A stretch of 64,000 nucleotides of DNA from Vicinamibacterales bacterium (GCA_036504215.1 DASXVO010000059.1:1-64000), one strand, 5' to 3'. Numbered from the stretch's first letter, positions 1-64,000 are shown. The notes: generated from the sequence alone by a model not told the origin. Numbers and translations: made by a program.

Positions 1-156
1 GCGGCGCGAGCGACGGCGGGATGGTTCGCCGGCACCCTCCCCGGCACGTGGCACGTTGCACCGAGCACTTTCCCGCGCACCCAGCACTCTGCACTTTTCT
101 CTTTCCACTTCCAGCCGATTCTTCCTGTGTAGCGGTGTGACGACCCGTGTGCGCCA

Positions 157-2535
157 GTGAGCGCGCCGGACACGGCCGCTGAACCCCAACCGGTTGTGGT
201 TGGCTGGGCAAGATCCACAATGTTCAACGATTCGAACGAGAGGGTTCCTCTGCCACTCGTCAGTGAGCTCGACCAGTTCTTCGAGGTCACGCTCGAGATG
301 CTCTGCATCACGGACGCGGAGGGCCGGCTCCTCCGGGTGAACCGGGCGTGGCAGACGGCGCTCGGCTACAGCTGCGACGAACTGAAGGCGCGGCCACTGT
401 TCGGCCTGGTCCACCCGGACGACCGCCAGCGGACGGTAGCCGCGTTCCATGAACTGGCCTCCCAACGCCCGGTCTTCAACTTCCTGAGCCGCCTCGAGCG
501 AAAGGACGGCAGCTTCCGCTGGCTGGAGTGGCGGGCAATTCCGGCGGGCGACCTCAACTACGTGGCCGCCCATGACATCACCGACCGGATGGCGGACGAG
601 GAGGCACTTCGCCTGGCAAAGGCGACGGCCGAGCTGGCCGCCAACGCGAAGCACGAGTTCCTGGCTCGCGTGAGCCACGAGATCCGCACTCCGCTCAACG
701 CAATCGTCGGTCTCGGCCACCTGGTGCTGCGGACGCCGCTCACCACCATGCAGCGCGACTACCTGGCGAAGATTCAGTCCTCCGCTCAGGCCTTGACCGA
801 GCTGGTGAACAGCATCCTGGACTTCTCGAAGATCGAGGCCGGCACGCTGGCGCTGGAGCGGACGACGTTCGCGCTGGACGAGGTGATTGGCGGGATCGTG
901 CTGCAAGCGGCGCCGAATGCCGAAGCGAAGGGTCTGCAGATCGTCGCCCGGACAGCGTCGAACGTGCCACGCGCGCTCATCGGTGACCCGGCCAGGCTGG
1001 GCCAGGTGCTCGCCCACCTGCTCGGCAACGCGGTGAAGTTCACCGAGCACGGCCGCATCATCGTGTTCGCCGATCTGGTGAGTCGCGAAACCGACGGCGT
1101 ACGCCTGCGATTCGCCGTCCGGGACACCGGCGTCGGCATCGCCCCGGAGCAACAGGAGAGCATGTTCGAGCCGTTCACCCAGGGTGACAGCTCGGTCGGC
1201 CGTAAGCACGGGGGCACAGGCCTCGGCCTGGCCATCTGCCGACAGCTCGTTGCCCTGATGGGCGGCAACCTGTGCGTGGAGAGCTTCGTCGGGGCGGGCA
1301 GCACGTTCTGGTTCACGGCGCCGATGGGCGTTCCGGAGAGCGTCCGGAGCGAAGCGGACCTCACCTCGCCGGTGGTGGAGCGGGATCTGTCCGATGCGCT
1401 CATCGACGCGGCCCGGTCCGACGCAGATCGGGCCGCCGCGCGTTCCGACCGGCCGGCGCAAGCCGGTGCCGGGCGCGGTCGGACCTCGCAGGTGTCGGGC
1501 GTGCGAGTGTTGCTCGTCGAGGACAACCAGATCAACCAGCGGGTCGAGCGCGAGATGCTCGAGGGGTTGGGCGCGTCGGTGCAGATTGCCACCGACGGGC
1601 GGGAGGCCGTGGACGTCGTGATGCGCGTCGGTGAGCGATTCGACGCCGTCCTCATGGATCTGCAGATGCCGGAGATGGATGGCGACGAGGCCACCAGAGT
1701 GATACGGCAGAAGCGTCCCGACCTGTTGCTGCCGATCATCGCCGTCACCGCGAACTCCATCGAGTCGGAACGAGCCGCTTGCATCGACGCGGGCATGAAC
1801 GACTACCTCGCCAAGCCGGTCGATCCCGGGCGTCTCGAGGCGATGCTGAAGCGGTGGGTGACGCCCCACGTCCCGGCGCGGCCGGCAGCCACCGAGGTCG
1901 CCGGCGTGTCCGCCGATGTGCCCACGCTCGAGATTGCAGGCGTGAACGCTCCGTCGGCGCTTGGCCGGCTCAACGGCAAGCAGGATCTGCTCGTCCGACT
2001 CCTGCGCGGATTCGTCAGCGACCACGGCCGAAGCGCGGCAGAGATTGCGGAGGCCGTCAGTCGCGGCGACCTCGAGACCGCGTCGAAGCTGACGCACGCG
2101 CTGAAGGGTGTCGCCGGCACGCTGTCCGCGTTCGAGGTGCTGGGTGCCGCGCGTGCGCTCGAAGCCGGCATCCGTCAGGGCGATCGCCAGGCGATCGACG
2201 ATCACCTCTCGCGTCTGGCTGCGGCTCTCGACGTGGTGGGCCGGGCGGTTGGCGCCCTCGATGTCGGGGTTCGTCGCACGGTCACACCGACGCCGGAACC
2301 GATGCCGGCCGACACGACGCGCGTGGCGGCGCTCCTGGTCGAGTTCGACGCGTTGCTCAGGACGAGACGGTTCTCGGCGCGGAGACAATTCGAGGAACTG
2401 AGGCAGCACGTGCCGCAGGCGGATCTGCGCGAGAGCCTCGAGGCCGTGCAACTCTGCCTGGATCGGCTCGACTTTCAGCACGCACGGGAGATGCTGCCCG
2501 CAATCGCCCGCACGCTGGGCGTGGAGCTGTCGTGA
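157..2535 (+). CDS. Hybrid sensor histidine kinase/response regulator with Hpt domain
   Basis: Cytoplasmic multi-step phosphorelay kinase, 792 aa. Domains in order: PAS (about 35-140), HisKA with the phospho-accepting His in SHEIRTPLNAIVG (about residue 174), HATPase_c with N-box LLGNAVKFTEHG and G-box GGTGLGLAICRQL (to about 395), a receiver domain beginning VRVLLVEDNQINQ (about 448-565) with phospho-Asp in VLMDLQMPEMDG and Lys in YLAKPVD, and a C-terminal Hpt domain with LTHALKGVAGTL (about 646). No membrane segment is visible, so the PAS domain probably senses a cytoplasmic signal. The start is a GTG without a clear ribosome-binding site; an ATG at 220 is an alternative. Its stop overlaps the start of the following GGDEF response regulator, which implies co-transcription and a shared signalling pathway. 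Confidence 0.93.
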   Translation: MSAPDTAAEPQPVVVGWARSTMFNDSNERVPLPLVSELDQFFEVTLEMLCITDAEGRLLRVNRAWQTALGYSCDELKARPLFGLVHPDDRQRTVAAFHELASQRPVFNFLSRLERKDGSFRWLEWRAIPAGDLNYVAAHDITDRMADEEALRLAKATAELAANAKHEFLARVSHEIRTPLNAIVGLGHLVLRTPLTTMQRDYLAKIQSSAQALTELVNSILDFSKIEAGTLALERTTFALDEVIGGIVLQAAPNAEAKGLQIVARTASNVPRALIGDPARLGQVLAHLLGNAVKFTEHGRIIVFADLVSRETDGVRLRFAVRDTGVGIAPEQQESMFEPFTQGDSSVGRKHGGTGLGLAICRQLVALMGGNLCVESFVGAGSTFWFTAPMGVPESVRSEADLTSPVVERDLSDALIDAARSDADRAAARSDRPAQAGAGRGRTSQVSGVRVLLVEDNQINQRVEREMLEGLGASVQIATDGREAVDVVMRVGERFDAVLMDLQMPEMDGDEATRVIRQKRPDLLLPIIAVTANSIESERAACIDAGMNDYLAKPVDPGRLEAMLKRWVTPHVPARPAATEVAGVSADVPTLEIAGVNAPSALGRLNGKQDLLVRLLRGFVSDHGRSAAEIAEAVSRGDLETASKLTHALKGVAGTLSAFEVLGAARALEAGIRQGDRQAIDDHLSRLAAALDVVGRAVGALDVGVRRTVTPTPEPMPADTTRVAALLVEFDALLRTRRFSARRQFEELRQHVPQADLRESLEAVQLCLDRLDFQHAREMLPAIARTLGVELS

Positions 2536-3491
2536 CGGGGAACGAGGGAGGTATGGAAGCCTCACGCCAATCGATTCTCATCGTCGACGACTCGCCGGCC
2601 AACCTCGAAGCGCTGCACGAGGTGCTCGGCCCGGACTACGAGTTGCTGTTTGCCACCAGCGGCCAGGAGGCGCTCGAGTTGGCGCGCGAACAGGTGCCGG
2701 ACCTCATCCTGCTGGACGTGATGATGCCGGGGATGGACGGGTACGAGGCCTGCCGCCAGCTGAAACGGGAGGCTCGCACCGAACGGATCCCGGTGATCTT
2801 CGTCACCGCGATGGATCACGAACAGGATGAAGAGCGGGGACTGAACGTCGGCGCGATCGACTACCTGACCAAGCCAATCCGCGCGTGCATCGTGCGGGCC
2901 CGCGTGAGGAATCACCTCGAGCTCAAGCGTGCCCGCGACCTCCTGGAAAGCCTGTCGATTACCGACCCGCTGACGGGATTGGCGAATCGGCGGCAGTTCG
3001 ACGCGGCGCTCGAGACCGAGATTCGCCGCGCGCAGCGCGTCGCCGAACGCCTCGCGCTCCTGATGTGCGACCTCGATTCGTTCAAGCCCTACAACGACCA
3101 CTACGGCCACGTGGCAGGCGACCGCTGTCTGCAGGACGTCGCGGCGGTGTTCCGGGAGACGTTCAAGCGCGCGGGGGAACTCCCGGCGCGCTACGGCGGC
3201 GAGGAGTTCGCGGTCATCCTGCCCGGCGTCACGCCTCGGGAGGCGTGGCAACTGGGCGACCGCATCCGCGCGGCGGTCGAGTCGCGGCAACTGCCGCACC
3301 GCGCGTCCGAGGTGTCATCGTGGGTGACGCTGAGCGTCGGCGTGGCGAGCGCGATCGTGACGCCGGACGTGACCGGCGCCTGGCTGGTACATCGGGCCGA
3401 CCAGGCGCTCTACACGAGCAAGAAGAACGGCCGCAACCGCGTCACTACCGCGGAGACCGACTGGACGATCCCGGCCGCGGCGACATTCTGA
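2532..3491 (+). CDS. Response regulator with GGDEF domain (diguanylate cyclase)
   Basis: Predicted to make cyclic di-GMP under phosphorylation control. The N-terminal receiver domain starts SILIVDDSPAN and has phospho-Asp in LILLDVMMPGMDG; the C-terminal GGDEF domain carries an intact RYGGEEF active site at about residue 218. The usual inhibitory I-site RxxD upstream of GGEEF reads RAGE, so product feedback may be weak. The GTG start at 2532 overlaps the kinase stop (GTGA) and has GGAG five bases upstream. An ATG at 2553 gives a 312-aa form, but its GGGAGG lies almost against the codon. The overlap suggests that the adjoining hybrid kinase is the partner. Confidence 0.9.
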   Translation: MTGNEGGMEASRQSILIVDDSPANLEALHEVLGPDYELLFATSGQEALELAREQVPDLILLDVMMPGMDGYEACRQLKREARTERIPVIFVTAMDHEQDEERGLNVGAIDYLTKPIRACIVRARVRNHLELKRARDLLESLSITDPLTGLANRRQFDAALETEIRRAQRVAERLALLMCDLDSFKPYNDHYGHVAGDRCLQDVAAVFRETFKRAGELPARYGGEEFAVILPGVTPREAWQLGDRIRAAVESRQLPHRASEVSSWVTLSVGVASAIVTPDVTGAWLVHRADQALYTSKKNGRNRVTTAETDWTIPAAATF

Positions 3492-3504
3492 CCCCTGAGC
3501 CTGG

Positions 3505-3525
3505 CCCCAACCCCAACCCCAACCC
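3505..3525 (-). repeat. Telomere-like G-tract repeat (GGGGTT) between convergent genes
   Basis: On the minus strand this reads four G-tracts of 3-4 bases separated by TT, an ideal G-quadruplex pattern. It sits in the 73-bp gap between the 3' ends of the GGDEF gene (plus) and the TldE-like gene (minus). It could act as a transcription block between converging genes; that is inference. Confidence 0.6.
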
Positions 3526-3564
3526 TTGATCCCCGCCCCGCAAGCGCCGGTCCCGGCTGCCGTG

Positions 3565-5283
3565 TCACTTGATTGGCGAGTTGACGATCGGCTTCTTCGG
3601 CAACGGCTGCTTGTTCTTCTGCAGGTCGAGTTCCTCGAAGATCAGGCTTGGCGCGATGACCGAGACCAGCGTGGTTGCCCCCGGCATCACCATCGCCCCG
3701 CCGAGCATCGACGCCGGCGACTGGCCCTGGTAGTTGAACAGCACCCGCTCCTGCGACGCGCCGAGGATGTCGCGGAACGCCGTGTGCGGGATGTTGCCGA
3801 GCGCCAGGCCGCGCACCGCCTCCTCCTTGCCGTCGGGCGTGACCTTCACCGCGCGGACGATCGCCGGGCCCTGCCGATCGCCAGGACGTGCCGTTGACGT
3901 TTCCAGCCGCCGCAGGATGTACCCGTGGGTGCGTCCCTGCGTCTTCAGGAGATCGAGGTACTTCGCCTTCAGGCCCGCGGCCGGAATCGCCGTGGCGCTC
4001 TCCACGAGGAGCACGCCCGCCTGCGCGCCGCCCTTCCTCCCGTGGCCATTGGACTGCAGCAGGTTCTTCTGCGGCGTCCGCGACGTCAGCATCGTCAGCA
4101 ACCGGCCGTCCCGAACGAGCGTCACGTCCTCGGCCGCCAGCCCTTCGTCATCAACGGCGTACGCACCGGCGACCGGTTCGGCGCCGAAGCGTTGGACCGA
4201 AGGCGCGTCCCTCACGGTGAACGACTCGGGCATCACGCGGGTGCCGATGCGCGTCAGGAACGGCGTGGAGAAGAGCTGCGACAGCGAGCCCATGCGGGCA
4301 TCGTCGGATTCGGGCGCGCGCTGCGATAGAAACAGCGGGACCAGCGACTGTGCGACCAGGGATGCGGCCGCTTCGTTCTCCACCAGCACCGGGCCGCTGT
4401 AGTCGTCTCCCACGCGGCCGGCGCGTGTCGCACGCAGGTCTTCCAGCATGCGCCGCGTCCGCGCCAGCAGATCCGCGGCCGGCGGCAGGTCTCTCGGCGA
4501 TTGCGCGATCACCTGCACCGAATCATGCAGCGCCATCCCGTCGTCCGCCAGCACTTCCGCGTTCACCCGGAACGACGCCGACCTCGCCGGGAGCACCGTG
4601 CGGAACCCTTCGGAGCTGACGAAGTACCGCGTGCCTTCGGAAACGCTCAACTGCGCGTCCGAGCTGACGACGTCGGCCGCACCCTGGAAGATCGCCGAGG
4701 CCCGGCGCACGGTGTCTGCCCAGCCCTGGTCCACGGGCTGCGCGATGGCCACGGGCTCGACGCGTTCGAGCGGCTTCTCCCTGGAGAAATCGGGAATCGG
4801 ATCGCTGTCCGTGCGGTTCTGCGCGGCCGCCTTCTTCTTCGCCAGGATCTGGACGCTTCGTTTGTACGCGGCGTCGGTCGCGAGCCAGATCTGCCTCCGC
4901 ATCACCGTCTCGTCATCGTCCACCGGCAGCGGCGAGACCGACAGGCCCAGCATGCCGAGCAGCCCCGCGTCGCGATCGAAGCTCAGTAAGCGCGAACTGT
5001 CGAACCCGTAGTCGCCGACGCGGACGTCGACGCGCAGCAGCCGCATGCGCGCCACGAGGTCGTTGACGGGCGCGCCGAGCGTCGCCACGAGGCGGCTCTC
5101 GGTGGCATCGAGCACGTTGTAGGCGATGTAGTACGGCGCCGGCTGGTCTTTGATCGTCAGCCCGGACATCGACCGCGCCAGCTCCTCCTGCATCGCGCGG
5201 AGGACCGGCGGATCCGCGCGGGGCTCGGAGAGCAGCGGAACCGCCGCGGCGACCAACAGCAGCATGGCAAGTCGCGTTCGCAT
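3565..5283 (-). CDS. Exported TldE/PmbA-like protein (inactive-type subunit of a TldD/TldE pair)
   Basis: 572 aa, modulator-of-DNA-gyrase (TldD/PmbA) family. The start at 5283 follows GGAGG at seven bases and gives a clear signal peptide (MRTRLAMLLLVAAAVPLL). At the place where the upstream paralogue has HEIFGH this protein has VENEAAASLVAQ, so the HExxxH metal site is missing, as in TldE/PmbA. It lies 77 bp downstream of the HExxxH-containing paralogue on the same strand, so the two probably form a heterodimeric metalloprotease. The known TldD/E complex is cytoplasmic and cleaves unfolded or precursor peptides; signal peptides on both subunits suggest a periplasmic version here. Confidence 0.85.
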   Translation of the reverse strand: MRTRLAMLLLVAAAVPLLSEPRADPPVLRAMQEELARSMSGLTIKDQPAPYYIAYNVLDATESRLVATLGAPVNDLVARMRLLRVDVRVGDYGFDSSRLLSFDRDAGLLGMLGLSVSPLPVDDDETVMRRQIWLATDAAYKRSVQILAKKKAAAQNRTDSDPIPDFSREKPLERVEPVAIAQPVDQGWADTVRRASAIFQGAADVVSSDAQLSVSEGTRYFVSSEGFRTVLPARSASFRVNAEVLADDGMALHDSVQVIAQSPRDLPPAADLLARTRRMLEDLRATRAGRVGDDYSGPVLVENEAAASLVAQSLVPLFLSQRAPESDDARMGSLSQLFSTPFLTRIGTRVMPESFTVRDAPSVQRFGAEPVAGAYAVDDEGLAAEDVTLVRDGRLLTMLTSRTPQKNLLQSNGHGRKGGAQAGVLLVESATAIPAAGLKAKYLDLLKTQGRTHGYILRRLETSTARPGDRQGPAIVRAVKVTPDGKEEAVRGLALGNIPHTAFRDILGASQERVLFNYQGQSPASMLGGAMVMPGATTLVSVIAPSLIFEELDLQKNKQPLPKKPIVNSPIK

Positions 5284-5360
5284 CGTCGTTCCTCCGTTCC
5301 CGTCCAGCAAGGGCGAGACGCCCATGCCACTCACCCGAGAGTGGCGGCGGGCCCGCCTCC

Positions 5361-7064
5361 TCACTTCCTGATCGGCGCCGCGAGAATCGGCAGCGTGTCC
5401 TGCGACTTCGGCTTCTTCTGCACTTCGACCTCGGACACGAGCAGCGCCGGCGACGAGGCGGAGATCGGTACCGGCCCGCTCTCCGCGCCGCACATCCCGT
5501 TGAACGTGTCCATCCGATTGTCGGTCGCGACGATCTTGCCGAATGCGGCCAGCGGCGTTCCGATGAGATCCACGCCGCGCACGAGTTCGGTCGGCCGACC
5601 ATCGGCGTACACGCGATAGACGAGTACCGGCGTCACGTTGAACGCGTTCGGGATGTACCGGCCGGTCATCGTGAACCCGCCCTCGACGTGGTCGAACAGC
5701 AGGCCGAACGGCTGCCCGCGCTTGCGGCACTCGTCGCGAAGCCGCTCGACGAGCTGGTCGGGCGAGACGCCCGACGATGACTCGATGACGAGGTTGGACT
5801 GTCGAGAGACCGGGCGCTGACCGTCGGCGGCGCGGCCATGGCCGTTCGACGTCGGGAAGTTCGCGAGCGGCGCACGGCTGAGGAGGAACTCCTCGAGCAC
5901 GCCCGCCTTCACCACCATCACGCGCCTGGCCTTCACGCCCTCGTCGTCGTAGTCGTAGTGGCCCATCAGCTCAGTCGATCCGAGCTTCGAGATCGTCGGA
6001 TCGGCGGTGACGCTGATGAACGTCGGCAGCACCATTTGTCCCACCTTCTTCCCGAACGTCTGCGCATCGTCGGTGTTCTTCTGACGATGGGCCTCGATGC
6101 GGTGGCCGAAGATCTCGTGGAAGAACACGCCCGCCGCGCGTCCCGACAGGATGGCGGGGCCCGAGAAGGGCTCGACGACGGGCGCCGCCCTCAGCTTCGC
6201 CAGCGTGGCGACCATCTCGCGCACGTCTTTCTGAAGCCGCTCCTCGGTCGGGAGTCCTTCTGCGCTGGCCGAGTAGTAGCTGGCGTAGATCGGCAACTCC
6301 ATGCCGTCTTCGGCCTTTGTCATCGCGCTGACCATGAGGCGATACGAGGACTCGGCCGTGAGCAGCCGCGTGCCTTCGGTGTTGACGAGGTACCGGGTCT
6401 TTATCTGCGCCGTGAGGCCGAAGTTGTTGCCCAGGATCAGCGGGTCGGCGGCAAACGGCGCGGAGAAGCGGCGCAGGCGCGTCTCCCACGCGGCTCTGTC
6501 GAGCGACAGCACCGGCGGATCGAGGGTGAAGCGCTGCGGATCCTCGCGCGAGAAGTCGGGCGCGGGGCTCTCCTCTTTGACCTTCGCCGCGAGGTTCGTC
6601 TTCACCCGCGCCAATCGCTCGACCGCCTGTCTGTACGCGCGGTCGGTGGCGCGCCACGCCGTCAGCGCGACGGGGGCACCGGCATCGGTCAGCGGGATGC
6701 TTGCCCGACCCATCGGGGGGGGTGCGCCGGACATCTCGCCGCGAATCTCGTGCGTGCTGTCGAGCGCGTAGTCGCCCGTCCGGACCTCGACGCTCAGCGA
6801 GCGGGCGTGCGTGTCCATGCTCGCCTGCAGCGCCCCGAACGAGGCGGACATGTTGATCGACCGCGTCTCGTTGACCGTGTAGGCGACGAAGTAGGGCGGG
6901 ACCGGCTCCTTCTGGAGCACGTCCACGTTTCGCTTCAGCTCGGTCTGGAGGATGTCGAGCAACCCGGCAGGCGGCGGAGCCGGCGGCGCGGCGGGAGGGG
7001 CGGCCGGCGGCGCGGCGCCAAGCGGGGCGAGCAGGCAAACCAGGATCGCGACGAGACTTCTCAT
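5361..7064 (-). CDS. Exported TldD-like metalloprotease
   Basis: 567 aa. The start at 7064 is preceded by AAGGAG (about 8 bases) and encodes a signal peptide MRSLVAILVCLLAPLGAAP followed by a Pro/Ala-rich linker (about 20-33). The TldD signature HEIFGHRIEAH (about residues 315-325) supplies the HExxxH zinc site, and MCGAESGPVP near the C-terminus matches the third-ligand region of the family. It is the first gene of a two-gene operon with the TldE-like protein. E. coli TldD is about 480 aa and cytoplasmic, so the extra N-terminal region and secretion signal are unusual. Substrate unknown. Confidence 0.88.
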   Translation of the reverse strand: MRSLVAILVCLLAPLGAAPPAAPPAAPPAPPPAGLLDILQTELKRNVDVLQKEPVPPYFVAYTVNETRSINMSASFGALQASMDTHARSLSVEVRTGDYALDSTHEIRGEMSGAPPPMGRASIPLTDAGAPVALTAWRATDRAYRQAVERLARVKTNLAAKVKEESPAPDFSREDPQRFTLDPPVLSLDRAAWETRLRRFSAPFAADPLILGNNFGLTAQIKTRYLVNTEGTRLLTAESSYRLMVSAMTKAEDGMELPIYASYYSASAEGLPTEERLQKDVREMVATLAKLRAAPVVEPFSGPAILSGRAAGVFFHEIFGHRIEAHRQKNTDDAQTFGKKVGQMVLPTFISVTADPTISKLGSTELMGHYDYDDEGVKARRVMVVKAGVLEEFLLSRAPLANFPTSNGHGRAADGQRPVSRQSNLVIESSSGVSPDQLVERLRDECRKRGQPFGLLFDHVEGGFTMTGRYIPNAFNVTPVLVYRVYADGRPTELVRGVDLIGTPLAAFGKIVATDNRMDTFNGMCGAESGPVPISASSPALLVSEVEVQKKPKSQDTLPILAAPIRK

Positions 7065-7186
7065 GAGGCGACTCCTTGGCCGCGAGTTGTAGCACATCCC
7101 GGGGAATCGGGGTCGGAGAATCCTGACCCCTGCTCGCCGATCCCTGCCTCCCCCGATCCCTGCTAGGATCACCGGAGGAGTCCGCC

Positions 7187-8263
7187 ATGCCTCATCAGCC
7201 GCGCCTCTTCACTCCGCTCACGCTCCGTGAGGTGACGTTTCGCAACCGCGTGTTCGTCTCGCCCATGTGCCAGTACTCGAGCACGGATGGGTTTGCGAGC
7301 GACTGGCACATGGTTCATCTCGGGAGTCGGGCCGTCGGCGGCGCGGGGCTGGTCATGGTGGAAGCGACAGCCGTGGTGCCAGAGGGCCGCATCTCGCCGG
7401 CGGATATGGGCATCTGGTCGGACGAGCACGCACTCGCGCTGGCGCGCATCGCCGCGTTCATCAAGGCGCAGGGTGCGGTGCCGGCCATTCAGTTGGCGCA
7501 CGCCGGAAGGAAGGCGTCAACGGCACCGCCGTGGGATGGCGGTGGAGAGGTGGCGGAGCGCGATGGCGGCTGGATTCCCGTCGCGCCAAGCCCTCTGCCC
7601 TTTACGTCGCACTTCGCAACGCCTCGCGAGCTGGCGGCCGGGGATCTGCAGGACCTGGTTCGGCGCTTCGTCGATGCGGCGCGCCGGGCGCACGCGGCCG
7701 GCTTCGAGGTCGTCGAGGTTCACGCGGCCCATGGCTACCTGCTGCACGAGTTCCTGTCGCCGCTCACCAATCTGCGGCACGACGACTTCGGCGGGTCGTT
7801 CGACGGCCGGGTCCGGTTCCCGCTGGCGGTGATCGAGCAGGTGCGGGCCGCGTGGCCCGCGCCGTTGCCGATGTTCGTCCGTATCTCGGCGACCGACTGG
7901 GTGGATGGTGGCTGGTCGCTGCCCGACTCGGTGGAGTTCTCGCGGAGGCTGAAGGCGATCGGCGTGGACCTGGTCGATTGCTCGAGCGGCGGCCTGGTGG
8001 CGGACGCGAAGATCCCCGCCGGCCCCGGCTACCAGACGCCGCTTGCCGCGGCCATCAGGCGCGAGGCGGGGATTGCCACGGGCGCTGTCGGGATGGTGAC
8101 GAGCGCCGAGCAGGCCGAGCAGATCGTGGCCACCGGCCAGGCCGATGCCGTGCTACTGGCGCGCGAACTCCTGCGCAATCCGTACTGGCCGCTCGTCGCG
8201 GCGCGCCGCCTCGGAGCCGCCGTGGACTGGCCGAGACAGTACCTCCGCGCCAAGCCCGGGTAG
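7187..8263 (+). CDS. NADH:flavin oxidoreductase, old yellow enzyme (YqjM/NamA-like)
   Basis: 358-aa FMN-dependent ene-reductase of the YqjM subclass, which reduces activated C=C bonds with NAD(P)H. Visible signatures: SPMCQYS near residue 25 (the redox-tuning Cys typical of YqjM), QLAHAGRKAS, and HAAHGYLLHEFLSPLTN with the substrate-anion-binding His pair. The length fits the family (about 340-370). GGAGGAG six bases before the ATG supports the start. It is divergent from the TldD/TldE operon, with about 120 bp between the starts. Cytoplasmic; physiological substrate unknown, probably electrophile detoxification. Confidence 0.92.
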   Translation: MPHQPRLFTPLTLREVTFRNRVFVSPMCQYSSTDGFASDWHMVHLGSRAVGGAGLVMVEATAVVPEGRISPADMGIWSDEHALALARIAAFIKAQGAVPAIQLAHAGRKASTAPPWDGGGEVAERDGGWIPVAPSPLPFTSHFATPRELAAGDLQDLVRRFVDAARRAHAAGFEVVEVHAAHGYLLHEFLSPLTNLRHDDFGGSFDGRVRFPLAVIEQVRAAWPAPLPMFVRISATDWVDGGWSLPDSVEFSRRLKAIGVDLVDCSSGGLVADAKIPAGPGYQTPLAAAIRREAGIATGAVGMVTSAEQAEQIVATGQADAVLLARELLRNPYWPLVAARRLGAAVDWPRQYLRAKPG

Positions 8264-8339
8264 GCCAGGATTTCGTGCTATCCTTGTCTTTCGTCCGTGG
8301 TTCGGCCGCCCAGCGGCCGCCGCGGGCCGCTGCCAATGC

Positions 8340-8433
8340 GGTGAGGTGGCCGAGAGGCTGAAGGCGGCGGTTTGCTAAACCGTTGTACGGGCTAAAACCT
8401 GTACCCAGGGTTCGAATCCCTGCCTCACCGCCA
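8340..8433 (+). tRNA. tRNA-Ser (GCT)
   Basis: Acceptor GGTGAGG (8340-8346) pairs with CCTCACC (8423-8429), followed by discriminator G and an encoded CCA. The anticodon loop TTGCTAA gives anticodon GCT (8374-8376). A long variable arm typical of tRNA-Ser and a GTTCGAATC T-loop are present. Decodes AGC/AGU. Confidence 0.96.
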
Positions 8434-8506
8434 ACTTTCGCTCACGTCCGGCTTGCCACTTTCCTCCGCGAGCTACGGTTGGCAAGCCATTGACACTGCG
8501 AAGGTT

Positions 8507-8551
8507 GTCCGCCGTAGCCGCGAGCGAAGCGAGCGCGTGGCGAAGGCGGAC
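8507..8551. repeat. REP-like inverted repeat
   Basis: GTCCGCC at 8507-8513 pairs with GGCGGAC at 8545-8551, and GCGAGC/GCTCGC half-sites lie inside. A related shorter relative (CGCAAGCGAAGGCTG ... CCATAGCCGCGAAG) is found near 39140-39180. It resembles extragenic palindromes scattered through GC-rich genomes. Confidence 0.55.
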
Positions 8552-8580
8552 TATCCGTCGCTTCCCTCCCCGTCAACCCC

Positions 8581-8614
8581 CGTTGCCAAAATGATGTCTC
8601 CATTCGACTCGCCC
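8581..8614. repeat. Interspersed repeat, copy 1
   Basis: The unit CGTTGCCAAAATG...CCATTCGACTC recurs at 20978-21008 with a 3-base indel. Its last part, CCATTCGACTCGCC, also follows the CCA end of tRNA-Gln at 40884. Nature unknown. Confidence 0.5.
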
Positions 8615-9072
8615 GGCTTGCGCTCCGCGCCGCGCCAGGCTCGCTCCCTTCGACTTTGCTCAGGGAGCCCCGAGCGTGGTCGAGGGGCTCATGGCAGGCC
8701 ATCCGACGGAGAATACTCTGAGCGAGGGAACGACGCGAGGTGCCGGAGGCACCGATTCGAAGGGGAGTCGAAGGACCCACCCGGCGAGATGGCTCCCTGA
8801 TGGAATGCAGTCTCGCCGAAGCGGCCCGAGGACCATCCCGTCCACCCGCAGCACCGCGAAGGTGGACCTCAAACCTCACAAAGCCCTCGACGCCCGCCAG
8901 GCCCTGCTCCGGCGTTCCGGCCCGCTCTCTGGATGTCGCCCGCGCCAATCACCTCTTCGCCGACAAGTGCCTCCGTCTCGTGGCCCTCACCGCAGCCGAC
9001 ATCGGGCCTACACCGGCGCGGCAGTCGCGGGGGCCCTTGCGTGGAAGCGCGCACGGTGTTAGTATCAGTGAC

Positions 9073-9085
9073 GGTTACAAATAAC
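9073..9085. promoter_or_regulatory. Putative Rrf2 operator 1 (GGTTACAAATAAC)
   Basis: The dyad GTTA-N4-TAAC is centred 14 bases before the Rrf2 start codon. The exact 10-base reverse complement, ATTTGTAACC, occurs at 9581-9590 upstream of doxX. Presence at both promoters suggests binding by the encoded regulator. Confidence 0.55.
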
Positions 9086-9092
9086 GACTGTT

Positions 9093-9551
9093 GTGAATAG
9101 CCGTTTCACCATGGCCGCTCACGTGCTCGCGATGCTGACTCACGCCGACCAGGAGGGCCGGGGGGCCGTGACGTCCGAGACGATGGCGACAAGCATCCAG
9201 ACCAATCCGGTCGTCGTCCGGCGGCTGGTCTCGGAGTTGGCCCGCGCCGGCCTGGTGACGTCAAAACGCGGCACGAGCGGCGGCGTGACCTTGGCGAAGC
9301 GTCCCGAGCAGATTACCTTGCGGGACGTGTACGCGGCCGTCGAGGAGAAGCTCGTCCTGTTCGGGCGGCATCCTTCGGGCCCCAACCGCGAGTGCCCGAT
9401 CGGCCCGCACGTCGCGGCATACCTCGAGGGAGTGTTCGGCAGGGCACAAACCGCGTTGGAGCGAAGCCTGGACGAAGCGACGGTCGCCGATATGTTCCAG
9501 GACCTGCTCGTCCGAGTGCACAGGAGCAGGCGGCGCACGAAGGTGGACTAG
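9093..9551 (+). CDS. Rrf2 family transcriptional regulator
   Basis: 152-aa DNA-binding regulator with an N-terminal winged helix-turn-helix (about 8-75), including TNPVVVRRLVSELARAGLV and the family wing RGTSGGVTLAK. It has only one cysteine in the region where IscR or NsrR carry three Fe-S ligands (NRECPIG), so it is closer to the YwnA/CymR type that does not bind a cluster. It starts with GTG. The neighbouring DoxX gene and the matching operator sites argue for autoregulation and control of doxX, perhaps in response to oxidative or electrophile stress (inference). Confidence 0.88.
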   Translation: MNSRFTMAAHVLAMLTHADQEGRGAVTSETMATSIQTNPVVVRRLVSELARAGLVTSKRGTSGGVTLAKRPEQITLRDVYAAVEEKLVLFGRHPSGPNRECPIGPHVAAYLEGVFGRAQTALERSLDEATVADMFQDLLVRVHRSRRRTKVD

Positions 9552-9580
9552 TTGGGCCGCTTCCCTTTTTTTTGATTTCA

Positions 9581-9590
9581 TTTGTAACCA
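9581..9590. promoter_or_regulatory. Putative Rrf2 operator 2 (ATTTGTAACC)
   Basis: Exact inverted copy of the site in the Rrf2 promoter, 38 bases before the doxX start. It follows an eight-base T run (about 9566-9573). Confidence 0.5.
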
Positions 9591-9628
9591 TGGAAGTGTT
9601 GAATGAATTCCAACGATGGAGGAAGACC

Positions 9629-10051
9629 ATGAAGACTCGACTCGGCTATCTCGTTTCGACCGCGCTGTTCTCGGTGATGATGCTGGCCTCCGCGCTCGCC
9701 TATCTCACAGGCTCCGAGCAGATGGTCCAGGCGTTCCGCCATCTCGGCTACCCTGACTACTTCAGGCTGATGCTCGGGATGGCGAAGATCGCTGGCGTCC
9801 TCGCGCTCGTCATCCCGCAAGTGCCCCGGCTGCTTCGTGAATGGGCCTACGCGGGCTTTGTCATCACGATGGTCTCGGCATTCATGTCGCATGCGGCCAG
9901 TGGTGACCCACTCGGACGCATGGCAATGCCGCTCGTGGCGCTCGGCCTCGTGGCCACGTCTCGAGCGCTCTGGCGTCCCGTCCCCCGGGCGGCACGCGCG
10001 GAGTCGGGCGCGGGGACTTGGGATCTGTTGCCGGCGTCAGGTCGCTCCTAG
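9629..10051 (+). CDS. DoxX-like family membrane protein
   Basis: 140 aa with four predicted membrane segments (about 8-28, 45-65, 70-92, 96-115) and the DoxX pattern ALAYLTGSEQMVQAFRHLGYPDYF. The start at 9629 has GGAGGA five to six bases upstream; an in-frame ATG at 9590 overlaps the operator and is less likely. DoxX proteins are small inner-membrane proteins often linked to quinone or thiol redox stress and commonly paired with an Rrf2 or HxlR regulator, as here. Confidence 0.85.
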   Translation: MKTRLGYLVSTALFSVMMLASALAYLTGSEQMVQAFRHLGYPDYFRLMLGMAKIAGVLALVIPQVPRLLREWAYAGFVITMVSAFMSHAASGDPLGRMAMPLVALGLVATSRALWRPVPRAARAESGAGTWDLLPASGRS

Positions 10052-10055
10052 AGTT

Positions 10056-10205
10056 GGTTTCAGAACCCTCGGGCGGGTGATGGCGAGCGGGGCCGCCCCG
10101 CCCGCCGCGCAGGCGCCACCCATGTAACAAGCGGTTTTGGCGCCGAGGACGGGTGGGGCTGCTCGCCGGCAGGACCCGAACGGCGGAAGATGGGGTTTTG
10201 AAACC
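10056..10205. repeat. 150-bp MITE-like segment with 13-bp inverted ends
   Basis: GGTTTCAGAACCC at 10056-10068 is the reverse complement of GGGTTTTGAAACC at 10193-10205 with one mismatch. The interior has no gene. It fills the gap between doxX and the methyltransferase gene and could be a miniature inverted-repeat element; no second copy is seen in this window. Confidence 0.35.
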
Positions 10206-10232
10206 GGTTGTAGGGTGTGGGCGGCCCTGCTG

Positions 10233-10808
10233 ATGACGAACCAACACGAGACGTACAGGTGGCTCGTGGAGCGGCTCCCAGGTGAGCGACCGCTCCGCCT
10301 TCTCGACCTCGGATGCGGCGAGTGCCTGGAAGCAGAGGCGCTGCTGGCTGCCGGGGTCGACGTGACCGGCCTCGATATCGACGAGGCCGCCGTGGATTCG
10401 GCACAAGCCAGGGTTGCGAACGCCACCTTTGCTTGCGAGGACGCGTCGGCGGCGCGTCGCGGTGAGGAGTTCGACGTCGTGCTGCTGCGTCGCCCGGATC
10501 TCGCGGCACAACCGGACAGATGGCAGAGGGTATTCCTATCAGTTCGCCAGTCGCTCGGAGCCGCCGGGCAGATCATGGTGACGACGCCCGGCCGTCGAGA
10601 GGCGGACCTGGCTTGCCGGTGGCTCGAGCAGTCTGGCTTCGGCACGGCAACAGGACCCGCGGCGGCGAACGCCCAGACACACGTCACGAGTCCGCTCGTG
10701 CGGGTCTGGGACGACATCGGCGAAGAACCGGCCGAGCTTTGTGACCTGAAGACGGGCCACTGCGGCCCGCTGCGCGGGTCAACACTGGAGGACGACGATG
10801 CAGGGTAG
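10233..10808 (+). CDS. Class I SAM-dependent methyltransferase
   Basis: 191 aa. Motif I LLDLGCGECLEAEAL (about residues 24-38) and the acidic loop TGLDIDEAAVDSA mark a Rossmann-fold methyltransferase; the substrate cannot be told. The ATG at 10233 has only a weak ribosome-binding site. Its 3' end overlaps the start of the DsbA-like gene by 11 bases, so the two are translationally coupled. The C-terminal stretch CDLKTGHC contains two cysteines. Confidence 0.75.
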   Translation: MTNQHETYRWLVERLPGERPLRLLDLGCGECLEAEALLAAGVDVTGLDIDEAAVDSAQARVANATFACEDASAARRGEEFDVVLLRRPDLAAQPDRWQRVFLSVRQSLGAAGQIMVTTPGRREADLACRWLEQSGFGTATGPAAANAQTHVTSPLVRVWDDIGEEPAELCDLKTGHCGPLRGSTLEDDDAG

Positions 10809-11799
10809 TGCGGAGTTGCTGGCCTTTACGGATCCGTTCTGCTCGTGGTGCTGGGCGAGTGAGCCCGCGCTGCTCACCTTGCGGGAACGGTACCGCGATC
10901 AACTCGTGGTTAGGTACATCATGGGCCGGCTCGTCAAGGACATGAGCCACTTCTTCGATGCGGCGAACGCGATCCGGGGCACCGCCGAGGTCGCTCCTCA
11001 CTGGCGGATGGTGTCGGAGCGTTCCGGCCAGCCGATTGACGAGCGCCTCATGCTCGACATCACGGACCCGCACTGGTCCACGTGGCCTGCGTGCATCGCG
11101 GTGAAGGCCGCGACGGCGCAGGGAACGACCGTCGGAGAGCGGTACTTACGGCGGCTTCGCCGAGCGGCACTGACCGAGCGTGCGCAGGTGCAGGACCTGG
11201 GGGTCCAGGTGGATCTCGCTCACCAAGTGCCTGGCCTCGACGTCGAAGCATTCCGGCGCGAGCTCGGGAGCGAGCGCCCCCGCGCCGCGTTCCATGAGGA
11301 CCTCGAACTCTGCGCCGCCCACGGAGTGACCGGCTTCCCGACGATGCTGTTTCGATCCGCGGCGCAAGCGGGCCAGGCGGACGCCGAGCCGGGCATCCTC
11401 GTCGGCGGTCACCGCTCGCTGGCCACGTACGAGCAAATCCTCGCTCAGGTGGCGCTACGACTGGTGCGGCACGAACCGCGATCAGTCGGCGAGCTCCTCG
11501 CCGAACACGGACCGCTGACCACACGCGAGATCGGCGAGATCACCGGCCAGGGCTCGAACATCGAGGAGTCGCTCCACAGGGCGGCGGCCGCAGGACGGAC
11601 CTCGTCTCACGAACTCCGCGGTGGTCGGCTGTGGTCCATGGCCGGTGATGCAGCGGCGCGGCAGTCGCTCAGCGGCGCGGCCTTCGTGTACCGTCCTCCC
11701 GACTTCCACGGAAAACTCCGTCAACCTCGCGCCACGGTTGCCGCCACGGGCCCCGTCTGGACGAGTACCGTGGCCCTGCATGGGGACTGGCCGTCCTGA
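10798..11799 (+). CDS. DsbA family protein (FrnE/SpxH-like thioredoxin fold)
   Basis: 333 aa, starting TDPFCSWCWASEP: the CxxC (CSWC, about residues 16-19) sits right after the first beta strand, as in DsbA/FrnE-type proteins. GFPTMLF provides the cis-Pro loop. No signal peptide, so it should act in the cytoplasm, possibly as an oxidoreductase or protease adaptor. Residues about 220-290 look like an added winged-helix-like tail (LTTREIGEITGQGSNIEESLHRAAAAG). GGAGG seven bases before the ATG supports the start. Co-transcribed with the preceding methyltransferase. Confidence 0.82.
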   Translation: MQGSAELLAFTDPFCSWCWASEPALLTLRERYRDQLVVRYIMGRLVKDMSHFFDAANAIRGTAEVAPHWRMVSERSGQPIDERLMLDITDPHWSTWPACIAVKAATAQGTTVGERYLRRLRRAALTERAQVQDLGVQVDLAHQVPGLDVEAFRRELGSERPRAAFHEDLELCAAHGVTGFPTMLFRSAAQAGQADAEPGILVGGHRSLATYEQILAQVALRLVRHEPRSVGELLAEHGPLTTREIGEITGQGSNIEESLHRAAAAGRTSSHELRGGRLWSMAGDAAARQSLSGAAFVYRPPDFHGKLRQPRATVAATGPVWTSTVALHGDWPS

Positions 11800-11822
11800 C
11801 GCCATGTCATATTTGACATAGC

Positions 11823-12323
11823 ATGGCCTCGTTGCCTCACGCCGACAAGCCGCTCGCACGGCTGCTCGCACGGCTGCACGGGGAGATCAAGACTCCTCCG
11901 CTGTCGAGTGAGGCCAGGATCGAGGCCGGGCTGCTTTTGCGGACGCTCCAGCGCGAAGAACGGCCGGGAATGCCGCAGTCTCGACCGATGCCGGTCGTCG
12001 GTGTGCTTTGTCACGAAGCGCACATCCCGGACGGCGATCTGACGAGGCGCATCATCTACCGTCTGGACAGCGACGCGGTGGTGGGGATCCGTCTCACAAA
12101 ACCTGTCCGCCCGATGAGCCTGTTTCGCGTCCTTCTGGCGCGCACCGATGACCCGTCTCAGGAATCAGTTGATTGGCGAGACAGTGGTACTCAACGCGGA
12201 AACGCGCGACCCAACGTGCGAGTCGGCGAGGAGTTCAGCGGGGCCGGCTGCGGCAACGCCGGTCTGGCGGAAAGCACTCGCGGCCCGATGCGCGCCGAGA
12301 AGCCGCGCCGCGAAAGCAAATGA
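11823..12323 (+). CDS. RelE/Gp49-type toxin-like protein, C-terminal part aberrant
   Basis: 166 aa. Residues 1-95 resemble phage-derived Gp49/RelE-type toxins: RIEAGLLLRTLQREE, MPQSRPMP, CHEAHIPDGDLTRRIIYRLDSDAVV. The family then continues with a FSKK-type strand and a helix ending CRRRLxxYD, but here the sequence diverges after VGIRLTKPVRPM and runs into unrelated residues, so the toxin is probably inactive. No antitoxin gene follows. A separate fragment with the missing kind of C-terminus occurs at 20684-20780. Confidence 0.5.
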   Translation: MASLPHADKPLARLLARLHGEIKTPPLSSEARIEAGLLLRTLQREERPGMPQSRPMPVVGVLCHEAHIPDGDLTRRIIYRLDSDAVVGIRLTKPVRPMSLFRVLLARTDDPSQESVDWRDSGTQRGNARPNVRVGEEFSGAGCGNAGLAESTRGPMRAEKPRRESK

Positions 12324-12781
12324 CAGCGACGACGCAGCGGCGGCGATAGAAGCGTGAGGCTCGCGGCTGGCGCTGCCGGGCCTGCCCAACGGAGTCACCG
12401 CGCCGCCTACAGACCCGCCGCCGCCGCTCTTCGAGGCCCCGGCCTTCGATGAGCACGCGGGCGTCGCCGCCTTCGACGCGTCCACGTGACCGGCCCACTC
12501 GGTGCCAATTTCGTGGGAGGTCCGCCTGTTCCTCGTCCAGGCGATCACAGGTCGAGCCCCGTTATCTGCAAGCAACGAGTTCTCCAGCATGGAGTTCTCC
12601 GACGATGCGTTCTCCAACAAGGATCTCTGCTGTTGACATATCGGCCACGGCCAACATAATCAGCCCGGGGCGCGGTTCCAAGGCTGGCGCCGGCGGACCG
12701 TGCCAGAGAACGGCCTTCTGCTAATCTCGCGAACGGTGAAGACTCTGGTAATCCGGCCTTTCGTCCCTCCGTCGAGTTTCG
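12324..12781. other. 458-bp spacer with promoter for the large secreted protein
   Basis: No gene recognised. It contains short imperfect direct repeats of GTTCTCCAgcATGGA type (about 12579-12616) and a good sigma-70 promoter at 12633-12660. Confidence 0.45.
12633..12660 (+). promoter_or_regulatory. Sigma-70-like promoter
   Basis: TTGACA (12633-12638), 16-base spacer, CATAAT (12655-12660). It lies about 120 bases upstream of the ATG at 12782 and would give a long leader. Confidence 0.55.
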
Positions 12782-15700
12782 ATGAGACTGAAAATGCGCC
12801 ATCTCGTTGCGCTTATCGTCCTCCTCTGCGCCACGCTGCTGTCTCCCCATCCAGCCCTCGCGCAGTTCTCGCAGCAGGGGCAGAAGTTGGTTGCGGCGGA
12901 CGCCGTCGGGTTGGGCGTTGCCCAAGGCCAATCCGTGTCCATCTCCGCCGACGGCAACACGGCTATCGTCGGAGGGTACGACGACAACGGTGGAGCTGGG
13001 GCCGCGTGGGTCTGGACGAGGAGCTCAGGGGTCTGGTCCCAGCAGGGAACGAAGCTCGTCGGCTCAGGCGCCGTGGGGAACGCTAACCAAGGCTGGTCTG
13101 TGTCTCTCTCCGCCGATGGCGACACGGCCATCGTCGGAGGGCCCATCGACCATAACAGTAGCGTTGGGGCCGCGTGGGTGTGGACGAGGAGCGGGGGAGT
13201 CTGGACCCAACAAGGACCCAAGCTGGTCGGCGCGGGCGCCATGGGAGCCGCAAAACAAGGCTATTGCGTGTCCCTCTCCGCCGACGGCAACACGGCCATC
13301 GTTGGAGGGTGGGTCGACGACAGTCAAGCAGGGGCCGCGTGGGTGTGGACGCGGAGCGGAGGAGTCTGGACCCAGCAGGGACCCAAGCTGGTCGGCGCTG
13401 GCGTCGTGGGAGCAGCATCTCAAGGCTATTCCGTGTCGCTCTCCGGCGACGGCAACACGGCCATCGTCGGAGGCCACACCGATGGCCCTGCTGGGGCCGC
13501 GTGGGTCTGGACGCGGAGCGGAGGAGTCTGGACCCAGCAGGGTACCAAGCTGGTCGGCTCGGGATCGACAGGGAACGCCTATCAAGGCTATTCCGTATCG
13601 CTCTCCAGCGACGGCAACACGGCCATCGTCGGAGGCTACGGCGCTGGCTCTGGGGCCGCGTGGGTGTGGACGAGGAGCGGAGAGGTTTGGACCCAGCAGG
13701 GCGCCAAGCTGGTCGGCGCTGGCGCCGTGGGATTCGCAAGCCAAGGCATTTCCGTATCGCTCTCCGGCGACGGCAACACGGCTATCGTCGGAGGGTACAC
13801 CGACAACAGTAACGCTGGGGCCGTGTGGGTCTGGACGAGGAGCGGAGGAGTCTGGACCCAGCAGGGAACCAAACTGGTCGGATCAGGCGCCGTGGGGACC
13901 GCTTACCAAGGCGTTTCCGTGTCCCTCGCCGCCGACGGCAACACGGCCCTCGTCGGAGGGTACGGCGACAACGGTTTTGTTGGTGCCGCGTGGGTCTTCA
14001 CCGCATCTTCCCAGGAATCTAACTGGGTGCTGAAGTCGCCGACGAACAGCCCAACGGCGCGCGCTGGACACGCGATGGCCTACGATGCGGCGCGGGGGCA
14101 GGTGGTCTTGTTCGGAGGTATGAACTACAGCTATAGCAACGGTACGTGGGTCTGGGACGGGACGAACTGGATGCAGAAGACGCCAGCGGACAGCCCGCCG
14201 CCGCGATACGCCTCCACGATGGCCTACGATGCGGCGCGCGGACAGGTGGTCCTGTTCGGAGGCATGGACAGCGACAGCACCTCCCTCAACGACACGTGGG
14301 TCTGGGACGGGACGAACTGGACGCAGAAGAGTCCAGCGAACAGCCCGCCATCGCGTTGTCTGCACGCGATGGCCTACGATGCCGCGCGCGGGCAGGTCGT
14401 CTTATTCGGAGGATTTGACCTTGGCTTTCGCAGCGACACGTGGGTGTGGGACGGGACGAACTGGACGCAGAGGACTCCAGCCGACAGCCCTGGCTCGCGC
14501 GCCTACGTCTCAATGGCCTACGATGCGGCACGCGGGCAAGTGGTCCTGTTCGGTGGCTCCGACGGCGGCAACGCCCGTAACGATACGTGGGTCTGGGACG
14601 GGACGAACTGGACGCAGAAGAGCCCAGCGAACAGCCCGCCAGTACACTATAAGCACGCGATGGCCTACGACATCGCGCGTGGGCAGGTGATTCTGTTCGG
14701 AGGCGATGGCACTACCTACGGCAACGACACGTGGATTTGGGATGGGACGAACTGGATGGAGAAGAGCCCAGCGAACAGCCCGACACGGCGCGCTGAGCAC
14801 GCGATGGCCTACGACGCAGTCAAGGGGCAAGTGGTCCTGTTCGGAGGTGCTGACTACACCATCCGCAACGACACCTGGGTCTGGCCTGGCGATTCTGCCT
14901 CTTCCACGGGCGCGGCCTTCGTCAACGAAACGATTCCCGACAACACGACAATGTTGCCGGGCCAGAGCTTCACGAAGACGTGGACGCTCCGTAACACAGG
15001 GACGACGACGTGGACGTCAGGCTATAGCCTGCAATATGTGTCCGGCAACGCGGGGTGCAGCCACACGCTCGTTGCGGTGAGCGGAACGGTCGCGCCGAAT
15101 GCGACCCACTCGTTTGCTACGAACTGCACGGCTCCGGCGCCGACCGCGACGTATCGCGAGGACTGGCGGCTGGTGGAGCCCGTCGGCTGGACGATCAACG
15201 TGGGGAGTTCGCCGACGATCTGGGCCCAGATCAAGGTCGCGAGCGGCGCGCTGCTCACGTTCGGGTCTATTGCCTCTCCACCGGCGGTGGGAGTGCCGTT
15301 CCCGATTACGCTCAGGGCCGTTGATGCGTATGGCGCGGTGGTGACGTCGTTTGTGGGTGATGTGCAGTTGTCGAGCACGATCGGTGCCGTCACCCCAACC
15401 AAGGTGACGTTTGCCTCGGGTCAAGCGACGGCCAATGTGACCATCGGCCAGCCGGCGTCGCAGGTGGCGCTGATGGCGTGGAGGGCCGGCGTCTCCGCTC
15501 AGAGTCTACCCTTCACAGTCACCGGCGCCACGTACCCCGTAACAGTAAACGTCCGAGTGTTCGACTGGTCGGGTGCCGTCCCAGTCGTCGGCGCGACAGT
15601 GCGGGTCGGCGGTGTATCCCTGTCAACGCCGACCAACGCTCTTGGAATCGCGACGGGCACGGTCGAGTGCGGTCATGACGCTCTCGTTGAAGCAGCGTCT

Positions 15701-18466
15701 GGGGCACGCACGGCCCAGAAGACCGTGCCGGTGGTTTGCGTTGTTGGACGACCAGTGGCAGTTTCCCTCTCGCTATCTGGCTCGACGTGCAATCCAACCG
15801 GGAAGATCCCTGTCATTCTGCTGCCAGGCATGTTGGGTTCGACCACCGGGGGGGCCCTATTTCATCCGACCCTTCCGAACGGAACAGCACCTGGCCATCA
15901 CTGGTCGGACTGGGACGCCGGCCTAATAAACGTGGGCTCATTCCACGGGCTGTTCGACCCACTCGGTCTAACCCCTTGGGAACTTGGTTGGGATCTTCTC
16001 GCCGAGGAGCTTGGAGGAAACGACGAAATTGGATGCACGTGGTTCCCCGCTCCGTACGACTGGAGGCTCGGGATCGACGAGATTGTCAACGAGTATTTGG
16101 CGCCCGTGATTGAGGATGCGAAGAAAGTGTCCGGTATGCACAGAGTCGACATCATCGCCCACAGCATGGGCGGGCTGGTGGCCCGGGCGTACATTCAGGA
16201 CAAGGGAGGTCTGCGATTCGCCACGGACGAAGACGTCGATGTCCGGAGGCTAGCGTTAGTGGGCACGCCCAATCTTGGGGCGGTGAAGGCCTACTACCTG
16301 TGGCAAGGCGGAGATGTCAGGCGGGCCGACGGCCTAGGTGCGGTGGTCGGGAACAAGCTGGGCGTCTATGAGAACACGATCAGCTCTCTGTATGAAGGCC
16401 TTCACCCATTCGGCTCGATCTACCGCTTCTCCATCGGACCAATTGAACTCACGAAGGAGTTGTTTGTCGATCGAAGTGAAGTCCGGAAGTTCGTCCAAAG
16501 TGAGGTCAAGTCGGGCCGGCAACTGCTGCCGACGTTCGACTTTCGTGAGGACCCCAGAACAGGCGCCAAGGAAGGATTGACTCATACCGACAGGAAGAAC
16601 CAATGGCTTGAAGACCTCAACAAGACTCTGTGGAACGTATTGGGCGGCGAAACCTATCTCCGAAGCACGGTGGTCAGAGGTTTCGGCGGTACCGGAGAGC
16701 CGACGGACGCGTCGTTCGTATGGAAGAAAGAGAGTCCGTACGACGATGGGGCGCCGTCGAAGGTCAACAACAGCCTGCCAGGAGGCGACGGTGACGGGAC
16801 AGTCCTCAAGACTAGCCTGGGGATCTCCACGCTTCCGCTGGTTGCCTGGCTTCCCGTCACGCAGAAAGCGTCCAGCCATGGACGTCTGATCCGCGCCCAT
16901 CTGAATGGGCTGGTGGAGTTCATCACCGGGGCCGCTGCCGTTGCGCCGAGAGCGGCCGCCATCAGAGAAGGCATTCAGCCGGCGGCGGCTGCCAGCAGCC
17001 TTGGTCCCACGATGCTCCGCCTCTCGGTTGAAGGCCCGGCGGTCGCGCTGGTCGAGCAGGTGAATGCGCCGGGCTTGGCGACCGGTGTCACATCGGGCCT
17101 GCTGCCGATCATCGATCTGCCCGAATCTGACTTAGGTGTAGCAGGCGGGGAGACGCACGTCTCGGTCGGACATCCGTATCTGGCCGATGGCAGTGGCGAC
17201 TCGCTGCGCGTGCGGTTGAGGGCGACGGGGAGTGGCGACTACGCCGTGTCGATCGCGCTGTTCGCTGCAGACGAAGTGAAGACGCAGGACTACCGGTTCC
17301 ACACAAGCCATCCCGATCGGGCACTGATGTTGACCTGGAATCAGGCCACGCAGTCCTTTGGTGTCGACGTCGGCGCCACTCCACCGACGCTCGTGACAAC
17401 TGCGCCGTTTGGCAACGCCACGCGGGTGAGTTGGCCAGCGGTCCCAGGAGCGACTGGTTACCGCGTCTTCCGGCGACGCGACGCATTCCCGAGCTTCGAC
17501 CTGGTGGCCACGGTCGCCGCGGATGCCCTGAGCTGGCTGGCCGTCGACGACCCGTGGAGCGGCACATCGGTGGTGCCGCCGACGCAGTTCGCTGTGAGCA
17601 CGCTTCTGGGCGCGGAGGAGAGTGCGTTCTCGGTTCTCGTCTCGAACACAGACCGGGACGGCGACGGATTGTCGGATGTCGAAGAGGCCGCGTTGGGCAC
17701 GAACCCGACGCTCGTCGATACCGATGGCGACGGATTGAGCGACTGGTCGGAGGTGCAGATCGGCACGAACCCAACCAGTCCGGACACCGACGGGGACGGG
17801 CTGTCCGATGGAGACGAGTATCGCGTTGGGTCGGACCCCCAGCGCGTCGATGTCACCACCGGCCCCACACCGGAGGTCACAGCCCTCTCACCTGCGGCCA
17901 CCGTTGCGGGGCAGGGCCTGACCCTCACGGTCGACGGCGCGGGGTTCTTCACGGGCGTGTCGGGTGTGCACGTAGCCGGCCAGGTCGTACCGACGACGTT
18001 TGTGAACGACGGGCAACTACGTGCGACCGTGTCGCAGGCGGTGCTGTGCCCGCCGGGTCCCTGTGCGATCACGGTGGTCAATCCGCCACCAGGGGGCGGA
18101 TTATCCAACAGCCAGTCGTTGATCGTCACGGGCCCCGCTCCGGCGTTCACGGACGACCCGTTGGCGATCGGAGCGACGCGCGTGAGGGCCGTTCACTTTA
18201 CGGAACTGCGCCAGGCCATTTCCACCCTGCGGGCGCGGTACCCGTCGTTGGGTGCATTCCCTTGGACGGACGCGACCATCGTCTCGGGCGTGACGCCGGT
18301 CAAGGCGGTCCATCTGACGGAGTTGCGGACGGCGCTCGCTGCGGTGTACACGGCGGCCGTGCGGACGGCGCCGACCTACACGAACCCCACTATCGCGGAT
18401 GGAGTCACGGTCATCTCTGCCGTGGACATCGCTGAGTTGCGGGCGGCCATCCTGGCGATCTGGTAG
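12782..18466 (+). CDS. Giant secreted multidomain lipase-like protein (propeller, kelch, NBR1-Ig, hydrolase, Ca repeats, IPT)
   Basis: 1894 aa with a signal peptide (1-28, cut after PALAQ). About 33-410: seven repeats of about 55 aa (QGTKLVG..., VSLSADGNTAIVGG, GAAWVWTRSGGVW), which would close a 7-blade beta-propeller. About 412-705: six kelch-type repeats (HAMAYDAARGQVVLFGG, NDTWVWDGTNW). About 715-815: NBR1-like Ig domain (PGQSFTKTWTLRNTGTTTW). Two further Ig-like segments reach about 985. About 1005-1400: alpha/beta hydrolase of LCAT/lipase type with PVILLPGMLG and nucleophile elbow AHSMGG (Ser near 1128). About 1635-1690: calcium-binding DTDGDGLSD repeats; then an IPT/TIG domain and C-terminal AVHFTELR repeats. 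Monocistronic. Probably an exported lipid-ester hydrolase that binds surfaces. Confidence 0.85.
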   Translation: MRLKMRHLVALIVLLCATLLSPHPALAQFSQQGQKLVAADAVGLGVAQGQSVSISADGNTAIVGGYDDNGGAGAAWVWTRSSGVWSQQGTKLVGSGAVGNANQGWSVSLSADGDTAIVGGPIDHNSSVGAAWVWTRSGGVWTQQGPKLVGAGAMGAAKQGYCVSLSADGNTAIVGGWVDDSQAGAAWVWTRSGGVWTQQGPKLVGAGVVGAASQGYSVSLSGDGNTAIVGGHTDGPAGAAWVWTRSGGVWTQQGTKLVGSGSTGNAYQGYSVSLSSDGNTAIVGGYGAGSGAAWVWTRSGEVWTQQGAKLVGAGAVGFASQGISVSLSGDGNTAIVGGYTDNSNAGAVWVWTRSGGVWTQQGTKLVGSGAVGTAYQGVSVSLAADGNTALVGGYGDNGFVGAAWVFTASSQESNWVLKSPTNSPTARAGHAMAYDAARGQVVLFGGMNYSYSNGTWVWDGTNWMQKTPADSPPPRYASTMAYDAARGQVVLFGGMDSDSTSLNDTWVWDGTNWTQKSPANSPPSRCLHAMAYDAARGQVVLFGGFDLGFRSDTWVWDGTNWTQRTPADSPGSRAYVSMAYDAARGQVVLFGGSDGGNARNDTWVWDGTNWTQKSPANSPPVHYKHAMAYDIARGQVILFGGDGTTYGNDTWIWDGTNWMEKSPANSPTRRAEHAMAYDAVKGQVVLFGGADYTIRNDTWVWPGDSASSTGAAFVNETIPDNTTMLPGQSFTKTWTLRNTGTTTWTSGYSLQYVSGNAGCSHTLVAVSGTVAPNATHSFATNCTAPAPTATYREDWRLVEPVGWTINVGSSPTIWAQIKVASGALLTFGSIASPPAVGVPFPITLRAVDAYGAVVTSFVGDVQLSSTIGAVTPTKVTFASGQATANVTIGQPASQVALMAWRAGVSAQSLPFTVTGATYPVTVNVRVFDWSGAVPVVGATVRVGGVSLSTPTNALGIATGTVECGHDALVEAASGARTAQKTVPVVCVVGRPVAVSLSLSGSTCNPTGKIPVILLPGMLGSTTGGALFHPTLPNGTAPGHHWSDWDAGLINVGSFHGLFDPLGLTPWELGWDLLAEELGGNDEIGCTWFPAPYDWRLGIDEIVNEYLAPVIEDAKKVSGMHRVDIIAHSMGGLVARAYIQDKGGLRFATDEDVDVRRLALVGTPNLGAVKAYYLWQGGDVRRADGLGAVVGNKLGVYENTISSLYEGLHPFGSIYRFSIGPIELTKELFVDRSEVRKFVQSEVKSGRQLLPTFDFREDPRTGAKEGLTHTDRKNQWLEDLNKTLWNVLGGETYLRSTVVRGFGGTGEPTDASFVWKKESPYDDGAPSKVNNSLPGGDGDGTVLKTSLGISTLPLVAWLPVTQKASSHGRLIRAHLNGLVEFITGAAAVAPRAAAIREGIQPAAAASSLGPTMLRLSVEGPAVALVEQVNAPGLATGVTSGLLPIIDLPESDLGVAGGETHVSVGHPYLADGSGDSLRVRLRATGSGDYAVSIALFAADEVKTQDYRFHTSHPDRALMLTWNQATQSFGVDVGATPPTLVTTAPFGNATRVSWPAVPGATGYRVFRRRDAFPSFDLVATVAADALSWLAVDDPWSGTSVVPPTQFAVSTLLGAEESAFSVLVSNTDRDGDGLSDVEEAALGTNPTLVDTDGDGLSDWSEVQIGTNPTSPDTDGDGLSDGDEYRVGSDPQRVDVTTGPTPEVTALSPAATVAGQGLTLTVDGAGFFTGVSGVHVAGQVVPTTFVNDGQLRATVSQAVLCPPGPCAITVVNPPPGGGLSNSQSLIVTGPAPAFTDDPLAIGATRVRAVHFTELRQAISTLRARYPSLGAFPWTDATIVSGVTPVKAVHLTELRTALAAVYTAAVRTAPTYTNPTIADGVTVISAVDIAELRAAILAIW

Positions 18467-18530
18467 CTGTGTTTCGGCTGTGTCTGGGGCTTGGCGGGGG
18501 GCGCCCACGGCGTCGGATAGCGGGCGTTGC

Positions 18531-20489
18531 GTTAACCCGAAGTTCCGTACCGTTTGACCCTTGGAAGTGATCACTTTTCGGAATGATTCATAGGAAGAGT
18601 GACTGGTTTATCCGGGTAATATGTAGTCACTAAAGACCGCTTGACAAAACGGCTGGGCTGGCACATATTGTCTGCATGCCGAGGCGAAGTGGCGCCGTCC
18701 ATGTCGTCACGACCACGCGCGAGTACAACGGCAAGACCTACCAGACTCATTTGTTGCGCCGCAGCTTTCGGGAAGGGGCACGCGTCCGCAACGAAACCGT
18801 CGGCAACCTCTCGCATCTGCCCGGCCACGTCATCGAGCTGATCAAACGGGCGCTCCATGAGGAGCCGGTGTTTGCGGCCAGCGAGCTGGAGATCGTCCAC
18901 TCCGTCAGCCACGGCGATGTCGAGGCGGTCCTCACGGCGATGAAGCGAGTGGATCTCGCGGGCCTGCTGGGGAGCAAACGCGGCCCTGAACGCGACCTCG
19001 TGCTCGCGATGATCGCGGCCCGCATCCTGGCGCCGCACACCAAGCTCGCGACCACACGCTGGTGGCACGCGCGCACCCTCGCCGAGGACCTGGGCGTGCA
19101 AGAGGCGACGGAAGACCATCTCTACGCGGCGATGGATTGGCTGCTGGCACGGCAATCAGCGATCGAGACGAAGCTAGCCGGGCGCCACCTCTCGGCCGGC
19201 GGCCTCGTGCTCTATGACTTGACCTCGAGCTACATGGAGGGCACGACGTGTCCGCTCGCGCACTACGGCCATAATCGTGACGGTAAGCGCGACAAACTGC
19301 AGGTCAACTACGGGCTGGTCACCGACGGACGCGGGTGCCCGGTGGCCGTCTCCGTTTTCGATGGCAACGTCGCGGACACGAAGACCCTGGCCCCCCAAGT
19401 CACGCGTCTGCGCGAGAGCTTCGGCATTCGTGAGGTCGTCCTGGTCGGCGACCGCGGGATGATTTCGGATCGGGCCATCACCGACTTTCGGGAGCACGAT
19501 GGCTTGGCGTGGATCACGGCGCTCAAGACCGGGCAGATCCGCACGCTGCTCGAGGGCGGCCACCTGCAACTCGGGCTCTTTGATGAGCGGAATCTCTTCG
19601 AGCTCCGTCACCCGGACCACCGAGACGAACGCCTCGTCGCGTGTCGGAATCCCGAACTCGCGAAACTGCGCGCGCACAAACGGCAGGAACTCCTCGAGGC
19701 GACGGAACGCGAACTAACCAAGGTGCAACGGGCCGTCAATGCGGGGCGCCTGCACGGGCGGGATCAGATCGGCCTTCGTGCAGGCCGTGTCATCAACAAA
19801 TACAAAGTCGCCAAGCACTTTACCCTGACCATCGAGGATCGGCGCTTCACGTTTGCCCGCCGTCAGGCGCGTATCGAGGTCGAGGCGTCGCTGGACGGGA
19901 TCTATCTCATTCGCACGAATGTCCCGGCGAGCCGGATGAGGGCGGAGGACGCCGTCCGCAACTACAAAGCGCTCAGTCAGGTCGAACGGGCCTTTCGCAC
20001 GCTGAAGACGATCGACCTCCACGTCCGGCCCGTCCATCACCGCACGGCGGACCGCGTGCGCAGTCACATCCTGCTGTGCATGCTCGCGTACTACGTCGAG
20101 TGGCACATGCGTGACGCTTGGCGGCCGTTGCTGTTTGCGGATGAAGACCAGGTCGCGAAAGTCTTTCGCGACCCCGTCGCCCCCGCCCGCCGCTCCGCGG
20201 AGGCCGACCAGAAAGCCGCGACCCATCTCACGACGGAGGGCCGGCCCGTCCACAGCTTCCGCACACTGCTCGACAGTCTCACGACCATCGTCCGGAACCG
20301 GTGTCGCGCGCGAGGCCAAGCCGATAACGCCACTTTCACGGTAACGACGACCCCGACGCCCGAGCAGCGTCACGCGCTCACGCTCTTGAAGGAAATCGCC
20401 GTGTAGTCAGAATCCTCTCCACCGAAAGTCCGTATCCTTCTGTCATCACGGCGGATCCAACTCATAAGTCAGTGGAACTTCGGGTTAAC
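18531..20489 (+). mobile_element. Complete IS1634-type insertion sequence
   Basis: Perfect 16-bp terminal inverted repeats, GTTAACCCGAAGTTCC at 18531-18546 and its reverse complement at 20474-20489, enclose one intact transposase gene; total 1959 bp. No obvious target duplication flanks the ends (left GTTGC, right CTGGC). It lies between the large secreted-protein gene and a decayed toxin-antitoxin locus. Confidence 0.9.
18676..20406 (+). CDS. IS1634-family transposase (DDE, IS4 superfamily)
   Basis: 576 aa, full length. DDE-type signatures: YDLTSSYMEG (first Asp), VLVGDRGMIS (second Asp), and after GIYLIRTN the C-terminal VERAFRTLKT bearing the catalytic Glu. The N-terminus YNGKTYQTHLLRRSFREG is typical of the IS1634 group. 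A plausible TTGACA (about 18641) lies just upstream. No frameshift, so the element may still be active. Confidence 0.93.
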   Translation: MPRRSGAVHVVTTTREYNGKTYQTHLLRRSFREGARVRNETVGNLSHLPGHVIELIKRALHEEPVFAASELEIVHSVSHGDVEAVLTAMKRVDLAGLLGSKRGPERDLVLAMIAARILAPHTKLATTRWWHARTLAEDLGVQEATEDHLYAAMDWLLARQSAIETKLAGRHLSAGGLVLYDLTSSYMEGTTCPLAHYGHNRDGKRDKLQVNYGLVTDGRGCPVAVSVFDGNVADTKTLAPQVTRLRESFGIREVVLVGDRGMISDRAITDFREHDGLAWITALKTGQIRTLLEGGHLQLGLFDERNLFELRHPDHRDERLVACRNPELAKLRAHKRQELLEATERELTKVQRAVNAGRLHGRDQIGLRAGRVINKYKVAKHFTLTIEDRRFTFARRQARIEVEASLDGIYLIRTNVPASRMRAEDAVRNYKALSQVERAFRTLKTIDLHVRPVHHRTADRVRSHILLCMLAYYVEWHMRDAWRPLLFADEDQVAKVFRDPVAPARRSAEADQKAATHLTTEGRPVHSFRTLLDSLTTIVRNRCRARGQADNATFTVTTTPTPEQRHALTLLKEIAV

Positions 20490-20683
20490 CTGGCGAGCGG
20501 AATCCTGCTGACGCCGGCCGACCCTCTTGGTTCCAGAACGGCCGGGCTATGCGGGTTCGCGCCCGGGTCAGTTGGCGTCTCAGGAATCACATGTTTCATG
20601 GAACGCTGCGCGCCGACCGATGGCACCACGCGAATCCGTTCGGTTTCTGTGAGCCCCCGCATCCAGGATCAAGGGGCATTTCT

Positions 20684-20780
20684 GAGACGCGTGCCGGCCA
20701 GGCGACTCCCAAGACAGTCATTGAATCCTGTCGGCGGCGCCTGGCTGCGTATGACGCCGTCGCCGGTCAGAGGCAGGACC
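20684..20780 (+). pseudogene. C-terminal fragment of a RelE/Gp49-type toxin
   Basis: One frame reads ATPKTVIESCRRRLAAYDAV, the characteristic last helix of this toxin family, directly in front of the antitoxin remnant. The N-terminal two thirds of the toxin are absent; upstream sequence back to the IS end is unrelated. Confidence 0.6.
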
Positions 20781-20972
20781 ATGAACAAGAACAAACGCGC
20801 GCGCCTCGAGGCCCGCGGGTGGCGCGTGGGGAACGCCGCCCAGTTCCTCGAACTGAGCGCGGAAGAAGCAGCGCTCGTGGAGACCAAGCTGCTGCTGAGC
20901 GCCCTCTTCACCCTCGGCGCGACGCCCCGCGACGTGGCGTCGGCGATCCGAAAGGCACGCCCGGCGGCGTGA
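20781..20972 (+). pseudogene. HigA-like antitoxin missing its helix-turn-helix
   Basis: 63 aa. The first 40 residues (RARLEARGWRVGNAAQFLEL, then AEEAALVETKLLL) and the last 22 (LFTLGATPRDVASAIRKA) match the two ends of antitoxins that accompany Gp49-type toxins. The XRE helix-turn-helix that normally lies between (about 35-45 aa) is missing, with the frame kept. It follows the toxin fragment in the usual toxin-antitoxin order. Confidence 0.6.
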
Positions 20973-21519
20973 CAACCGTTGCCAAAATGTCTCCATTCGA
21001 CTCACCCGCGGTTCACTCACGGAAGCCCGCGGATTCTCTCGTGGCGGGCCGTCCGGCCTGCCGCGCGAGGGAGAATACCCTGACCCCGAGCGCGACCGAG
21101 TCGGAGGGCATAACGCCAGCGGTCTGATCGAGCGGTCGAATCGCGATGTCCAACGCGGGCGGATCGAGGTGCGCGTCGCGCCGGGTCATGCGCAGCTCCA
21201 GCCGGGCCGATGTTCGCCCTGCTGTTGTTCGCTCAGTCGGCGGCGCTGGACCAGCAGAACCTAGTGCACCGTCGAATCTTCACGTCGGGAATCCGCCGCC
21301 TTCTGCCGCGCGCGCATGTCCTGCTCCCAGGACACTGGATCCAAGCCTCACGTCGCGTGTGTGGGGCGGGTCAGTCCGTCCAGCACCTCGCGCAGGCCGC
21401 GCAGGAACGCCACGAGTCGGAGCCTCGTCGTCATGTGAGTCAGCATACTCTCAGCCGCCGTGCGCGGCGCGTCTTCTCGATCGATCCCGATTGCCAGGGA
21501 CGCCCGACGAGCCTCGAGT
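20973..21519. other. 547-bp spacer, interspersed repeat copy 2
   Basis: Copy 2 of the CGTTGCCAAAATG...CCATTCGACTC unit is at 20978-21008. The rest contains no frame with recognisable similarity on either strand. Confidence 0.45.
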
Positions 21520-22218
21520 TCACACCTCGTCGCCAGGCGGGAGCCTGCCAGCCAGCGCACGCTTGGCGATCCTCGCGGAGACAAGGGCCGCTGCGAGGGT
21601 TGCCACGAATCCGGCGACGTAGAACCACGCGCGGAGCGGCGTCTGCGGCGTCGACGATGTCGAGAGTTGCGCGACCGTGGTGACCAGCGACCCGAGGTAG
21701 ACATACAGCCACCCGCCGGGTATCTCTCCAAGCACGGTCGCCACCACGAATCTGCGCAGCGAGAGTCCCGACAGGCTGAGCGCGTAGTTGAGCACGTTGA
21801 ACGGGACCAGCGGCGAGAGCCGGAGCAGGAGCACCAGCGTGAACGCGTCGCGGTCGACGGCCTCGTCGAGCGCCCGCGTGCGCGGCGACTTCGCCATTTT
21901 GCGGCGAACCCAGTCCCGCAGGATCGTTCGACCCAGCAGAAACGAACAGGTTGCGCCAAGGAGCGAGGCCGGCACGACGACGAGCAGCCCGTAGATGGGA
22001 CCGTAGACAAAGCCCGCCAGCATGGTCAGCACCGAGCCAGGAAGCAGCGCGACGGCACTCACGGCATAGACGGCCACGAAGAGCAGGACGCCCCACGCGC
22101 CCGACTCGCGGATGAGCGAGACCAGCTGGACCGTCCAATGAGCGAGTGGCAGAAGCCTGGCGCCAGCGACCAGCGCCGCCAGCACCGCGGCTGCGCCGAG
22201 CAGTTTCGAGCGGCTCAC
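21520..22218 (-). CDS. TVP38/TMEM64 family (VTT domain) membrane protein
   Basis: 232 aa with about six membrane segments and the VTT core: LLPGSVLTMLAGFVYGPIYG, then the RLSPLVPFNVLNYALSLSG re-entrant motif with conserved Arg/Pro. The GTG start overlaps the stop of the upstream oxidoreductase by four bases (GTGA). VTT proteins are lipid scramblase-like. Pairing with a mercuric-reductase-like FAD protein is seen in many bacteria, but the joint role is unclear. Confidence 0.88.
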   Translation of the reverse strand: MSRSKLLGAAAVLAALVAGARLLPLAHWTVQLVSLIRESGAWGVLLFVAVYAVSAVALLPGSVLTMLAGFVYGPIYGLLVVVPASLLGATCSFLLGRTILRDWVRRKMAKSPRTRALDEAVDRDAFTLVLLLRLSPLVPFNVLNYALSLSGLSLRRFVVATVLGEIPGGWLYVYLGSLVTTVAQLSTSSTPQTPLRAWFYVAGFVATLAAALVSARIAKRALAGRLPPGDEV

Positions 22219-23783
22219 AACCCGCTTCCCCCTCTGGTCCAGCGGAAGTACCGAGCCAGCCACCGGGCCGCTCTCGGCGTGACGGCCGAACGGCGGTACC
22301 GGTCGCCAACCATGCGGAACGCCTCCGCTTCGGTCGGGTATGGATGAACCGTGGCCGAGAACTGACCGAGCGAGCCTCCGTGAGTTACCGCATAGCTCGC
22401 TTCGCCAATCATCTCGCCGGCGTGCGCCGAGACGATGGTACAGCCGAGGATCCGCCCCTTCTCGTGGTGCACACGGACGAACCCGTCCGTGTCGTCGTCG
22501 AGCACGGCACGATCCACATCGTTCAGCGCGACGGTGATCGTCTCGACGGTGCGCCCTGCCTCCCTCGCCTGCGTCTCGTACAGCCCGACGTGGGCAATCT
22601 CAGGTTCGGTGTAGGTGGCCCACGGGATGACGAGCGCGCTGGCCTTTCGCCGTCCGTAGAAGAGCGCGTTCTGAATGACGATGCGGGCCATCGCGTCGGC
22701 CGCGTGCGTGAATTTGAACCGGGAGCACACGTCGCCGGCGGCGAAGATCCGGGAGTTGCTCGTTCGGAGATGGTCGTCCACGGTGACACCGCGCCTCGTG
22801 AACTCGACGCCGGCGGCCTCGAGACCGAGCGTATCGACATTCGGCGCGCGTCCTGCGGCCACGAGGACCCGGTCGCCCGCCACCTCCAGCCTTTCGGTCG
22901 AACCGTCTCCTCTTGTCCGCTCAGCGTGGATCACCACCTCGGATCCGCGCGCCTCGACACGCGTCAGATTGATGCCCAATTCGAGCTGAATGCCCTCGGC
23001 CACGAACCGGCGCTGAACGACTGCGGCGGCATCGGCATCCTCACGCGCCAAGAGCTGGGGCGAACTTTCGAAAATGGTCACCCGGCTGCCAAAGCGTGAG
23101 AACGCCTGTGCCATCTCGCTTCCAATGGGGCCGCCGCCGATGACGAGGAGGCGCGCCGGCAGGTCGGTCAGCCAGAAGAGCGTTTCGTTCGTGAGGTAGC
23201 CGATGTCGCCCAGGCCAGGAATCGGAGGGGCTGTCGCGCGCCCGCCGGTGGCAATCACGGCTCGGTTGAAGCGCAGGGTGCGACCATCGACTTCGATCGT
23301 TCGACGGCTGGAGAACCGGCCCTCGCCGAGGAACACGTCCACGCCCGCCTTCGCCAGCCGGTGCGCCGAGTCGTGCGGGCTGATTCCCGCCCGCAGCCGG
23401 CGCATGCGGGACATGACGGCCCCGAAATCGACATCGACCGGAACGGTTCGCACGCCCAATGCCCCGGCCCTTCGAATCTCGGCCACCGCCCGCGCGGACC
23501 GCAACAACGCCTTCGACGGCACACATCCGCTGTTCAGGCAGTCGCCGCCGAGCAGCGCCTTCTCGACCAGCGCCACGCGGGCACCCAGGCCTGCCGCACC
23601 CGCCGCGCTCACGAGGCCGGCCGTGCCGCCCCCGATCACAACCAGGTCGTACACCCCGCCGCCAACCGGATTGGTCCACCCGGAAGGATGCACCCGGGCG
23701 AGCAGTTCCTGGTTGGCCTCGTCCAGCGGTTCCACGAGCGGGTGATCGGCGGGGCGGTCCAGGAGTTCTGACATTGATGTCAT
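22215..23783 (-). CDS. FAD-dependent pyridine nucleotide-disulfide oxidoreductase (MerA-like, no C-terminal Cys pair)
   Basis: 522 aa. FAD-binding VVIGGGTAGLVSAAGAAGLG, redox-active disulfide GGDCLNSGCVPSK (about residues 79-91), NAD-binding LLVIGGGPIGSEMAQAFSRFG, and the dimerization domain with FSATVHPYPTEAEAF. About 45 residues precede the Rossmann fold. The C-terminus lacks the vicinal CC of mercuric reductase, so it is a MerA-like disulfide reductase of unknown substrate. It heads an operon with the VTT protein. The ATG at 23783 has a weak ribosome-binding site. Confidence 0.88.
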   Translation of the reverse strand: MTSMSELLDRPADHPLVEPLDEANQELLARVHPSGWTNPVGGGVYDLVVIGGGTAGLVSAAGAAGLGARVALVEKALLGGDCLNSGCVPSKALLRSARAVAEIRRAGALGVRTVPVDVDFGAVMSRMRRLRAGISPHDSAHRLAKAGVDVFLGEGRFSSRRTIEVDGRTLRFNRAVIATGGRATAPPIPGLGDIGYLTNETLFWLTDLPARLLVIGGGPIGSEMAQAFSRFGSRVTIFESSPQLLAREDADAAAVVQRRFVAEGIQLELGINLTRVEARGSEVVIHAERTRGDGSTERLEVAGDRVLVAAGRAPNVDTLGLEAAGVEFTRRGVTVDDHLRTSNSRIFAAGDVCSRFKFTHAADAMARIVIQNALFYGRRKASALVIPWATYTEPEIAHVGLYETQAREAGRTVETITVALNDVDRAVLDDDTDGFVRVHHEKGRILGCTIVSAHAGEMIGEASYAVTHGGSLGQFSATVHPYPTEAEAFRMVGDRYRRSAVTPRAARWLARYFRWTRGGSGL

Positions 23784-23969
23784 AGGCGCTCAGTCTTCCA
23801 GGTCAGCCGGACGTTACGCCCTGCACACCGGGATCTCGGACGAAGGCCGGCCCCCCCGCTGCCTTTCGCTGCACCGTAACGAACTGGCAATCCGTCGGAC
23901 AGTGCAGCACGCGAGAATGACCGGCGAGCCTCGATCCCGTGACCCGACTCGACCACAGAGAGGTGACCG

Positions 23970-24415
23970 ATGCACTCGATTCCCGGACTCTCGCCCGAGG
24001 CAGAATCGATCCCGTGGCTCACGACGGAGCAGATGGTGGAGGTCGACCGGGCCATGGTCGAGGACTTCCGGGTCCTCCTCCTGCAGATGATGGAGCATGC
24101 CGGACGGCATCTCGCACATCTCGCGCGGGAGCGCTTCCTCTCGGGCGATGCCCGTGGCCGCGAGGTCGTGGTACTAGCCGGTCCCGGAGGCAACGGTGGA
24201 GGCGCGCTGGTCTGCGCGAGGAGGTTGGCTGCGTGGGGAGCCAGGGTCGTCGTTGCGGTGACCGCCGACGACGAGCGGTTTGCCGAGGTGCCTCGCCATC
24301 AACTGGACTCTACCTCGCCGACATCGGGGTGCCTCCGCAGTTCTACCGGAGGCCACCGTTGGGCCTCGACGTCCCCGGCATGTTTGCCGAAGCGGACTTG
24401 GTCCGCGTCTGGTAG
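23970..24415 (+). pseudogene. YjeF N-terminal (NAD(P)HX epimerase) domain, internally deleted and frameshifted
   Basis: The first about 110 residues match the YjeF_N fold (MVEVDRAMVEDFRVLLLQMM, EHAGR, VVVLAGPGGNGGGALVCARR) up to VPRHQL. The sequence then jumps, in another frame, to the very end of the same domain (GLYLADIGVPPQFY ... DVPGMFAEADLVRVW, stop at 24413). The middle of the domain, about 100 residues including the metal-binding Asp, is gone. A good GAGAGGTG ribosome-binding site is preserved. Confidence 0.75.
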
Positions 24416-24432
24416 CGACGCTCAGATCGCCC

Positions 24433-24840
24433 TCAATGCCTACGCAGTGCCGCGATCAACGGGCAGGTGACGGTTCCCCGGCCTGCCCGACAGCTCGTGA
24501 CCAGGCGCGCCAGTGCCGACTCCATCCGCCGCAAGTCGCGCAGTTTCGCGCGCACGTTCCCGAGCTTCTGCTCGGCCATCGTGCGGGCCTCGTCGCAGTG
24601 TGTCCCGTCTTCCAGCCTCAGCAGCCCTGCGATTTCGTCGAGACTGAACCCGAGGCGCTGCGCGGCCTTCACGAACATGACGCGTTCGACATCACGTTCC
24701 CCGTAGCGCCGCATCTGGCCGTACGGTCGGGGCGGTTCGTTCAGGAGACCCCTGCGTTGGTAGAAGCGAATCGTCTCGACATGAACGCCGGCCGCAGCCG
24801 CCACGGCGCCGATCGACAGACGGTCCGCCTGTGTGGTCAT
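24433..24840 (-). CDS. merR: MerR, mercury-responsive transcriptional regulator
   Basis: 135 aa. The N-terminal MerR helix-turn-helix is [20 protein letters not shown]. All three Hg(II)-binding cysteines are present: in [16 protein letters not shown] and TVTCPLI, matching Cys82, Cys117 and Cys126 of Tn501 MerR. The start at 24840 is the usual one; longer in-frame versions would run through the operator. Divergent from merT, with a canonical mer operator between them. Confidence 0.93.
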
Positions 24841-24844
24841 GCGC

Positions 24845-24875
24845 TTGACTCCGTACTTGAGTACGGACTCAAGAT
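24845..24875 (+). promoter_or_regulatory. mer promoter/operator (19-bp spacer)
   Basis: TTGACT (24845-24850), a 19-base spacer, then CAAGAT. The spacer holds the MerR dyad CCGTAC-TTGA-GTACGG (24851-24866), nearly identical to Tn21/Tn501 mer operators. The long spacer is what MerR-Hg untwists to activate transcription. Confidence 0.9.
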
Positions 24876-24911
24876 TAGTCCATATCGGCATCCCGTGAAA
24901 GGAGCCTGTCA

Positions 24912-25262
24912 ATGTCGCAGACCGAGGGGGGACGGAGCGCGCTGGTTGTGGGCGGCCTCGCCGCCATTCTGGCATCAACCTGCTGTCTCGGACCGCTCGT
25001 GCTACTGGTGCTGGGCGTCAGCGGCGTATGGATCGGGAACCTGACGGCGCTGGAGCCGTACCGTCCCCTTTTCCTTGGCGGGGCCGTCGTCGCCCTGGTC
25101 GTCGCGTACCGAAAGATCTTCCGGTCGGCCGTCGCCTGTCGGGTTGGCGAGGAGTGTGCGGTTCCGCAGGTGCGGACCACCTACAAGGCCCTGTTCTGGG
25201 CCGTCGTCGTCCTGCTGGTCATCGCGGCCGGCTTTCCACTCGTTGTCCCGTACCTCTACTGA
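24912..25262 (+). CDS. merT: MerT, mercuric ion transporter
   Basis: 116 aa, three membrane segments. The first holds the vicinal cysteine pair [11 protein letters not shown] (about 23-24). The cytoplasmic loop between segments 2 and 3 has the second pair ([11 protein letters not shown]). Length equals that of known MerT. First gene of the mer operon downstream of the MerR-controlled promoter; passes Hg(II) from MerP into the cytoplasm. Confidence 0.92.
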
Positions 25263-25296
25263 TGTCCCTCTACCTCACACCATGAAGGAGACCCCC

Positions 25297-25581
25297 ATGA
25301 AGCAAGTACTCGTCGCCGCCGTCGCCGCCATGTTGTTTGCAAGTCCAGTCTGGGCCGCATCCAGGACCGTCACGTTGGCCGTCTCGAACATGACCTGCGC
25401 GGCCTGCCCGATCACCGTGAAGAAGGCGCTCACCAAGGTTGACGGCGTGAGCAAGGCCACGGTCGATCTCGACAAGAAGGAGGCCGTGGTAACGTTCGAC
25501 GATGCCAGGACCAGCGTGGCAGCGTTGATCAAGGCCACGACCGATGCCGGGTACCCGTCGCAGGTGAAGGAGAGGAAGTAG
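25297..25581 (+). CDS. merP: MerP, periplasmic mercury-binding protein
   Basis: 94 aa: a signal peptide (1-20, ...ASPVWAAS) followed by one heavy-metal-associated domain with NMTCAACPITVKKAL. Closely resembles Tn501 MerP. GAAGGAG lies ten bases upstream of the ATG. Binds Hg(II) in the periplasm and hands it to MerT. Confidence 0.93.
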   Translation: MKQVLVAAVAAMLFASPVWAASRTVTLAVSNMTCAACPITVKKALTKVDGVSKATVDLDKKEAVVTFDDARTSVAALIKATTDAGYPSQVKERK

Positions 25582-25585
25582 CGCC

Positions 25586-26918
<1,333 letters not shown>

Positions 26919-26993
26919 CGGCCAGCGGCGCGCCTCAGACGCTGAGCCTGGGATCCAATTCCACGCCCAATCCGTCGGCCATTCGATGACCCG

Positions 26994-27593
26994 CTATTTC
27001 AGGCCGTGCAACACCGCCAGGACGTCCGGCGCCGAACTCCGGTCGCCGTGCGAGTGGCTGATCTTCACGAACCGCACGACCCCGTGACGGTCGACGACGA
27101 TCGTGGACGGGTAGGCGGTCTCGTTCGGGGCGTCCCATCGCAGGCCGTAGAGATTGACGACCTTCAGGTCGGGATCGGTGACGAAGTGGAAGTTCTCAGG
27201 CAGCGTCTTTCCGGTGATGAACTCCGTGGCGTACTGTTGAACGGACGCGGCAGCCCCCGGGTAGATCAAAATGACGCTCGCCCCGGCCGCCTCGAGGGCC
27301 TCTGCCTGCCCGACGAACCCGCCAACCTGGCGGGTACAGATCGGTCACTGATAGCCGACCCATCCCCGGAGCATGATGATCACGACCGGGCCCTGCATTG
27401 TCAGCGCTGACAGCGTGATCGGCTTGCCGTCGATGCCCGGCAGCGAGAAGTCGCGCGCCGCGTCGCCGACAGCCGGCGTCGACGTCGGTGCAGCGGCCGG
27501 GTCGGCCGCCCCGGTCGGCGAAACCCACACGAGCGCGGCGAGTAGCAGCGTGCAGAGCGCCCGGTGGCGATACTTGGCGTCAATCATGCTCAT
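26994..27593 (-). CDS. Secreted peroxiredoxin (AhpC/TSA type), probable selenoprotein with Sec at TGA 27345-27347
   Basis: 199 aa if TGA is read through. Signal peptide MSMIDAKYRHRALCTLLLAALVW; peroxiredoxin core DFSLPGIDGKPITLS and VVIIMLRGWVGYQ. The in-frame TGA (codon 83) falls exactly where relatives have the peroxidatic Cys (GYQ-U-PICTRQVGGF), giving a UxxC motif with Cys86. Downstream the frame stays open for 116 codons with conserved features (VTDPDLKVVNLYGLR, TIVVDRHGVVRFVKI). A perfect hairpin with a GGU loop begins nine bases after TGA. Family knowledge: Sec-containing Prx-like proteins of UxxC type exist. Alternative: nonsense mutation, less likely given exact position and hairpin. 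It stands tail-to-tail with the mer locus. Confidence 0.8.
27317..27335 (-). promoter_or_regulatory. Putative bacterial SECIS hairpin
   Basis: Minus strand: ACCCGCCA, loop GGT, TGGCGGGT, an eight-base perfect stem starting nine bases after the TGA. The loop G is 18 bases from TGA, inside the 16-37 range and with the short G/U-containing loop expected for SelB recognition. Confidence 0.7.
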
Positions 27594-27797
27594 CCTGCGA
27601 AGCTCCCTCGTCGATCATAGTCTCCCCAGCCCGGCTGGCGTTACAGGCCTTTCGGCACCCTGATCAGCCGGGCATGGCTCGGAGTGGCGCCTGTCCCCCG
27701 ACGCCGAGGGGTCGAGATGATGTAACGGAATCGAGGCCCAATGGACCGTGACAACACGCGCTCTCTGTCAAGCTGTCGGAGATTGTCGGGACATGAG

Positions 27798-30458
27798 ATG
27801 ACCGCAGAACACGCGAGGCTCGAAGCCGACCAACAACGCCGACACCACTGGAAGAGGTGGGGACCGTACCTGAGCGAGCGCGCCTGGGGCACCGTTCGCG
27901 AGGACTACAGCGCGGCAGCGACTCCCTGGGACTACCTACCGCACGACCACGCGCGTTCCCGGGCCTATCGGTGGAACGAGGATGGCCTGGCGGGGATCTC
28001 CGACCGCCATCAACGAATCTGTTTCTCGCTGGCTGTCTGGAACGAGCGCGATCCCTTCCTGAAGGAACGCCTGTTCGGGCTCACCGGCAGCCAGGGCAAC
28101 CACGGCGAGGACGTCAAGGAATGCTATTTCTACCTGGACAGCACGCCGACGCACTCGTTCATGACGTTCCTCTACAAGTACCCGCAAGCCGAATTCCCAT
28201 ACGGCAGGCTCGTCGAGGAGAACGGCAGGCGCGGACGCGAGGCGCCGGAGTTCGAGTTGCTCGACACGGGCATCTTCGATGAGGACCGCTACTTCGACGT
28301 GACGGCCGAGTACGCCAAGGGCGGCCCGGACGACCTGCTCGTCGAGATCACGGCGATCAATCGTGGTCCCGATCCGGCGCCGATTCACCTCCTGCCGACG
28401 GTGTGGTTCCGCAACACGTGGGCGTGGGGCCATGACGTCACCAAGCCGGCGTTGCGGGCGAACCCGGGCGAGTCGTATGCCACCATCGAACTCGACGAGC
28501 CCTACTACGGCCGCCGCTGGCTGTTCTGCGAAGGTTCGGCGGGACTGCTCGTCACCGAGAACGAAACCAATGTCGCCAGGCTGTTCGGCGCCGCCGGTCC
28601 GCGCCATGCGAAGGACGGGATCAACGATGCCGTGGTCCACGGGCGGACCGACGCGGTCAATCCGGCACTCGAAGGGACCAAGGCGGCCGCGCACTACCGG
28701 CTGGTGGTCGAGCCCGGCGGACAGGCGCGGCTGCGCGTCCGGCTGACGGACCAGCCAGCCGCGGCATGGGTTGGAGGCCCGTTCGACGTGGAGTTCGACC
28801 GCGTGTTTGCGGCGCGCCGTGCAGAAGCGGACGAGTTCTACGCTTCGGTCATTCCCGCGGGCCAGTCCGAAGACGGACGACGCGTCATGAGGCAGGCGTT
28901 CGCGGGCCTTCTCTGGTCGAAGCAGTTCTACCACTACGTGGTGAAGGACTGGCTCGAGGGCGATCCGGGACAGCCACCGCCGCCGCCCGAGCGCCGGAAC
29001 GGCCGCAACCACGAATGGCCGCACCTGTTCAACGCCGACGTGATCTCGATGCCGGACAAGTGGGAGTACCCGTGGTACGCGGCCTGGGACCTCGCGTTTC
29101 ACGCGGTGCCGCTGGCGCTGGTCGACTCGGATTTCGCCAAGGACCAGTTGGTGCTGATGCTGCGCGAGTGGTACATGCATCCGAATGGCCAACTGCCGGC
29201 CTGCGAGTGGGCGCTCGGCGACGTCAACCCACCGGTCCACGCGTGGGCGGCGTGGCGCGTGTACACGATTGAGAAGCAGCGCCGCGGCACCGGCGACCGC
29301 GTGTTCCTGGAGCGGGTGTTCCAGAAGCTGCTGCTGAACTTCACCTGGTGGGTGAACCGCAAGGACGCCGAGGGTCATAACCTGTTCCAGGGAGGCTTCC
29401 TCGGACTCGACAACATCGGTGTCTTCGATCGAAGTGCGGACGTACCGACGGGCGCCCACATCGAGCAGTCCGACGGCACCAGTTGGATGGCCATGTTCTC
29501 CCTCAACATGCTGGCCATCGCCTTGGAACTCGCCGACGGCAATCCCGCCTACGAAGACATGGCAAGCAAGTTCTGGGAGCACTTCCTTTACATCGCCCAC
29601 GCGATGAGCCGTCGGGGCGGCCACGAAGGCCTCAACCTATGGGACGAGGAGGACGGCTTCTTCTACGACGTCCTCCACATGGCCAGCGGCGATCACCAGC
29701 CTCTCAAGGTCAGGTCGATGGTCGGTCTCATCCCGCTGTTCGCGGCCGAAACCCTCGATCACGCGAGGCTCCAGCGATTGCCGGCGTTTCGGCGCCGGAT
29801 GCAGTGGTTCCTGGACAACCGGCCGGACCTGACCGACGGCGTCATCTGCGAGCAGGCGCCCGGTGGCGGGGAGCGCTACCTGCTGTCGGCCGTCGATCCC
29901 GGGCGGCTTCGCCGCGTGCTGCGGATCATGCTCGATGAGCAGGAGTTCCTCTCTCCGCACGGAATCCGGGCGCTGTCGCGCATTCACCGCGAGCATCCGT
30001 ATGTCCTCCAGCTCGATGGGCGGCAGCATCGAGTGAGCTACGAACCAGGCGAGTCGACGACGGGGCTCTTTGGTGGCAACTCGAACTGGCGCGGCCCGAT
30101 CTGGTTCCCCGTCAACGTCCTGCTGATCGGGGCACTGCAGAAGTTCCACGACTACCTCGGCGACGGGTTCACGGTCGAATGTCCGACCGGCTCCGGGACG
30201 ACGCTGACACTCCGGGACGTCTCCGCCGAGCTGTCGCATCGGCTATCCGGGATCTTCCTCCGGAACGCAAACGGCTTGCGCCCGGTCTACGGAGGGCTCG
30301 ATCGGATGCAGCACGATCCGCATTGGCGCGACCTGATCATGTTCCACGAGTACTTTCACGGAGACACCGGTGCCGGGCTCGGAGCCGGGCACCAGACCGG
30401 ATGGACGGCACTCGTCGCGGAACTGCTCCAACAGACCCCAGGCGCGAAGGGCGCATGA
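27798..30458 (+). CDS. Glucosidase-type glycoside hydrolase (GH63/MGH1-like)
   Basis: 886 aa, no signal peptide. It belongs to a family usually annotated as glucosidase with an (alpha/alpha)6 barrel. Conserved stretches are [20 protein letters not shown] near the N-terminus, [34 protein letters not shown] and the C-terminal [15 protein letters not shown]. Likely cytoplasmic hydrolysis of a glucose-containing oligosaccharide or glycoside. The start at 27798 matches the N-terminus I recall for relatives; a 19-residue longer version from 27741 is possible. The symporter gene follows after 25 bp, suggesting uptake of the product or substrate. Confidence 0.85.
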
Positions 30459-30483
30459 GCGCCGGGACCGGAGGCGTCCGCTG

Positions 30484-31911
30484 ATGATGGCCGATGTGAT
30501 CGGATTCGTGGCCGTGTTCGGAGTCCTGGCGTGGACGGGAAGCCGCCGCGCGCGGGGAGACAACGAGTTCCTCGTCGCAGACCGGTCGTTGGGCCTCTTC
30601 CCGCTGGTCGCCACCCTCGTGATGACGGAATTCAACACGAGCACGCTGCTGGCCTTCAGCGCGGCAGGCTACCGGGCTGGTCCGATGGCGATAGCCCTTC
30701 CGTTCGTCTTCCTCGTCGGTCTCCTGTTCTACACGGTGACCGTCGCGAAGGCGTGGAAGCGATTCGACCGGTTGTCAGTGGCGGAGCTGTTTGTCGTGCG
30801 GTATTCCCCGGCGCTGGGGCGATTGGTGTCGGCCATGCTGCTCCTGGCGATGACCGGGTTCAGCGCGACCTACGTCAAGTCGCTCACGCTCCTGGCGCAA
30901 CCGTTGCTGCCGGGCGTCTCCTTCGGGCTCCTGAGCGCAGCGCTGACGGCGGTCGTGCTCGTGGTCATACTCCCCGGCGGCCTGGTGTCGGTGGTCCGGA
31001 GTGACATCGTCAGCTTCGTGATTACGCTGGTCGTTCTGCCGGTCCTGCTTCTGGTTGGTGTCACCGCCAGTGCCCGGCTCGGGGGCCTGGCCGCCGTCTT
31101 TCCGAGGGATCAACTCGCGTTCAACCCGTTCACCCAGTGGAACCATCCGGCGCTGCCGTTCCGGTTCGTCAGCACGCTCATGGTGCTCACCTGTTTCACG
31201 TACATTGCGGCTCCCTGGTACGGTCAGAAGATCTTCGCCGCACGAAACGAGCGGACGGCGTTCGCCGCAGTGGCGTGGGCAGCCAGCCTCGTGTTCCTTC
31301 TGTACGGCGTGATGGTCCTGGCGGCCGCGCACTTCCGCGTGGTCTCGCCAAACCTTGCTGACCCACAGGCGGCGGTGCCGGCATTGGTCGCCGCGTGGCT
31401 GCCGGCGGGCATTCGCGGCGTGGGTTTTGCGATGCTGTTCGCTGCGGCGCTCACGACACTCTCGGGTGTCTGGACCGCGATGGCCGCCATGGTCGCCGCG
31501 GACTTCGGCTGGCGCGAGGGGCGGCACGTCGGCCAGCAGCGGGGGATCATCGTGGGGTTCGCGCTGGCGAGCTGGCTGGGTGGCGTGTTTCTCGTGGACG
31601 ACATCCTCAACCGTCTCATCCTGGCGAACATCCCGGTCGCGGCGCTCGCGTTCGCACTGCTCGCCGGTTTCCACTGGCCGCGCGCCAACGCGGCCGGGGC
31701 CTGGGCCAGCGTCGTCGTGGGCTTCGTCTGGGGCGTCGGGTCGTTTCTCGTGGTTGGCGAATCCGGGGGCTACACCTGGCCGTGGGCGATGTACGGGATC
31801 CCGCTCATCTTCGCGACCGGCGTGATCGTATCGCTGGCCACGCCCGCGGACCCCGCGCAAAGCGCCGCCGTCATCCCCACCGCTGGCGGATCGACCGCGG
31901 TGCACGTGTAG
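30484..31911 (+). CDS. Sodium:solute symporter family transporter
   Basis: 475 aa, about 12-13 membrane segments with the SSS pattern FLVADRSLGLFPLVATLVMTE near the N-terminus and FAMLFAAALTTLSGVWTAMAA in the middle. GGAGG eight bases before the ATG. Downstream neighbour of the glucosidase in the same operon, so a sugar or related organic solute is a reasonable substrate guess. Confidence 0.85.
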   Translation: MMADVIGFVAVFGVLAWTGSRRARGDNEFLVADRSLGLFPLVATLVMTEFNTSTLLAFSAAGYRAGPMAIALPFVFLVGLLFYTVTVAKAWKRFDRLSVAELFVVRYSPALGRLVSAMLLLAMTGFSATYVKSLTLLAQPLLPGVSFGLLSAALTAVVLVVILPGGLVSVVRSDIVSFVITLVVLPVLLLVGVTASARLGGLAAVFPRDQLAFNPFTQWNHPALPFRFVSTLMVLTCFTYIAAPWYGQKIFAARNERTAFAAVAWAASLVFLLYGVMVLAAAHFRVVSPNLADPQAAVPALVAAWLPAGIRGVGFAMLFAAALTTLSGVWTAMAAMVAADFGWREGRHVGQQRGIIVGFALASWLGGVFLVDDILNRLILANIPVAALAFALLAGFHWPRANAAGAWASVVVGFVWGVGSFLVVGESGGYTWPWAMYGIPLIFATGVIVSLATPADPAQSAAVIPTAGGSTAVHV

Positions 31912-31933
31912 GGGGCCGGCCGGTGCCGCACGC

Positions 31934-32551
31934 TCACGGTCCGGGGTTCTCACGTAGCAGACGTTGTGCCAGCCACGTGCGCTGGACGACCGTGAGCATG
32001 ACGATGCAGAACCAGGCCCAGGCCAGCCACACGAGCCACTGCGGAAGCACGACCCAGAGCGCGTACATGATGGATGTCTCACCGGCCTCGGCGAGACTGG
32101 TCGTGAATTGAAACGTCCGGTTTGTTTCGCTGGCTCGGCGCCCGGCAGTGGTGGCGGCGCCCGATAGCGCCAGGGTGGTCGTGATGGCGAGGACGTAGCC
32201 CGCCAGGATTGCCGACCACACCACGCCGAGGTCCGGGTTTGCAATGGCAAACCCCACGACCATGGCCGAGTAGGCCGCCATGTCGAGAGTGATATCGAGG
32301 TAGCCTCCGAAGGCGCTGACAGAACCTGTCTCTCGAGCCACGATGCCGTCGAGGCCGTCGGCGAGTCGGCTCGACAGCCAGACGATGACTCCCGCCAGCG
32401 GATGCGCCGACGCGACGAGGCCGGCCGCGGCGACGGCGACGACGCATGCCCCGAAGGAGATGGCGTTCGGCGTCACTCCCGCTCGCACGAGCAGGCGAAC
32501 GAGGTGGCTCACCGTTCGCGGCAGCACCGCCCGGACGCGTTCATCGAGCAT
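31934..32551 (-). CDS. CDP-alcohol phosphatidyltransferase family protein
   Basis: 205 aa. The complete family signature DGIVAR-x8-G-x3-D-x3-D is visible (DGIVARETGSVSAF, GGYLDITLD), with several membrane segments. Such enzymes transfer a phosphatidyl or related group from CDP-linked donor to an alcohol in the membrane. The N-terminus is short, and the acceptor is not predictable. Start at 32551 with GGGAGGG upstream. Convergent with the symporter. Confidence 0.85.
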   Translation of the reverse strand: MLDERVRAVLPRTVSHLVRLLVRAGVTPNAISFGACVVAVAAAGLVASAHPLAGVIVWLSSRLADGLDGIVARETGSVSAFGGYLDITLDMAAYSAMVVGFAIANPDLGVVWSAILAGYVLAITTTLALSGAATTAGRRASETNRTFQFTTSLAEAGETSIMYALWVVLPQWLVWLAWAWFCIVMLTVVQRTWLAQRLLRENPGP

Positions 32552-32658
32552 CCATCCCTCCCGGGCTTCTGGCTTCGCAATGAGTCCGTCGGTCCACCCG
32601 AGACGTCGGCCGGGGTGAGCCAAGTCTGGCCACTCGGCCCGTCTGCCGCGCTCCAGGA

Positions 32659-32922
32659 CTACTGCTGATGGTCCGAGGGACGGTTGGGCCGCTCCGCCTT
32701 CCATTGCCGGAAGACCTGGTGAAGCGATTCAGGCGTCTGAACGGGCGCGTCACCTCCCGAGAGCTGATGCAGCACGCGGGACGTGAGCGCGAGTTGCTGG
32801 TAATACCGACGGCACATCCAGCACATCGCGAGGTGCAGGCGCACCTGCAGCCGCGTGGTCCAGGGCAGGCCGCGCTCCGCATACTCCGTGGCCAGCGACG
32901 TTACTTCCCGGCAGCTCAACAT
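32659..32922 (-). CDS. Zinc-finger anti-sigma factor-like protein
   Basis: 87 aa, soluble, with the zf-HC2 arrangement: Cys4 (MLSCREV) and HLAMCWMC (HxxxCxxC). The start lies 7 bp after the sigma factor stop, with GAGGG five bases upstream. ZAS-type proteins bind and inhibit the co-transcribed ECF sigma factor; redox or zinc status could release it. No membrane segment is present. Confidence 0.8.
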   Translation of the reverse strand: MLSCREVTSLATEYAERGLPWTTRLQVRLHLAMCWMCRRYYQQLALTSRVLHQLSGGDAPVQTPESLHQVFRQWKAERPNRPSDHQQ

Positions 32923-32929
32923 GTCGCCC

Positions 32930-33655
32930 TCAGGCCCGATGGCCCAGCACCCCGTCAAGGGCCTTCCGCAGGCGCGTTCGCGCCCGGTGCAGAAGCACCC
33001 GCTGATTGGTCTCGCTGATCTGCAGAATGTTACAGACCTCGGCGGCGTCCAGTCCCTCGAGGTCCCGGAGGATGACGACGGTCCGCTGGGCCGGCGGCAA
33101 GGCGGTCAGGGCGCCTTGAAGTTGATCGACGGCCTCCCGACGAAGCACGATCGCTTCCGGTGTGTCGACCTGCCACGGCGCCGGCGGCTCACCCCAGCTC
33201 CCCGTCGGCGTAAACGGCAATTCCTCGGTCGGGTCTCGCCCCTCGTCCCCCGCTGGCGTCAGGTCCGCGAATGGAACGACCCGCCCCTCGCGCGTCGCCC
33301 GTGATCGCGCCCGGTTCGCCAGGATGTGGAAGATCCAGGTCTTCAGCGACGAACGCCCCTCGAAAGCCGTCAATCCCTTCAGCACGGCCAGCCAGGTCTC
33401 CTGCACAACCTCTTCCGCCACGTCGGGCTTCGAGATGAATCCCCTGGCGACGCGCATCATGGCGCCGTGATGCTGCCGCACGAGGATGTCGAATGCGGGC
33501 TCGTCGCCGTCCAGCAACCGCCTGACGAGATCGTTCTCGGCGGACGCCGCTTGGTCGCCCATGGAGCCGGGATCTCGGGTCGCGGCAGCAGTATCTCCCG
33601 GGAGACCGTCGGCTGCGGTTGGTCGCGTTTGTTGACCGGCTGGTGAGGTGGCCAT
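32930..33655 (-). CDS. ECF RNA polymerase sigma factor
   Basis: 241 aa. Sigma-70 region 2 (AFDILVRQHHGAMMRVARGFI, KTWIFHILANRARS) and region 4 (LPPAQRTVVILRDLEGLDAA, RVLLHRARTRLRKAL). A longer than usual acidic/Pro linker joins the two regions. The start is uncertain: 33655 as given or a Met at 33562; neither has a strong ribosome-binding site. Operon with its zinc-finger anti-sigma factor. Confidence 0.88.
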   Translation of the reverse strand: MATSPAGQQTRPTAADGLPGDTAAATRDPGSMGDQAASAENDLVRRLLDGDEPAFDILVRQHHGAMMRVARGFISKPDVAEEVVQETWLAVLKGLTAFEGRSSLKTWIFHILANRARSRATREGRVVPFADLTPAGDEGRDPTEELPFTPTGSWGEPPAPWQVDTPEAIVLRREAVDQLQGALTALPPAQRTVVILRDLEGLDAAEVCNILQISETNQRVLLHRARTRLRKALDGVLGHRA

Positions 33656-33782
33656 GTCGATCGATCTGCGTGACCGGCCTGAATCTGCGCCAGTCTACAC
33701 CAGACGCCGGTCGGCTGACTCTCGTCATGGCGGGTACGACATGCGGGGCGCGCTTCCGTTGCGGACGACCCAACCAGCGGTT

Positions 33783-34469
33783 CTACGCACGGAGCACCGT
33801 TCCACGGTTCGGCGCGGAGAGGATCGGACTCCGCCCCTCGCCAAGGAACGCCCGAGCCATGAGGGCGGTGAGCGCGAGCCCGAACGCGGCATGCGCTGTC
33901 AGCACCGTGGCCGCGAAGTGCCAGCCGAACTCACGTCCAAACGGGCCGACGCCGAGCGCGAGCACGACGGGGCTCGCGAGAAAGCCGAGGCCCACGGTGA
34001 TGCTGTAAGGAACCGCCCACCACGGGGACCGGCGCCCAGCCAGGAGCGCGTAGATGATCCCGAAGCTGGCGCCGTTCCAGAAGTGATAGGCGAAGCCCGC
34101 GAGGTTCGACGCCGTCGAAGGGCCCAGAGCGAACCGATCGAGCAACAACACCCCCATCAACTGGGGAAGATTGCCGGGCATGAACCCGAGCCTGAAGCCC
34201 GGGTATCGCACGGCTTCGAGTGCGAAGGTCGCCAGCGCGCCTGACAGCGCACCGCGCGCCAGGAGCCCGGCCTGGACGGACGACCCTCGCCACGCCAGGA
34301 CACCCCACGCCGCGACCAGCGCCGCCGCGGCGGGCAGGATGAGGGCGAGCGAGAGCGCATGGAGGGAACCGTATCCCAGCTGTGACAGCGGGAACGCGGT
34401 AGGGCCGACCGCGGCGATCCCGGCCAGCACGAGTCTCAGAACGAGCGGTTTGTAGACCTCGCGACTCAT
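33783..34469 (-). CDS. Membrane protein of unknown function
   Basis: 228 aa with six to seven predicted membrane segments. A conserved-looking middle segment AGFAYHFWNGASFGIIYALL has polar residues within the membrane, and GFRLGFMPGNLPQLMG forms a loop. I do not recognise a family. GGAGG precedes the ATG. It lies downstream of the DUF302 gene on the same strand, separated by a strong hairpin. Confidence 0.7.
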   Translation of the reverse strand: MSREVYKPLVLRLVLAGIAAVGPTAFPLSQLGYGSLHALSLALILPAAAALVAAWGVLAWRGSSVQAGLLARGALSGALATFALEAVRYPGFRLGFMPGNLPQLMGVLLLDRFALGPSTASNLAGFAYHFWNGASFGIIYALLAGRRSPWWAVPYSITVGLGFLASPVVLALGVGPFGREFGWHFAATVLTAHAAFGLALTALMARAFLGEGRSPILSAPNRGTVLRA

Positions 34470-34481
34470 ATCAGCCTCCGG

Positions 34482-34506
34482 AGCGGGGAGCGTCAGGCTC
34501 CCCGCT
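34482..34506 (-). terminator. Perfect 10-bp hairpin between DUF302 and membrane-protein genes
   Basis: AGCGGGGAGC (34482-34491) and GCTCCCCGCT (34497-34506) with a five-base loop; no T-tract follows on the minus strand. It may attenuate rather than fully end transcription, since it stands only 12 bases before the next start codon. Confidence 0.5.
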
Positions 34507-34547
34507 GTGTTCGTCGCACGGGTGTCCCTTCTCGCAACGGCCCGGAC

Positions 34548-35024
34548 CTACTGCGCGGCCATCGTGGCCAGGCCTTCCAGCTTCTTGTCGAGCATGTCCG
34601 CCACCATCGCCACCTTGTCGTTCTTGTACTGTCCGAGCAGCGACGAAGGCTTGTCGTACTCCACGAATGTCCGCCCGTTCGCATCGGCGAACACGAACAC
34701 CCTCAGCGGGATATACAGGCCGGCAGCGTGCTCCTGCTCGAAGATCTGCTTGCCGACCGTCGGGTTGCCGACGAGAAAGAGCGTGGCCTTGAGGCTCAGG
34801 CCCGTCATGGAGAGCATCTTTCCCTGGTCGACTTCGGCCATCACCATCATGCCGTTCCTGGCGACGAGAGACTTCAACGCTTCGACGACCTGCTCGAACG
34901 ACTTGCCGGACGACACCGACACGCGGGTTCCGGCGAAGCTGTTGTCGGCCGCCCGCACCGCGGGGGCCTGTGCACCGATTGCGAAGACGACGAAGGCGGC
35001 AACGGCGGCGTTCTTGAGTGACAT
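34548..35024 (-). CDS. Secreted DUF302 domain protein
   Basis: 158 aa: signal peptide (1-25, ...AVRAADN) then a DUF302 domain with SFEQVVEALKSLVARNGMMV and LFLVGNPTVGKQIFEQEHAAGLYIPLRVFVF. AGGAG nine bases before the ATG. DUF302 proteins are periplasmic and of unknown function, often near redox or heavy-metal stress genes. Confidence 0.85.
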   Translation of the reverse strand: MSLKNAAVAAFVVFAIGAQAPAVRAADNSFAGTRVSVSSGKSFEQVVEALKSLVARNGMMVMAEVDQGKMLSMTGLSLKATLFLVGNPTVGKQIFEQEHAAGLYIPLRVFVFADANGRTFVEYDKPSSLLGQYKNDKVAMVADMLDKKLEGLATMAAQ

Positions 35025-35268
35025 GTTCGTATCTCCTGCTCGTTCCACGAGCTGGCGGCATGGGGTCATTCCCAGCGGGAGCGGTCCGGCTGCTGATCGA
35101 GTTCGGCCGGGCCGTTGCTCTCCACTCTGCACGCTCGCCATGGAGTCTCGCGGGTTCGACGAGCGTTACACGGGCCACCGACTTCGGGGCCGCGTTGCCG
35201 GCGAGACCACACCCCGCCGCCCGCAGAGCGCGCGTAACGTTTCGGGTCGCGTGCGGACTGATGTGGAC

Positions 35269-36120
35269 ATGAGGTTCAGACGTCACACGTCGAGGCGATG
35301 GCCGGCCGTGGCGGGCCTTCTGGCGGTCGCGACCGCACTGGTGTCGTGGTCGCAACCGGGGATCGCCGCGGAACCGTTCGATCACGAGTACACGGGTTAC
35401 GGACGGCTCCTGGCGGCCTACGTGCGGGACGGCAGGGTCGACTATCGATCCCTCGCGGCGGAGCGGGCAGCACTGTCCGCGGTCGCGCGCGCGTTCGGAG
35501 AGGTCGCACCAGACAGCGAGAAGGCGTGGACGCTGGATCAGCGCCTGGCCTTCTGGATCAACACCTACAACTTCTTCACGCTTCGCGCCGTCCTCGACCA
35601 CTATCCCATCCGGGGTGGCTGGCTGAGCCTGTACCCGCGCAACAGCATCCGCCAGATTGACGGCGTGTGGTCCAAGTTGACGTGGCGGGTCGCCGGACGC
35701 GATCTGACTCTGGACGACATCGAGCACCGCATCCTGCGTCCCGTCTACAGGGAGCCGCGGATTCACTTCGCGATCAACTGCGCATCGCTAGGCTGCCCGC
35801 CGTTGCGGTCGAGTGCCTATCTCGCCGCCCAACTGGAGGCCCAACTGGACGAGGCGGCACGGACGTATCTCGGAAGTCCGCAAGGCGCCGCCGTGGAGCA
35901 CTCGACGCTCGCTGTAACCTCGATTCTGAAATGGTACGGAGCGGACTTCGTGGACCGGTTCGCCCGGCTGGGTCCGGCGGGACGCGACGCCAAGGAGTCC
36001 GCCATCGTCGCCGTCATCACGACGTACGGACCGGCGCGGGCATCGGCGCTGGCTCGGACTCCAGGCGTGAAGATTCGGTTCCTGGACTATGACTGGTCGC
36101 TCAACGACGTGGCCCGATGA
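35269..36120 (+). CDS. Secreted DUF547 domain protein
   Basis: 283 aa with a signal peptide (1-34, ...SQPGIAAEP). The family core FWINTYNFFTLRAVLDHYP and HFAINCASLGCPPL (two conserved Cys) is intact; length is typical. The function is unknown, though the fold has been compared with transglutaminase/papain-like domains. Divergent from the DUF302 gene, with about 240 bp between. Confidence 0.85.
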   Translation: MRFRRHTSRRWPAVAGLLAVATALVSWSQPGIAAEPFDHEYTGYGRLLAAYVRDGRVDYRSLAAERAALSAVARAFGEVAPDSEKAWTLDQRLAFWINTYNFFTLRAVLDHYPIRGGWLSLYPRNSIRQIDGVWSKLTWRVAGRDLTLDDIEHRILRPVYREPRIHFAINCASLGCPPLRSSAYLAAQLEAQLDEAARTYLGSPQGAAVEHSTLAVTSILKWYGADFVDRFARLGPAGRDAKESAIVAVITTYGPARASALARTPGVKIRFLDYDWSLNDVAR

Positions 36121-36179
36121 GTCAGCCGCCACGAATCGTGACCGACTGACATTGCGATTTGAAAGCTGGGAGAGTCCCG

Positions 36180-38984
36180 ATGAGACGAGCGCGTTGGATC
36201 GTCGTATTGTCGCTTGGAAGCCTGCTGGCGTTGCCACCAGCGCCCGCGATGGCGCAGGGCTCCGCCTCGGTGGAGGGGGTGGTCCGGGACACGAGCGGCG
36301 CCGTGGTCCCCGGCGTGTCGGTGACCGTCCGCAACGTGCGAACGGACCAAGCCCGAGCCACCACGACCGATGCCGCCGGATCGTTCACGGTGCTCGGGTT
36401 GCCGCCCGCCGAGTTCTATGAACTCCAGGCTGCAATCGCAGGGTTTCGGCCATCCCGTCAACTCGTGCAGTCGCTGGCAGCCGGCGAACGTCGGGTCACG
36501 GACCTCCGGCTCGAGCCCGCCGGGGTCACCGCGTCGGTGAATGTGACGCCGGACGCGGCCATCGCCCGCACGACCACGCCCGAACTGGGCGGGTCGCTGA
36601 CGCAGGCCCGGATCGAGCAGGTGCCGACGAACGGGCGCGACCTGGTCAGCCTCGCCTATCTGGTGCCGGGCGCAGCGCCGGCGCGGGGGTTCTACAACCT
36701 CGCGCCCCGGCTCACGATCAACGGATCCTCGTCGCTCGTCACCAACTACGCGGTCGACGGGTTCGACAACACCGATCTGTTCCTGGGCGGGCCGAAAGTT
36801 CCGGTGACGGTCGCTTCGACCCAGAATCTCGCAATTCTCGTGAACTCGTACTCGACCGAGTACGGCCGCACAGGCAACGGCGTGTTCGCCGTGACGACCA
36901 AGAGCGGCGCCAACCTGACCAGCGGCGACGCGTTCCTCACGGTGCGGCCCGGGAACGTCCTCGACGCCCCCAACTACTTCGCACCACGAGGCAGCGACAA
37001 ACAGGTGCTTCCGGACAGTTTCCGGCGAACCCAGGCAGGGGGCACGCTGGGCGGCCGGGTCGTCACCGATCGCACGTTCTTCTTCGTCAACGCAGAGGTC
37101 ACGCGAGAAGAGCAGGATGCGATCCTGACGTCGCCGTTGTCTGCGGGCCTCGCCCCGACCAGCTTCCACAACCTGGAGGCGATGACCAAGCTGGACCAGC
37201 GGTGGAACGAGCGCCAATCCACCTCGGTCAGGTACCTGTTCAGCGACTACACCCACGATCAGGACGCCGGGTTCATCGGCGGCCTCACGCTACCGTCGGC
37301 AGGCTTGCAGGTGAACTACCGGAACCAGTACGCGGCCTTGACCCACCGCTCGATCGTGGGCCGTCAGAGCCTCAACGAGCTCGGGCTCCAGGTCGGCCAA
37401 CTCCGTGCAAACTGGCGGTCGCTGGATCCCGGTCCGAGGGCCATCGTCACCGACCGTGGCGCGACGCTCGCCGTGATCGGAGCCGTCAGCAACGACTTCT
37501 TCTGGACCGAGAGCGATCTCCAGGTCCGCGACGTATTCAGCCACGTCGCCGGGCGCCACAGCCTCGAGGCCGGTGCAGATCTGCTGCGGGGCGCCTTCGA
37601 CATCCGGTCGGGCCCCGGTGCGCGCGGTGCCTACGTCGTCGACTTGGCAGGTCGAACGGTCGTGCCCTCGGGGCCGTTCCTGTCGGTATCCGATGTGCCG
37701 CGCGACGTCATGGTGTTGTCGTATTCGCAGTCGTTCGTGAACCCGGAGGTGATACGAACGCAGACACTGGTCGGGGCGTTCGTCGAAGACTCGATCCGCG
37801 CGGCGGCTGACTTGACGCTCACGCTTGGCGCGCGGTGGGACTACGACTCGGTGACCAATACGCCCGTCGGGCGGCCCGACCTCAACAACGTGGCGCCCCG
37901 AACGGGGTTCAGCTGGACGCCCGGGGGCAGCCAGCGCCACCAGGTTCGCGGCGGGTTCGGGATCTTCTACGAGCGGATTCCGTTTGCTGTCTACTCCGAC
38001 ACGGTCTTCAACAGTCCGGCTGCGGGCGCGATCGATGTGACGTTCGCGCCGGGAACGCCGTTCGCTCCGCCGCGGTTTCCGGCGACGCTTCCGCCCGGCG
38101 CGCTGTCGAACATCCCGGTCAGCCAGTTGCCGCCCCGCAATGTGCAGGTGTTCGACCCCAACCTGAAGAGTCCGTGGAACGCGCAGTTCTCGATCGGGTA
38201 CGTCGTGACGCTCGCCTGGGACGCGGCGTTGTCGGTCGACTACGTGCACAACAGTGGCCACAACCTGATCCGCCGCATCGACATCAATGCGCCGACGTCG
38301 CCGCCCGGTGGTGCGATCCGAACGGTGGCCGAGGCCGACGCGACACGGCCGGTCGCGCCCGCGCCGGGCGGATTCCGACTGATCGAGCAGGATCAGTCGT
38401 CGGGACGAAGCCGATTCGACGGCGTGTACATCAACCTGCGCAAGCGATACTCGCACGGAATCGCGCTCGACCTCGCGTACACCCTCTCGCGGACCCTGAA
38501 CAACACCGACGACATCAACTTCCGTCCGGTGGATAGCCGTCGTCCCGACGCCGAGTGGGGGGCGAGCCTGAACGACCGGCGACACGTGCTCGCGCTCAAC
38601 GCGATCGTCCGCCTCCCGCTGCGTATCGATCTCGCCCCCGTCCTGTTCGTGTCGAGCGGCCAGCCTCTCAATCCGCTCACCGGCGTGGACAACAACGGCG
38701 ACACGATCTTCAACGACCGGCCCGCCGGTGCGCGTCGGAACACCCTGAGAACGTCGGGCTTCCGTCAACTCGACCTCGGCATCGTTCGGGAATTCCACAC
38801 GACCCGCGGCGCGATTGAACTGCGCGCGGACGTGTTCAACGTCCTGAACACGGTCAATTTCTCCGGCTTCTTCAACTTCGGCGCGAGCGGCGTTCGGCCC
38901 GACGAGACTGGCACCCTGGCCTACCAGCCGACCGTGGCGGGTCCGGCGCGCCAGTTTCAGTTTCAGGCCCGATACCGGTTCTGA
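36180..38984 (+). CDS. TonB-dependent receptor, Oar-like with N-terminal carboxypeptidase-regulatory-like domain
   Basis: 934 aa outer-membrane protein. Signal peptide (1-25), then a CarboxypepD_reg-like beta-sandwich (VEGVVRDTSGAVVPGVSVTV, about 30-110), a plug with YSTEYGRTGNGVFAVTTKSG, and a long beta-barrel ending LNTVNFSGFFNFG ... RYRF, terminal Phe as in outer-membrane barrels. GGGAGAG precedes the ATG at 36180. Takes up an unknown large ligand, probably glycan-derived. DUF547 gene ends 59 bp upstream. Confidence 0.9.
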   Translation: MRRARWIVVLSLGSLLALPPAPAMAQGSASVEGVVRDTSGAVVPGVSVTVRNVRTDQARATTTDAAGSFTVLGLPPAEFYELQAAIAGFRPSRQLVQSLAAGERRVTDLRLEPAGVTASVNVTPDAAIARTTTPELGGSLTQARIEQVPTNGRDLVSLAYLVPGAAPARGFYNLAPRLTINGSSSLVTNYAVDGFDNTDLFLGGPKVPVTVASTQNLAILVNSYSTEYGRTGNGVFAVTTKSGANLTSGDAFLTVRPGNVLDAPNYFAPRGSDKQVLPDSFRRTQAGGTLGGRVVTDRTFFFVNAEVTREEQDAILTSPLSAGLAPTSFHNLEAMTKLDQRWNERQSTSVRYLFSDYTHDQDAGFIGGLTLPSAGLQVNYRNQYAALTHRSIVGRQSLNELGLQVGQLRANWRSLDPGPRAIVTDRGATLAVIGAVSNDFFWTESDLQVRDVFSHVAGRHSLEAGADLLRGAFDIRSGPGARGAYVVDLAGRTVVPSGPFLSVSDVPRDVMVLSYSQSFVNPEVIRTQTLVGAFVEDSIRAAADLTLTLGARWDYDSVTNTPVGRPDLNNVAPRTGFSWTPGGSQRHQVRGGFGIFYERIPFAVYSDTVFNSPAAGAIDVTFAPGTPFAPPRFPATLPPGALSNIPVSQLPPRNVQVFDPNLKSPWNAQFSIGYVVTLAWDAALSVDYVHNSGHNLIRRIDINAPTSPPGGAIRTVAEADATRPVAPAPGGFRLIEQDQSSGRSRFDGVYINLRKRYSHGIALDLAYTLSRTLNNTDDINFRPVDSRRPDAEWGASLNDRRHVLALNAIVRLPLRIDLAPVLFVSSGQPLNPLTGVDNNGDTIFNDRPAGARRNTLRTSGFRQLDLGIVREFHTTRGAIELRADVFNVLNTVNFSGFFNFGASGVRPDETGTLAYQPTVAGPARQFQFQARYRF

Positions 38985-39055
38985 TGTCGCGGCCCACGGC
39001 TGACGCTGGCCACCGATGGAATGTCTCCACGACTCCGGTAGAATAGAGAGGGCGC

Positions 39056-39085
39056 GGGGCCACTGCCGGGAACGACAGTGACCCC
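39056..39085. terminator. Hairpin after the TonB receptor gene
   Basis: GGGGCCACTG and CAGTGACCCC pair over nine of ten positions with a 10-base loop. No clear T-tract follows. Confidence 0.3.
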
Positions 39086-39213
39086 GGAACTGGTGGAACC
39101 CAAGGCCGTTGTTGCCAGAAGGCGCGCGTCATCCATAACTCACCGCAAGCGAAGGCTGTCTCGCCATAGCCGCGAAGCGGCGATCGCGGACCCCTTCAAC
39201 AGAATCCTGTCCC

Positions 39214-40707
39214 ATGTCTTCCCCTCGCGTTCGCTTTGCGCCGTCGCCGACTGGCTACCTGCACGTGGGCGGCGCCCGCACGGCGCTCTTCAACTGGCTC
39301 TATGCGCGGCACACGGGCGGCATCTTCGTTCTGCGCATCGAGGACACTGATGTCGAACGATCCTCGGAGGAGATGGTCGCGGGGATCCTCGACGGGATGA
39401 GGTGGCTCGGCCTCGACTGGGACGAGGGCCCCGAGGTCGGCGGCGCACACGCTCCCTACTTCCAGTCCGAGCGTCTCGATCGTTACCGCGCCGCCGCGGC
39501 CGCGCTCGTCGCCTCCGGCAAGGCGTACTACTGCTACTGCAATCCCGACGAGATCAAGGCCCGGCGCGAGGCGGCCGATCAGGCTGGCCAGTCGTGGAGC
39601 TACGACCGCACCTGCGCAAACCTCTCCGCGGACGAAATCGCGCGACGCGAGGCGGCCGGGGCAACGCGCGCCGTTCGTTTCCGCATGCCTGCCGGCGCCA
39701 CCGCGTTCGACGATGTGGTGCACGGGCGGATCGAGTTCGAGAACAGCGTCATCGAGGACTTCGTCGTCCTGCGTTCGGATCAGCAGCCGACCTACCACCT
39801 GTCGGTCGTCGTGGACGACATCGACATGCGGATCACGGACGTCGTCCGCGGCGACGATCACATCTCGAACACGCCCAAGCAGGTGCTGCTCTACGAGGCG
39901 CTCGGCGCGCCGGTGCCGCGCTTCGCGCACGTCCCGCTCATCCTCGGCCCCGACAAGCGCCGGCTCAGCAAGCGCCACGGCGCCACGTCGGTGATGGAGT
40001 ACGAGCGCCAGGGGTTCCTGCCCGAGGCGATGTTCAACTTCCTCGCGCTGCTGGGCTGGTCGCCGGGCAACGACCGCGAGTTGTTCACGCGCGAGGAACT
40101 CGTCCGCGATTTCTCGCTCGAAGGAATTGCGTCGAGCAACGCCGTGTTCAACCCGGAGAAGCTCGAGTGGTTCAACAGCCAGCATCTCGCGCGTCTCGGC
40201 GGCGACGAGCTGACGAACCGTCTCGAGCCGATGCTGCGCGAAGCCGGCCTGTGGGACGACGACGTCCGCGGCGCGCGGCGAGAGTGGTTCCATCAGGTGG
40301 TCGAGGTGTTGAAGCCCCGCGCGCGGAAGATCCGCGACCTCGCCGACCAGGGACGCTACTTCTTTGCCGATCCGGCGACCTACGACGAGGCGGCGGTGAA
40401 GAAGCACCTGGGCGTGGCAGGAGTGGGCGAGCACCTCGCCGCGTGGCGCGCGGTTGTCGCCGCGATCGATCCGTTCACGCCGGCCGCGATTGAATCGGCG
40501 CTGCGCGCGCTCGCGGAGTCGCGGGGCGTGAAGGCGGCCACACTCATTCACGCCACGCGAATTGCCGTGACGGGCCAGGGCGTCAGCCCCGGCGTCTTCG
40601 ACGTCGTCTCGCTGGTTGGCCGGGAACGCGCCGTGGCGCGGCTCGAGAAGCTCGAGCGCTTTCTGGCGGCGCCGCGCGATCAGGCCGCCGCCCCCCGGCC
40701 GGCCTGA
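39214..40707 (+). CDS. gltX: Glutamyl-tRNA synthetase
   Basis: 497-aa class I aminoacyl-tRNA synthetase. HIGH-type motif in APSPTGYLHVGGARTALFNW and KMSKS-type motif RRLSKRHGATSV are intact, and the C-terminal anticodon-binding region is complete. It charges tRNA-Glu; in bacteria without glutaminyl-tRNA synthetase it also mischarges tRNA-Gln for GatCAB. A tRNA-Gln gene lies 104 bp downstream in the same direction, consistent with that connection. Confidence 0.96.
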   Translation: MSSPRVRFAPSPTGYLHVGGARTALFNWLYARHTGGIFVLRIEDTDVERSSEEMVAGILDGMRWLGLDWDEGPEVGGAHAPYFQSERLDRYRAAAAALVASGKAYYCYCNPDEIKARREAADQAGQSWSYDRTCANLSADEIARREAAGATRAVRFRMPAGATAFDDVVHGRIEFENSVIEDFVVLRSDQQPTYHLSVVVDDIDMRITDVVRGDDHISNTPKQVLLYEALGAPVPRFAHVPLILGPDKRRLSKRHGATSVMEYERQGFLPEAMFNFLALLGWSPGNDRELFTREELVRDFSLEGIASSNAVFNPEKLEWFNSQHLARLGGDELTNRLEPMLREAGLWDDDVRGARREWFHQVVEVLKPRARKIRDLADQGRYFFADPATYDEAAVKKHLGVAGVGEHLAAWRAVVAAIDPFTPAAIESALRALAESRGVKAATLIHATRIAVTGQGVSPGVFDVVSLVGRERAVARLEKLERFLAAPRDQAAAPRPA

Positions 40708-40811
40708 CCGCCGAATGTGAGATAGTGAACGCAAGAACGCGCCTGTGGCTTGCGCAGCCGCGCGCCATTCGATAGAATTGGTGGTCTATTCGCGTCCTGC
40801 CTTGCCTGTAC

Positions 40812-40885
40812 TGGGAGGTCGTTCAACGGTAGGACTCGTGGCTCTGGACCACGATATCGGGGTTCGAATCCCTGCCTCCCAGCCA
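40812..40885 (+). tRNA. tRNA-Gln (CTG)
   Basis: Acceptor TGGGAGG pairs with CCTCCCA (40875-40881), discriminator G, encoded CCA. The anticodon loop CTCTGGA gives CTG (40844-40846). The 3' 44 bases (40842-40885) recur with two mismatches at 43456-43499, marking this tRNA as an integration site. Confidence 0.96.
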
Positions 40886-41289
40886 TTCGACTCGCCTGCA
40901 TCGGGCGCTCGCTCATGGCGAGCCGTCCCCGTGGAGAATGGCCCTGAGCCTGTCGAAGGGCCAAACAACCCTTTACACATCAATCGCTTGCGACCAATTG
41001 GTCCGGCTTCCTGAATTTGTGGTTTTGACCACGTTATCGGGGTGCCTGCCGTGCGCCCCGGAGGTGTCGTCCTAACACCTTGTCGTTGAGCGGGTTATGG
41101 CCACATCGACGAGCCTGGTTCGCCGAGCCTCGGTTGGTGATCTAGACAGGAAGTTGACGAAAAGGTCGCGCCACGACGGTCTGATGACGGGCGGTTCAGC
41201 GCTTCCTGAGCGGGTCGGTGTCCCATCGCGCGATTGCGGTACATGCGATCGGGATCGGCAGGACCGGAGGCACGACCGTGTGGGTGGGC

Positions 41290-41620
41290 ACGTCCCCGTT
41301 CCCGACCAAGCGTCACTGGACAATGACATCCAGCACTTCGCCAGCAGCGCCCGAACCGACGACCGAAGCGGTCGGTGCGTGGCAGCGCGCGTTCAAACGA
41401 ACGTCTCGCCTTGCCCTGCGGCCTTCGTGATTGGCAGGCCTATCTCGGCGGTGGAGTTCTGCTACGACAACCATCCCGGGCCTGGGCGCCCGGTGCCGCC
41501 GGCAAGACGAAACAACACAGGTCGTCGCCACCGATGTGGTGTTTCCGCCTCAAGGCCACAACCCCAGCACAGTTGACGCAGTTTTGCCGACGATGGCATC
41601 GTCGTCGATGACATCGATCC
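41290..41620 (+). pseudogene. Decayed paralogue of the CcbP-like N-terminal domain of the gene at 43824
   Basis: In shifting frames the translation gives DNDIQHFASSARTDD, AFVIGRPISAVEFCYDN and TTQVVATDVVFP, matching DNDIQEVVRTAQTDD, GFVIGEPISVVELCYDG and TTHVVAACDVVLLP in the intact gene at 43824-45047. DNA similarity starts near 41200 upstream of the coding part. The TPR-like remainder is absent. The other bases between 40886 and 41655 show no gene. Confidence 0.65.
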
Positions 41621-41655
41621 ACGGCATCTACTCAAGGGTCGTGAGGGGAGGAGGG

Positions 41656-42384
41656 GTGAGCAATTCAGACACAGCCTGTGCCGAGGGGGCGCCGGCGCGG
41701 GAGATCATTGTCGATATTGTCGCGGATGTTCGCGAACGGCCGTCCGAGACGTTCGCCGCTCTCGAGTCTCGGTCCGACGTCGCGATGACTCTCGCAACGC
41801 TGGAATTCGGGGACTACTCCATAGCAGGGCAAGTGTCGTTCGAACGCAAGACAGCCGACGATCTGGGGCGGTCGATCATCGACGGCAGGCTCTTCCGACA
41901 AATGTCCAGGCTACGGCGGCTCGCGGACCGTCCGGTCCTGCTCGTTGAAGGCCTCCTGCCGCAGACGACGCCATCCGGCGTGCCTTGGCACGCCGTCCGT
42001 GGCGCACTGGTCAGCGTCGCGGTGATCTTCGGGGTTCCGATCCTCATGACAGGGTGTCCCCACGAGAGTGCCGAGATGATTGTCGCTGCGGGCCGTCAAC
42101 TGGCGCGCAGCTCAAGCCTCGGGTATGCGCGGCCAGGGTATCGGCCGAAGGGCTGGCGGCGACGTTCATCGTTCATCCTGCAGGGTCTACCCAATGTCGG
42201 TCCTGCGCGCGCGCAAGCACTGCTCGACTCGTTCGGTAGCGTCGCAGCGGTGATGGCCGCGGGCTTCGAGGGGCTGGCGAACGTCGACGGTATCGGCGAG
42301 CGGGTCGCCGCATCTATCGTTCGGGCACTCGGACCTGAGCCGGTCGCTGAACCGCAAACCCTCGTCAACCGCTTCCCCGACTGA
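41656..42384 (+). CDS. ERCC4-type (XPF/MUS81-like) nuclease with helix-hairpin-helix tail
   Basis: 242 aa. The ERCC4 nuclease core is complete: DVRERPSE, LEFGDYSIAG and the hallmark FERKTADDLGRSIIDGRL (GDY...ERKxxxD). The C-terminal 60 residues form tandem helix-hairpin-helix motifs (LPNVGPARAQALL, VDGIGERVAASIV) for DNA binding. The arrangement equals the nuclease half of archaeal/eukaryotic XPF, without a helicase. The GTG start at 41656 is preceded by GGGAGGAGG. It lies inside the tRNA-Gln island and probably cuts branched or flap DNA. Confidence 0.85.
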   Translation: MSNSDTACAEGAPAREIIVDIVADVRERPSETFAALESRSDVAMTLATLEFGDYSIAGQVSFERKTADDLGRSIIDGRLFRQMSRLRRLADRPVLLVEGLLPQTTPSGVPWHAVRGALVSVAVIFGVPILMTGCPHESAEMIVAAGRQLARSSSLGYARPGYRPKGWRRRSSFILQGLPNVGPARAQALLDSFGSVAAVMAAGFEGLANVDGIGERVAASIVRALGPEPVAEPQTLVNRFPD

Positions 42385-42452
42385 CGACGGAGCGGTCCCT
42401 TTGGGCGCGTGCACACCCTGCCCCGGCGACCGCTGAGGGCGTGAGGACGCGA

Positions 42453-42488
42453 CAACAGATCTGTTGCTTCATACAACAGATCTGTTGT
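42453..42488. promoter_or_regulatory. Double palindromic operator of hicAB
   Basis: CAACAGATCTGTTG occurs twice (42453-42466 and 42474-42487), each a perfect 14-bp palindrome, 21 bp centre to centre (two helix turns) and just before hicA. Probably bound by the HTH of HicB for autoregulation. Confidence 0.7.
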
Positions 42489-42500
42489 AAGCTGATCCTG

Positions 42501-42683
42501 ATGACGAGCCAGGAATTCAAGCGCTGGCTTGGAAGGCAGGGCTGCGCGTTCGAACCGGGTCACGGCGGGCACTTGATCGTGCGGCACGGCAACAAGATGT
42601 CCATCCTGCCGATGCACGGCAAGCACAAGGAGTTGGGCAGCGGCCTGGTGAAGAGCATCAAGAAGGACCTGGAGCTGAAGTAG
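42501..42683 (+). CDS. hicA: HicA family toxin (mRNA interferase)
   Basis: 60 aa, double-stranded-RNA-binding-like fold with the catalytic His region GHGGHLIVRHGNKMSILPMH and basic C-terminus KHKELGSGLVKSIKKDL. The length is typical. The start at 42501 fits the family; upstream codons lie in the operator. hicB follows 54 bp later. Expected to cleave mRNA when free of HicB. Confidence 0.88.
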   Translation: MTSQEFKRWLGRQGCAFEPGHGGHLIVRHGNKMSILPMHGKHKELGSGLVKSIKKDLELK

Positions 42684-42737
42684 GGCGATGACGAATGCTG
42701 CGTGGTGGTGGACAGCCGCGTCGGGTTGGGGGTTGCC

Positions 42738-43262
42738 ATGGACTATCCGGTGAAGTTGGAGCGAGACGACAACGACACGATCTTGGTCAGCTTTCCAGAC
42801 TTTCCGGAGGCACATACCTACGGCGGCAACATGGAAGACGCGTTGATGCATGCGCCGGATGCTCTCGCCACGGTGATTGACGCCTACATCAGGGACCGGC
42901 GAGGCATTCCCTCTCCCTCGGCGTGTGTGACGACACACCGAGTGACGGTGCCTGCGCTGGTCGAGGCGAAGATCCGTTTGTACGAGACGATGCGCGAGGC
43001 GAAGATCGGCAAGTCAGAGCTCGCGAAACGGCTCGACTGGCACCCTCCCCAGGTCGATCGACTGCTTGCCATGACCCACGGGTCAAAGCTGGAGCAACTT
43101 GAAACGGCGTTCCGGGCCATGGGCAAACGCCTCGTCATCGAGGTCGAGGACATGACGGTCCTTCGCGACCGACCGAAGTCGGCGCCGCGTCGGCGGCGAC
43201 AGAACTCCGCATCTCTACCGCGACACGCCACTCCCGACCGGAGGCGCCGTCCGAGGCGCTAG
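42738..43262 (+). CDS. hicB: HicB family antitoxin with HTH domain
   Basis: 174 aa. N-terminal HicB RNase H-like fold (YPVKLERDDNDTILVSFPDF, EAHTYGG, ATVIDAYIRDRR), then an XRE/Cro helix-turn-helix (KIGKSELAKRLDWHPPQVDRL, about 95-135). The last 30 residues are an unusual Arg-rich tail (RPKSAPRRRRQNS). Start chosen at MDYPVKLERDD by family comparison; a GTG at 42702 would add 12 residues. Neutralises HicA and represses the operon. Confidence 0.87.
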   Translation: MDYPVKLERDDNDTILVSFPDFPEAHTYGGNMEDALMHAPDALATVIDAYIRDRRGIPSPSACVTTHRVTVPALVEAKIRLYETMREAKIGKSELAKRLDWHPPQVDRLLAMTHGSKLEQLETAFRAMGKRLVIEVEDMTVLRDRPKSAPRRRRQNSASLPRHATPDRRRRPRR

Positions 43263-43823
43263 AGGGGACCGTCGCCCGGCTTCGTCATCTCGAAAAGAGC
43301 TTGACCTCGTCGGAGCAAGGGAGCGCCGATCTTGACACGATGTTGACAAACTGCGCCCGCGACGGCCCGTGTTCGCCCCAGCCAGCCCGAAGGTCGTTGC
43401 AGAAAACCCGAGGAAAACCGCGACGATCGGTCACCGGCGTCTCCGGGCTTTCTGCCTCTGGACCACGTTATCGGGGTTCAAATCCCTGCCTCCCAGCCAA
43501 AACAATCCCTTTAGATATAGGCACTTACGGCACCGACAAAGGGCAGGCTGTGCGTCCGCCCTGACACCACGTCATCGGGCGCGGCGTCAACTCCCTCAAG
43601 TTGTTGATGCTCTTCGCCTTGCCGGTCGTGCAAGTGGACTCTCGGCGCCCTGGTGAGACACGAATGAGACACGCTGGCACCGGACGGCCGAGGGTCTACG
43701 GAGTGCCGCCGGCGCCTCCACTTTGTCGTCGACCGCGGTCCACGCAGTCCTGAACGGGTCGGTGGTCTGTCGCACGACGATACCGATGGCGAGTAGGATC
43801 GGCGGAACCGGAGGCAGGACCTT
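43263..43823. other. 561-bp spacer with att-like tRNA-Gln fragments
   Basis: Holds the 44-bp tRNA-Gln 3' duplicate at 43456-43499 and a more decayed fragment near 43565. From about 43735 it begins to resemble the DNA at 41200 that precedes the decayed paralogue. No gene seen. Confidence 0.5.
43456..43499 (+). repeat. tRNA-Gln 3' fragment (att site copy)
   Basis: Matches tRNA-Gln positions 40842-40885 in 42 of 44 bases, through the CCA. The 5' half of the tRNA is absent, so it is not a functional tRNA gene. Confidence 0.8.
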
Positions 43824-45047
43824 TTGACTCGACGCATCACCGATCCCGACCACAGGTCGCCAGACAACGACATCCAGGAAGTCGTCAGAACTGCTCAAAC
43901 CGACGACGACGGGTTCCGAGCGTGGCACGGCTTCTTGAATGAACGGGTCGCGTTGCCATGCGATGGCTTCGTGATCGGCGAGCCTATCTCGGTCGTGGAG
44001 CTCTGCTACGACGGCAATCCTCGCCGCGGCTTGACGGCGCGATATCGCCGGTCGGACCAGACCACGCATGTCGTGGCGGCTTGTGATGTCGTCCTTCTAC
44101 CTGGCAGCGCGGGTGGAGACGGGCTCGCTGCCTATCGCCGATGGCTGGGGCTCGAGCCCTTCCACCCAGAAACCCTCAGTGTTGGCGCCGCTCGCCAGCA
44201 CAAGGCCACGGCGCGGGACCTCCAGTTGACCGGCCCTGTCGAACTCGTTCTCCTCTCGGTGAAGGAGACGGCCGCGCGTTGTCTGCTGCTTGGGACCCGG
44301 CGTGCCATCACCCTCCGCGCCACTAAGCTGTGGGACGTCGTGCCCGGCGAAATCGTCGTCGTGAAGCCGCGCAAGCAATGGAGCTACGCCGGACAGCCAT
44401 ATCTTTCGGGCGAAGTGCAGTCGGCGCGGCTGGAGGTATCCGCGCTCGACCTCGTGCCCCTGAAGTTGAATGACGAGGGCGTGTGGGATCCGTGCGAGCA
44501 GTACTGGGGCGAGCCGGATGAACCGCTCGACGAGTGGGCGAAACCGATCATCGCTCGTGGCGAGAGACGCGAATTCGAGATGGAGCAGGTGCTGCCGGGC
44601 ACCGACCCCGAGGACCCAGAGTCCGACCCGATCACCGAATCGAACGATCTCAAAGACGCCGGCGACGTTCGCGGTGCGCTGAGAATACTGATGGGACTGT
44701 TCCAGGCCGACCTGCGCTGCCTCGACGCTCATGCGCATCTCGGCAACCTGGCATTCGAGCACGACCCCGAATTGGCGATTCGTCACTACGAAGTGGGCGT
44801 GCAGATCGGTGAGTTGTCGTTGCCCTCCGGCTTCGACGGTGTTTTGCCGTGGGGCGTCATCGACAACCGGCCCTTCCTTCGCTGCCTTCACGGATTCGGA
44901 CTCTGCTGTTGGCGCCTACGCCGATTCGACGAAGCCGAACGTGTCTTCGTTCGGATGCTCTGGCTCAACCCATCGGACAACCAGGGTGTCCGATTCCTGG
45001 TCGACGCCGTCCGCGCGCGAAGTCCCTGGGTTCCAGACAAGATGTGA
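43824..45047 (+). CDS. CcbP-like domain fused to TPR-type repeats
   Basis: 407 aa, no signal peptide. N-terminal part (about 10-110: PDNDIQEVVRTAQTDDDG, GFVIGEPISVVELCYDGNPR, AAYRRWLGLEP) resembles calcium-binding CcbP-like proteins. The C-terminal half has TPR-like helices (DAHAHLGNLAFEHDPELAIRHY; FGLCCWRLRRFDEAERVF). It starts with TTG behind GGAGG. It is followed by a second CcbP-like gene and the 611-aa protein. A decayed copy of its N-terminus lies across the island at 41290. Function unknown. Confidence 0.7.
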   Translation: MTRRITDPDHRSPDNDIQEVVRTAQTDDDGFRAWHGFLNERVALPCDGFVIGEPISVVELCYDGNPRRGLTARYRRSDQTTHVVAACDVVLLPGSAGGDGLAAYRRWLGLEPFHPETLSVGAARQHKATARDLQLTGPVELVLLSVKETAARCLLLGTRRAITLRATKLWDVVPGEIVVVKPRKQWSYAGQPYLSGEVQSARLEVSALDLVPLKLNDEGVWDPCEQYWGEPDEPLDEWAKPIIARGERREFEMEQVLPGTDPEDPESDPITESNDLKDAGDVRGALRILMGLFQADLRCLDAHAHLGNLAFEHDPELAIRHYEVGVQIGELSLPSGFDGVLPWGVIDNRPFLRCLHGFGLCCWRLRRFDEAERVFVRMLWLNPSDNQGVRFLVDAVRARSPWVPDKM

Positions 45048-45143
45048 GTAGTTCGTGGCTGGAGGCGCGATTGGTGGCGAGCCGACCAGTGAAGCGGCAG
45101 CGACGTCAGTGGTCGGTTGGGTGGAATCTCGGAGGAGCGACGC

Positions 45144-45524
45144 ATGGCAGGATCGCCCAACGCGGGATGCGCTCGGAAACCACATCCCCGCACGTGGCCT
45201 ACGGCTGTCCTCGACCGCCTGATCGAGGAAGCGATCGTCGATGCCTACGGCGAGTCCGAACAGACGGTCGGGTTCTTCACGATGCTGGAGGATCACCTCG
45301 CGGTGCCGTTCGCGACGAACGTGCTCGATACGGCTGTCATCGTCGAACGTGTCGACTTGACGGATGACGAGCGCATCGTCGCCGTCTGCAGGCGTGGACG
45401 TTCACGCCAGCGGATCGGGATTCTCGACCTGCCGATTCCCAACCCGTCACCCGACGGCGCGGAGTGGATCGAGGCCTACCGACGTTGGTCGGGCCATCGC
45501 GCCAGCAGAGAAGAGGACGAGTAG
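45144..45524 (+). CDS. CcbP-like calcium-binding family protein
   Basis: 126 aa. IEEAIVDAYGESEQTVGFF, MLEDHLAVPFATNVL and WIEAYRRW follow the pattern of small CcbP-type (Calci_bind_CcbP) proteins, rich in acidic residues. GGAGGAG six bases before the ATG at 45144. The 611-aa gene follows after 6 bp, so they share an operon. Role uncertain; the family name derives from a cyanobacterial Ca-binding protein. Confidence 0.7.
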   Translation: MAGSPNAGCARKPHPRTWPTAVLDRLIEEAIVDAYGESEQTVGFFTMLEDHLAVPFATNVLDTAVIVERVDLTDDERIVAVCRRGRSRQRIGILDLPIPNPSPDGAEWIEAYRRWSGHRASREEDE

Positions 45525-45530
45525 ACGGCG

Positions 45531-47366
45531 ATGAGCAACCAGACCTTCGTTCCGAACCTGGGGGGCCGCCCGGCCACGCTTCGCGAAGCGCTCGAGGACT
45601 GCTACAACGCGGACCGGCTTCGTGAGTTCGCCCGTGCGCTGAACATCGCCGGCCCTACAAGAAAGGTGGATCTGGCGGCCGCCGTCGCCGAGGTCATGCT
45701 CGGCGGCGAAGGCACGCGCGCCTTGGCGGATCTCCACGCGCGCCTGACCGAGATCGAGCGAGCCGCGGTTGCCGAGACCTTGTACGATCCGGATCGCATC
45801 CTCGATCTCGCCCGCTTTCGCGCGAAGTACGGGTCGCTGCCAGAGTGGCCCTCATTTGAGCGGGCCGGGGGCAAGGTGAAACTCCTCGGGCTCTTCGTGA
45901 TGCCCGGGGCCGTCCGCGGCCAGGGGCGCGCCCAGTTCCTTCCGGAAGATCTGTCGATCCGCCTGCGCGCCTTCGTGCCTCCCCCTCGCGAGGAAACGCT
46001 CGCATCGATCCCGGAACCCGTGCCGGTTCGCGCCGAACTTACTCTTGTCGTGGCGGAGACCGAAGACGCGGCCGTGCGCGAGATCTTCAGCGTGCTGCAA
46101 CTGGTGGACCGCGGCGGTGTGCCGGTCAGTGCCCAAACGCGCCGCCCGGCGCAGAAGGGCGTTGATGCCGTGCGCGAGGTCCTCGTCGGCGGCGACTTCT
46201 ATGTGGCTGCCGAGCGGACGAGCCGGTGGCACACCGACATCGGGCCGATCAGAGCTTATGCCTGGCCCCTCATCGTCCAGGCCGCCGGCCTTGCGTCGGC
46301 CGCCGGATCGAAACTCGCGCTCACAGCCGCCGGCCGTCGCGCTCTCTCGCAGGCGCCGGCGCAGATCCTCCAGCACGCCTGGAAGAAGTGGATCGCGAAC
46401 TCGATCTTCGACGAGCTCTCCCGCATCGAGGCCATCAAGGGGCAGAGCGATCGCAAGCGCCTGACCGCTGTCGCCGGCCGACGCGAGGCCATTGTGGACG
46501 CGTTGACCGAGTGTCCCGTTGGCGCCTGGATCACGATAGGCGAACTCTCCCGTCACATGCGGGCATCGGGCAATGGGTTCGATGTCGTTCACAATCCCTG
46601 GGATCTGTACATCTCGGACAGGAACTACGGCAGCCTGGGATACGACGGAAACGGCGGGTGGGACGTGCTTCAGGAACGTTACATGATGGCGTTCCTGTTG
46701 GAGTACGCGGCCACCCTCGGCGTCGTGGACGTCGCGTGCACGACTCCCGAGGATGCACGACCGGACTTCCGGTCGATGTGGGGCACGGACGACCTCGCAT
46801 TTCTGAGCCGCTACGACGGGCTCTCCTGCATTCGCCTGACACGGCTTGGGGCGTTCGTGCTCGGCCTCGTGGACGACGTCGCAGCACCTCCAACGGCGTC
46901 GGCCGGCCGCCTGAAGATTCTCCCGAATCTTCACGTGGTTCCGACCGATGGTGACTTCGACGCTCGAGACGAGGCCTTCCTCTCCACGTTCTGCAGACGC
47001 GGTGCCGGCGGCTTCGCGCTCGAGCCCACCTTGGTCGCGGCAGCGGTCGAGAAGGGGCATCGTCTCGGGGATCTGGCCGGCTTCCTGGAGGACGCCTGCG
47101 AGGGAGGTCTGCCCGCGGGTGCCCGCGCGTTCTTCGAGGACATGGCACACCGTGCCGCGATGCTGTCGATCACCAGCCATGCCCTGCTGATCGAGTGCGC
47201 CGACTCGGAGGTCGGTTACGAGTTGGCGCGCGACAGGCGGACGAAGCGCCTGTGCACTGTGACCGCAGACGGGTCCGTTATCGTGGTTCCTTCCGAATCC
47301 GAGGCCGCATTCAGGCGGGCCGTACGCGAGATGGGTTACCCGCTGCTCGTGGGAGGTGATCGCTGA
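45531..47366 (+). CDS. Large protein with helicase-associated (XPB/Ssl2-like winged) region, function unknown
   Basis: 611 aa, cytoplasmic. The N-terminal 100 residues look like a helical SAP-like or DNA-binding region (ADRLREFARALNIAGPTRKV). The central part has winged-helix-like segments (GAWITIGELSRHMRASG; WDVLQERYMMAFLLEYAATLG). The segment AGRLKILPNLHVVPTDGDFD resembles the helicase-associated domain found beside XPB-type helicases (PF13625-like), but no helicase follows; the operon ends with a hairpin. Annotated from weak pattern similarity only. Confidence 0.5.
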   Translation: MSNQTFVPNLGGRPATLREALEDCYNADRLREFARALNIAGPTRKVDLAAAVAEVMLGGEGTRALADLHARLTEIERAAVAETLYDPDRILDLARFRAKYGSLPEWPSFERAGGKVKLLGLFVMPGAVRGQGRAQFLPEDLSIRLRAFVPPPREETLASIPEPVPVRAELTLVVAETEDAAVREIFSVLQLVDRGGVPVSAQTRRPAQKGVDAVREVLVGGDFYVAAERTSRWHTDIGPIRAYAWPLIVQAAGLASAAGSKLALTAAGRRALSQAPAQILQHAWKKWIANSIFDELSRIEAIKGQSDRKRLTAVAGRREAIVDALTECPVGAWITIGELSRHMRASGNGFDVVHNPWDLYISDRNYGSLGYDGNGGWDVLQERYMMAFLLEYAATLGVVDVACTTPEDARPDFRSMWGTDDLAFLSRYDGLSCIRLTRLGAFVLGLVDDVAAPPTASAGRLKILPNLHVVPTDGDFDARDEAFLSTFCRRGAGGFALEPTLVAAAVEKGHRLGDLAGFLEDACEGGLPAGARAFFEDMAHRAAMLSITSHALLIECADSEVGYELARDRRTKRLCTVTADGSVIVVPSESEAAFRRAVREMGYPLLVGGDR

Positions 47367-47397
47367 GGCATTCAAGATTCCAGAACCTTGGAATGCC
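47367..47397 (+). terminator. Hairpin directly after the 611-aa gene
   Basis: GGCATTC-AAG pairs with CTTG-GAATGCC (one bulge), loop about 10 bases, beginning one base after the stop codon. No T-run. Confidence 0.45.
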
Positions 47398-47495
47398 GGC
47401 TGGCAAGCCCGCGGCCCGCCAGGCGCCGCAGAAATGCCTGCAGGACAGGACGCTTGGAAGGGACGCCGGCCGAACGAGCGCCGGACGGCGACCAG

Positions 47496-47825
47496 TCAGA
47501 GCAATGGCCGGAGCGCAGCCAGGAACTCCGGCACCTTGTTCCGCGCGACGTCCCACAGTTCCTCGGCGTCAATCGTCCAGCAGCCGTGCGCCAGCAGGTT
47601 CCGCAATCCCACGATCTTGCGCCATGGAACCTCCGGCAGGCGCCGCTTCCACTCGTCCGGCAGACGGGCCGCCCCCTCGCCAATGATGAACCGCTGGCGC
47701 TCCACGGCGGCGCGCTTCTCGTCGTTGGCAGCGAAGACCTGGAACGTCACGTCGTCGGTGTAGCGGAGGATGGCTTCGCCCGCCGCGACGACATCCGCGA
47801 TGTAGAGCTGGGCATCACGCGACAC
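47496..47825 (-). CDS. hepT: HepT-like HEPN toxin (DUF86), Tyr replaced by Cys
   Basis: 109 aa, all-helical HEPN domain (SRDAQLYIADVVAAGEAILRY; VGLRNLLAHGCW). The RNase motif Rx4H is present as RNLLAH. In the well-studied HepT the motif is RX4HXY and the Tyr is AMPylated by MntA; here that position is Cys. Start GTG at 47825 (AGGA 8 bases upstream); a TTG at 47831 is also possible. Overlaps mntA. Confidence 0.85.
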   Translation of the reverse strand: MSRDAQLYIADVVAAGEAILRYTDDVTFQVFAANDEKRAAVERQRFIIGEGAARLPDEWKRRLPEVPWRKIVGLRNLLAHGCWTIDAEELWDVARNKVPEFLAALRPLL

Positions 47826-48108
47826 GGACAAGATCCTGGTCGATGAGCGGACGGAGACGGGGCTTGATCCCTTTCGCCGTCAGAACATCCACCCGGCGAC
47901 CGAGGAGATCCTCGAGGAAGATGAGCAAGCCCATGTGGCGGTCGAAGGTCGTCGGCCCCTCGAATTCGACGAGGACATCGACGTCGCTGTCGGGTCCAGC
48001 CTCGTCGCGAGCCACCGATCCGAACAGCGATAGCGAGCTCACGCCGAAGCGTTGGACGATCTCGTCCCGGCGGGCTGAAACCAAGGCGATGACATCCGCG
48101 CGTCGCAT
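47815..48108 (-). CDS. mntA: MntA-like minimal nucleotidyltransferase antitoxin
   Basis: 97 aa. Nucleotidyltransferase core LSLFGSVARDEAGPDSDVDV with GS-x10-DxD, and a third acidic residue likely in RRVDVL. MntA proteins neutralise HepT by adding AMP units. First gene of the two-gene operon; its 3' end overlaps hepT by 11 bases. No strong ribosome-binding site. Confidence 0.88.
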   Translation of the reverse strand: MRRADVIALVSARRDEIVQRFGVSSLSLFGSVARDEAGPDSDVDVLVEFEGPTTFDRHMGLLIFLEDLLGRRVDVLTAKGIKPRLRPLIDQDLVRVA

Positions 48109-48200
48109 GGCCGCATCATACCGCTTCGTGCAACCCCAACTGAGTTTCTACCGACCTTCACCATCGTCGCCCCTGAGGCGCGGGCAGAATCACCGCGCCT

Positions 48201-48519
48201 GTGGATAGACCTGGAGAGGCAAACGATGCGGAAGATGCAGGCGCGCCCGCAGAAGAACCGCCCCATGGCGCAACGAACGGCTCGAACCGGCACAGCATCC
48301 GCCACATCCTCGCGGCCGCGCTCCAGTCCCTGGACGACGTGAGCTGGAGCCGGCTGCAGGCGCGAATCGGGACGGACACGAGCGCTACACTTCGAGCGGT
48401 CCTGGACGCACTCCGCAAGACGCGCGACGGACATCGAGCGCATCGCTCGGCAGATGCGCGTCCTCCTCCCACGCGTATGGGACGACGATATCGACCCGGA
48501 CCTGAGCGATGCGACCTGA
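48201..48519 (+). pseudogene. Broken small hypothetical gene
   Basis: One frame gives IRHILAAALQSLDDVSWSRL and TSATLRAVLDALRKT; after a shift near 48428 the next frame continues convincingly with DIERIARQMRVLLPRVWDDD and ends ...DLSDAT at 48517. I read this as one helical protein with a frameshift. Family unknown. Confidence 0.4.
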
Positions 48520-49138
48520 GCCCCTGGGCAGAAGCGCTCCAGCATCCCTATTCGAGTGGTCCCGCGTCCTTCGCCACCATGTGCAACCGGAAAGATGGGT
48601 GACAAATCAGACCGGTTACATGGGTGACATCTCGTCCGTCGTCCTATGGATCTCTGGGTCCGGCGTCGAGGTTGCGGTCAGGGCCCGGTAGGCCCTGCGC
48701 CAGCAAGGTCGGAGCGGAGCGAAGAGCCTTGACCCTCGCCGAGCGCCGAGCCACCTTGCTCCCGGACGACGGACGAACGGGCGTTCCGTCGTCGCCGGGG
48801 TCGCCCCCACCACGCCGCTGTAAATGGCGGTAATCACGATTTAGGGACCCCTGCCTGACGGATTTCTCACGAGCATTCCCCCCTGACGAGGCGGTGTTTC
48901 TCACCACCTTTCCCCCCGGTGCGTGACAGAGCGATCGTTGGCGGCCGGGCAGGCGGGGCCCCTCGTGGTCGTGAGCCAGGCGGATCGCACCCCCACCCTG
49001 CTCGAGATGCGCTGCCGGGGCGGGTCTGAGGAGGTGTCGCCCACGCTGGGGATCACTCAGGTGGCGACGGCATACGAGTCGACTCCGGAAAAGGTCGGGG
49101 CCGACGCCGGTCACGTGTGACCGGTGACCTCCGTCTCC
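48520..49138. other. IS-remnant spacer
   Basis: No gene. Two copies of ATGGGTGACA (48595-48604 and 48620-48629), of the kind found at ends of rve-type insertion sequences, and two 21-bp units TTTCTCAC...TTcCCCCC at 48863-48883 and 48897-48917 (34-bp period), similar to the multiple terminal repeats of IS21-type elements. The right end has the dyad GGTCAC-GT-GTGACC at about 49109-49122. Confidence 0.45.
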
Positions 49139-49177
49139 GGCAGCCGTGCACGACAGCCGTGCACGACAGCCGTGCAC
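49139..49177 (+). repeat. Three tandem 13-bp repeats GACAGCCGTGCAC
   Basis: Units at 49139-49151 (first base pair differs: GG), 49152-49164 and 49165-49177, each ending in the palindrome GTGCAC. They end eight bases before the -35 box, so they may bind an activator. Confidence 0.6.
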
Positions 49178-49184
49178 ACGGCCG

Positions 49185-49258
49185 TTGACAGCGAGACGGC
49201 TCATCCGTATGATATGCGGCACCGTGAACGTTCACGGTGCGCTGGCAACGTTCACGTC
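49185..49258 (+). promoter_or_regulatory. Near-consensus promoter with LacI-type operator
   Basis: TTGACA (49185-49190), 17-base spacer, TATGAT (49208-49213). Immediately downstream, a perfect 22-bp palindrome GCACCGTGAACGTTCACGGTGC (halves 49219-49229 and 49230-49240) covers the transcription start, and a second imperfect site CAACGTTCACG follows at 49246-49256. The TGAACGTTCA core is like LacI/GalR-family operators. It stands upstream of the receptor/DUF5695 genes. Confidence 0.8.
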
Positions 49259-49379
49259 CGCCCGCCCCGCATCGACCACGGCACCGCCCCTGGGCGGCTT
49301 TCAGCGTTCGTATCGGCACAACGTCTAACCGAAGAACCGCGGCCCGCGGCCGGACAGCGGACCGCGCGAGGAATCTGCC

Positions 49380-49735
49380 TTGAGAACCGTCGTTCCGGTC
49401 CTGGTCTTCGCGGTGCTGCTGTTCGCTGAATCCGCGCCGGCGCGGGTCGCATCGCCGGAGCCATGTCCGCGTCGTCACCGACAGCTTGGACCTGGTCGTC
49501 CCCGGTGCCGGCGTGCCGCTCATGGACGAGGGCGCCGGCATCGCGAAGCAGACGATCAGCAACCATTCGGACCTCTTCGCGTTCCCGGACCTCAACTTCG
49601 GGTCGCATAAGTGAAGGTCTCGCTCGAGGCGTTTCAGAGAGCGGTGTTCAGGAAATTGATCGTCGAATCCTCAAGGACGACGGACCTGCGGGTGAAGTTG
49701 ACCGCCGGTCAGATCACCAGGACGGTGCAAGGAGG
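49380..49735 (+). pseudogene. Decayed head of an Oar-like TonB receptor
   Basis: Begins with a signal-peptide-like frame (TVVPVLVFAVLLFAESAPAR). Later frames give GIAKQTISNHSDLFAFPDLN and then SRTTDLRVKLTAGQITRTV, i.e. pieces of the carboxypeptidase-regulatory-like domain that opens such receptors. Stops and frameshifts interrupt it. It lies between the operator-promoter and the intact receptor, as if an older first exon-like copy was left in the leader. Confidence 0.6.
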
Positions 49736-49744
49736 TTGTGTCCT

Positions 49745-52700
49745 ATGAAAAAGCGACATGTCGGCGCGCGACTGTGGGGCAGCCTGCTCGGATGTCTTTT
49801 GCTCTGTCTGTGCCTGGTCCCCACAGCCTGGGCCCAGCAGACGACGGGTACGATCACCGTCAGCGTCATGGATTCCAGCGCCGCGGTGGTTCCCGGGGCG
49901 CTGTTGACACTGACGGACGTCGCCACGAACGACACGCACACGGCAACCACGCAAGGGGCGGGCAACTACACCTTCGTCAACCTCAACTTCGGCCACTACA
50001 AATTGACCGTGTCCCTCGCAGGCTTCGAGACGCAGACGCTCGACGTGCTGGTGCAGTCGGCTCGCACCACCGACGTGAAGATCAGTTTGAAGGTCGGAGC
50101 GTTGCAGGATGTCATCCAAGTCTCCGCCGTGGCGCCGATGGTGGAGAGCACGACCAACGCGATCAACACCACCGTCGACATCAAACAGATCGAAGATCTG
50201 CCCCTGGGCGGCCGAAATATTGCGCAATTTGCGCAGTTGGCGGCCGGCTACAACGGCACATGGAATGGGTTGCCGTCGGCGGCACAGGGCAACACGGTGG
50301 ACGGCATCATCGGCAACACCAACCGCTGGCGGTATCAGACCAACAACAGCGCTCTCCAAACCGCCATCACCCCGCGTCTGGAAAACATCGCGGAAATGGT
50401 GGTCAGCACCGACCAGTTGGACATGAACCAGGGCTTCGGCAATTCCAGCATGCAAATCACGTACGTAACCCGCCGCGGCAGCAACCAGTTCCACGGTCGG
50501 GTGTACGAGGATTTCCGAGCGGATTGGCTGAACGCCAATAACTGGGGCAGCACGGTCAAGCCCAAGTACCACCAGAACGAGGCCGGCGCCAGTGTCGGCG
50601 GCCCCATTCTCAAGGACAAGCTGTTCTTCTTTGGCAGCCTCTCCCTTCTGGACGTTCCCGGTAGCCGCCTCACCACCCGCACCTTCCTGACCGACGGCGC
50701 GAGGCAGGCGGTATTCACGTACGGCAAGGGCGCCCAGGCGAACCTGTTCAATATCTATGCGGCCTACAACGCGTCGAAAGGCACAGCGTTTCCAGCCTCC
50801 GTCGGGCAGATGAATGCGATGGTGAAGGCCCGCTTCGCGCAAGTGGACGGCTATCGGCAGACTGCCGGCGTCCTGTCTGCTCCGGAGCTCCAGCCGACCG
50901 ATCCGAACCTGCGCCAGTGGGAGTGGCAGTACCCGAACTCGCAGCGAACCTACTTCCCGACCTTTCGGGTGGACTACAACCTGTCGCGCAATTGGCGCCT
51001 GAACGTGGCTTACAACCAGACGAAGTTCAATGCGCCCAACGCAAACGCTGAGCACTGGCCTGGGGATGGCCGCGGCGCGGGTTCAAACAGCAACAATGTG
51101 AGCATGGCCTTCGGACTGGAAACCATTGTCCGGCCCAACCTTCTCAACCAGATTAGGGGCGGGTACCTGTACACGGCCGCGGCGTTCGGGCAGGGTGGGT
51201 CCGACGGCTATTACACCAACCCGACCATCCAATACGGTTACGGCGGCTACGACGATAACTACGAGGTGCCGAACTCGCGTAAGCAGCCCATCTTCAGCGT
51301 GTCCGACACGATGACCTGGGTGAAGGGGTCCCATACCTTTGGCTTCGGCTTCAACGCCTATCGCGAGGTGAATCAGTACTGGGATCCGCCTGAAGGTTTC
51401 ACTCTGATGTCGCTAGGCATGGTCGAAGGTGACCCCGCGCGGGACGCACTGACCAAGGAGGCCATCCGGGCGGCGGCAGGTCCGGGCGCTCCCTTGCCGA
51501 CCGACGCCGAATGGGCCAACGCCCAGCAGCTATACGCGATGCTGACCGGACGGATTTCCAACTTCTGGGGGCGTCACGCGTACGTGCCGTCCACAGGTAC
51601 CTACGCGACTGGAAGCACGCCCGACCGGAACGGCGTTGCGTACTCGACGCTGGACGAACTGCTCACGTCCTGGGGTCTGTTTGTCCAGGACTCCTACCGT
51701 CTGAAGACCAACCTGACGGTCAATATGGGCCTGCGCTGGGACTTCGTCTCGCCCGACGTGGACCGTACCGGGAAGTATCACTCCCTGACGCCCCAGGATC
51801 TCTACGGCCCGACCGGCACCGGCAATCTCTTCAATCCTGGAACGGCGTCTCTGACCGGAACCAATGATCCGGTGTACACAGCCCGGGAAGCTGCGTACGG
51901 GCACTGGAAGGCCACCCCGCAGCCGGCGATCGGCATCGCGTGGACGCCGCGCTCCGGTGGCAGCTTCATCGAGCGGTTGTTGGGTGGCAACAGGTCGGTG
52001 GTGCGTGCCAGTTACTCGTTCCGGCGGTTCACCATGCCGCAGCAGTTCGTGTGGGACATGGGCTCCTCCTATGGCCTCGGGTTCTACCAGAACTTCTCGT
52101 CAAGTCCCAGCACCTCGGGTGCCAAGGGAACATTCATGCCGGGGAGCATCGCGCTCGGCGGCCCGGGCTATCTGCCCCAATCGTGTGCCGCGACTCCCTC
52201 CGCTCCCTCGTGCTTCGTGTACAGCCCGCAGCAGTACGACAAAGTCATCCATATGAAGGACGCGACCTTTGTCGGAGGCGCGGCCGCTGCCATCAATAGT
52301 GATATTCGTCAGCCCTACACTCAGTCCTGGAGCGTCGGCTTTCAGCGGGAGCTCGGCGGGGGACGGGCGCTCGAGGTTCGCTATAACGGCAACATCACGC
52401 GGAACCTGTGGCTCGCCATGGATATCAACGAGGTCAACATCTTCGAAAATGGCTTCCTGAGTGAATTCAACAAGGCCCGAGCGAACTTGGGCATCAACCA
52501 GGCGGCCGGAGTGAATTCCTTCGCCAACCGCAGCCTGCCGGGGCAGGTGAACCTCCCCATCATGACCGCGGCGGGCATCAGCTTCACCAACTCGACGTTC
52601 ATCAACCAGCTGCGGAACGGCCAGGCCGGTAGCTTTGCCAACACGTTGGCCACCAACCGCGACTACTTCTGCCGGATGGTGGGCTCTTCGTTCCAGCCGT

Positions 52701-53572
52701 GCGGCGCCAGCTACGGCGCGGGTGCGGGCTATCCGATCAACTTCTGGTTGGCCAACCCGTTCGCCCTCGGCTCCTGGACCGGCGCCTCGTACATGAGCGA
52801 CACTGGCTACTCCAACTACAACGGCCTGCAGGTGGAGTACCGGCAGCGCCCGTGGCACGGCGCATCCGTGACCGCGAACTATACGTTGAGCAAGACCATG
52901 GGCGTGCAGACCGCGGGCGACTGGACGGGCTCCTATCCCCAGTTCACAGTACGCGACCTCACATCCAGCTACGCGCCCGCGGGTACCGACCGACGGCACG
53001 TCGTCCACGTGAACGCCATCTACGAGCTGCCCTTCGGTAAAGGCAGGAAGTGGCTCACGAACGATGGCGTACTCGACAAGTTCGTCGGTGGCTGGACGGT
53101 CGCCACGGTCGTCACGTTCCAGAGCGGCACCCCGTTCCGGATTACGGGCAACAACAACACCTTCAACAACAAGCGCGACGGCGGCCTGATGCTGAACGGA
53201 ATCACCCAGCAGGACATTCAGGATCGCGTCGGCCTGTACTTCAACGCTGCGGGACAGCCGTACTTCCTGCCTCCGGACTGGGTCGCCCAGGTCAAAGCCG
53301 ATGGCACCCTCACCTCCAACAATGTGCCGGGAACCTGGGGGGAGATCTTCTATCTCCATGGCCCAACCCAGACCTACACCGATATTGCGATCTCAAAGAC
53401 GGCACCGATCAAGGGACGGGTTCGTCTCAAGTTCCAGGTGGAAATGCTGAACGCCTTCAACCACCCGACCTTCGGACAGAGTACCGTCGGCCTCGCCTCG
53501 ACCGGGTTCGGCCGTGGCAGTCAGCTAGCCACTTCGCGCCGCATCGAGCTCCGGGGGAACATTGAATTCTGA
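49745..53572 (+). CDS. TonB-dependent receptor, Oar-like
   Basis: 1275 aa outer-membrane receptor. Signal peptide (1-32, ...PTAWAQQ), carboxypeptidase-regulatory-like domain (TITVSVMDSSAAVVPGALLT; ARTTDVKISLKVGALQDVI, to about 115), plug (LPLGGRNIAQFAQLAAG, NTVDGIIGN, MQITYVTRRGSNQFHG), then a large barrel with a C-terminus ...RIELRGNIEF ending in Phe. AAGGAGG eight bases before the ATG at 49745. Probably controlled by the LacI-type operator upstream and co-functional with the DUF5695 protein. Confidence 0.9.
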   Translation: MKKRHVGARLWGSLLGCLLLCLCLVPTAWAQQTTGTITVSVMDSSAAVVPGALLTLTDVATNDTHTATTQGAGNYTFVNLNFGHYKLTVSLAGFETQTLDVLVQSARTTDVKISLKVGALQDVIQVSAVAPMVESTTNAINTTVDIKQIEDLPLGGRNIAQFAQLAAGYNGTWNGLPSAAQGNTVDGIIGNTNRWRYQTNNSALQTAITPRLENIAEMVVSTDQLDMNQGFGNSSMQITYVTRRGSNQFHGRVYEDFRADWLNANNWGSTVKPKYHQNEAGASVGGPILKDKLFFFGSLSLLDVPGSRLTTRTFLTDGARQAVFTYGKGAQANLFNIYAAYNASKGTAFPASVGQMNAMVKARFAQVDGYRQTAGVLSAPELQPTDPNLRQWEWQYPNSQRTYFPTFRVDYNLSRNWRLNVAYNQTKFNAPNANAEHWPGDGRGAGSNSNNVSMAFGLETIVRPNLLNQIRGGYLYTAAAFGQGGSDGYYTNPTIQYGYGGYDDNYEVPNSRKQPIFSVSDTMTWVKGSHTFGFGFNAYREVNQYWDPPEGFTLMSLGMVEGDPARDALTKEAIRAAAGPGAPLPTDAEWANAQQLYAMLTGRISNFWGRHAYVPSTGTYATGSTPDRNGVAYSTLDELLTSWGLFVQDSYRLKTNLTVNMGLRWDFVSPDVDRTGKYHSLTPQDLYGPTGTGNLFNPGTASLTGTNDPVYTAREAAYGHWKATPQPAIGIAWTPRSGGSFIERLLGGNRSVVRASYSFRRFTMPQQFVWDMGSSYGLGFYQNFSSSPSTSGAKGTFMPGSIALGGPGYLPQSCAATPSAPSCFVYSPQQYDKVIHMKDATFVGGAAAAINSDIRQPYTQSWSVGFQRELGGGRALEVRYNGNITRNLWLAMDINEVNIFENGFLSEFNKARANLGINQAAGVNSFANRSLPGQVNLPIMTAAGISFTNSTFINQLRNGQAGSFANTLATNRDYFCRMVGSSFQPCGASYGAGAGYPINFWLANPFALGSWTGASYMSDTGYSNYNGLQVEYRQRPWHGASVTANYTLSKTMGVQTAGDWTGSYPQFTVRDLTSSYAPAGTDRRHVVHVNAIYELPFGKGRKWLTNDGVLDKFVGGWTVATVVTFQSGTPFRITGNNNTFNNKRDGGLMLNGITQQDIQDRVGLYFNAAGQPYFLPPDWVAQVKADGTLTSNNVPGTWGEIFYLHGPTQTYTDIAISKTAPIKGRVRLKFQVEMLNAFNHPTFGQSTVGLASTGFGRGSQLATSRRIELRGNIEF

Positions 53573-53657
53573 TCCGGTTGGGTAAGACACGATGCGTTCG
53601 CTGGGACCTCGAACCAGGGGTCACCAGTGAAGCATCTCTTTCGACCGCGTCGAAGGG

Positions 53658-53683
53658 GCCGGGCGGCGCGCGCGCCGCCCGGC
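53658..53683. terminator. 26-bp perfect GC palindrome after the receptor gene
   Basis: GCCGGGCGGCGCG and its exact complement, centred at 53670/53671, about 85 bp after the receptor stop. A very stable hairpin without T-run; likely separates the receptor from the DUF5695 gene. Confidence 0.5.
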
Positions 53684-53737
53684 GCTCCTCGCCGGGCCCG
53701 TTCGGTCAAGCCACTGGATCAGGTAGTATCGGCGACG

Positions 53738-56700
53738 ATGATCCACCTGCATCGAGCCCCGCACCTGGCGCTTCGTGTCTCGCGCGGCGCGCTTTGTCCG
53801 CTGCTGGCGACCGCCTGCCTGCACGTCCTGAGTGGCGTAGCGCCGGCGCAGGAACTGTCCACACAGGCCTTCACCCTCCGCTACGACGAATCGGGCGTCC
53901 GCAGCCTGAAGCGCGCCAACGACGTGCATGACACGGACTACATCGCGTCCGGCGGCGCGCTGGGCCGGTTGCTCGTCCGGTACCGCAGCACGCCCAATGG
54001 TGATTGGCGGCAACTGCGCGACGCTGTGATTCGGCGGCCAGCGGGACAAACGACGTCGATCGAGTACGTCCTGGGCGCGGTCCTGCCGGGGATGGCGTCA
54101 AAGGCCAGTCCGAGCGCCGAACGCGGCGTAGGCGGCCTGCGAGCGCTCAGCGACGGCCTCGTGCCGGCCCCATCTGGTGCTGGCGCGGCCGTGCAGGTGC
54201 CGACGTTCGCGTGGACAGCCGGACCGAACGAGCCGGGTGCGGGCGGCCCGGGCGCAGCGGCCTCGACACGCTGGGTCCAGTACACGTTCCCTGTCGAGGA
54301 AGACATCTCGCGCGCCGAAGTGTTCTGGGTGGCGCCTCCGCAGTCGTGGCGCCTGTTGTACCAGGACAACTCGCAGTGGAGAGAGGTGGCGGCACGCGGC
54401 CCGTACACCGTCGCGGCAAACGCCTTCGCCGTTGTCGAATTCGCGGCCGTCAGAACGATGGCTCTGCGGATCGAGGCGACGATGCCGCAGGGCGGTGGCG
54501 TCAGCGTTGCCGAATGGCGCGTCGGTCCCGCGTCAGAACTGGGGGCGCCCTCGGATCTCGCGGTGACGGAGAGGTTCGACCTTGAAGCAGACGCCCTCGA
54601 CTGGACGATCACGCTCGCCAACCGGACGGATCGCCCTGTCGAAATCGCGGACCTTGGCGTCCCGCTGCCTTTCGCCGAGCGCACACCGGGGCGCGGAGAG
54701 ATCTACACGCGCAAGCTGTTGCGACACTCGCTCATCGCCGGTCACGGTTCGTGGGTGTACTGGCAGCGCAGCAACGGTGTGGGACCCTACCTCGTGATGA
54801 CGCCCGTCGGGCAGACGAAGTTCGAGTACCAGGACAATACCGGCGGCGGAGCAAGCGGCCTCGGCTACACGCCCTATATTCACGCAAAGGTTGCCAGCGC
54901 CGGAGCGCTCGCAGCGGGCGGTAATTGGCGGCTTCCCCTCACGTCACTCACGATCGCGCCGAACGCCTCGGTCATCTACGCGTTTCGTTTCAAGTGGGCG
55001 CGCGATTTCGCCGGCGTCCGCGACGTCCTGTACAACGAGGGAAAGTTCGACACGTCGGTGGTCCCAGGAATGGTGGTGCCATCCGATCTGGCCGCCATAT
55101 TCGCCTTGCGGACGAAGAACAGCATCGAAGCGATCGAGGCGGAGCATCCTTCCGCCACGACGATCGACGCCCTCGGTGAGCGGCCGGGCGGCGCGAAGGT
55201 CTTTCGCGTCCGCTTCTCGAAGCCCGGCGAGAACGTGCTTCGTGTCAGGTACGGCCGCGGGCAGTGGACGACGCTGGAGTTCTTCGTCACCGAGCCGCTC
55301 GAGACCGTCATCCGGAAGCGCGCCGCTTTTCTCGTCAGCCACCATCAGCATGCCGATCCGGCGAAATGGTACGTGGGCGTCTACAGCGATTGGGATCAGA
55401 AGAACGAGACACTCCGCAGCCCGGAGGATCGCGACTCGCTTTCCGCCTGGCTCACCGACGCCAACGACGACGCGGGAAACGCCCGGCCGGCGTTCATCGC
55501 GTCCAAGAACGTCTTCTTTCCCGAGCCGAAGGAAATCGCGAGCCTCGAGCTCTACGTCAGCAAGTACCTGTGGGGCGGCATGCAGATGACCGACCGGGAG
55601 AAATATCCCTACGCCATCTACGGCATCCCCAACTGGAAGGCCAATCGTTCGAGCCCGGATCCCGGACGCAACGGCCAGGCGCACGTGTGGCGGATCTACG
55701 ACTACCCGCACATCGTGCTGCTCTACTACCGCATGTACCAGATCGCGAAGTTCTATCCGGACAAGATCCAGCATCTCGACGCCGCCACCTACCTGGAACG
55801 GGCGTATCGCACGGCCGTCGCGTACTGGACCGTACCGCTCGAAGTCGAGAAGTGGTCCGCCGACGCGGTCGGCACGATGAACGAGGCATTCATACCGGAA
55901 CTGATCGACGCGCTGCAGCGCGAGGGGAAGGTTGAATGGGCAGGGACGCTTCGCGGGTACTGGGAGGGCAAAGTCGATCGCTTCGTCAACCGCACGCCGA
56001 ACCTGTACGGATCCGAGTTCGCGTTCGATTCAACGGGGTTCGAGTCCACCGGCGCGTTCGCAAGATACGCGGTGACGAGACAGGCTTCCGACTTCCGCGC
56101 CCGGGTGACCGCCGAGGCCGCGCTGAAGTTCATGAACCTCCAGCTGCTGCTCAACATGTCGGACCGCGGGTGGCTGGAGACGACCTATTTCCAGCTTGGG
56201 AGCGATTACCGGGGCAATCTTTCATACCTTCTCAGCTACATGTCGCAGATGGGCGGCTGGTCGATCCTCGACTACGGCCTGCACTTCGCTGCGGATCCCA
56301 CCGACTACCTTCGACTCGGTTACGCGTCGGCGCTCAGCTCCTGGGCGCTGGTGAACTCGGGCACCGAGGCGAGCGGCTACGGCTACTGGTTTCCGAGCCG
56401 GAACAACGACGGCGCGACCGGCGGAGGGTTCATGGGGGACGCGTTCGGGCGCGGCTGGATCGGGAAAGAGATGGGCCGCGGCGCCTGGCACTACAGCGCG
56501 GAAGAGGACGTCGGGTACTGCGCCGCCCTGCGGACCCACGCGACGATCGTCACCCTTGATCCGGTTTTTGGCGAGGTCGCCTACGGAGGCGATCTGACGC
56601 GCGACGGCAAGCGCGTGAAGGTCGTGTCCCGTGACGGCCTGCGCGTTCGCTTCCACATCGTCCGCGGCAACCAGCGGCTGCACCTGGTGCTGGATCGCGA

Positions 56701-56953
56701 TGGGTACGCGAAGGAACAGCCGATTTCCGTTGCCGACGATCTATCGCGCATCGAGTTCACGCTCGAGAACCGCACCGGCACAGCCCATCGAACCGAACTC
56801 GCCGTTTCCGGGTTGCCGGCCGGAACGTACACGGTGACCGTCGACGGGCAGCCGGCTGCGACGATTCTGGGATCGGATCGCGAGCAGACGGTCACGCTGG
56901 CTGTTGGCGCGTCGCCGACGCTCCCCGTGACGATCGTGCGGAAGGCGCTCTAG
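53738..56953 (+). CDS. Secreted DUF5695 family protein (putative glycan-active)
   Basis: 1071 aa with a signal-like N-terminus (to about 38, ...SGVAPAQE). Beta-rich N-terminal half (FTLRYDESGVRSLKRAND; WVYWQRSNGVGPYLVMTPVG) and an (alpha/alpha)-barrel-like second half (YDYPHIVLLYYRMYQIAKFY; FAFDSTGFESTGAFARYAVT), typical of DUF5695 proteins that accompany polysaccharide-uptake genes. No experimentally known activity that I can cite. The start at 53738 is the first ATG; a GTG at 53627 would add an Arg-rich leader and run through the palindrome. Confidence 0.8.
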   Translation: MIHLHRAPHLALRVSRGALCPLLATACLHVLSGVAPAQELSTQAFTLRYDESGVRSLKRANDVHDTDYIASGGALGRLLVRYRSTPNGDWRQLRDAVIRRPAGQTTSIEYVLGAVLPGMASKASPSAERGVGGLRALSDGLVPAPSGAGAAVQVPTFAWTAGPNEPGAGGPGAAASTRWVQYTFPVEEDISRAEVFWVAPPQSWRLLYQDNSQWREVAARGPYTVAANAFAVVEFAAVRTMALRIEATMPQGGGVSVAEWRVGPASELGAPSDLAVTERFDLEADALDWTITLANRTDRPVEIADLGVPLPFAERTPGRGEIYTRKLLRHSLIAGHGSWVYWQRSNGVGPYLVMTPVGQTKFEYQDNTGGGASGLGYTPYIHAKVASAGALAAGGNWRLPLTSLTIAPNASVIYAFRFKWARDFAGVRDVLYNEGKFDTSVVPGMVVPSDLAAIFALRTKNSIEAIEAEHPSATTIDALGERPGGAKVFRVRFSKPGENVLRVRYGRGQWTTLEFFVTEPLETVIRKRAAFLVSHHQHADPAKWYVGVYSDWDQKNETLRSPEDRDSLSAWLTDANDDAGNARPAFIASKNVFFPEPKEIASLELYVSKYLWGGMQMTDREKYPYAIYGIPNWKANRSSPDPGRNGQAHVWRIYDYPHIVLLYYRMYQIAKFYPDKIQHLDAATYLERAYRTAVAYWTVPLEVEKWSADAVGTMNEAFIPELIDALQREGKVEWAGTLRGYWEGKVDRFVNRTPNLYGSEFAFDSTGFESTGAFARYAVTRQASDFRARVTAEAALKFMNLQLLLNMSDRGWLETTYFQLGSDYRGNLSYLLSYMSQMGGWSILDYGLHFAADPTDYLRLGYASALSSWALVNSGTEASGYGYWFPSRNNDGATGGGFMGDAFGRGWIGKEMGRGAWHYSAEEDVGYCAALRTHATIVTLDPVFGEVAYGGDLTRDGKRVKVVSRDGLRVRFHIVRGNQRLHLVLDRDGYAKEQPISVADDLSRIEFTLENRTGTAHRTELAVSGLPAGTYTVTVDGQPAATILGSDREQTVTLAVGASPTLPVTIVRKAL

Positions 56954-57171
56954 ACGGCGTGGCGAAAGTTCCGGGCCGAAACCATCCCAGACAGCCAGCC
57001 GCTTAACGCTTCTGAATCCAGCGGTTACGTCGGCCTGCCTCCCCGTGCGCGACCCTTGTGTTCGCCGATCTCCCATCACCAACCGTCCCTTGTTCGGAAT
57101 GTGGTACCGATCCTACCGGGTCTGGCGCCCAGTTGTGGCCCTCCGGCGCCTCAACCGTGAGCCTCTGAACC

Positions 57172-57489
57172 TCATCCGTCTCGACGGTCCCACGGCGTCG
57201 ATTCCCATCCCCGAATGACGCCATTGTCGCCGCAGACCGGGCAGCCCCACTCGACGGCCTCCCCGTCGTCGAGTCGCGCAACGATGGTGCCCAGGCAGCG
57301 CTTCCGGCTCGGGCTTCGTCGACACGTCACGTTCGTTTCGTCGTACTCGTCCGGCGGGTGGCTCGTGACCCACGCGACAATTGAGGCGAGGAACAGCGCG
57401 AGGTTCAGCGCAGGACCGGGGATGTTCGCCGGAAAGGAGCCGTGCTCGTCCAGGAAATGCGTCAGGTCGGTGATCCACGTGTCTCCCAT
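57172..57489 (-). CDS. Conserved hypothetical protein with C-terminal zinc-ribbon-like cysteines
   Basis: 105 aa. MGDTWITDLTHFLDEHG and LNLALFLASIVAWVTSHPP, then VTCRRSPSRKRCLG and WGCPVCGDNGVIRGW (four Cys). I recall similar small proteins in other soil bacteria but no function. GGGAG lies about eight bases upstream of the ATG. It sits in a decaying region behind a helix-turn-helix remnant. Confidence 0.6.
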   Translation of the reverse strand: MGDTWITDLTHFLDEHGSFPANIPGPALNLALFLASIVAWVTSHPPDEYDETNVTCRRSPSRKRCLGTIVARLDDGEAVEWGCPVCGDNGVIRGWESTPWDRRDG

Positions 57490-57725
57490 CGGCCGTCTCT
57501 CCCTTCCATCTCGGAGCGGGTCGGCGCACCGCTGCACGTTGCCCCGCTCGGTCTTCGTCTCGCCCTTCCGCGTTGCATCATCCGAACGCGGCGCCTGAGG
57601 ACGCGCGCGTGGCACAGTTCCTCGCGTTCGCACGCGGTGTAGATCGTATCCTTGCTCACCTTGAGCAGTGCTTGCGTCGATGTCGCGCGCTTGCCAGCGA
57701 GCACCGGTTCCTGCCAATCGTCCAA
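57490..57725 (-). pseudogene. Excisionase-like helix-turn-helix remnant
   Basis: ALLKVSKDTIYTACEREELC followed by HARV resembles the recognition part of excisionase/MerR-like HTH proteins (pattern VSKxTVYxACExGEL). Flanking residues do not fit a complete protein, so it is read as a remnant. Confidence 0.35.
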
Positions 57726-58426
57726 CAGGCCCGATGGGTCAGGAACGAGTTGGCACAGCTGGCGGTCTGACCACAGCGCCAGTCGCGGTTCGATCCGGGT
57801 TCGAACATGTCGACAGCCCTATATAGCGGCCTTCGGCACGGCCTTGCAAAGAGACTCGAACCCAACGCCTCGAACCTCGCCGTCAGGGGCAGGCCAGACC
57901 GGCCGCCCAAACTGACGAACTGAAGAAGCCGAAGGACGAAATCGGGAAGGTGAAGCCGACGGCCCGCGCGCACCAGGCGGAGACGGCGACGCACCCAGCG
58001 GATCGCAAACGGCAACACCCTATCTGGGCGCAGCGCGTCGGCCGCCGCCGCGACACTGCGGGCCGCCTCCACGTGGATCACCACGCGTTCCACGTCGTCG
58101 ATGTCACTCGGAAACCGACTGGCGAGACAGTCCGGCAGCAGACTGACGGTCTCGTGCGCCGTCGGGCAGTAGTAGCGGGTGATCCGCATCCCGACCGGCG
58201 TCTTCCGGGGATACGTCCCATGCCGGGCGAACCCGCACCCGCCGCGCCGATGGCGGGGACACGTCGCGAGACTTGCCTTCGCCCAGGCGTTTTGGGCAAC
58301 ATAGGCCGCGACAAGCACAGCCTCCCTTCCCCGTCGCTGCTCGTCCCGACGGTGGGGAAGGTTCTGACCACACTTCGCCGTCGGCGCGCAGCTCACACTG
58401 TGGCCAGCGATCCACCGATTCCTCAC
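57656..58426 (-). CDS. Zinc-ribbon protein of DUF6431-like type, possibly decayed at the C-terminus
   Basis: 256 aa. Residues about 50-160 look like real protein: CPRHRRGGCGFARHGTYPRK, MRITRYYCPTAHETVSLLPD, SAAA-type helix and LPFAIRWVRRRLRLVR, the pattern of transposase-like zinc-ribbon proteins. One ribbon cysteine pair is atypical (CPTAH for CxxC). The last 90 residues look out of frame and overlap the HTH remnant. Expression doubtful. Confidence 0.4.
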   Translation of the reverse strand: MRNRWIAGHSVSCAPTAKCGQNLPHRRDEQRRGREAVLVAAYVAQNAWAKASLATCPRHRRGGCGFARHGTYPRKTPVGMRITRYYCPTAHETVSLLPDCLASRFPSDIDDVERVVIHVEAARSVAAAADALRPDRVLPFAIRWVRRRLRLVRAGRRLHLPDFVLRLLQFVSLGGRSGLPLTARFEALGSSLFARPCRRPLYRAVDMFEPGSNRDWRCGQTASCANSFLTHRACWTIGRNRCSLASARHRRKHCSR

Positions 58427-58568
58427 CGGTAGAATCCGACGAATTGGGTCAGGGGGATTGCGAGACTACGTGAGGCTAACACTGCCGCAACGAGTGGAAG
58501 CCGCAGATTGAGCAACACCGCGCGCGCCAAGTGAGCCGCCGCCGACGCCCTCAGCGTCAGGAGGAACC

Positions 58569-59444
58569 TTGATCGTCAAGCGAGTACTGAGCGCCTATGG
58601 AGCAGGAGGGGTCCGGGGTGTTGTTGGCGCGATTGTTCGCCGAATTCGGACGCCAACTGCGCGCTGTTTCCCGCTGTGCAGACAGTTCGTCAGCGGCGCC
58701 ACCGGGATCGAGATTGGGGGTCCAAGCTCGATATTCGCGCGTTACGGCATGATCCCCCTCTATCCGGCAGCCAAACGCGTGGACAACTGCAACTTCGCGC
58801 GGTCCACTCTCTGGGAAGGCGCAATCGAGGAAGGCCATTCATTCGCCTTCAACTCAAGAAGTGCACGGGGCCAACAATTCATCGCCGAGGGCGTCGACCT
58901 GAACATGATTCCGAGCGATGACTACCGTTTCCTGTTGTCCTCGAACATGCTCGAACACACCACCAACCCACTTGCTGCTCTCGTTGAGTGGAAGCGATTG
59001 CTCGAGGCTGGCGGCGGGTTGATTCTAGTCCTGCCCCACAGAGACGGAACGTTTGACCATCGCCGACCAATCACCACGCTGGACCACCTCGTTCTGGACT
59101 TCGAGAACAGCACGCCAGAGACAAACCTCGATCATCTCCCAGAAATCCTGGCTCTGCATGACCTGGCGCGAGACCCAGGCGCGGTAGACGAGGCGACGTT
59201 TCGTGAGCGCGCGCAGCGCAACGGAACCGTGCGGGGCCTCCATCACCACGTGTTCGATACGCGGCTCGCCATGGAGGTTGTATCGTGGGCGGGGTTTGAC
59301 TTGCTTGCAGCCGAGCCGTTGAAGCCGTGTCAGATCGTGGTTGTCGCCCAAAAACCATATGGCCAGGCATCGAGAACGACACTCACGGCAAGCGATGTGG
59401 CCGAGGTGCTGCAAAAGAGTCCGTTCGCAAGTGATCGCAAATGA
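58569..59444 (+). CDS. SAM-dependent methyltransferase-like protein
   Basis: 291 aa. YRFLLSSNMLEHTTNPLAAL, EWKRLLEAGGGLILVLPHRD correspond to motifs IV-V of class I methyltransferases of the glycan/sugar-modifying type, and GIEIGGPS is a variant of the SAM-binding loop. Starts with TTG behind AGGAGG. HDLARDP and LHHHVFDTRLAMEVVSWAGF are typical of this subgroup. It stands alone between decayed genes. Substrate unknown. Confidence 0.75.
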   Translation: MIVKRVLSAYGAGGVRGVVGAIVRRIRTPTARCFPLCRQFVSGATGIEIGGPSSIFARYGMIPLYPAAKRVDNCNFARSTLWEGAIEEGHSFAFNSRSARGQQFIAEGVDLNMIPSDDYRFLLSSNMLEHTTNPLAALVEWKRLLEAGGGLILVLPHRDGTFDHRRPITTLDHLVLDFENSTPETNLDHLPEILALHDLARDPGAVDEATFRERAQRNGTVRGLHHHVFDTRLAMEVVSWAGFDLLAAEPLKPCQIVVVAQKPYGQASRTTLTASDVAEVLQKSPFASDRK

Positions 59445-59560
59445 CCGCGCCACGGTGACGAGGATGTCCTTGTCGGTGATGTGGAACCGTCGGGTCATGC
59501 GGTCGGTGGTGCTGGGCAGCAGACACCGGTCAATCGTTCTCGCTGGGCAGCCGCCGAGCC

Positions 59561-59852
59561 CTATGGACCGCCTTCGAAGCAGTAGTTCGGCGAGGCGAGG
59601 ACGACTCGGTCGGCGTCCTTCATCTTTGCGAGCAGCATGCCCCGGTCGTCCTCGAGCGGGCAGAACTCCTCGCCCTTCGCAAAGCACGCCCTGCAACCCC
59701 GGCACGGTTCGAGGTGATAATCGCCCAGGCAAACCACCGCGGTCTCGATCCCCATCGAACCCCTCGAGCTGATCGAGGAACTTGCGGGTCGCCTGGTAGG
59801 TGTATCCCTTTCGGGCCGCGCCCACAAGAGCCGTGACCTTCTCTGCAGCCAT
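59561..59852 (-). pseudogene. Flavodoxin/NADPH-dependent FMN reductase, frameshifted and truncated
   Basis: Starts EKVTALVGAARKGYTYQATR (phosphate-binding loop region), then after a frameshift near 59757 continues IETAVVCLGDYHLEPCRGCR with a Cys-rich CRGCRACFAKGEEFC iron-sulfur-flavoprotein motif and stops at VVLASPNYCFEGGP, losing the second half of the domain. Confidence 0.65.
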
Positions 59853-59993
59853 GTAGCGCCACCTCTCGAACGGACTCGTCGCATGCCACCCGTCGGGCGG
59901 CGGATGATCCGATGCCCAGGGAGAACACACCGGGTTGACAGCCAAAGGCGGCTACTGGCCCGGGCGAGGCTCGGCATGAGACCGCGCCCGAAC

Positions 59994-60270
59994 TACGGCC
60001 GCCAGGTCGACGTCTGCAACGCCCGCTCTTCGGGGCTTCGGCCGCGCGAGAGTGGGGTGCCCAGGTAGCCAGGGCGCGAGGGGCTGATGTAGCGGCACCC
60101 TGGCCGCCGGTCGTGCGGGCGAGCAGCAGGCCCTGGTCGTACCCGCCCATTGCGCCGTGCCGACAGAGGACGGCAGGCCCCGATCCGAACGAGGCGTACT
60201 CGACCGCCCCGCGGGAGGTATTGCTGACGACGGGTTCCGGCCGACCGTCGAGCGTGAGCTCGCTGGTCAA
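59994..60270 (-). pseudogene. Alpha/beta hydrolase N-terminus, frameshifted and truncated
   Basis: GAVEYASFGSGPAVLCRHGA and MGGYDQGLLLART match the first strands and oxyanion region of alpha/beta hydrolases. After TTGGQG the coherent sequence moves to the next frame (YISPSRPGYLGTPLSRGRSP) and ends at a TAG at 59994, before the nucleophile. Start TTG at 60270 overlaps the TetR stop. Confidence 0.65.
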
Positions 60271-60749
60271 GTGGGTGTCTCCAAAAAGAAAATACGGGCC
60301 AGGATGCGCGGGTCTGGCGACTTGTAAGTGGACCCGAGAGCCAGCCGGTGCAGCGCCAGCCCCTTCACCGTCGTCCAGAAGATGAGGGGCAGATCATCAG
60401 GGCGACCGTCGTCGAACGAGCCGTCCCGCTGGCCAGCGCGCGCCAGGCGCGCGACAACGCCGTAGGGAACGTCCCGCTCGCGGCGGATGATGGCCCTGGT
60501 CTCCGCCGGCACGGCGTCCGAGATGCCCGCCGTGGAGATCAGCACGCTGATCCAGGAGAAGTTCTCGTACTCCTCGAGCGTCCGCATCAGCGTCGTGGCG
60601 GCCTGCTCGACCTTCTGCCGCGGCGTCAGCGGCAGTCGCTCCAGGTCCCGGGCGGCAGTGTCGGCCACATTGGTGGCGGCGAGCCCGCGCGTGGCGAACA
60701 GCTTGACGGCGCAGGACAGGATCGCCGGCCGGCCTCGAACGAAGAACAT
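60267..60749 (-). CDS. TetR-type regulator lacking the recognition helix
   Basis: 160 aa, in-frame throughout. The N-terminus is TetR-like (ILSCAVKLFATRGLAATNVADTA), but right after the second helix it joins the C-terminal domain (RDLERLPLTPRQKVEQAATT), omitting about 30 residues with the helix-turn-helix recognition helix (normally ...AGVSKGTIYxYF). The ligand domain looks intact. It cannot bind DNA in the usual way. It overlaps the hydrolase remnant and heads a decayed regulator-hydrolase-flavodoxin operon. Confidence 0.6.
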   Translation of the reverse strand: MFFVRGRPAILSCAVKLFATRGLAATNVADTAARDLERLPLTPRQKVEQAATTLMRTLEEYENFSWISVLISTAGISDAVPAETRAIIRRERDVPYGVVARLARAGQRDGSFDDGRPDDLPLIFWTTVKGLALHRLALGSTYKSPDPRILARIFFLETPT

Positions 60750-60849
60750 CGAGCCCGAGCCGTCCGTCTAATCGCGTAGAGATCCGGCGATGTGCGCGGG
60801 CGAACAGTCCTGAACCGAAGAGGGCAACGTCGCGACGCCTCACCGCGCG

Positions 60850-60945
60850 CTGACGCGCGCCTGAGAGTCGCCGGGATTCACGCTCCTTGCGGTGATCGCC
60901 CAGGCGTCGGCGCCAACACGGCGATGTTCGCTGACGCGCGAATGA
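60850..60945 (+). pseudogene. Fragment of an ADOP/MacB-type permease
   Basis: ESPGFTLLAVI in one frame and GVGANTAMF in the next rebuild the N-terminal membrane-segment signature of acidobacterial duplicated orphan permeases (SPGFTLLAVLTLALGIGANTAIF). Only about 30 codons remain. Other bases between 60750 and 61020 show no gene. Confidence 0.5.
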
Positions 60946-61020
60946 TGTTCAGCGCACCAGGACATGTGTTCGCCGCGACGCGGCGTTCGCCGTCACTCCC
61001 GGGGCAAGGGAGGACCAATC

Positions 61021-61503
61021 ATGGAACCGCAGAACAGCGCTTCACCGGGCAGCAGGGTCGAGCCGTGGATTGCACTGGCTCTCTGCCTCGCCGTGGCGTT
61101 GGGCCGGACGTCGGGGCTCAATCGGCCCGGTGCAGGCGGCGAAGGCTATGCCCCGTTGGTGCTCGCCATCCCGTGGGTGGCGGCGGCCATTCTGTCCCTG
61201 CTCCTGGTCCCAACGTGGCGCTGGTTGCCGCGCCGGCTGTTGCTGCTCGCAGGGTGGACCGCCACCGCCATCGTCGGCATGATCGGGCCTGCGACCGTCT
61301 GGGCGCTGGTCTCTGCGTTAGCAGCACCAGCCGCGCACGCCCCTTCGGGCGCCGGGGCCCCTGGCGTCGCGACCTGGGTCTTTGCTCTCTTCTACGGCAG
61401 CTGGTTCCTCTGGGCCATCGCTGCCTGTGCCGCCACCCGCTCGTATCAGTTGCGCAGCGCCAACTCCGCGGATGTCCTCGCCGAGGTGCACGTGCGGGAG
61501 TGA
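61021..61503 (+). CDS. Small membrane protein of unknown function
   Basis: 160 aa with four hydrophobic segments (about 15-32, 42-62, 68-95, 112-135). GGGAGGA precedes the ATG. The pattern WIALALCLAVALG ... WVFALFYGSWFLWAIAA suggests a four-helix membrane protein; no family is recognised with certainty. No clear operon partner. Confidence 0.6.
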   Translation: MEPQNSASPGSRVEPWIALALCLAVALGRTSGLNRPGAGGEGYAPLVLAIPWVAAAILSLLLVPTWRWLPRRLLLLAGWTATAIVGMIGPATVWALVSALAAPAAHAPSGAGAPGVATWVFALFYGSWFLWAIAACAATRSYQLRSANSADVLAEVHVRE

Positions 61504-61740
61504 CCGACGTCGCGTCAGCACGGCCTGGAATCACGGAGCAGGACGGCGCTGGGAAGGCGAGGCGCGTCCGATCGAAAGCCGGCCACGCCAGCGACGAGGA
61601 CCGAGGCGTCGATGACACCTCGAGGCGCACCGCTTCTGCTGCCCCTGACGCGAATCCCGTCACCGCTGAAACCGCTCGCGTGAATTTCGAGAAATAACGG
61701 GTCGATGCACCGGGGGAGTCTTTGAGGAAGAAAGCAACCT

Positions 61741-62154
61741 TTGCGCTCAACAACAGGTTGCGGTCGAAGTAGCGGAGGTTGCGCTGGCGCCGGCCTGCTT
61801 CAGTTCCAACACGGCATCTGCCTCCCGACCATCTGCGAGTGTGGCGGCATCGAGGGCCAGGTCGCCGTCGACGCTCCCGCCGTGGTCCGTCCCGGGATCC
61901 GGGACGAGGATGTCGGGCACCCAACCGCCGACATGCGCGGCAGGGGCCACTACGCCACCTACGGTAACGTCACGCTCGAGAACGATACCGCCGGCGCCTG
62001 GCGGGGATCGATCGACACCGGCGGCCTCGCGGTGATTGCCCGCTGCGTGCAGAGCGGCGCGGTCACTGGTGGAGCGGAATCCGCCGGCACGCAGATGCTG
62101 TTTCCCCCGCTCTCCTCTGCGACGCGTGACCTCGTGCGCGTGGCCTTCGCCTGA
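61741..62154 (+). CDS. Doubtful open frame, possible gene remnant
   Basis: The last 90 residues (VDAPAVVRPGIRDEDVG; HYATYGNVTLENDTAG; AWRGSIDTGGLAVIARC) look protein-like with beta-strand character, but the first 45 do not and there is no ribosome-binding site. No family recognised. The rest of 61504-62194 shows no gene. Confidence 0.3.
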   Translation: MRSTTGCGRSSGGCAGAGLLQFQHGICLPTICECGGIEGQVAVDAPAVVRPGIRDEDVGHPTADMRGRGHYATYGNVTLENDTAGAWRGSIDTGGLAVIARCVQSGAVTGGAESAGTQMLFPPLSSATRDLVRVAFA

Positions 62155-62194
62155 CATCGCGAGCAGGAATGCGGCGACGGCTCGTCGTGGCAGC

Positions 62195-62458
62195 TCATCG
62201 GCACTCATCCGCTGGCAAGCGGCGTCGGCTTGCACCCGTCGGTGACGCAATTCGGGTACGAGCTCTCCGGCGGTGCTCATGCGACATGACGAACGTCGCC
62301 TCGCGGCCGAATCTGAGCGCCTCTTTCGAGGGATCGCAGACTTCGTCCAGCACCTTCAGACGGGTCAGGGCTCGTCGCTGGAGATCCGGCCGAACACCTG
62401 CCCTCCGGCCCGTCTCGAACAACTCGCGGAGCCCGCGGTGCCGGAAGCTTCTGATCAC
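62195..62458 (-). pseudogene. HigB-type toxin, N-terminal half only
   Basis: Begins GTG with VIRSFRHRGLRELFETGRRA, VRPDLQRRALTRLKVLD, the typical first half of HigB/plasmid-killer toxins. After about residue 45 the family sequence (HxLxGxxxxxYSIxVNxxWRIxFxW) is replaced by unrelated basic residues. No higA follows. Confidence 0.6.
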
Positions 62459-62596
62459 TGAAGAGAGCGTCGCGTCAGACGCGACACATTGTCGAGCCAC
62501 GCACGACACCTCGCGCGCGGCAACACACCTGGCAGACCGATGTTCGGCCGACCGACGAGCCTTCTCGCAGCCCGCAACCGACACCCTCAGCGGCCA

Positions 62597-62703
62597 AATT
62601 GAAGATCCCGAAAGACGACGCCTTTGGCCTGCTGCTCGCGACGTGCGACGACTGTGTTGGCGCCGTGGAAGTGCTGGCGGACGATAGTCGCCAGACCGAG
62701 TGA
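62597..62703 (+). pseudogene. HipS-like fragment (HipA N-terminal domain end)
   Basis: KLKIPKDDAFGLLLATCDDC, VGAVEVLADD matches the end of the small HipA-N-like subunit (HipS) of HipBST systems. The upstream part is missing. Its stop is six bases before hipT. Confidence 0.55.
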
Positions 62704-62708
62704 CGATC

Positions 62709-63060
62709 ATGAACTGCCGGATCTGTCTCCGTCCGTCGGATCCGTCGCCCTATCATGTCCGGTGTTTGCGACGCTCGCTCGGCGCCGGTCACTCCATTCT
62801 GAAGCCACAAGCGCAGACGTTTCCGGAGATTCGTCAGAACGAATTGTTGACGATGCGGATGGCGGAGCACGTGGGCATCGACATTCCGTCCTGTGGTCTG
62901 GTGCGCCTGCGGGATGACACGCTCGCGTACATCGTCAGGCGGTTCGATCGTGCCCACGACGAGCGGAAGCTGCGGCAGGAGGATTTCTGCCAACTCGCGG
63001 AGCAACCGCCCAAGGACAAGTCCAGAGATGGAGAGCCGAGTGGGCAGAGATACAGTGCGG
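62709..63060 (+). pseudogene. HipT/HipA-like kinase, internally deleted and frameshifted
   Basis: MNCRICLRPSDPSPYHVRCL, then directly SILKPQAQTFPE, then LLTMRMAEHVGIDIPSCGLV, LAYIVRRFDR and KLRQEDFCQLAEQ. In intact HipT about 50 residues with the Gly-rich ATP loop (LSGVQxK) lie between the first two pieces; they are absent. After PPKDK the frame is lost and the catalytic Asp region is missing. Confidence 0.65.
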
Positions 63061-63458
63061 CCTGGAGTTCTGGAGCCTCATCGTACTCATCGCACAGCTG
63101 TCTGACTGCGAGGCCGCTCCCGGTTGTCTGGGGCACACGCACGATGCTGTCGGGTTCTTCGAACGGCAATGGCGGAGGGCAACATGGAGCGGCGGTCCGG
63201 TGGGTTCTGGGCTTCGTTGGCACTGGCTGTCCCGGCTCTCGCCTTCGGTGCAACGAACCTCCGGGTGTGGATTGCTTTGCACGCCTCTGGCGTTACGTGA
63301 ACTACTCATGGTGCGACGGCACGCGCTGTCGTCGTCTCGCAAGGCGCCCCATCAGCGATTCGGCCAGTGCGCTCGAGGACATCCGAAGTGGCCACGTGAT
63401 GTTCGGGCCGTGGTGCGCGCGGCTCGAGCAGCCGGCGCCCTTGCCGCCTTGGAGCCGA
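63061..63458. other. 398-bp stretch without a clear gene
   Basis: One frame has EWAEIQCGLEFWSLIVLIAQ, LSDCEAAPGCLGHTHDAVGF that looks protein-like but has no start and no recognisable family; it may be the tail of another decayed gene. Confidence 0.35.
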
Positions 63459-64000
63459 TCAGAGGAACCGCACGTACAGGGCCACCACACACAAGACGAG
63501 CACCGTGCCCCAGAACGGGAAGGACATCCACCACGGAATCGTCTTCATGTAGGCCGCCACCTCCGGTGAGAAGGAGCGGTCCACCACGGCCTGCTCGGGA
63601 ATCTCGTCACCCCTGGTCCGGTAGATCCAGATGATGACGCAGGCGACGATGAAGTCGATGACGGCCCTGGTCAGGAACGGAATCGAGGGCACGAGCTGCC
63701 ACCCCTCGGCGATGGTGAAGGTGAGGGCCCAGGCCGGTCCGACGATGATCGCAATGAGCGCGCCCCGCGCGGTGGCCCGCTTGTAGAAGAACCCGGCCAG
63801 GAAGAGCGCGCACACCGACGGGTAGGCGATGGACCAGTACTTCTGGATGTAGAGGAAGATGGCCCGGAGGTCGCGCAAGAAGTAGCCGACGATGGTGGCG
63901 GCGACCAGCACGGCGAGCGACGTGAGCCGCCCGATGCGCACCAGGTCGGTGCTGGCGGCGTCGCGTTTCACATGGTTCTTGTAGATGTCGAACGTGATGA
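63459..64000 (-). CDS. Sodium:solute symporter, C-terminal part (runs off the window)
   Basis: The last about 180 residues of an SSS-family transporter: FDIYKNHVKRD at the cytoplasmic loop, then five membrane segments (TSLAVLVAATIVGYFLRDL; LFLAGFFYKRATARGALIAI; WWMSFPFWGTVLVLCVVALY). The reading frame is open to base 64000, so the start lies outside. SGLT-type sugar transport is likely by the KNHVKRDA-type loop. Confidence 0.85.
   Translation of the reverse strand, partial: ITFDIYKNHVKRDAASTDLVRIGRLTSLAVLVAATIVGYFLRDLRAIFLYIQKYWSIAYPSVCALFLAGFFYKRATARGALIAIIVGPAWALTFTIAEGWQLVPSIPFLTRAVIDFIVACVIIWIYRTRGDEIPEQAVVDRSFSPEVAAYMKTIPWWMSFPFWGTVLVLCVVALYVRFL

Follow-up and report, generated by a model that had tools for sequence, protein, structure and literature searches.

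Behind a tRNA-Gln gene of an uncultured Vicinamibacterales bacterium, of the Acidobacteria group, stands a second copy of the 3′ end of the same tRNA, with a few small genes between the two. What placed these pieces there, how many insertions do they record, and which enzyme would have carried them out? These questions were addressed in a window of 64,000 nucleotides (GCA_036504215.1, DASXVO010000059.1:1-64000), which is the whole stretch of DNA that was analysed.

The tRNA-Gln locus of the window

A sequence-only reading of the window had proposed that the last 44 bases of the tRNA are duplicated downstream. The duplication was confirmed at exactly the proposed position, with two mismatches between the copies (Table 1), and self-comparison of the window returned a block of 47 bp (43453-43499) that is 94% identical to the tRNA. 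A 39-base degenerate core pattern has two matches only in the window, where none is expected from 100 shuffles. The block of identity begins in the anticodon loop and reaches the 3′ terminus of the tRNA, as is typical of the att site of a tyrosine integrase. All partial copies, in the window and in many relatives, span about positions 31-74 of the tRNA and begin in the anticodon loop. Elsewhere in the window the best 44-mer match is 23/44. Dispersal of the fragments over the genome, which the same reading had named as the observation that would speak against an array, was rejected: no further 44-bp copy lies beyond the tRNA-Gln locus in the 5.9-Mb genome, and the remaining matches are short or weaker, one of them being the T-arm of a tRNA-Ser at 8408. 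The resident tRNA-Gln has the pair T27-A43, whereas most relatives have A27-T43. The displaced core retains T43 and a T-loop A (TTCAAATCC) also seen in cores of a congener (G001), from which it follows that the two window copies differ in origin or age.

Table 1. Features of the tRNA-Gln array in the window (positions counted from the first base of the window).
Feature	Position	Strand	Basis or remark
tRNA-Gln(CTG)	40812-40885	+	ARAGORN, Rfam
att core, 3′ 44 nt of tRNA-Gln(CTG) from the anticodon loop onward	40842-40885	+	
Insert of about 77 bp separating the tRNA from the left end of element 1	40886-40962		Alignment
Core-like motif TGTGG-TTTTGA-CCACGTTATCGGGGT, inside the left end of element 1	41018-41043	+	
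Degenerate class B left arm motif TAGACAGGAAGTTGAC, element 1	41143-41158	+	+180, 77-bp insertion removed
Decayed copy of 43748-44020 (start of the 407-aa gene of element 2)	41204-41476	+	73% identical
ORF with ERCC4 nuclease domain (residues 99-218) and HHH motif	41431-42384	+	Pfam
Palindrome CAACAGATCTGTTG, two copies ahead of hicA	42453-42487		
HicA toxin	42500-42683	+	PF07927, E 2e-9
HicB antitoxin	42738-43262	+	PF15919, E 1e-8
Degenerate class B right arm motif TTGACACGATGTTGAC, element 1	43332-43347	+	124 bp before distal core
Second att core (displaced 44-bp tRNA-Gln 3′ end), where elements 1 and 2 join	43456-43499	+	
ACTTACGGCAC	43523-43533	+	Common to class A left ends, about 23 bp past the core
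Core-like piece, conserved position inside the left end of element 2	43565-43581	+	
Exact class A left arm motif GAGACACGAATGAGACAC, element 2	43655-43672	+	155 bases from core
407-aa protein, weak TPR signal, first gene of element 2	43824-45047	+	
CcbP-like protein	45117-45524	+	PF11535, E 4.5e-6

The two cores bound an element of 2.6 kb (element 1). The insertion that separates its left end from the tRNA contains a REP-like 21-mer that recurs elsewhere in the genome, on several contigs. The cargo had been read as a nuclease with a toxin-antitoxin pair, and all three genes are supported by Pfam. The ERCC4 ORF is closest to Hef/XPF nuclease modules and has the ERK-x3-D motif; the palindromes ahead of hicA are probably HicB operators, as a prediction. 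Integration or transfer genes were not found among the window cargo, which consists of the nuclease, the toxin-antitoxin pair and unknown families, and PADLOC made no assignment for the cargo of elements 1 and 2. The decayed copy, within element 1, of the gene start of element 2 suggests recombination between the elements.

Element 2 begins right after the second core and has a left end only, no right end being found in the window. The G+C content is about 0.63-0.64 across 41-45 kb, against 0.65-0.68 on the flanks, and drops again in the gene starting at 49.5 kb. With the arms degenerate in element 1, and no right end recognisable for element 2, both copies are probably no longer mobile. These features and the insertion at the junction make them look old and decayed. 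Just past the array, a HepT/MntA-type toxin-antitoxin pair is encoded on the minus strand (47496-48108); PADLOC gave a weak match for the neighbouring 611-aa protein and candidate-family matches for the MntA-like protein. Farther on, a short gene region at 57175-57567 has about 82% protein identity to the neighbour of a tRNA-Gln integrase in G006 (L106 5301-5873).

Integrases and end motifs at the tRNA-Gln of relatives

The locus was first traced in the order via gltX, and then by searching with the tRNA sequence; most of the relatives are fragmented metagenome drafts. Tandem cores occur in G007, G075, G041, G001 and others, with more copies in G109 and G039. In G007, an intact tRNA-Gln is followed within 13.6 kb by four further cores or remnants of cores. 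The proposed comparison of empty and occupied sites gave many occupied sites and no empty one among the relatives, whose downstream neighbours are not conserved by synteny comparison. Tyrosine integrases with the same core, also proposed as a check, were found in other genomes. In G075, G006, G024 (two contigs) and G146, an integrase of about 400-520 residues is encoded directly downstream of tRNA-Gln, in antisense orientation, its C-terminus being encoded by the complement of the tRNA. Broken or partial copies are present in G031, G057, G091 and G088, and related integrases reside at tRNA-Glu, tRNA-His and tRNA-Val.

The contig of the window is devoid of PF00589 matches, the six matches of the genome being all on other contigs, and no homologue of the tRNA-Gln integrases was detected in the genome at the thresholds used. 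The absence of an integrase asserted from the sequence is thereby confirmed. Without an integrase of their own, the window elements were rejected as autonomous IMEs, ICEs or prophages at a tRNA. A phage or plasmid origin of the integrase was also discarded, as there was no plasmid match and one marginal viral match of 27 residues. An integron or CALIN was rejected because the boundaries are 44-bp tRNA copies and the autonomous integrase scores 37 bits, where 265 are required of an integron integrase.

Two classes of paired direct repeats flank the cores, GAGACAC-TGAGACA (class A) and TTGAC-CTTGAC (class B). The class A left motif GAGACACGAATGAGACAC usually starts 154-156 bp after the core, with exceptions at 75-76 bp (three cases), 58 bp (one) and 163 bp (one), and the class A right motif GAGACACAATGAGACA starts 122-124 bp ahead of the next core. 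In class B, the left motif of integrase-less elements, TTGACGAAAAGTTGAC, is at +180 to +182, integrase-bearing left ends have a TTGACAAAAACTTGAC-like sequence at +88 or +163, and the right motif is TTGACAAAAACTTGAC-like and again 122-124 bp ahead of the next core. The 122-124-bp spacing before the core holds for 15 right ends, window included, and that of 154-156 (A) or 180-182 (B) after the core for most left ends, the motif classes having been defined on the same sequences, except for a scan of about 85,000 genomes. The spacing and the direct-repeat form match those usual for the arm-type sites of tyrosine integrases, and the paired repeats look like putative arm-type sites.

Allowing at most one mismatch, the class A 18-mer occurs at seven places in 6 of 149 genomes, window counted, and the reversed control at none. 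The scan of about 85,000 species genomes yielded nine matches. Five are in Acidobacteria, all of which follow a copy of the tRNA-Gln 3′ end (one truncated to the last bases), and the remaining four, outside Acidobacteria, have no such copy before them. Viral contigs contain four matches to GAGACACGAATGAGACAC, none with a tRNA core, and no class A right end.

In complete units both ends belong to the same class, which is B in the window, element 4 of G007, G039 and G075, and A in G109 and G038. Discordant ends delimit one 16-kb interval (G006:C89), with class A on the left and class B on the right. The motif class also tracks the integrase clade, the motif being near the 3′ end of the integrase gene: TTGACA/TTGAAA pairs go with an integrase group about 60-80% identical, and GAGACA pairs with the clade that includes G093, G125 and the broken integrase of G008. 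G008 has a class A left end at tRNA-Gln with this broken integrase 4 kb away, and is the only instance of a class A integrase on the contig of a class A tRNA-Gln end; an intact one at tRNA-Gln was not found among the relatives. A third type of right end, with a GACACCACCCAAACTACTCCTTGCG-like sequence ahead of the core, was observed in G004 and at the distal cores of G055, G041 and G001. In G004, of the same genus, it closes a 2.5-kb element (L048 464-3022) that has one 572-aa ORF without a Pfam match.

Two smaller pieces, at 41034-41050 and about 43565, had been taken for decayed att sites left by several rounds of integration. Both sequences are present. The 17-mer at 41027-41043 matches the tRNA-Gln core without mismatch, and there are five 17-mer matches with at most three mismatches where 0.7 are expected. 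The piece at 43565-43581 is just 76% alike to the core and weak alone; it was credited because the matching left-end position in five related elements carries a CCACGTTATCGG-like sequence. Among the remaining class A left ends, this CCACGTTATCGG-like sequence has an invariant CCAC. With the 77-bp insertion taken out, the two pieces are about 65 bp inside their respective left ends. A similar core-like sequence is present in the class B ends of G007 and G039, but inverted. Given their conserved position inside the left ends of relatives, the pieces are probably conserved parts of the elements and not additional att sites, so that the array would show two elements rather than four rounds; repeated integration at tRNA-Gln is retained. 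As a separate observation, the core-like motif consists of an anticodon-stem-like inverted repeat and TTATCGGGG, at a conserved place inside integrase-less left ends, and is also found in L063 at about 11018-11033 (inverted) and, in L105 and L113, downstream of distal cores.

Integrase-less units and a probable source of the integrase

G109 has an integrase-less class A element, of about 3.0 kb, which encodes a DUF7686/DUF7713 protein, an ERCC4 nuclease, and PIN-like and UPF0175 proteins. It is present end to end in G038, from a different family, with 88% identity; the G038 copy crosses a contig break with an identical overlap of 127 bp. G007, from the genus of G109, has most of the element at 96% identity, and so does G087 at 80-89%. 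Between G038 and either G007 or G109, the ERCC4 genes share 96% of their positions (93% of third codon positions), compared with 68% for gltX of these genomes (54-55% of third codon positions). Likewise, G007 and G039 have a class B cassette in common, with 84.6% identity over 3.5 kb, for 73.8% in gltX. This cassette (L063 11225-13213; L110) has essentially one gene, encoding a Schlafen-group-3 helicase (PF09848, E 1e-80).

As the identity of the elements is far above that of gltX across families, such units have moved between families in integrase-less form. Related units without an integrase have both ends intact and have passed from one family to another; the absence of an integrase is thus a lasting property of the element family and need not denote dead remnants. 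Besides mobilisation in trans, cis mobilisation with a neighbour that was later lost, or an unseen vehicle, may account for the transfer.

Repeated site-specific integration at tRNA-Gln is a well-supported reading of these sequences, in view of the duplicated core, the matching arm-like motifs, the same layout in relatives and the integrases at the same tRNA elsewhere. The locus is most likely a tandem accretion of cis-mobilizable-type elements, for which an integrase would be served in trans. Their shared end signals, and movement between families without an enzyme of their own, suggest that they probably borrow the integrase of other elements. Each element has the 44-bp copy of the tRNA 3′ end and paired direct repeats at fixed distances on both sides, which would be the arm-type sites recognised by one group of tyrosine integrases. 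A related element, co-resident or transient, and using the same tRNA in other genomes, would produce the integrase. This enzyme would recognise core and arms, and insert or excise the cassette at the anticodon loop of tRNA-Gln. Integration would restore the tRNA and leave the displaced 3′ end downstream as a site for the next element, and repeated insertion would pile up cassettes. The cargo carried along is small, namely an ERCC4 nuclease, toxin-antitoxin pairs, or one large gene. Counting against this reading are the failure to find an empty site, the unconserved downstream neighbours, the missing right end of element 2, the mixed end classes of G006:C89, and the lack of an intact class A integrase at tRNA-Gln among the relatives.

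The elements could instead be ordinary decayed remnants, which entered with their own integrase and lost it later, in a plain CIME accretion devoid of trans mobilisation. The degenerate arms of element 1 and the lack of a recognisable right end in element 2 would fit this scenario. So would the left ends of G006:C89 and G008, which retain a little sequence resembling the C-terminus of the integrase, as expected after internal deletion; the window has no such sequence beyond the tRNA complement. This explanation is nevertheless judged unlikely, because complete integrase-less units with intact arms are common to different families with an identity far above that of a host gene.

That the array arose by local tandem duplication, including the tRNA 3′ end, through ordinary recombination without site-specific integration is very improbable: the similarity of 41204-41476 to 43748-44020 has a spacing (2544) near that of the cores (2614), but the two left ends are of different motif classes, the core copies of unrelated genomes always begin at the same anticodon-loop base, and integrases are present at the same tRNA.

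A mobility driven by the ERCC4 nuclease, by a homing-like cut at the tRNA core, could be imagined from its distribution. The closest clade (at least 72% identity to the query) resides in tRNA-Gln elements in 6 of 6 cases (G007 twice, G109, G038, G087 and G121), and the window has a more distant member. It is scarcely credible, since the class B elements of G007 (element 4) and G039 have the same ends without ERCC4, homologues 54-60% identical to those of the cassettes are away from tRNA-Gln, and the ends fit the logic of tyrosine integrases. These homologues form a second clade of bacterial ERCC4-HHH nucleases (L200-L209; genomes G064, G011, G023, G127, G144, G098, G069, G065, G091 and G101). 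Occurring elsewhere, and absent from the class B cassettes, ERCC4 was rejected as a universal marker of the elements. It was not found in viral contigs.

Relation to known mobile elements

Islands without an integrase tend to be dismissed as dead. Here, visible sites at fixed distances, two site classes tracking two integrase clades, and integrase-less units shared between families render trans mobilisation directly testable. They also provide a sequence signature with which such cassettes can be detected when no integrase is present, and an ERCC4/XPF-type nuclease is added to the recurrent cargo. A literature search on such tandem arrays in Acidobacteria gave no paper.

In the Dehalococcoides ssrA arrays, numerous islands stand in tandem, delimited by repeats of the 3′ end of a single RNA gene, and 15 of these islands have no integration module and were proposed to be cis-mobilizable (PMC3146451). 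There, the target is a tmRNA and the enzyme a serine recombinase, whereas tRNA-Gln and tyrosine integrases are involved here; unlike the ssrA islands, the present units are compact (2.6-3.5 kb) with arm-like sites on both sides. CIMEs lack integration and transfer genes, retain attL and attR, and can stand in tandem at one target gene (PMC5704250). Element 1 fits this description, with a core of the attL/attR type at both ends and neither integration nor transfer genes, and element 2 does so at its left end only. CIMEs were described as decay products moved together with a neighbour (PMC5704250), whereas the integrase-less units examined here persist and cross families, which suggests that they may have been mobilised repeatedly.

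In the tRNA-gene islands collected in Islander, the split tRNA is restored and a displaced 3′ fragment is left behind (PMC4383910). The tRNA is likewise restored here and its fragment displaced, and the autonomous relatives have their integrase beside the tRNA, but the islands of the window are stacked and without integrase. CALIN and MITEs are units without a recombinase of their own that are moved by one encoded elsewhere (PMC11389934). By contrast, no attC, integron integrase or transposon ends are involved here, the boundary being the tRNA 3′ end with arm-like repeats. We would propose tentatively, and with somewhat less than an even chance, that the units form a cassette system of their own, an analogue of integron cassettes on a tRNA gene. 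Small, integrase-less and endowed with a full attP-like site of tRNA core and both arms, they would be moved in trans by one group of tyrosine integrases, stack in tandem at tRNA-Gln within this bacterial order, and spread toxin-antitoxin and defence-type cargo between families. Set against these known systems, the kind of element is one already described, and the compact cassette family is a new variant of it.
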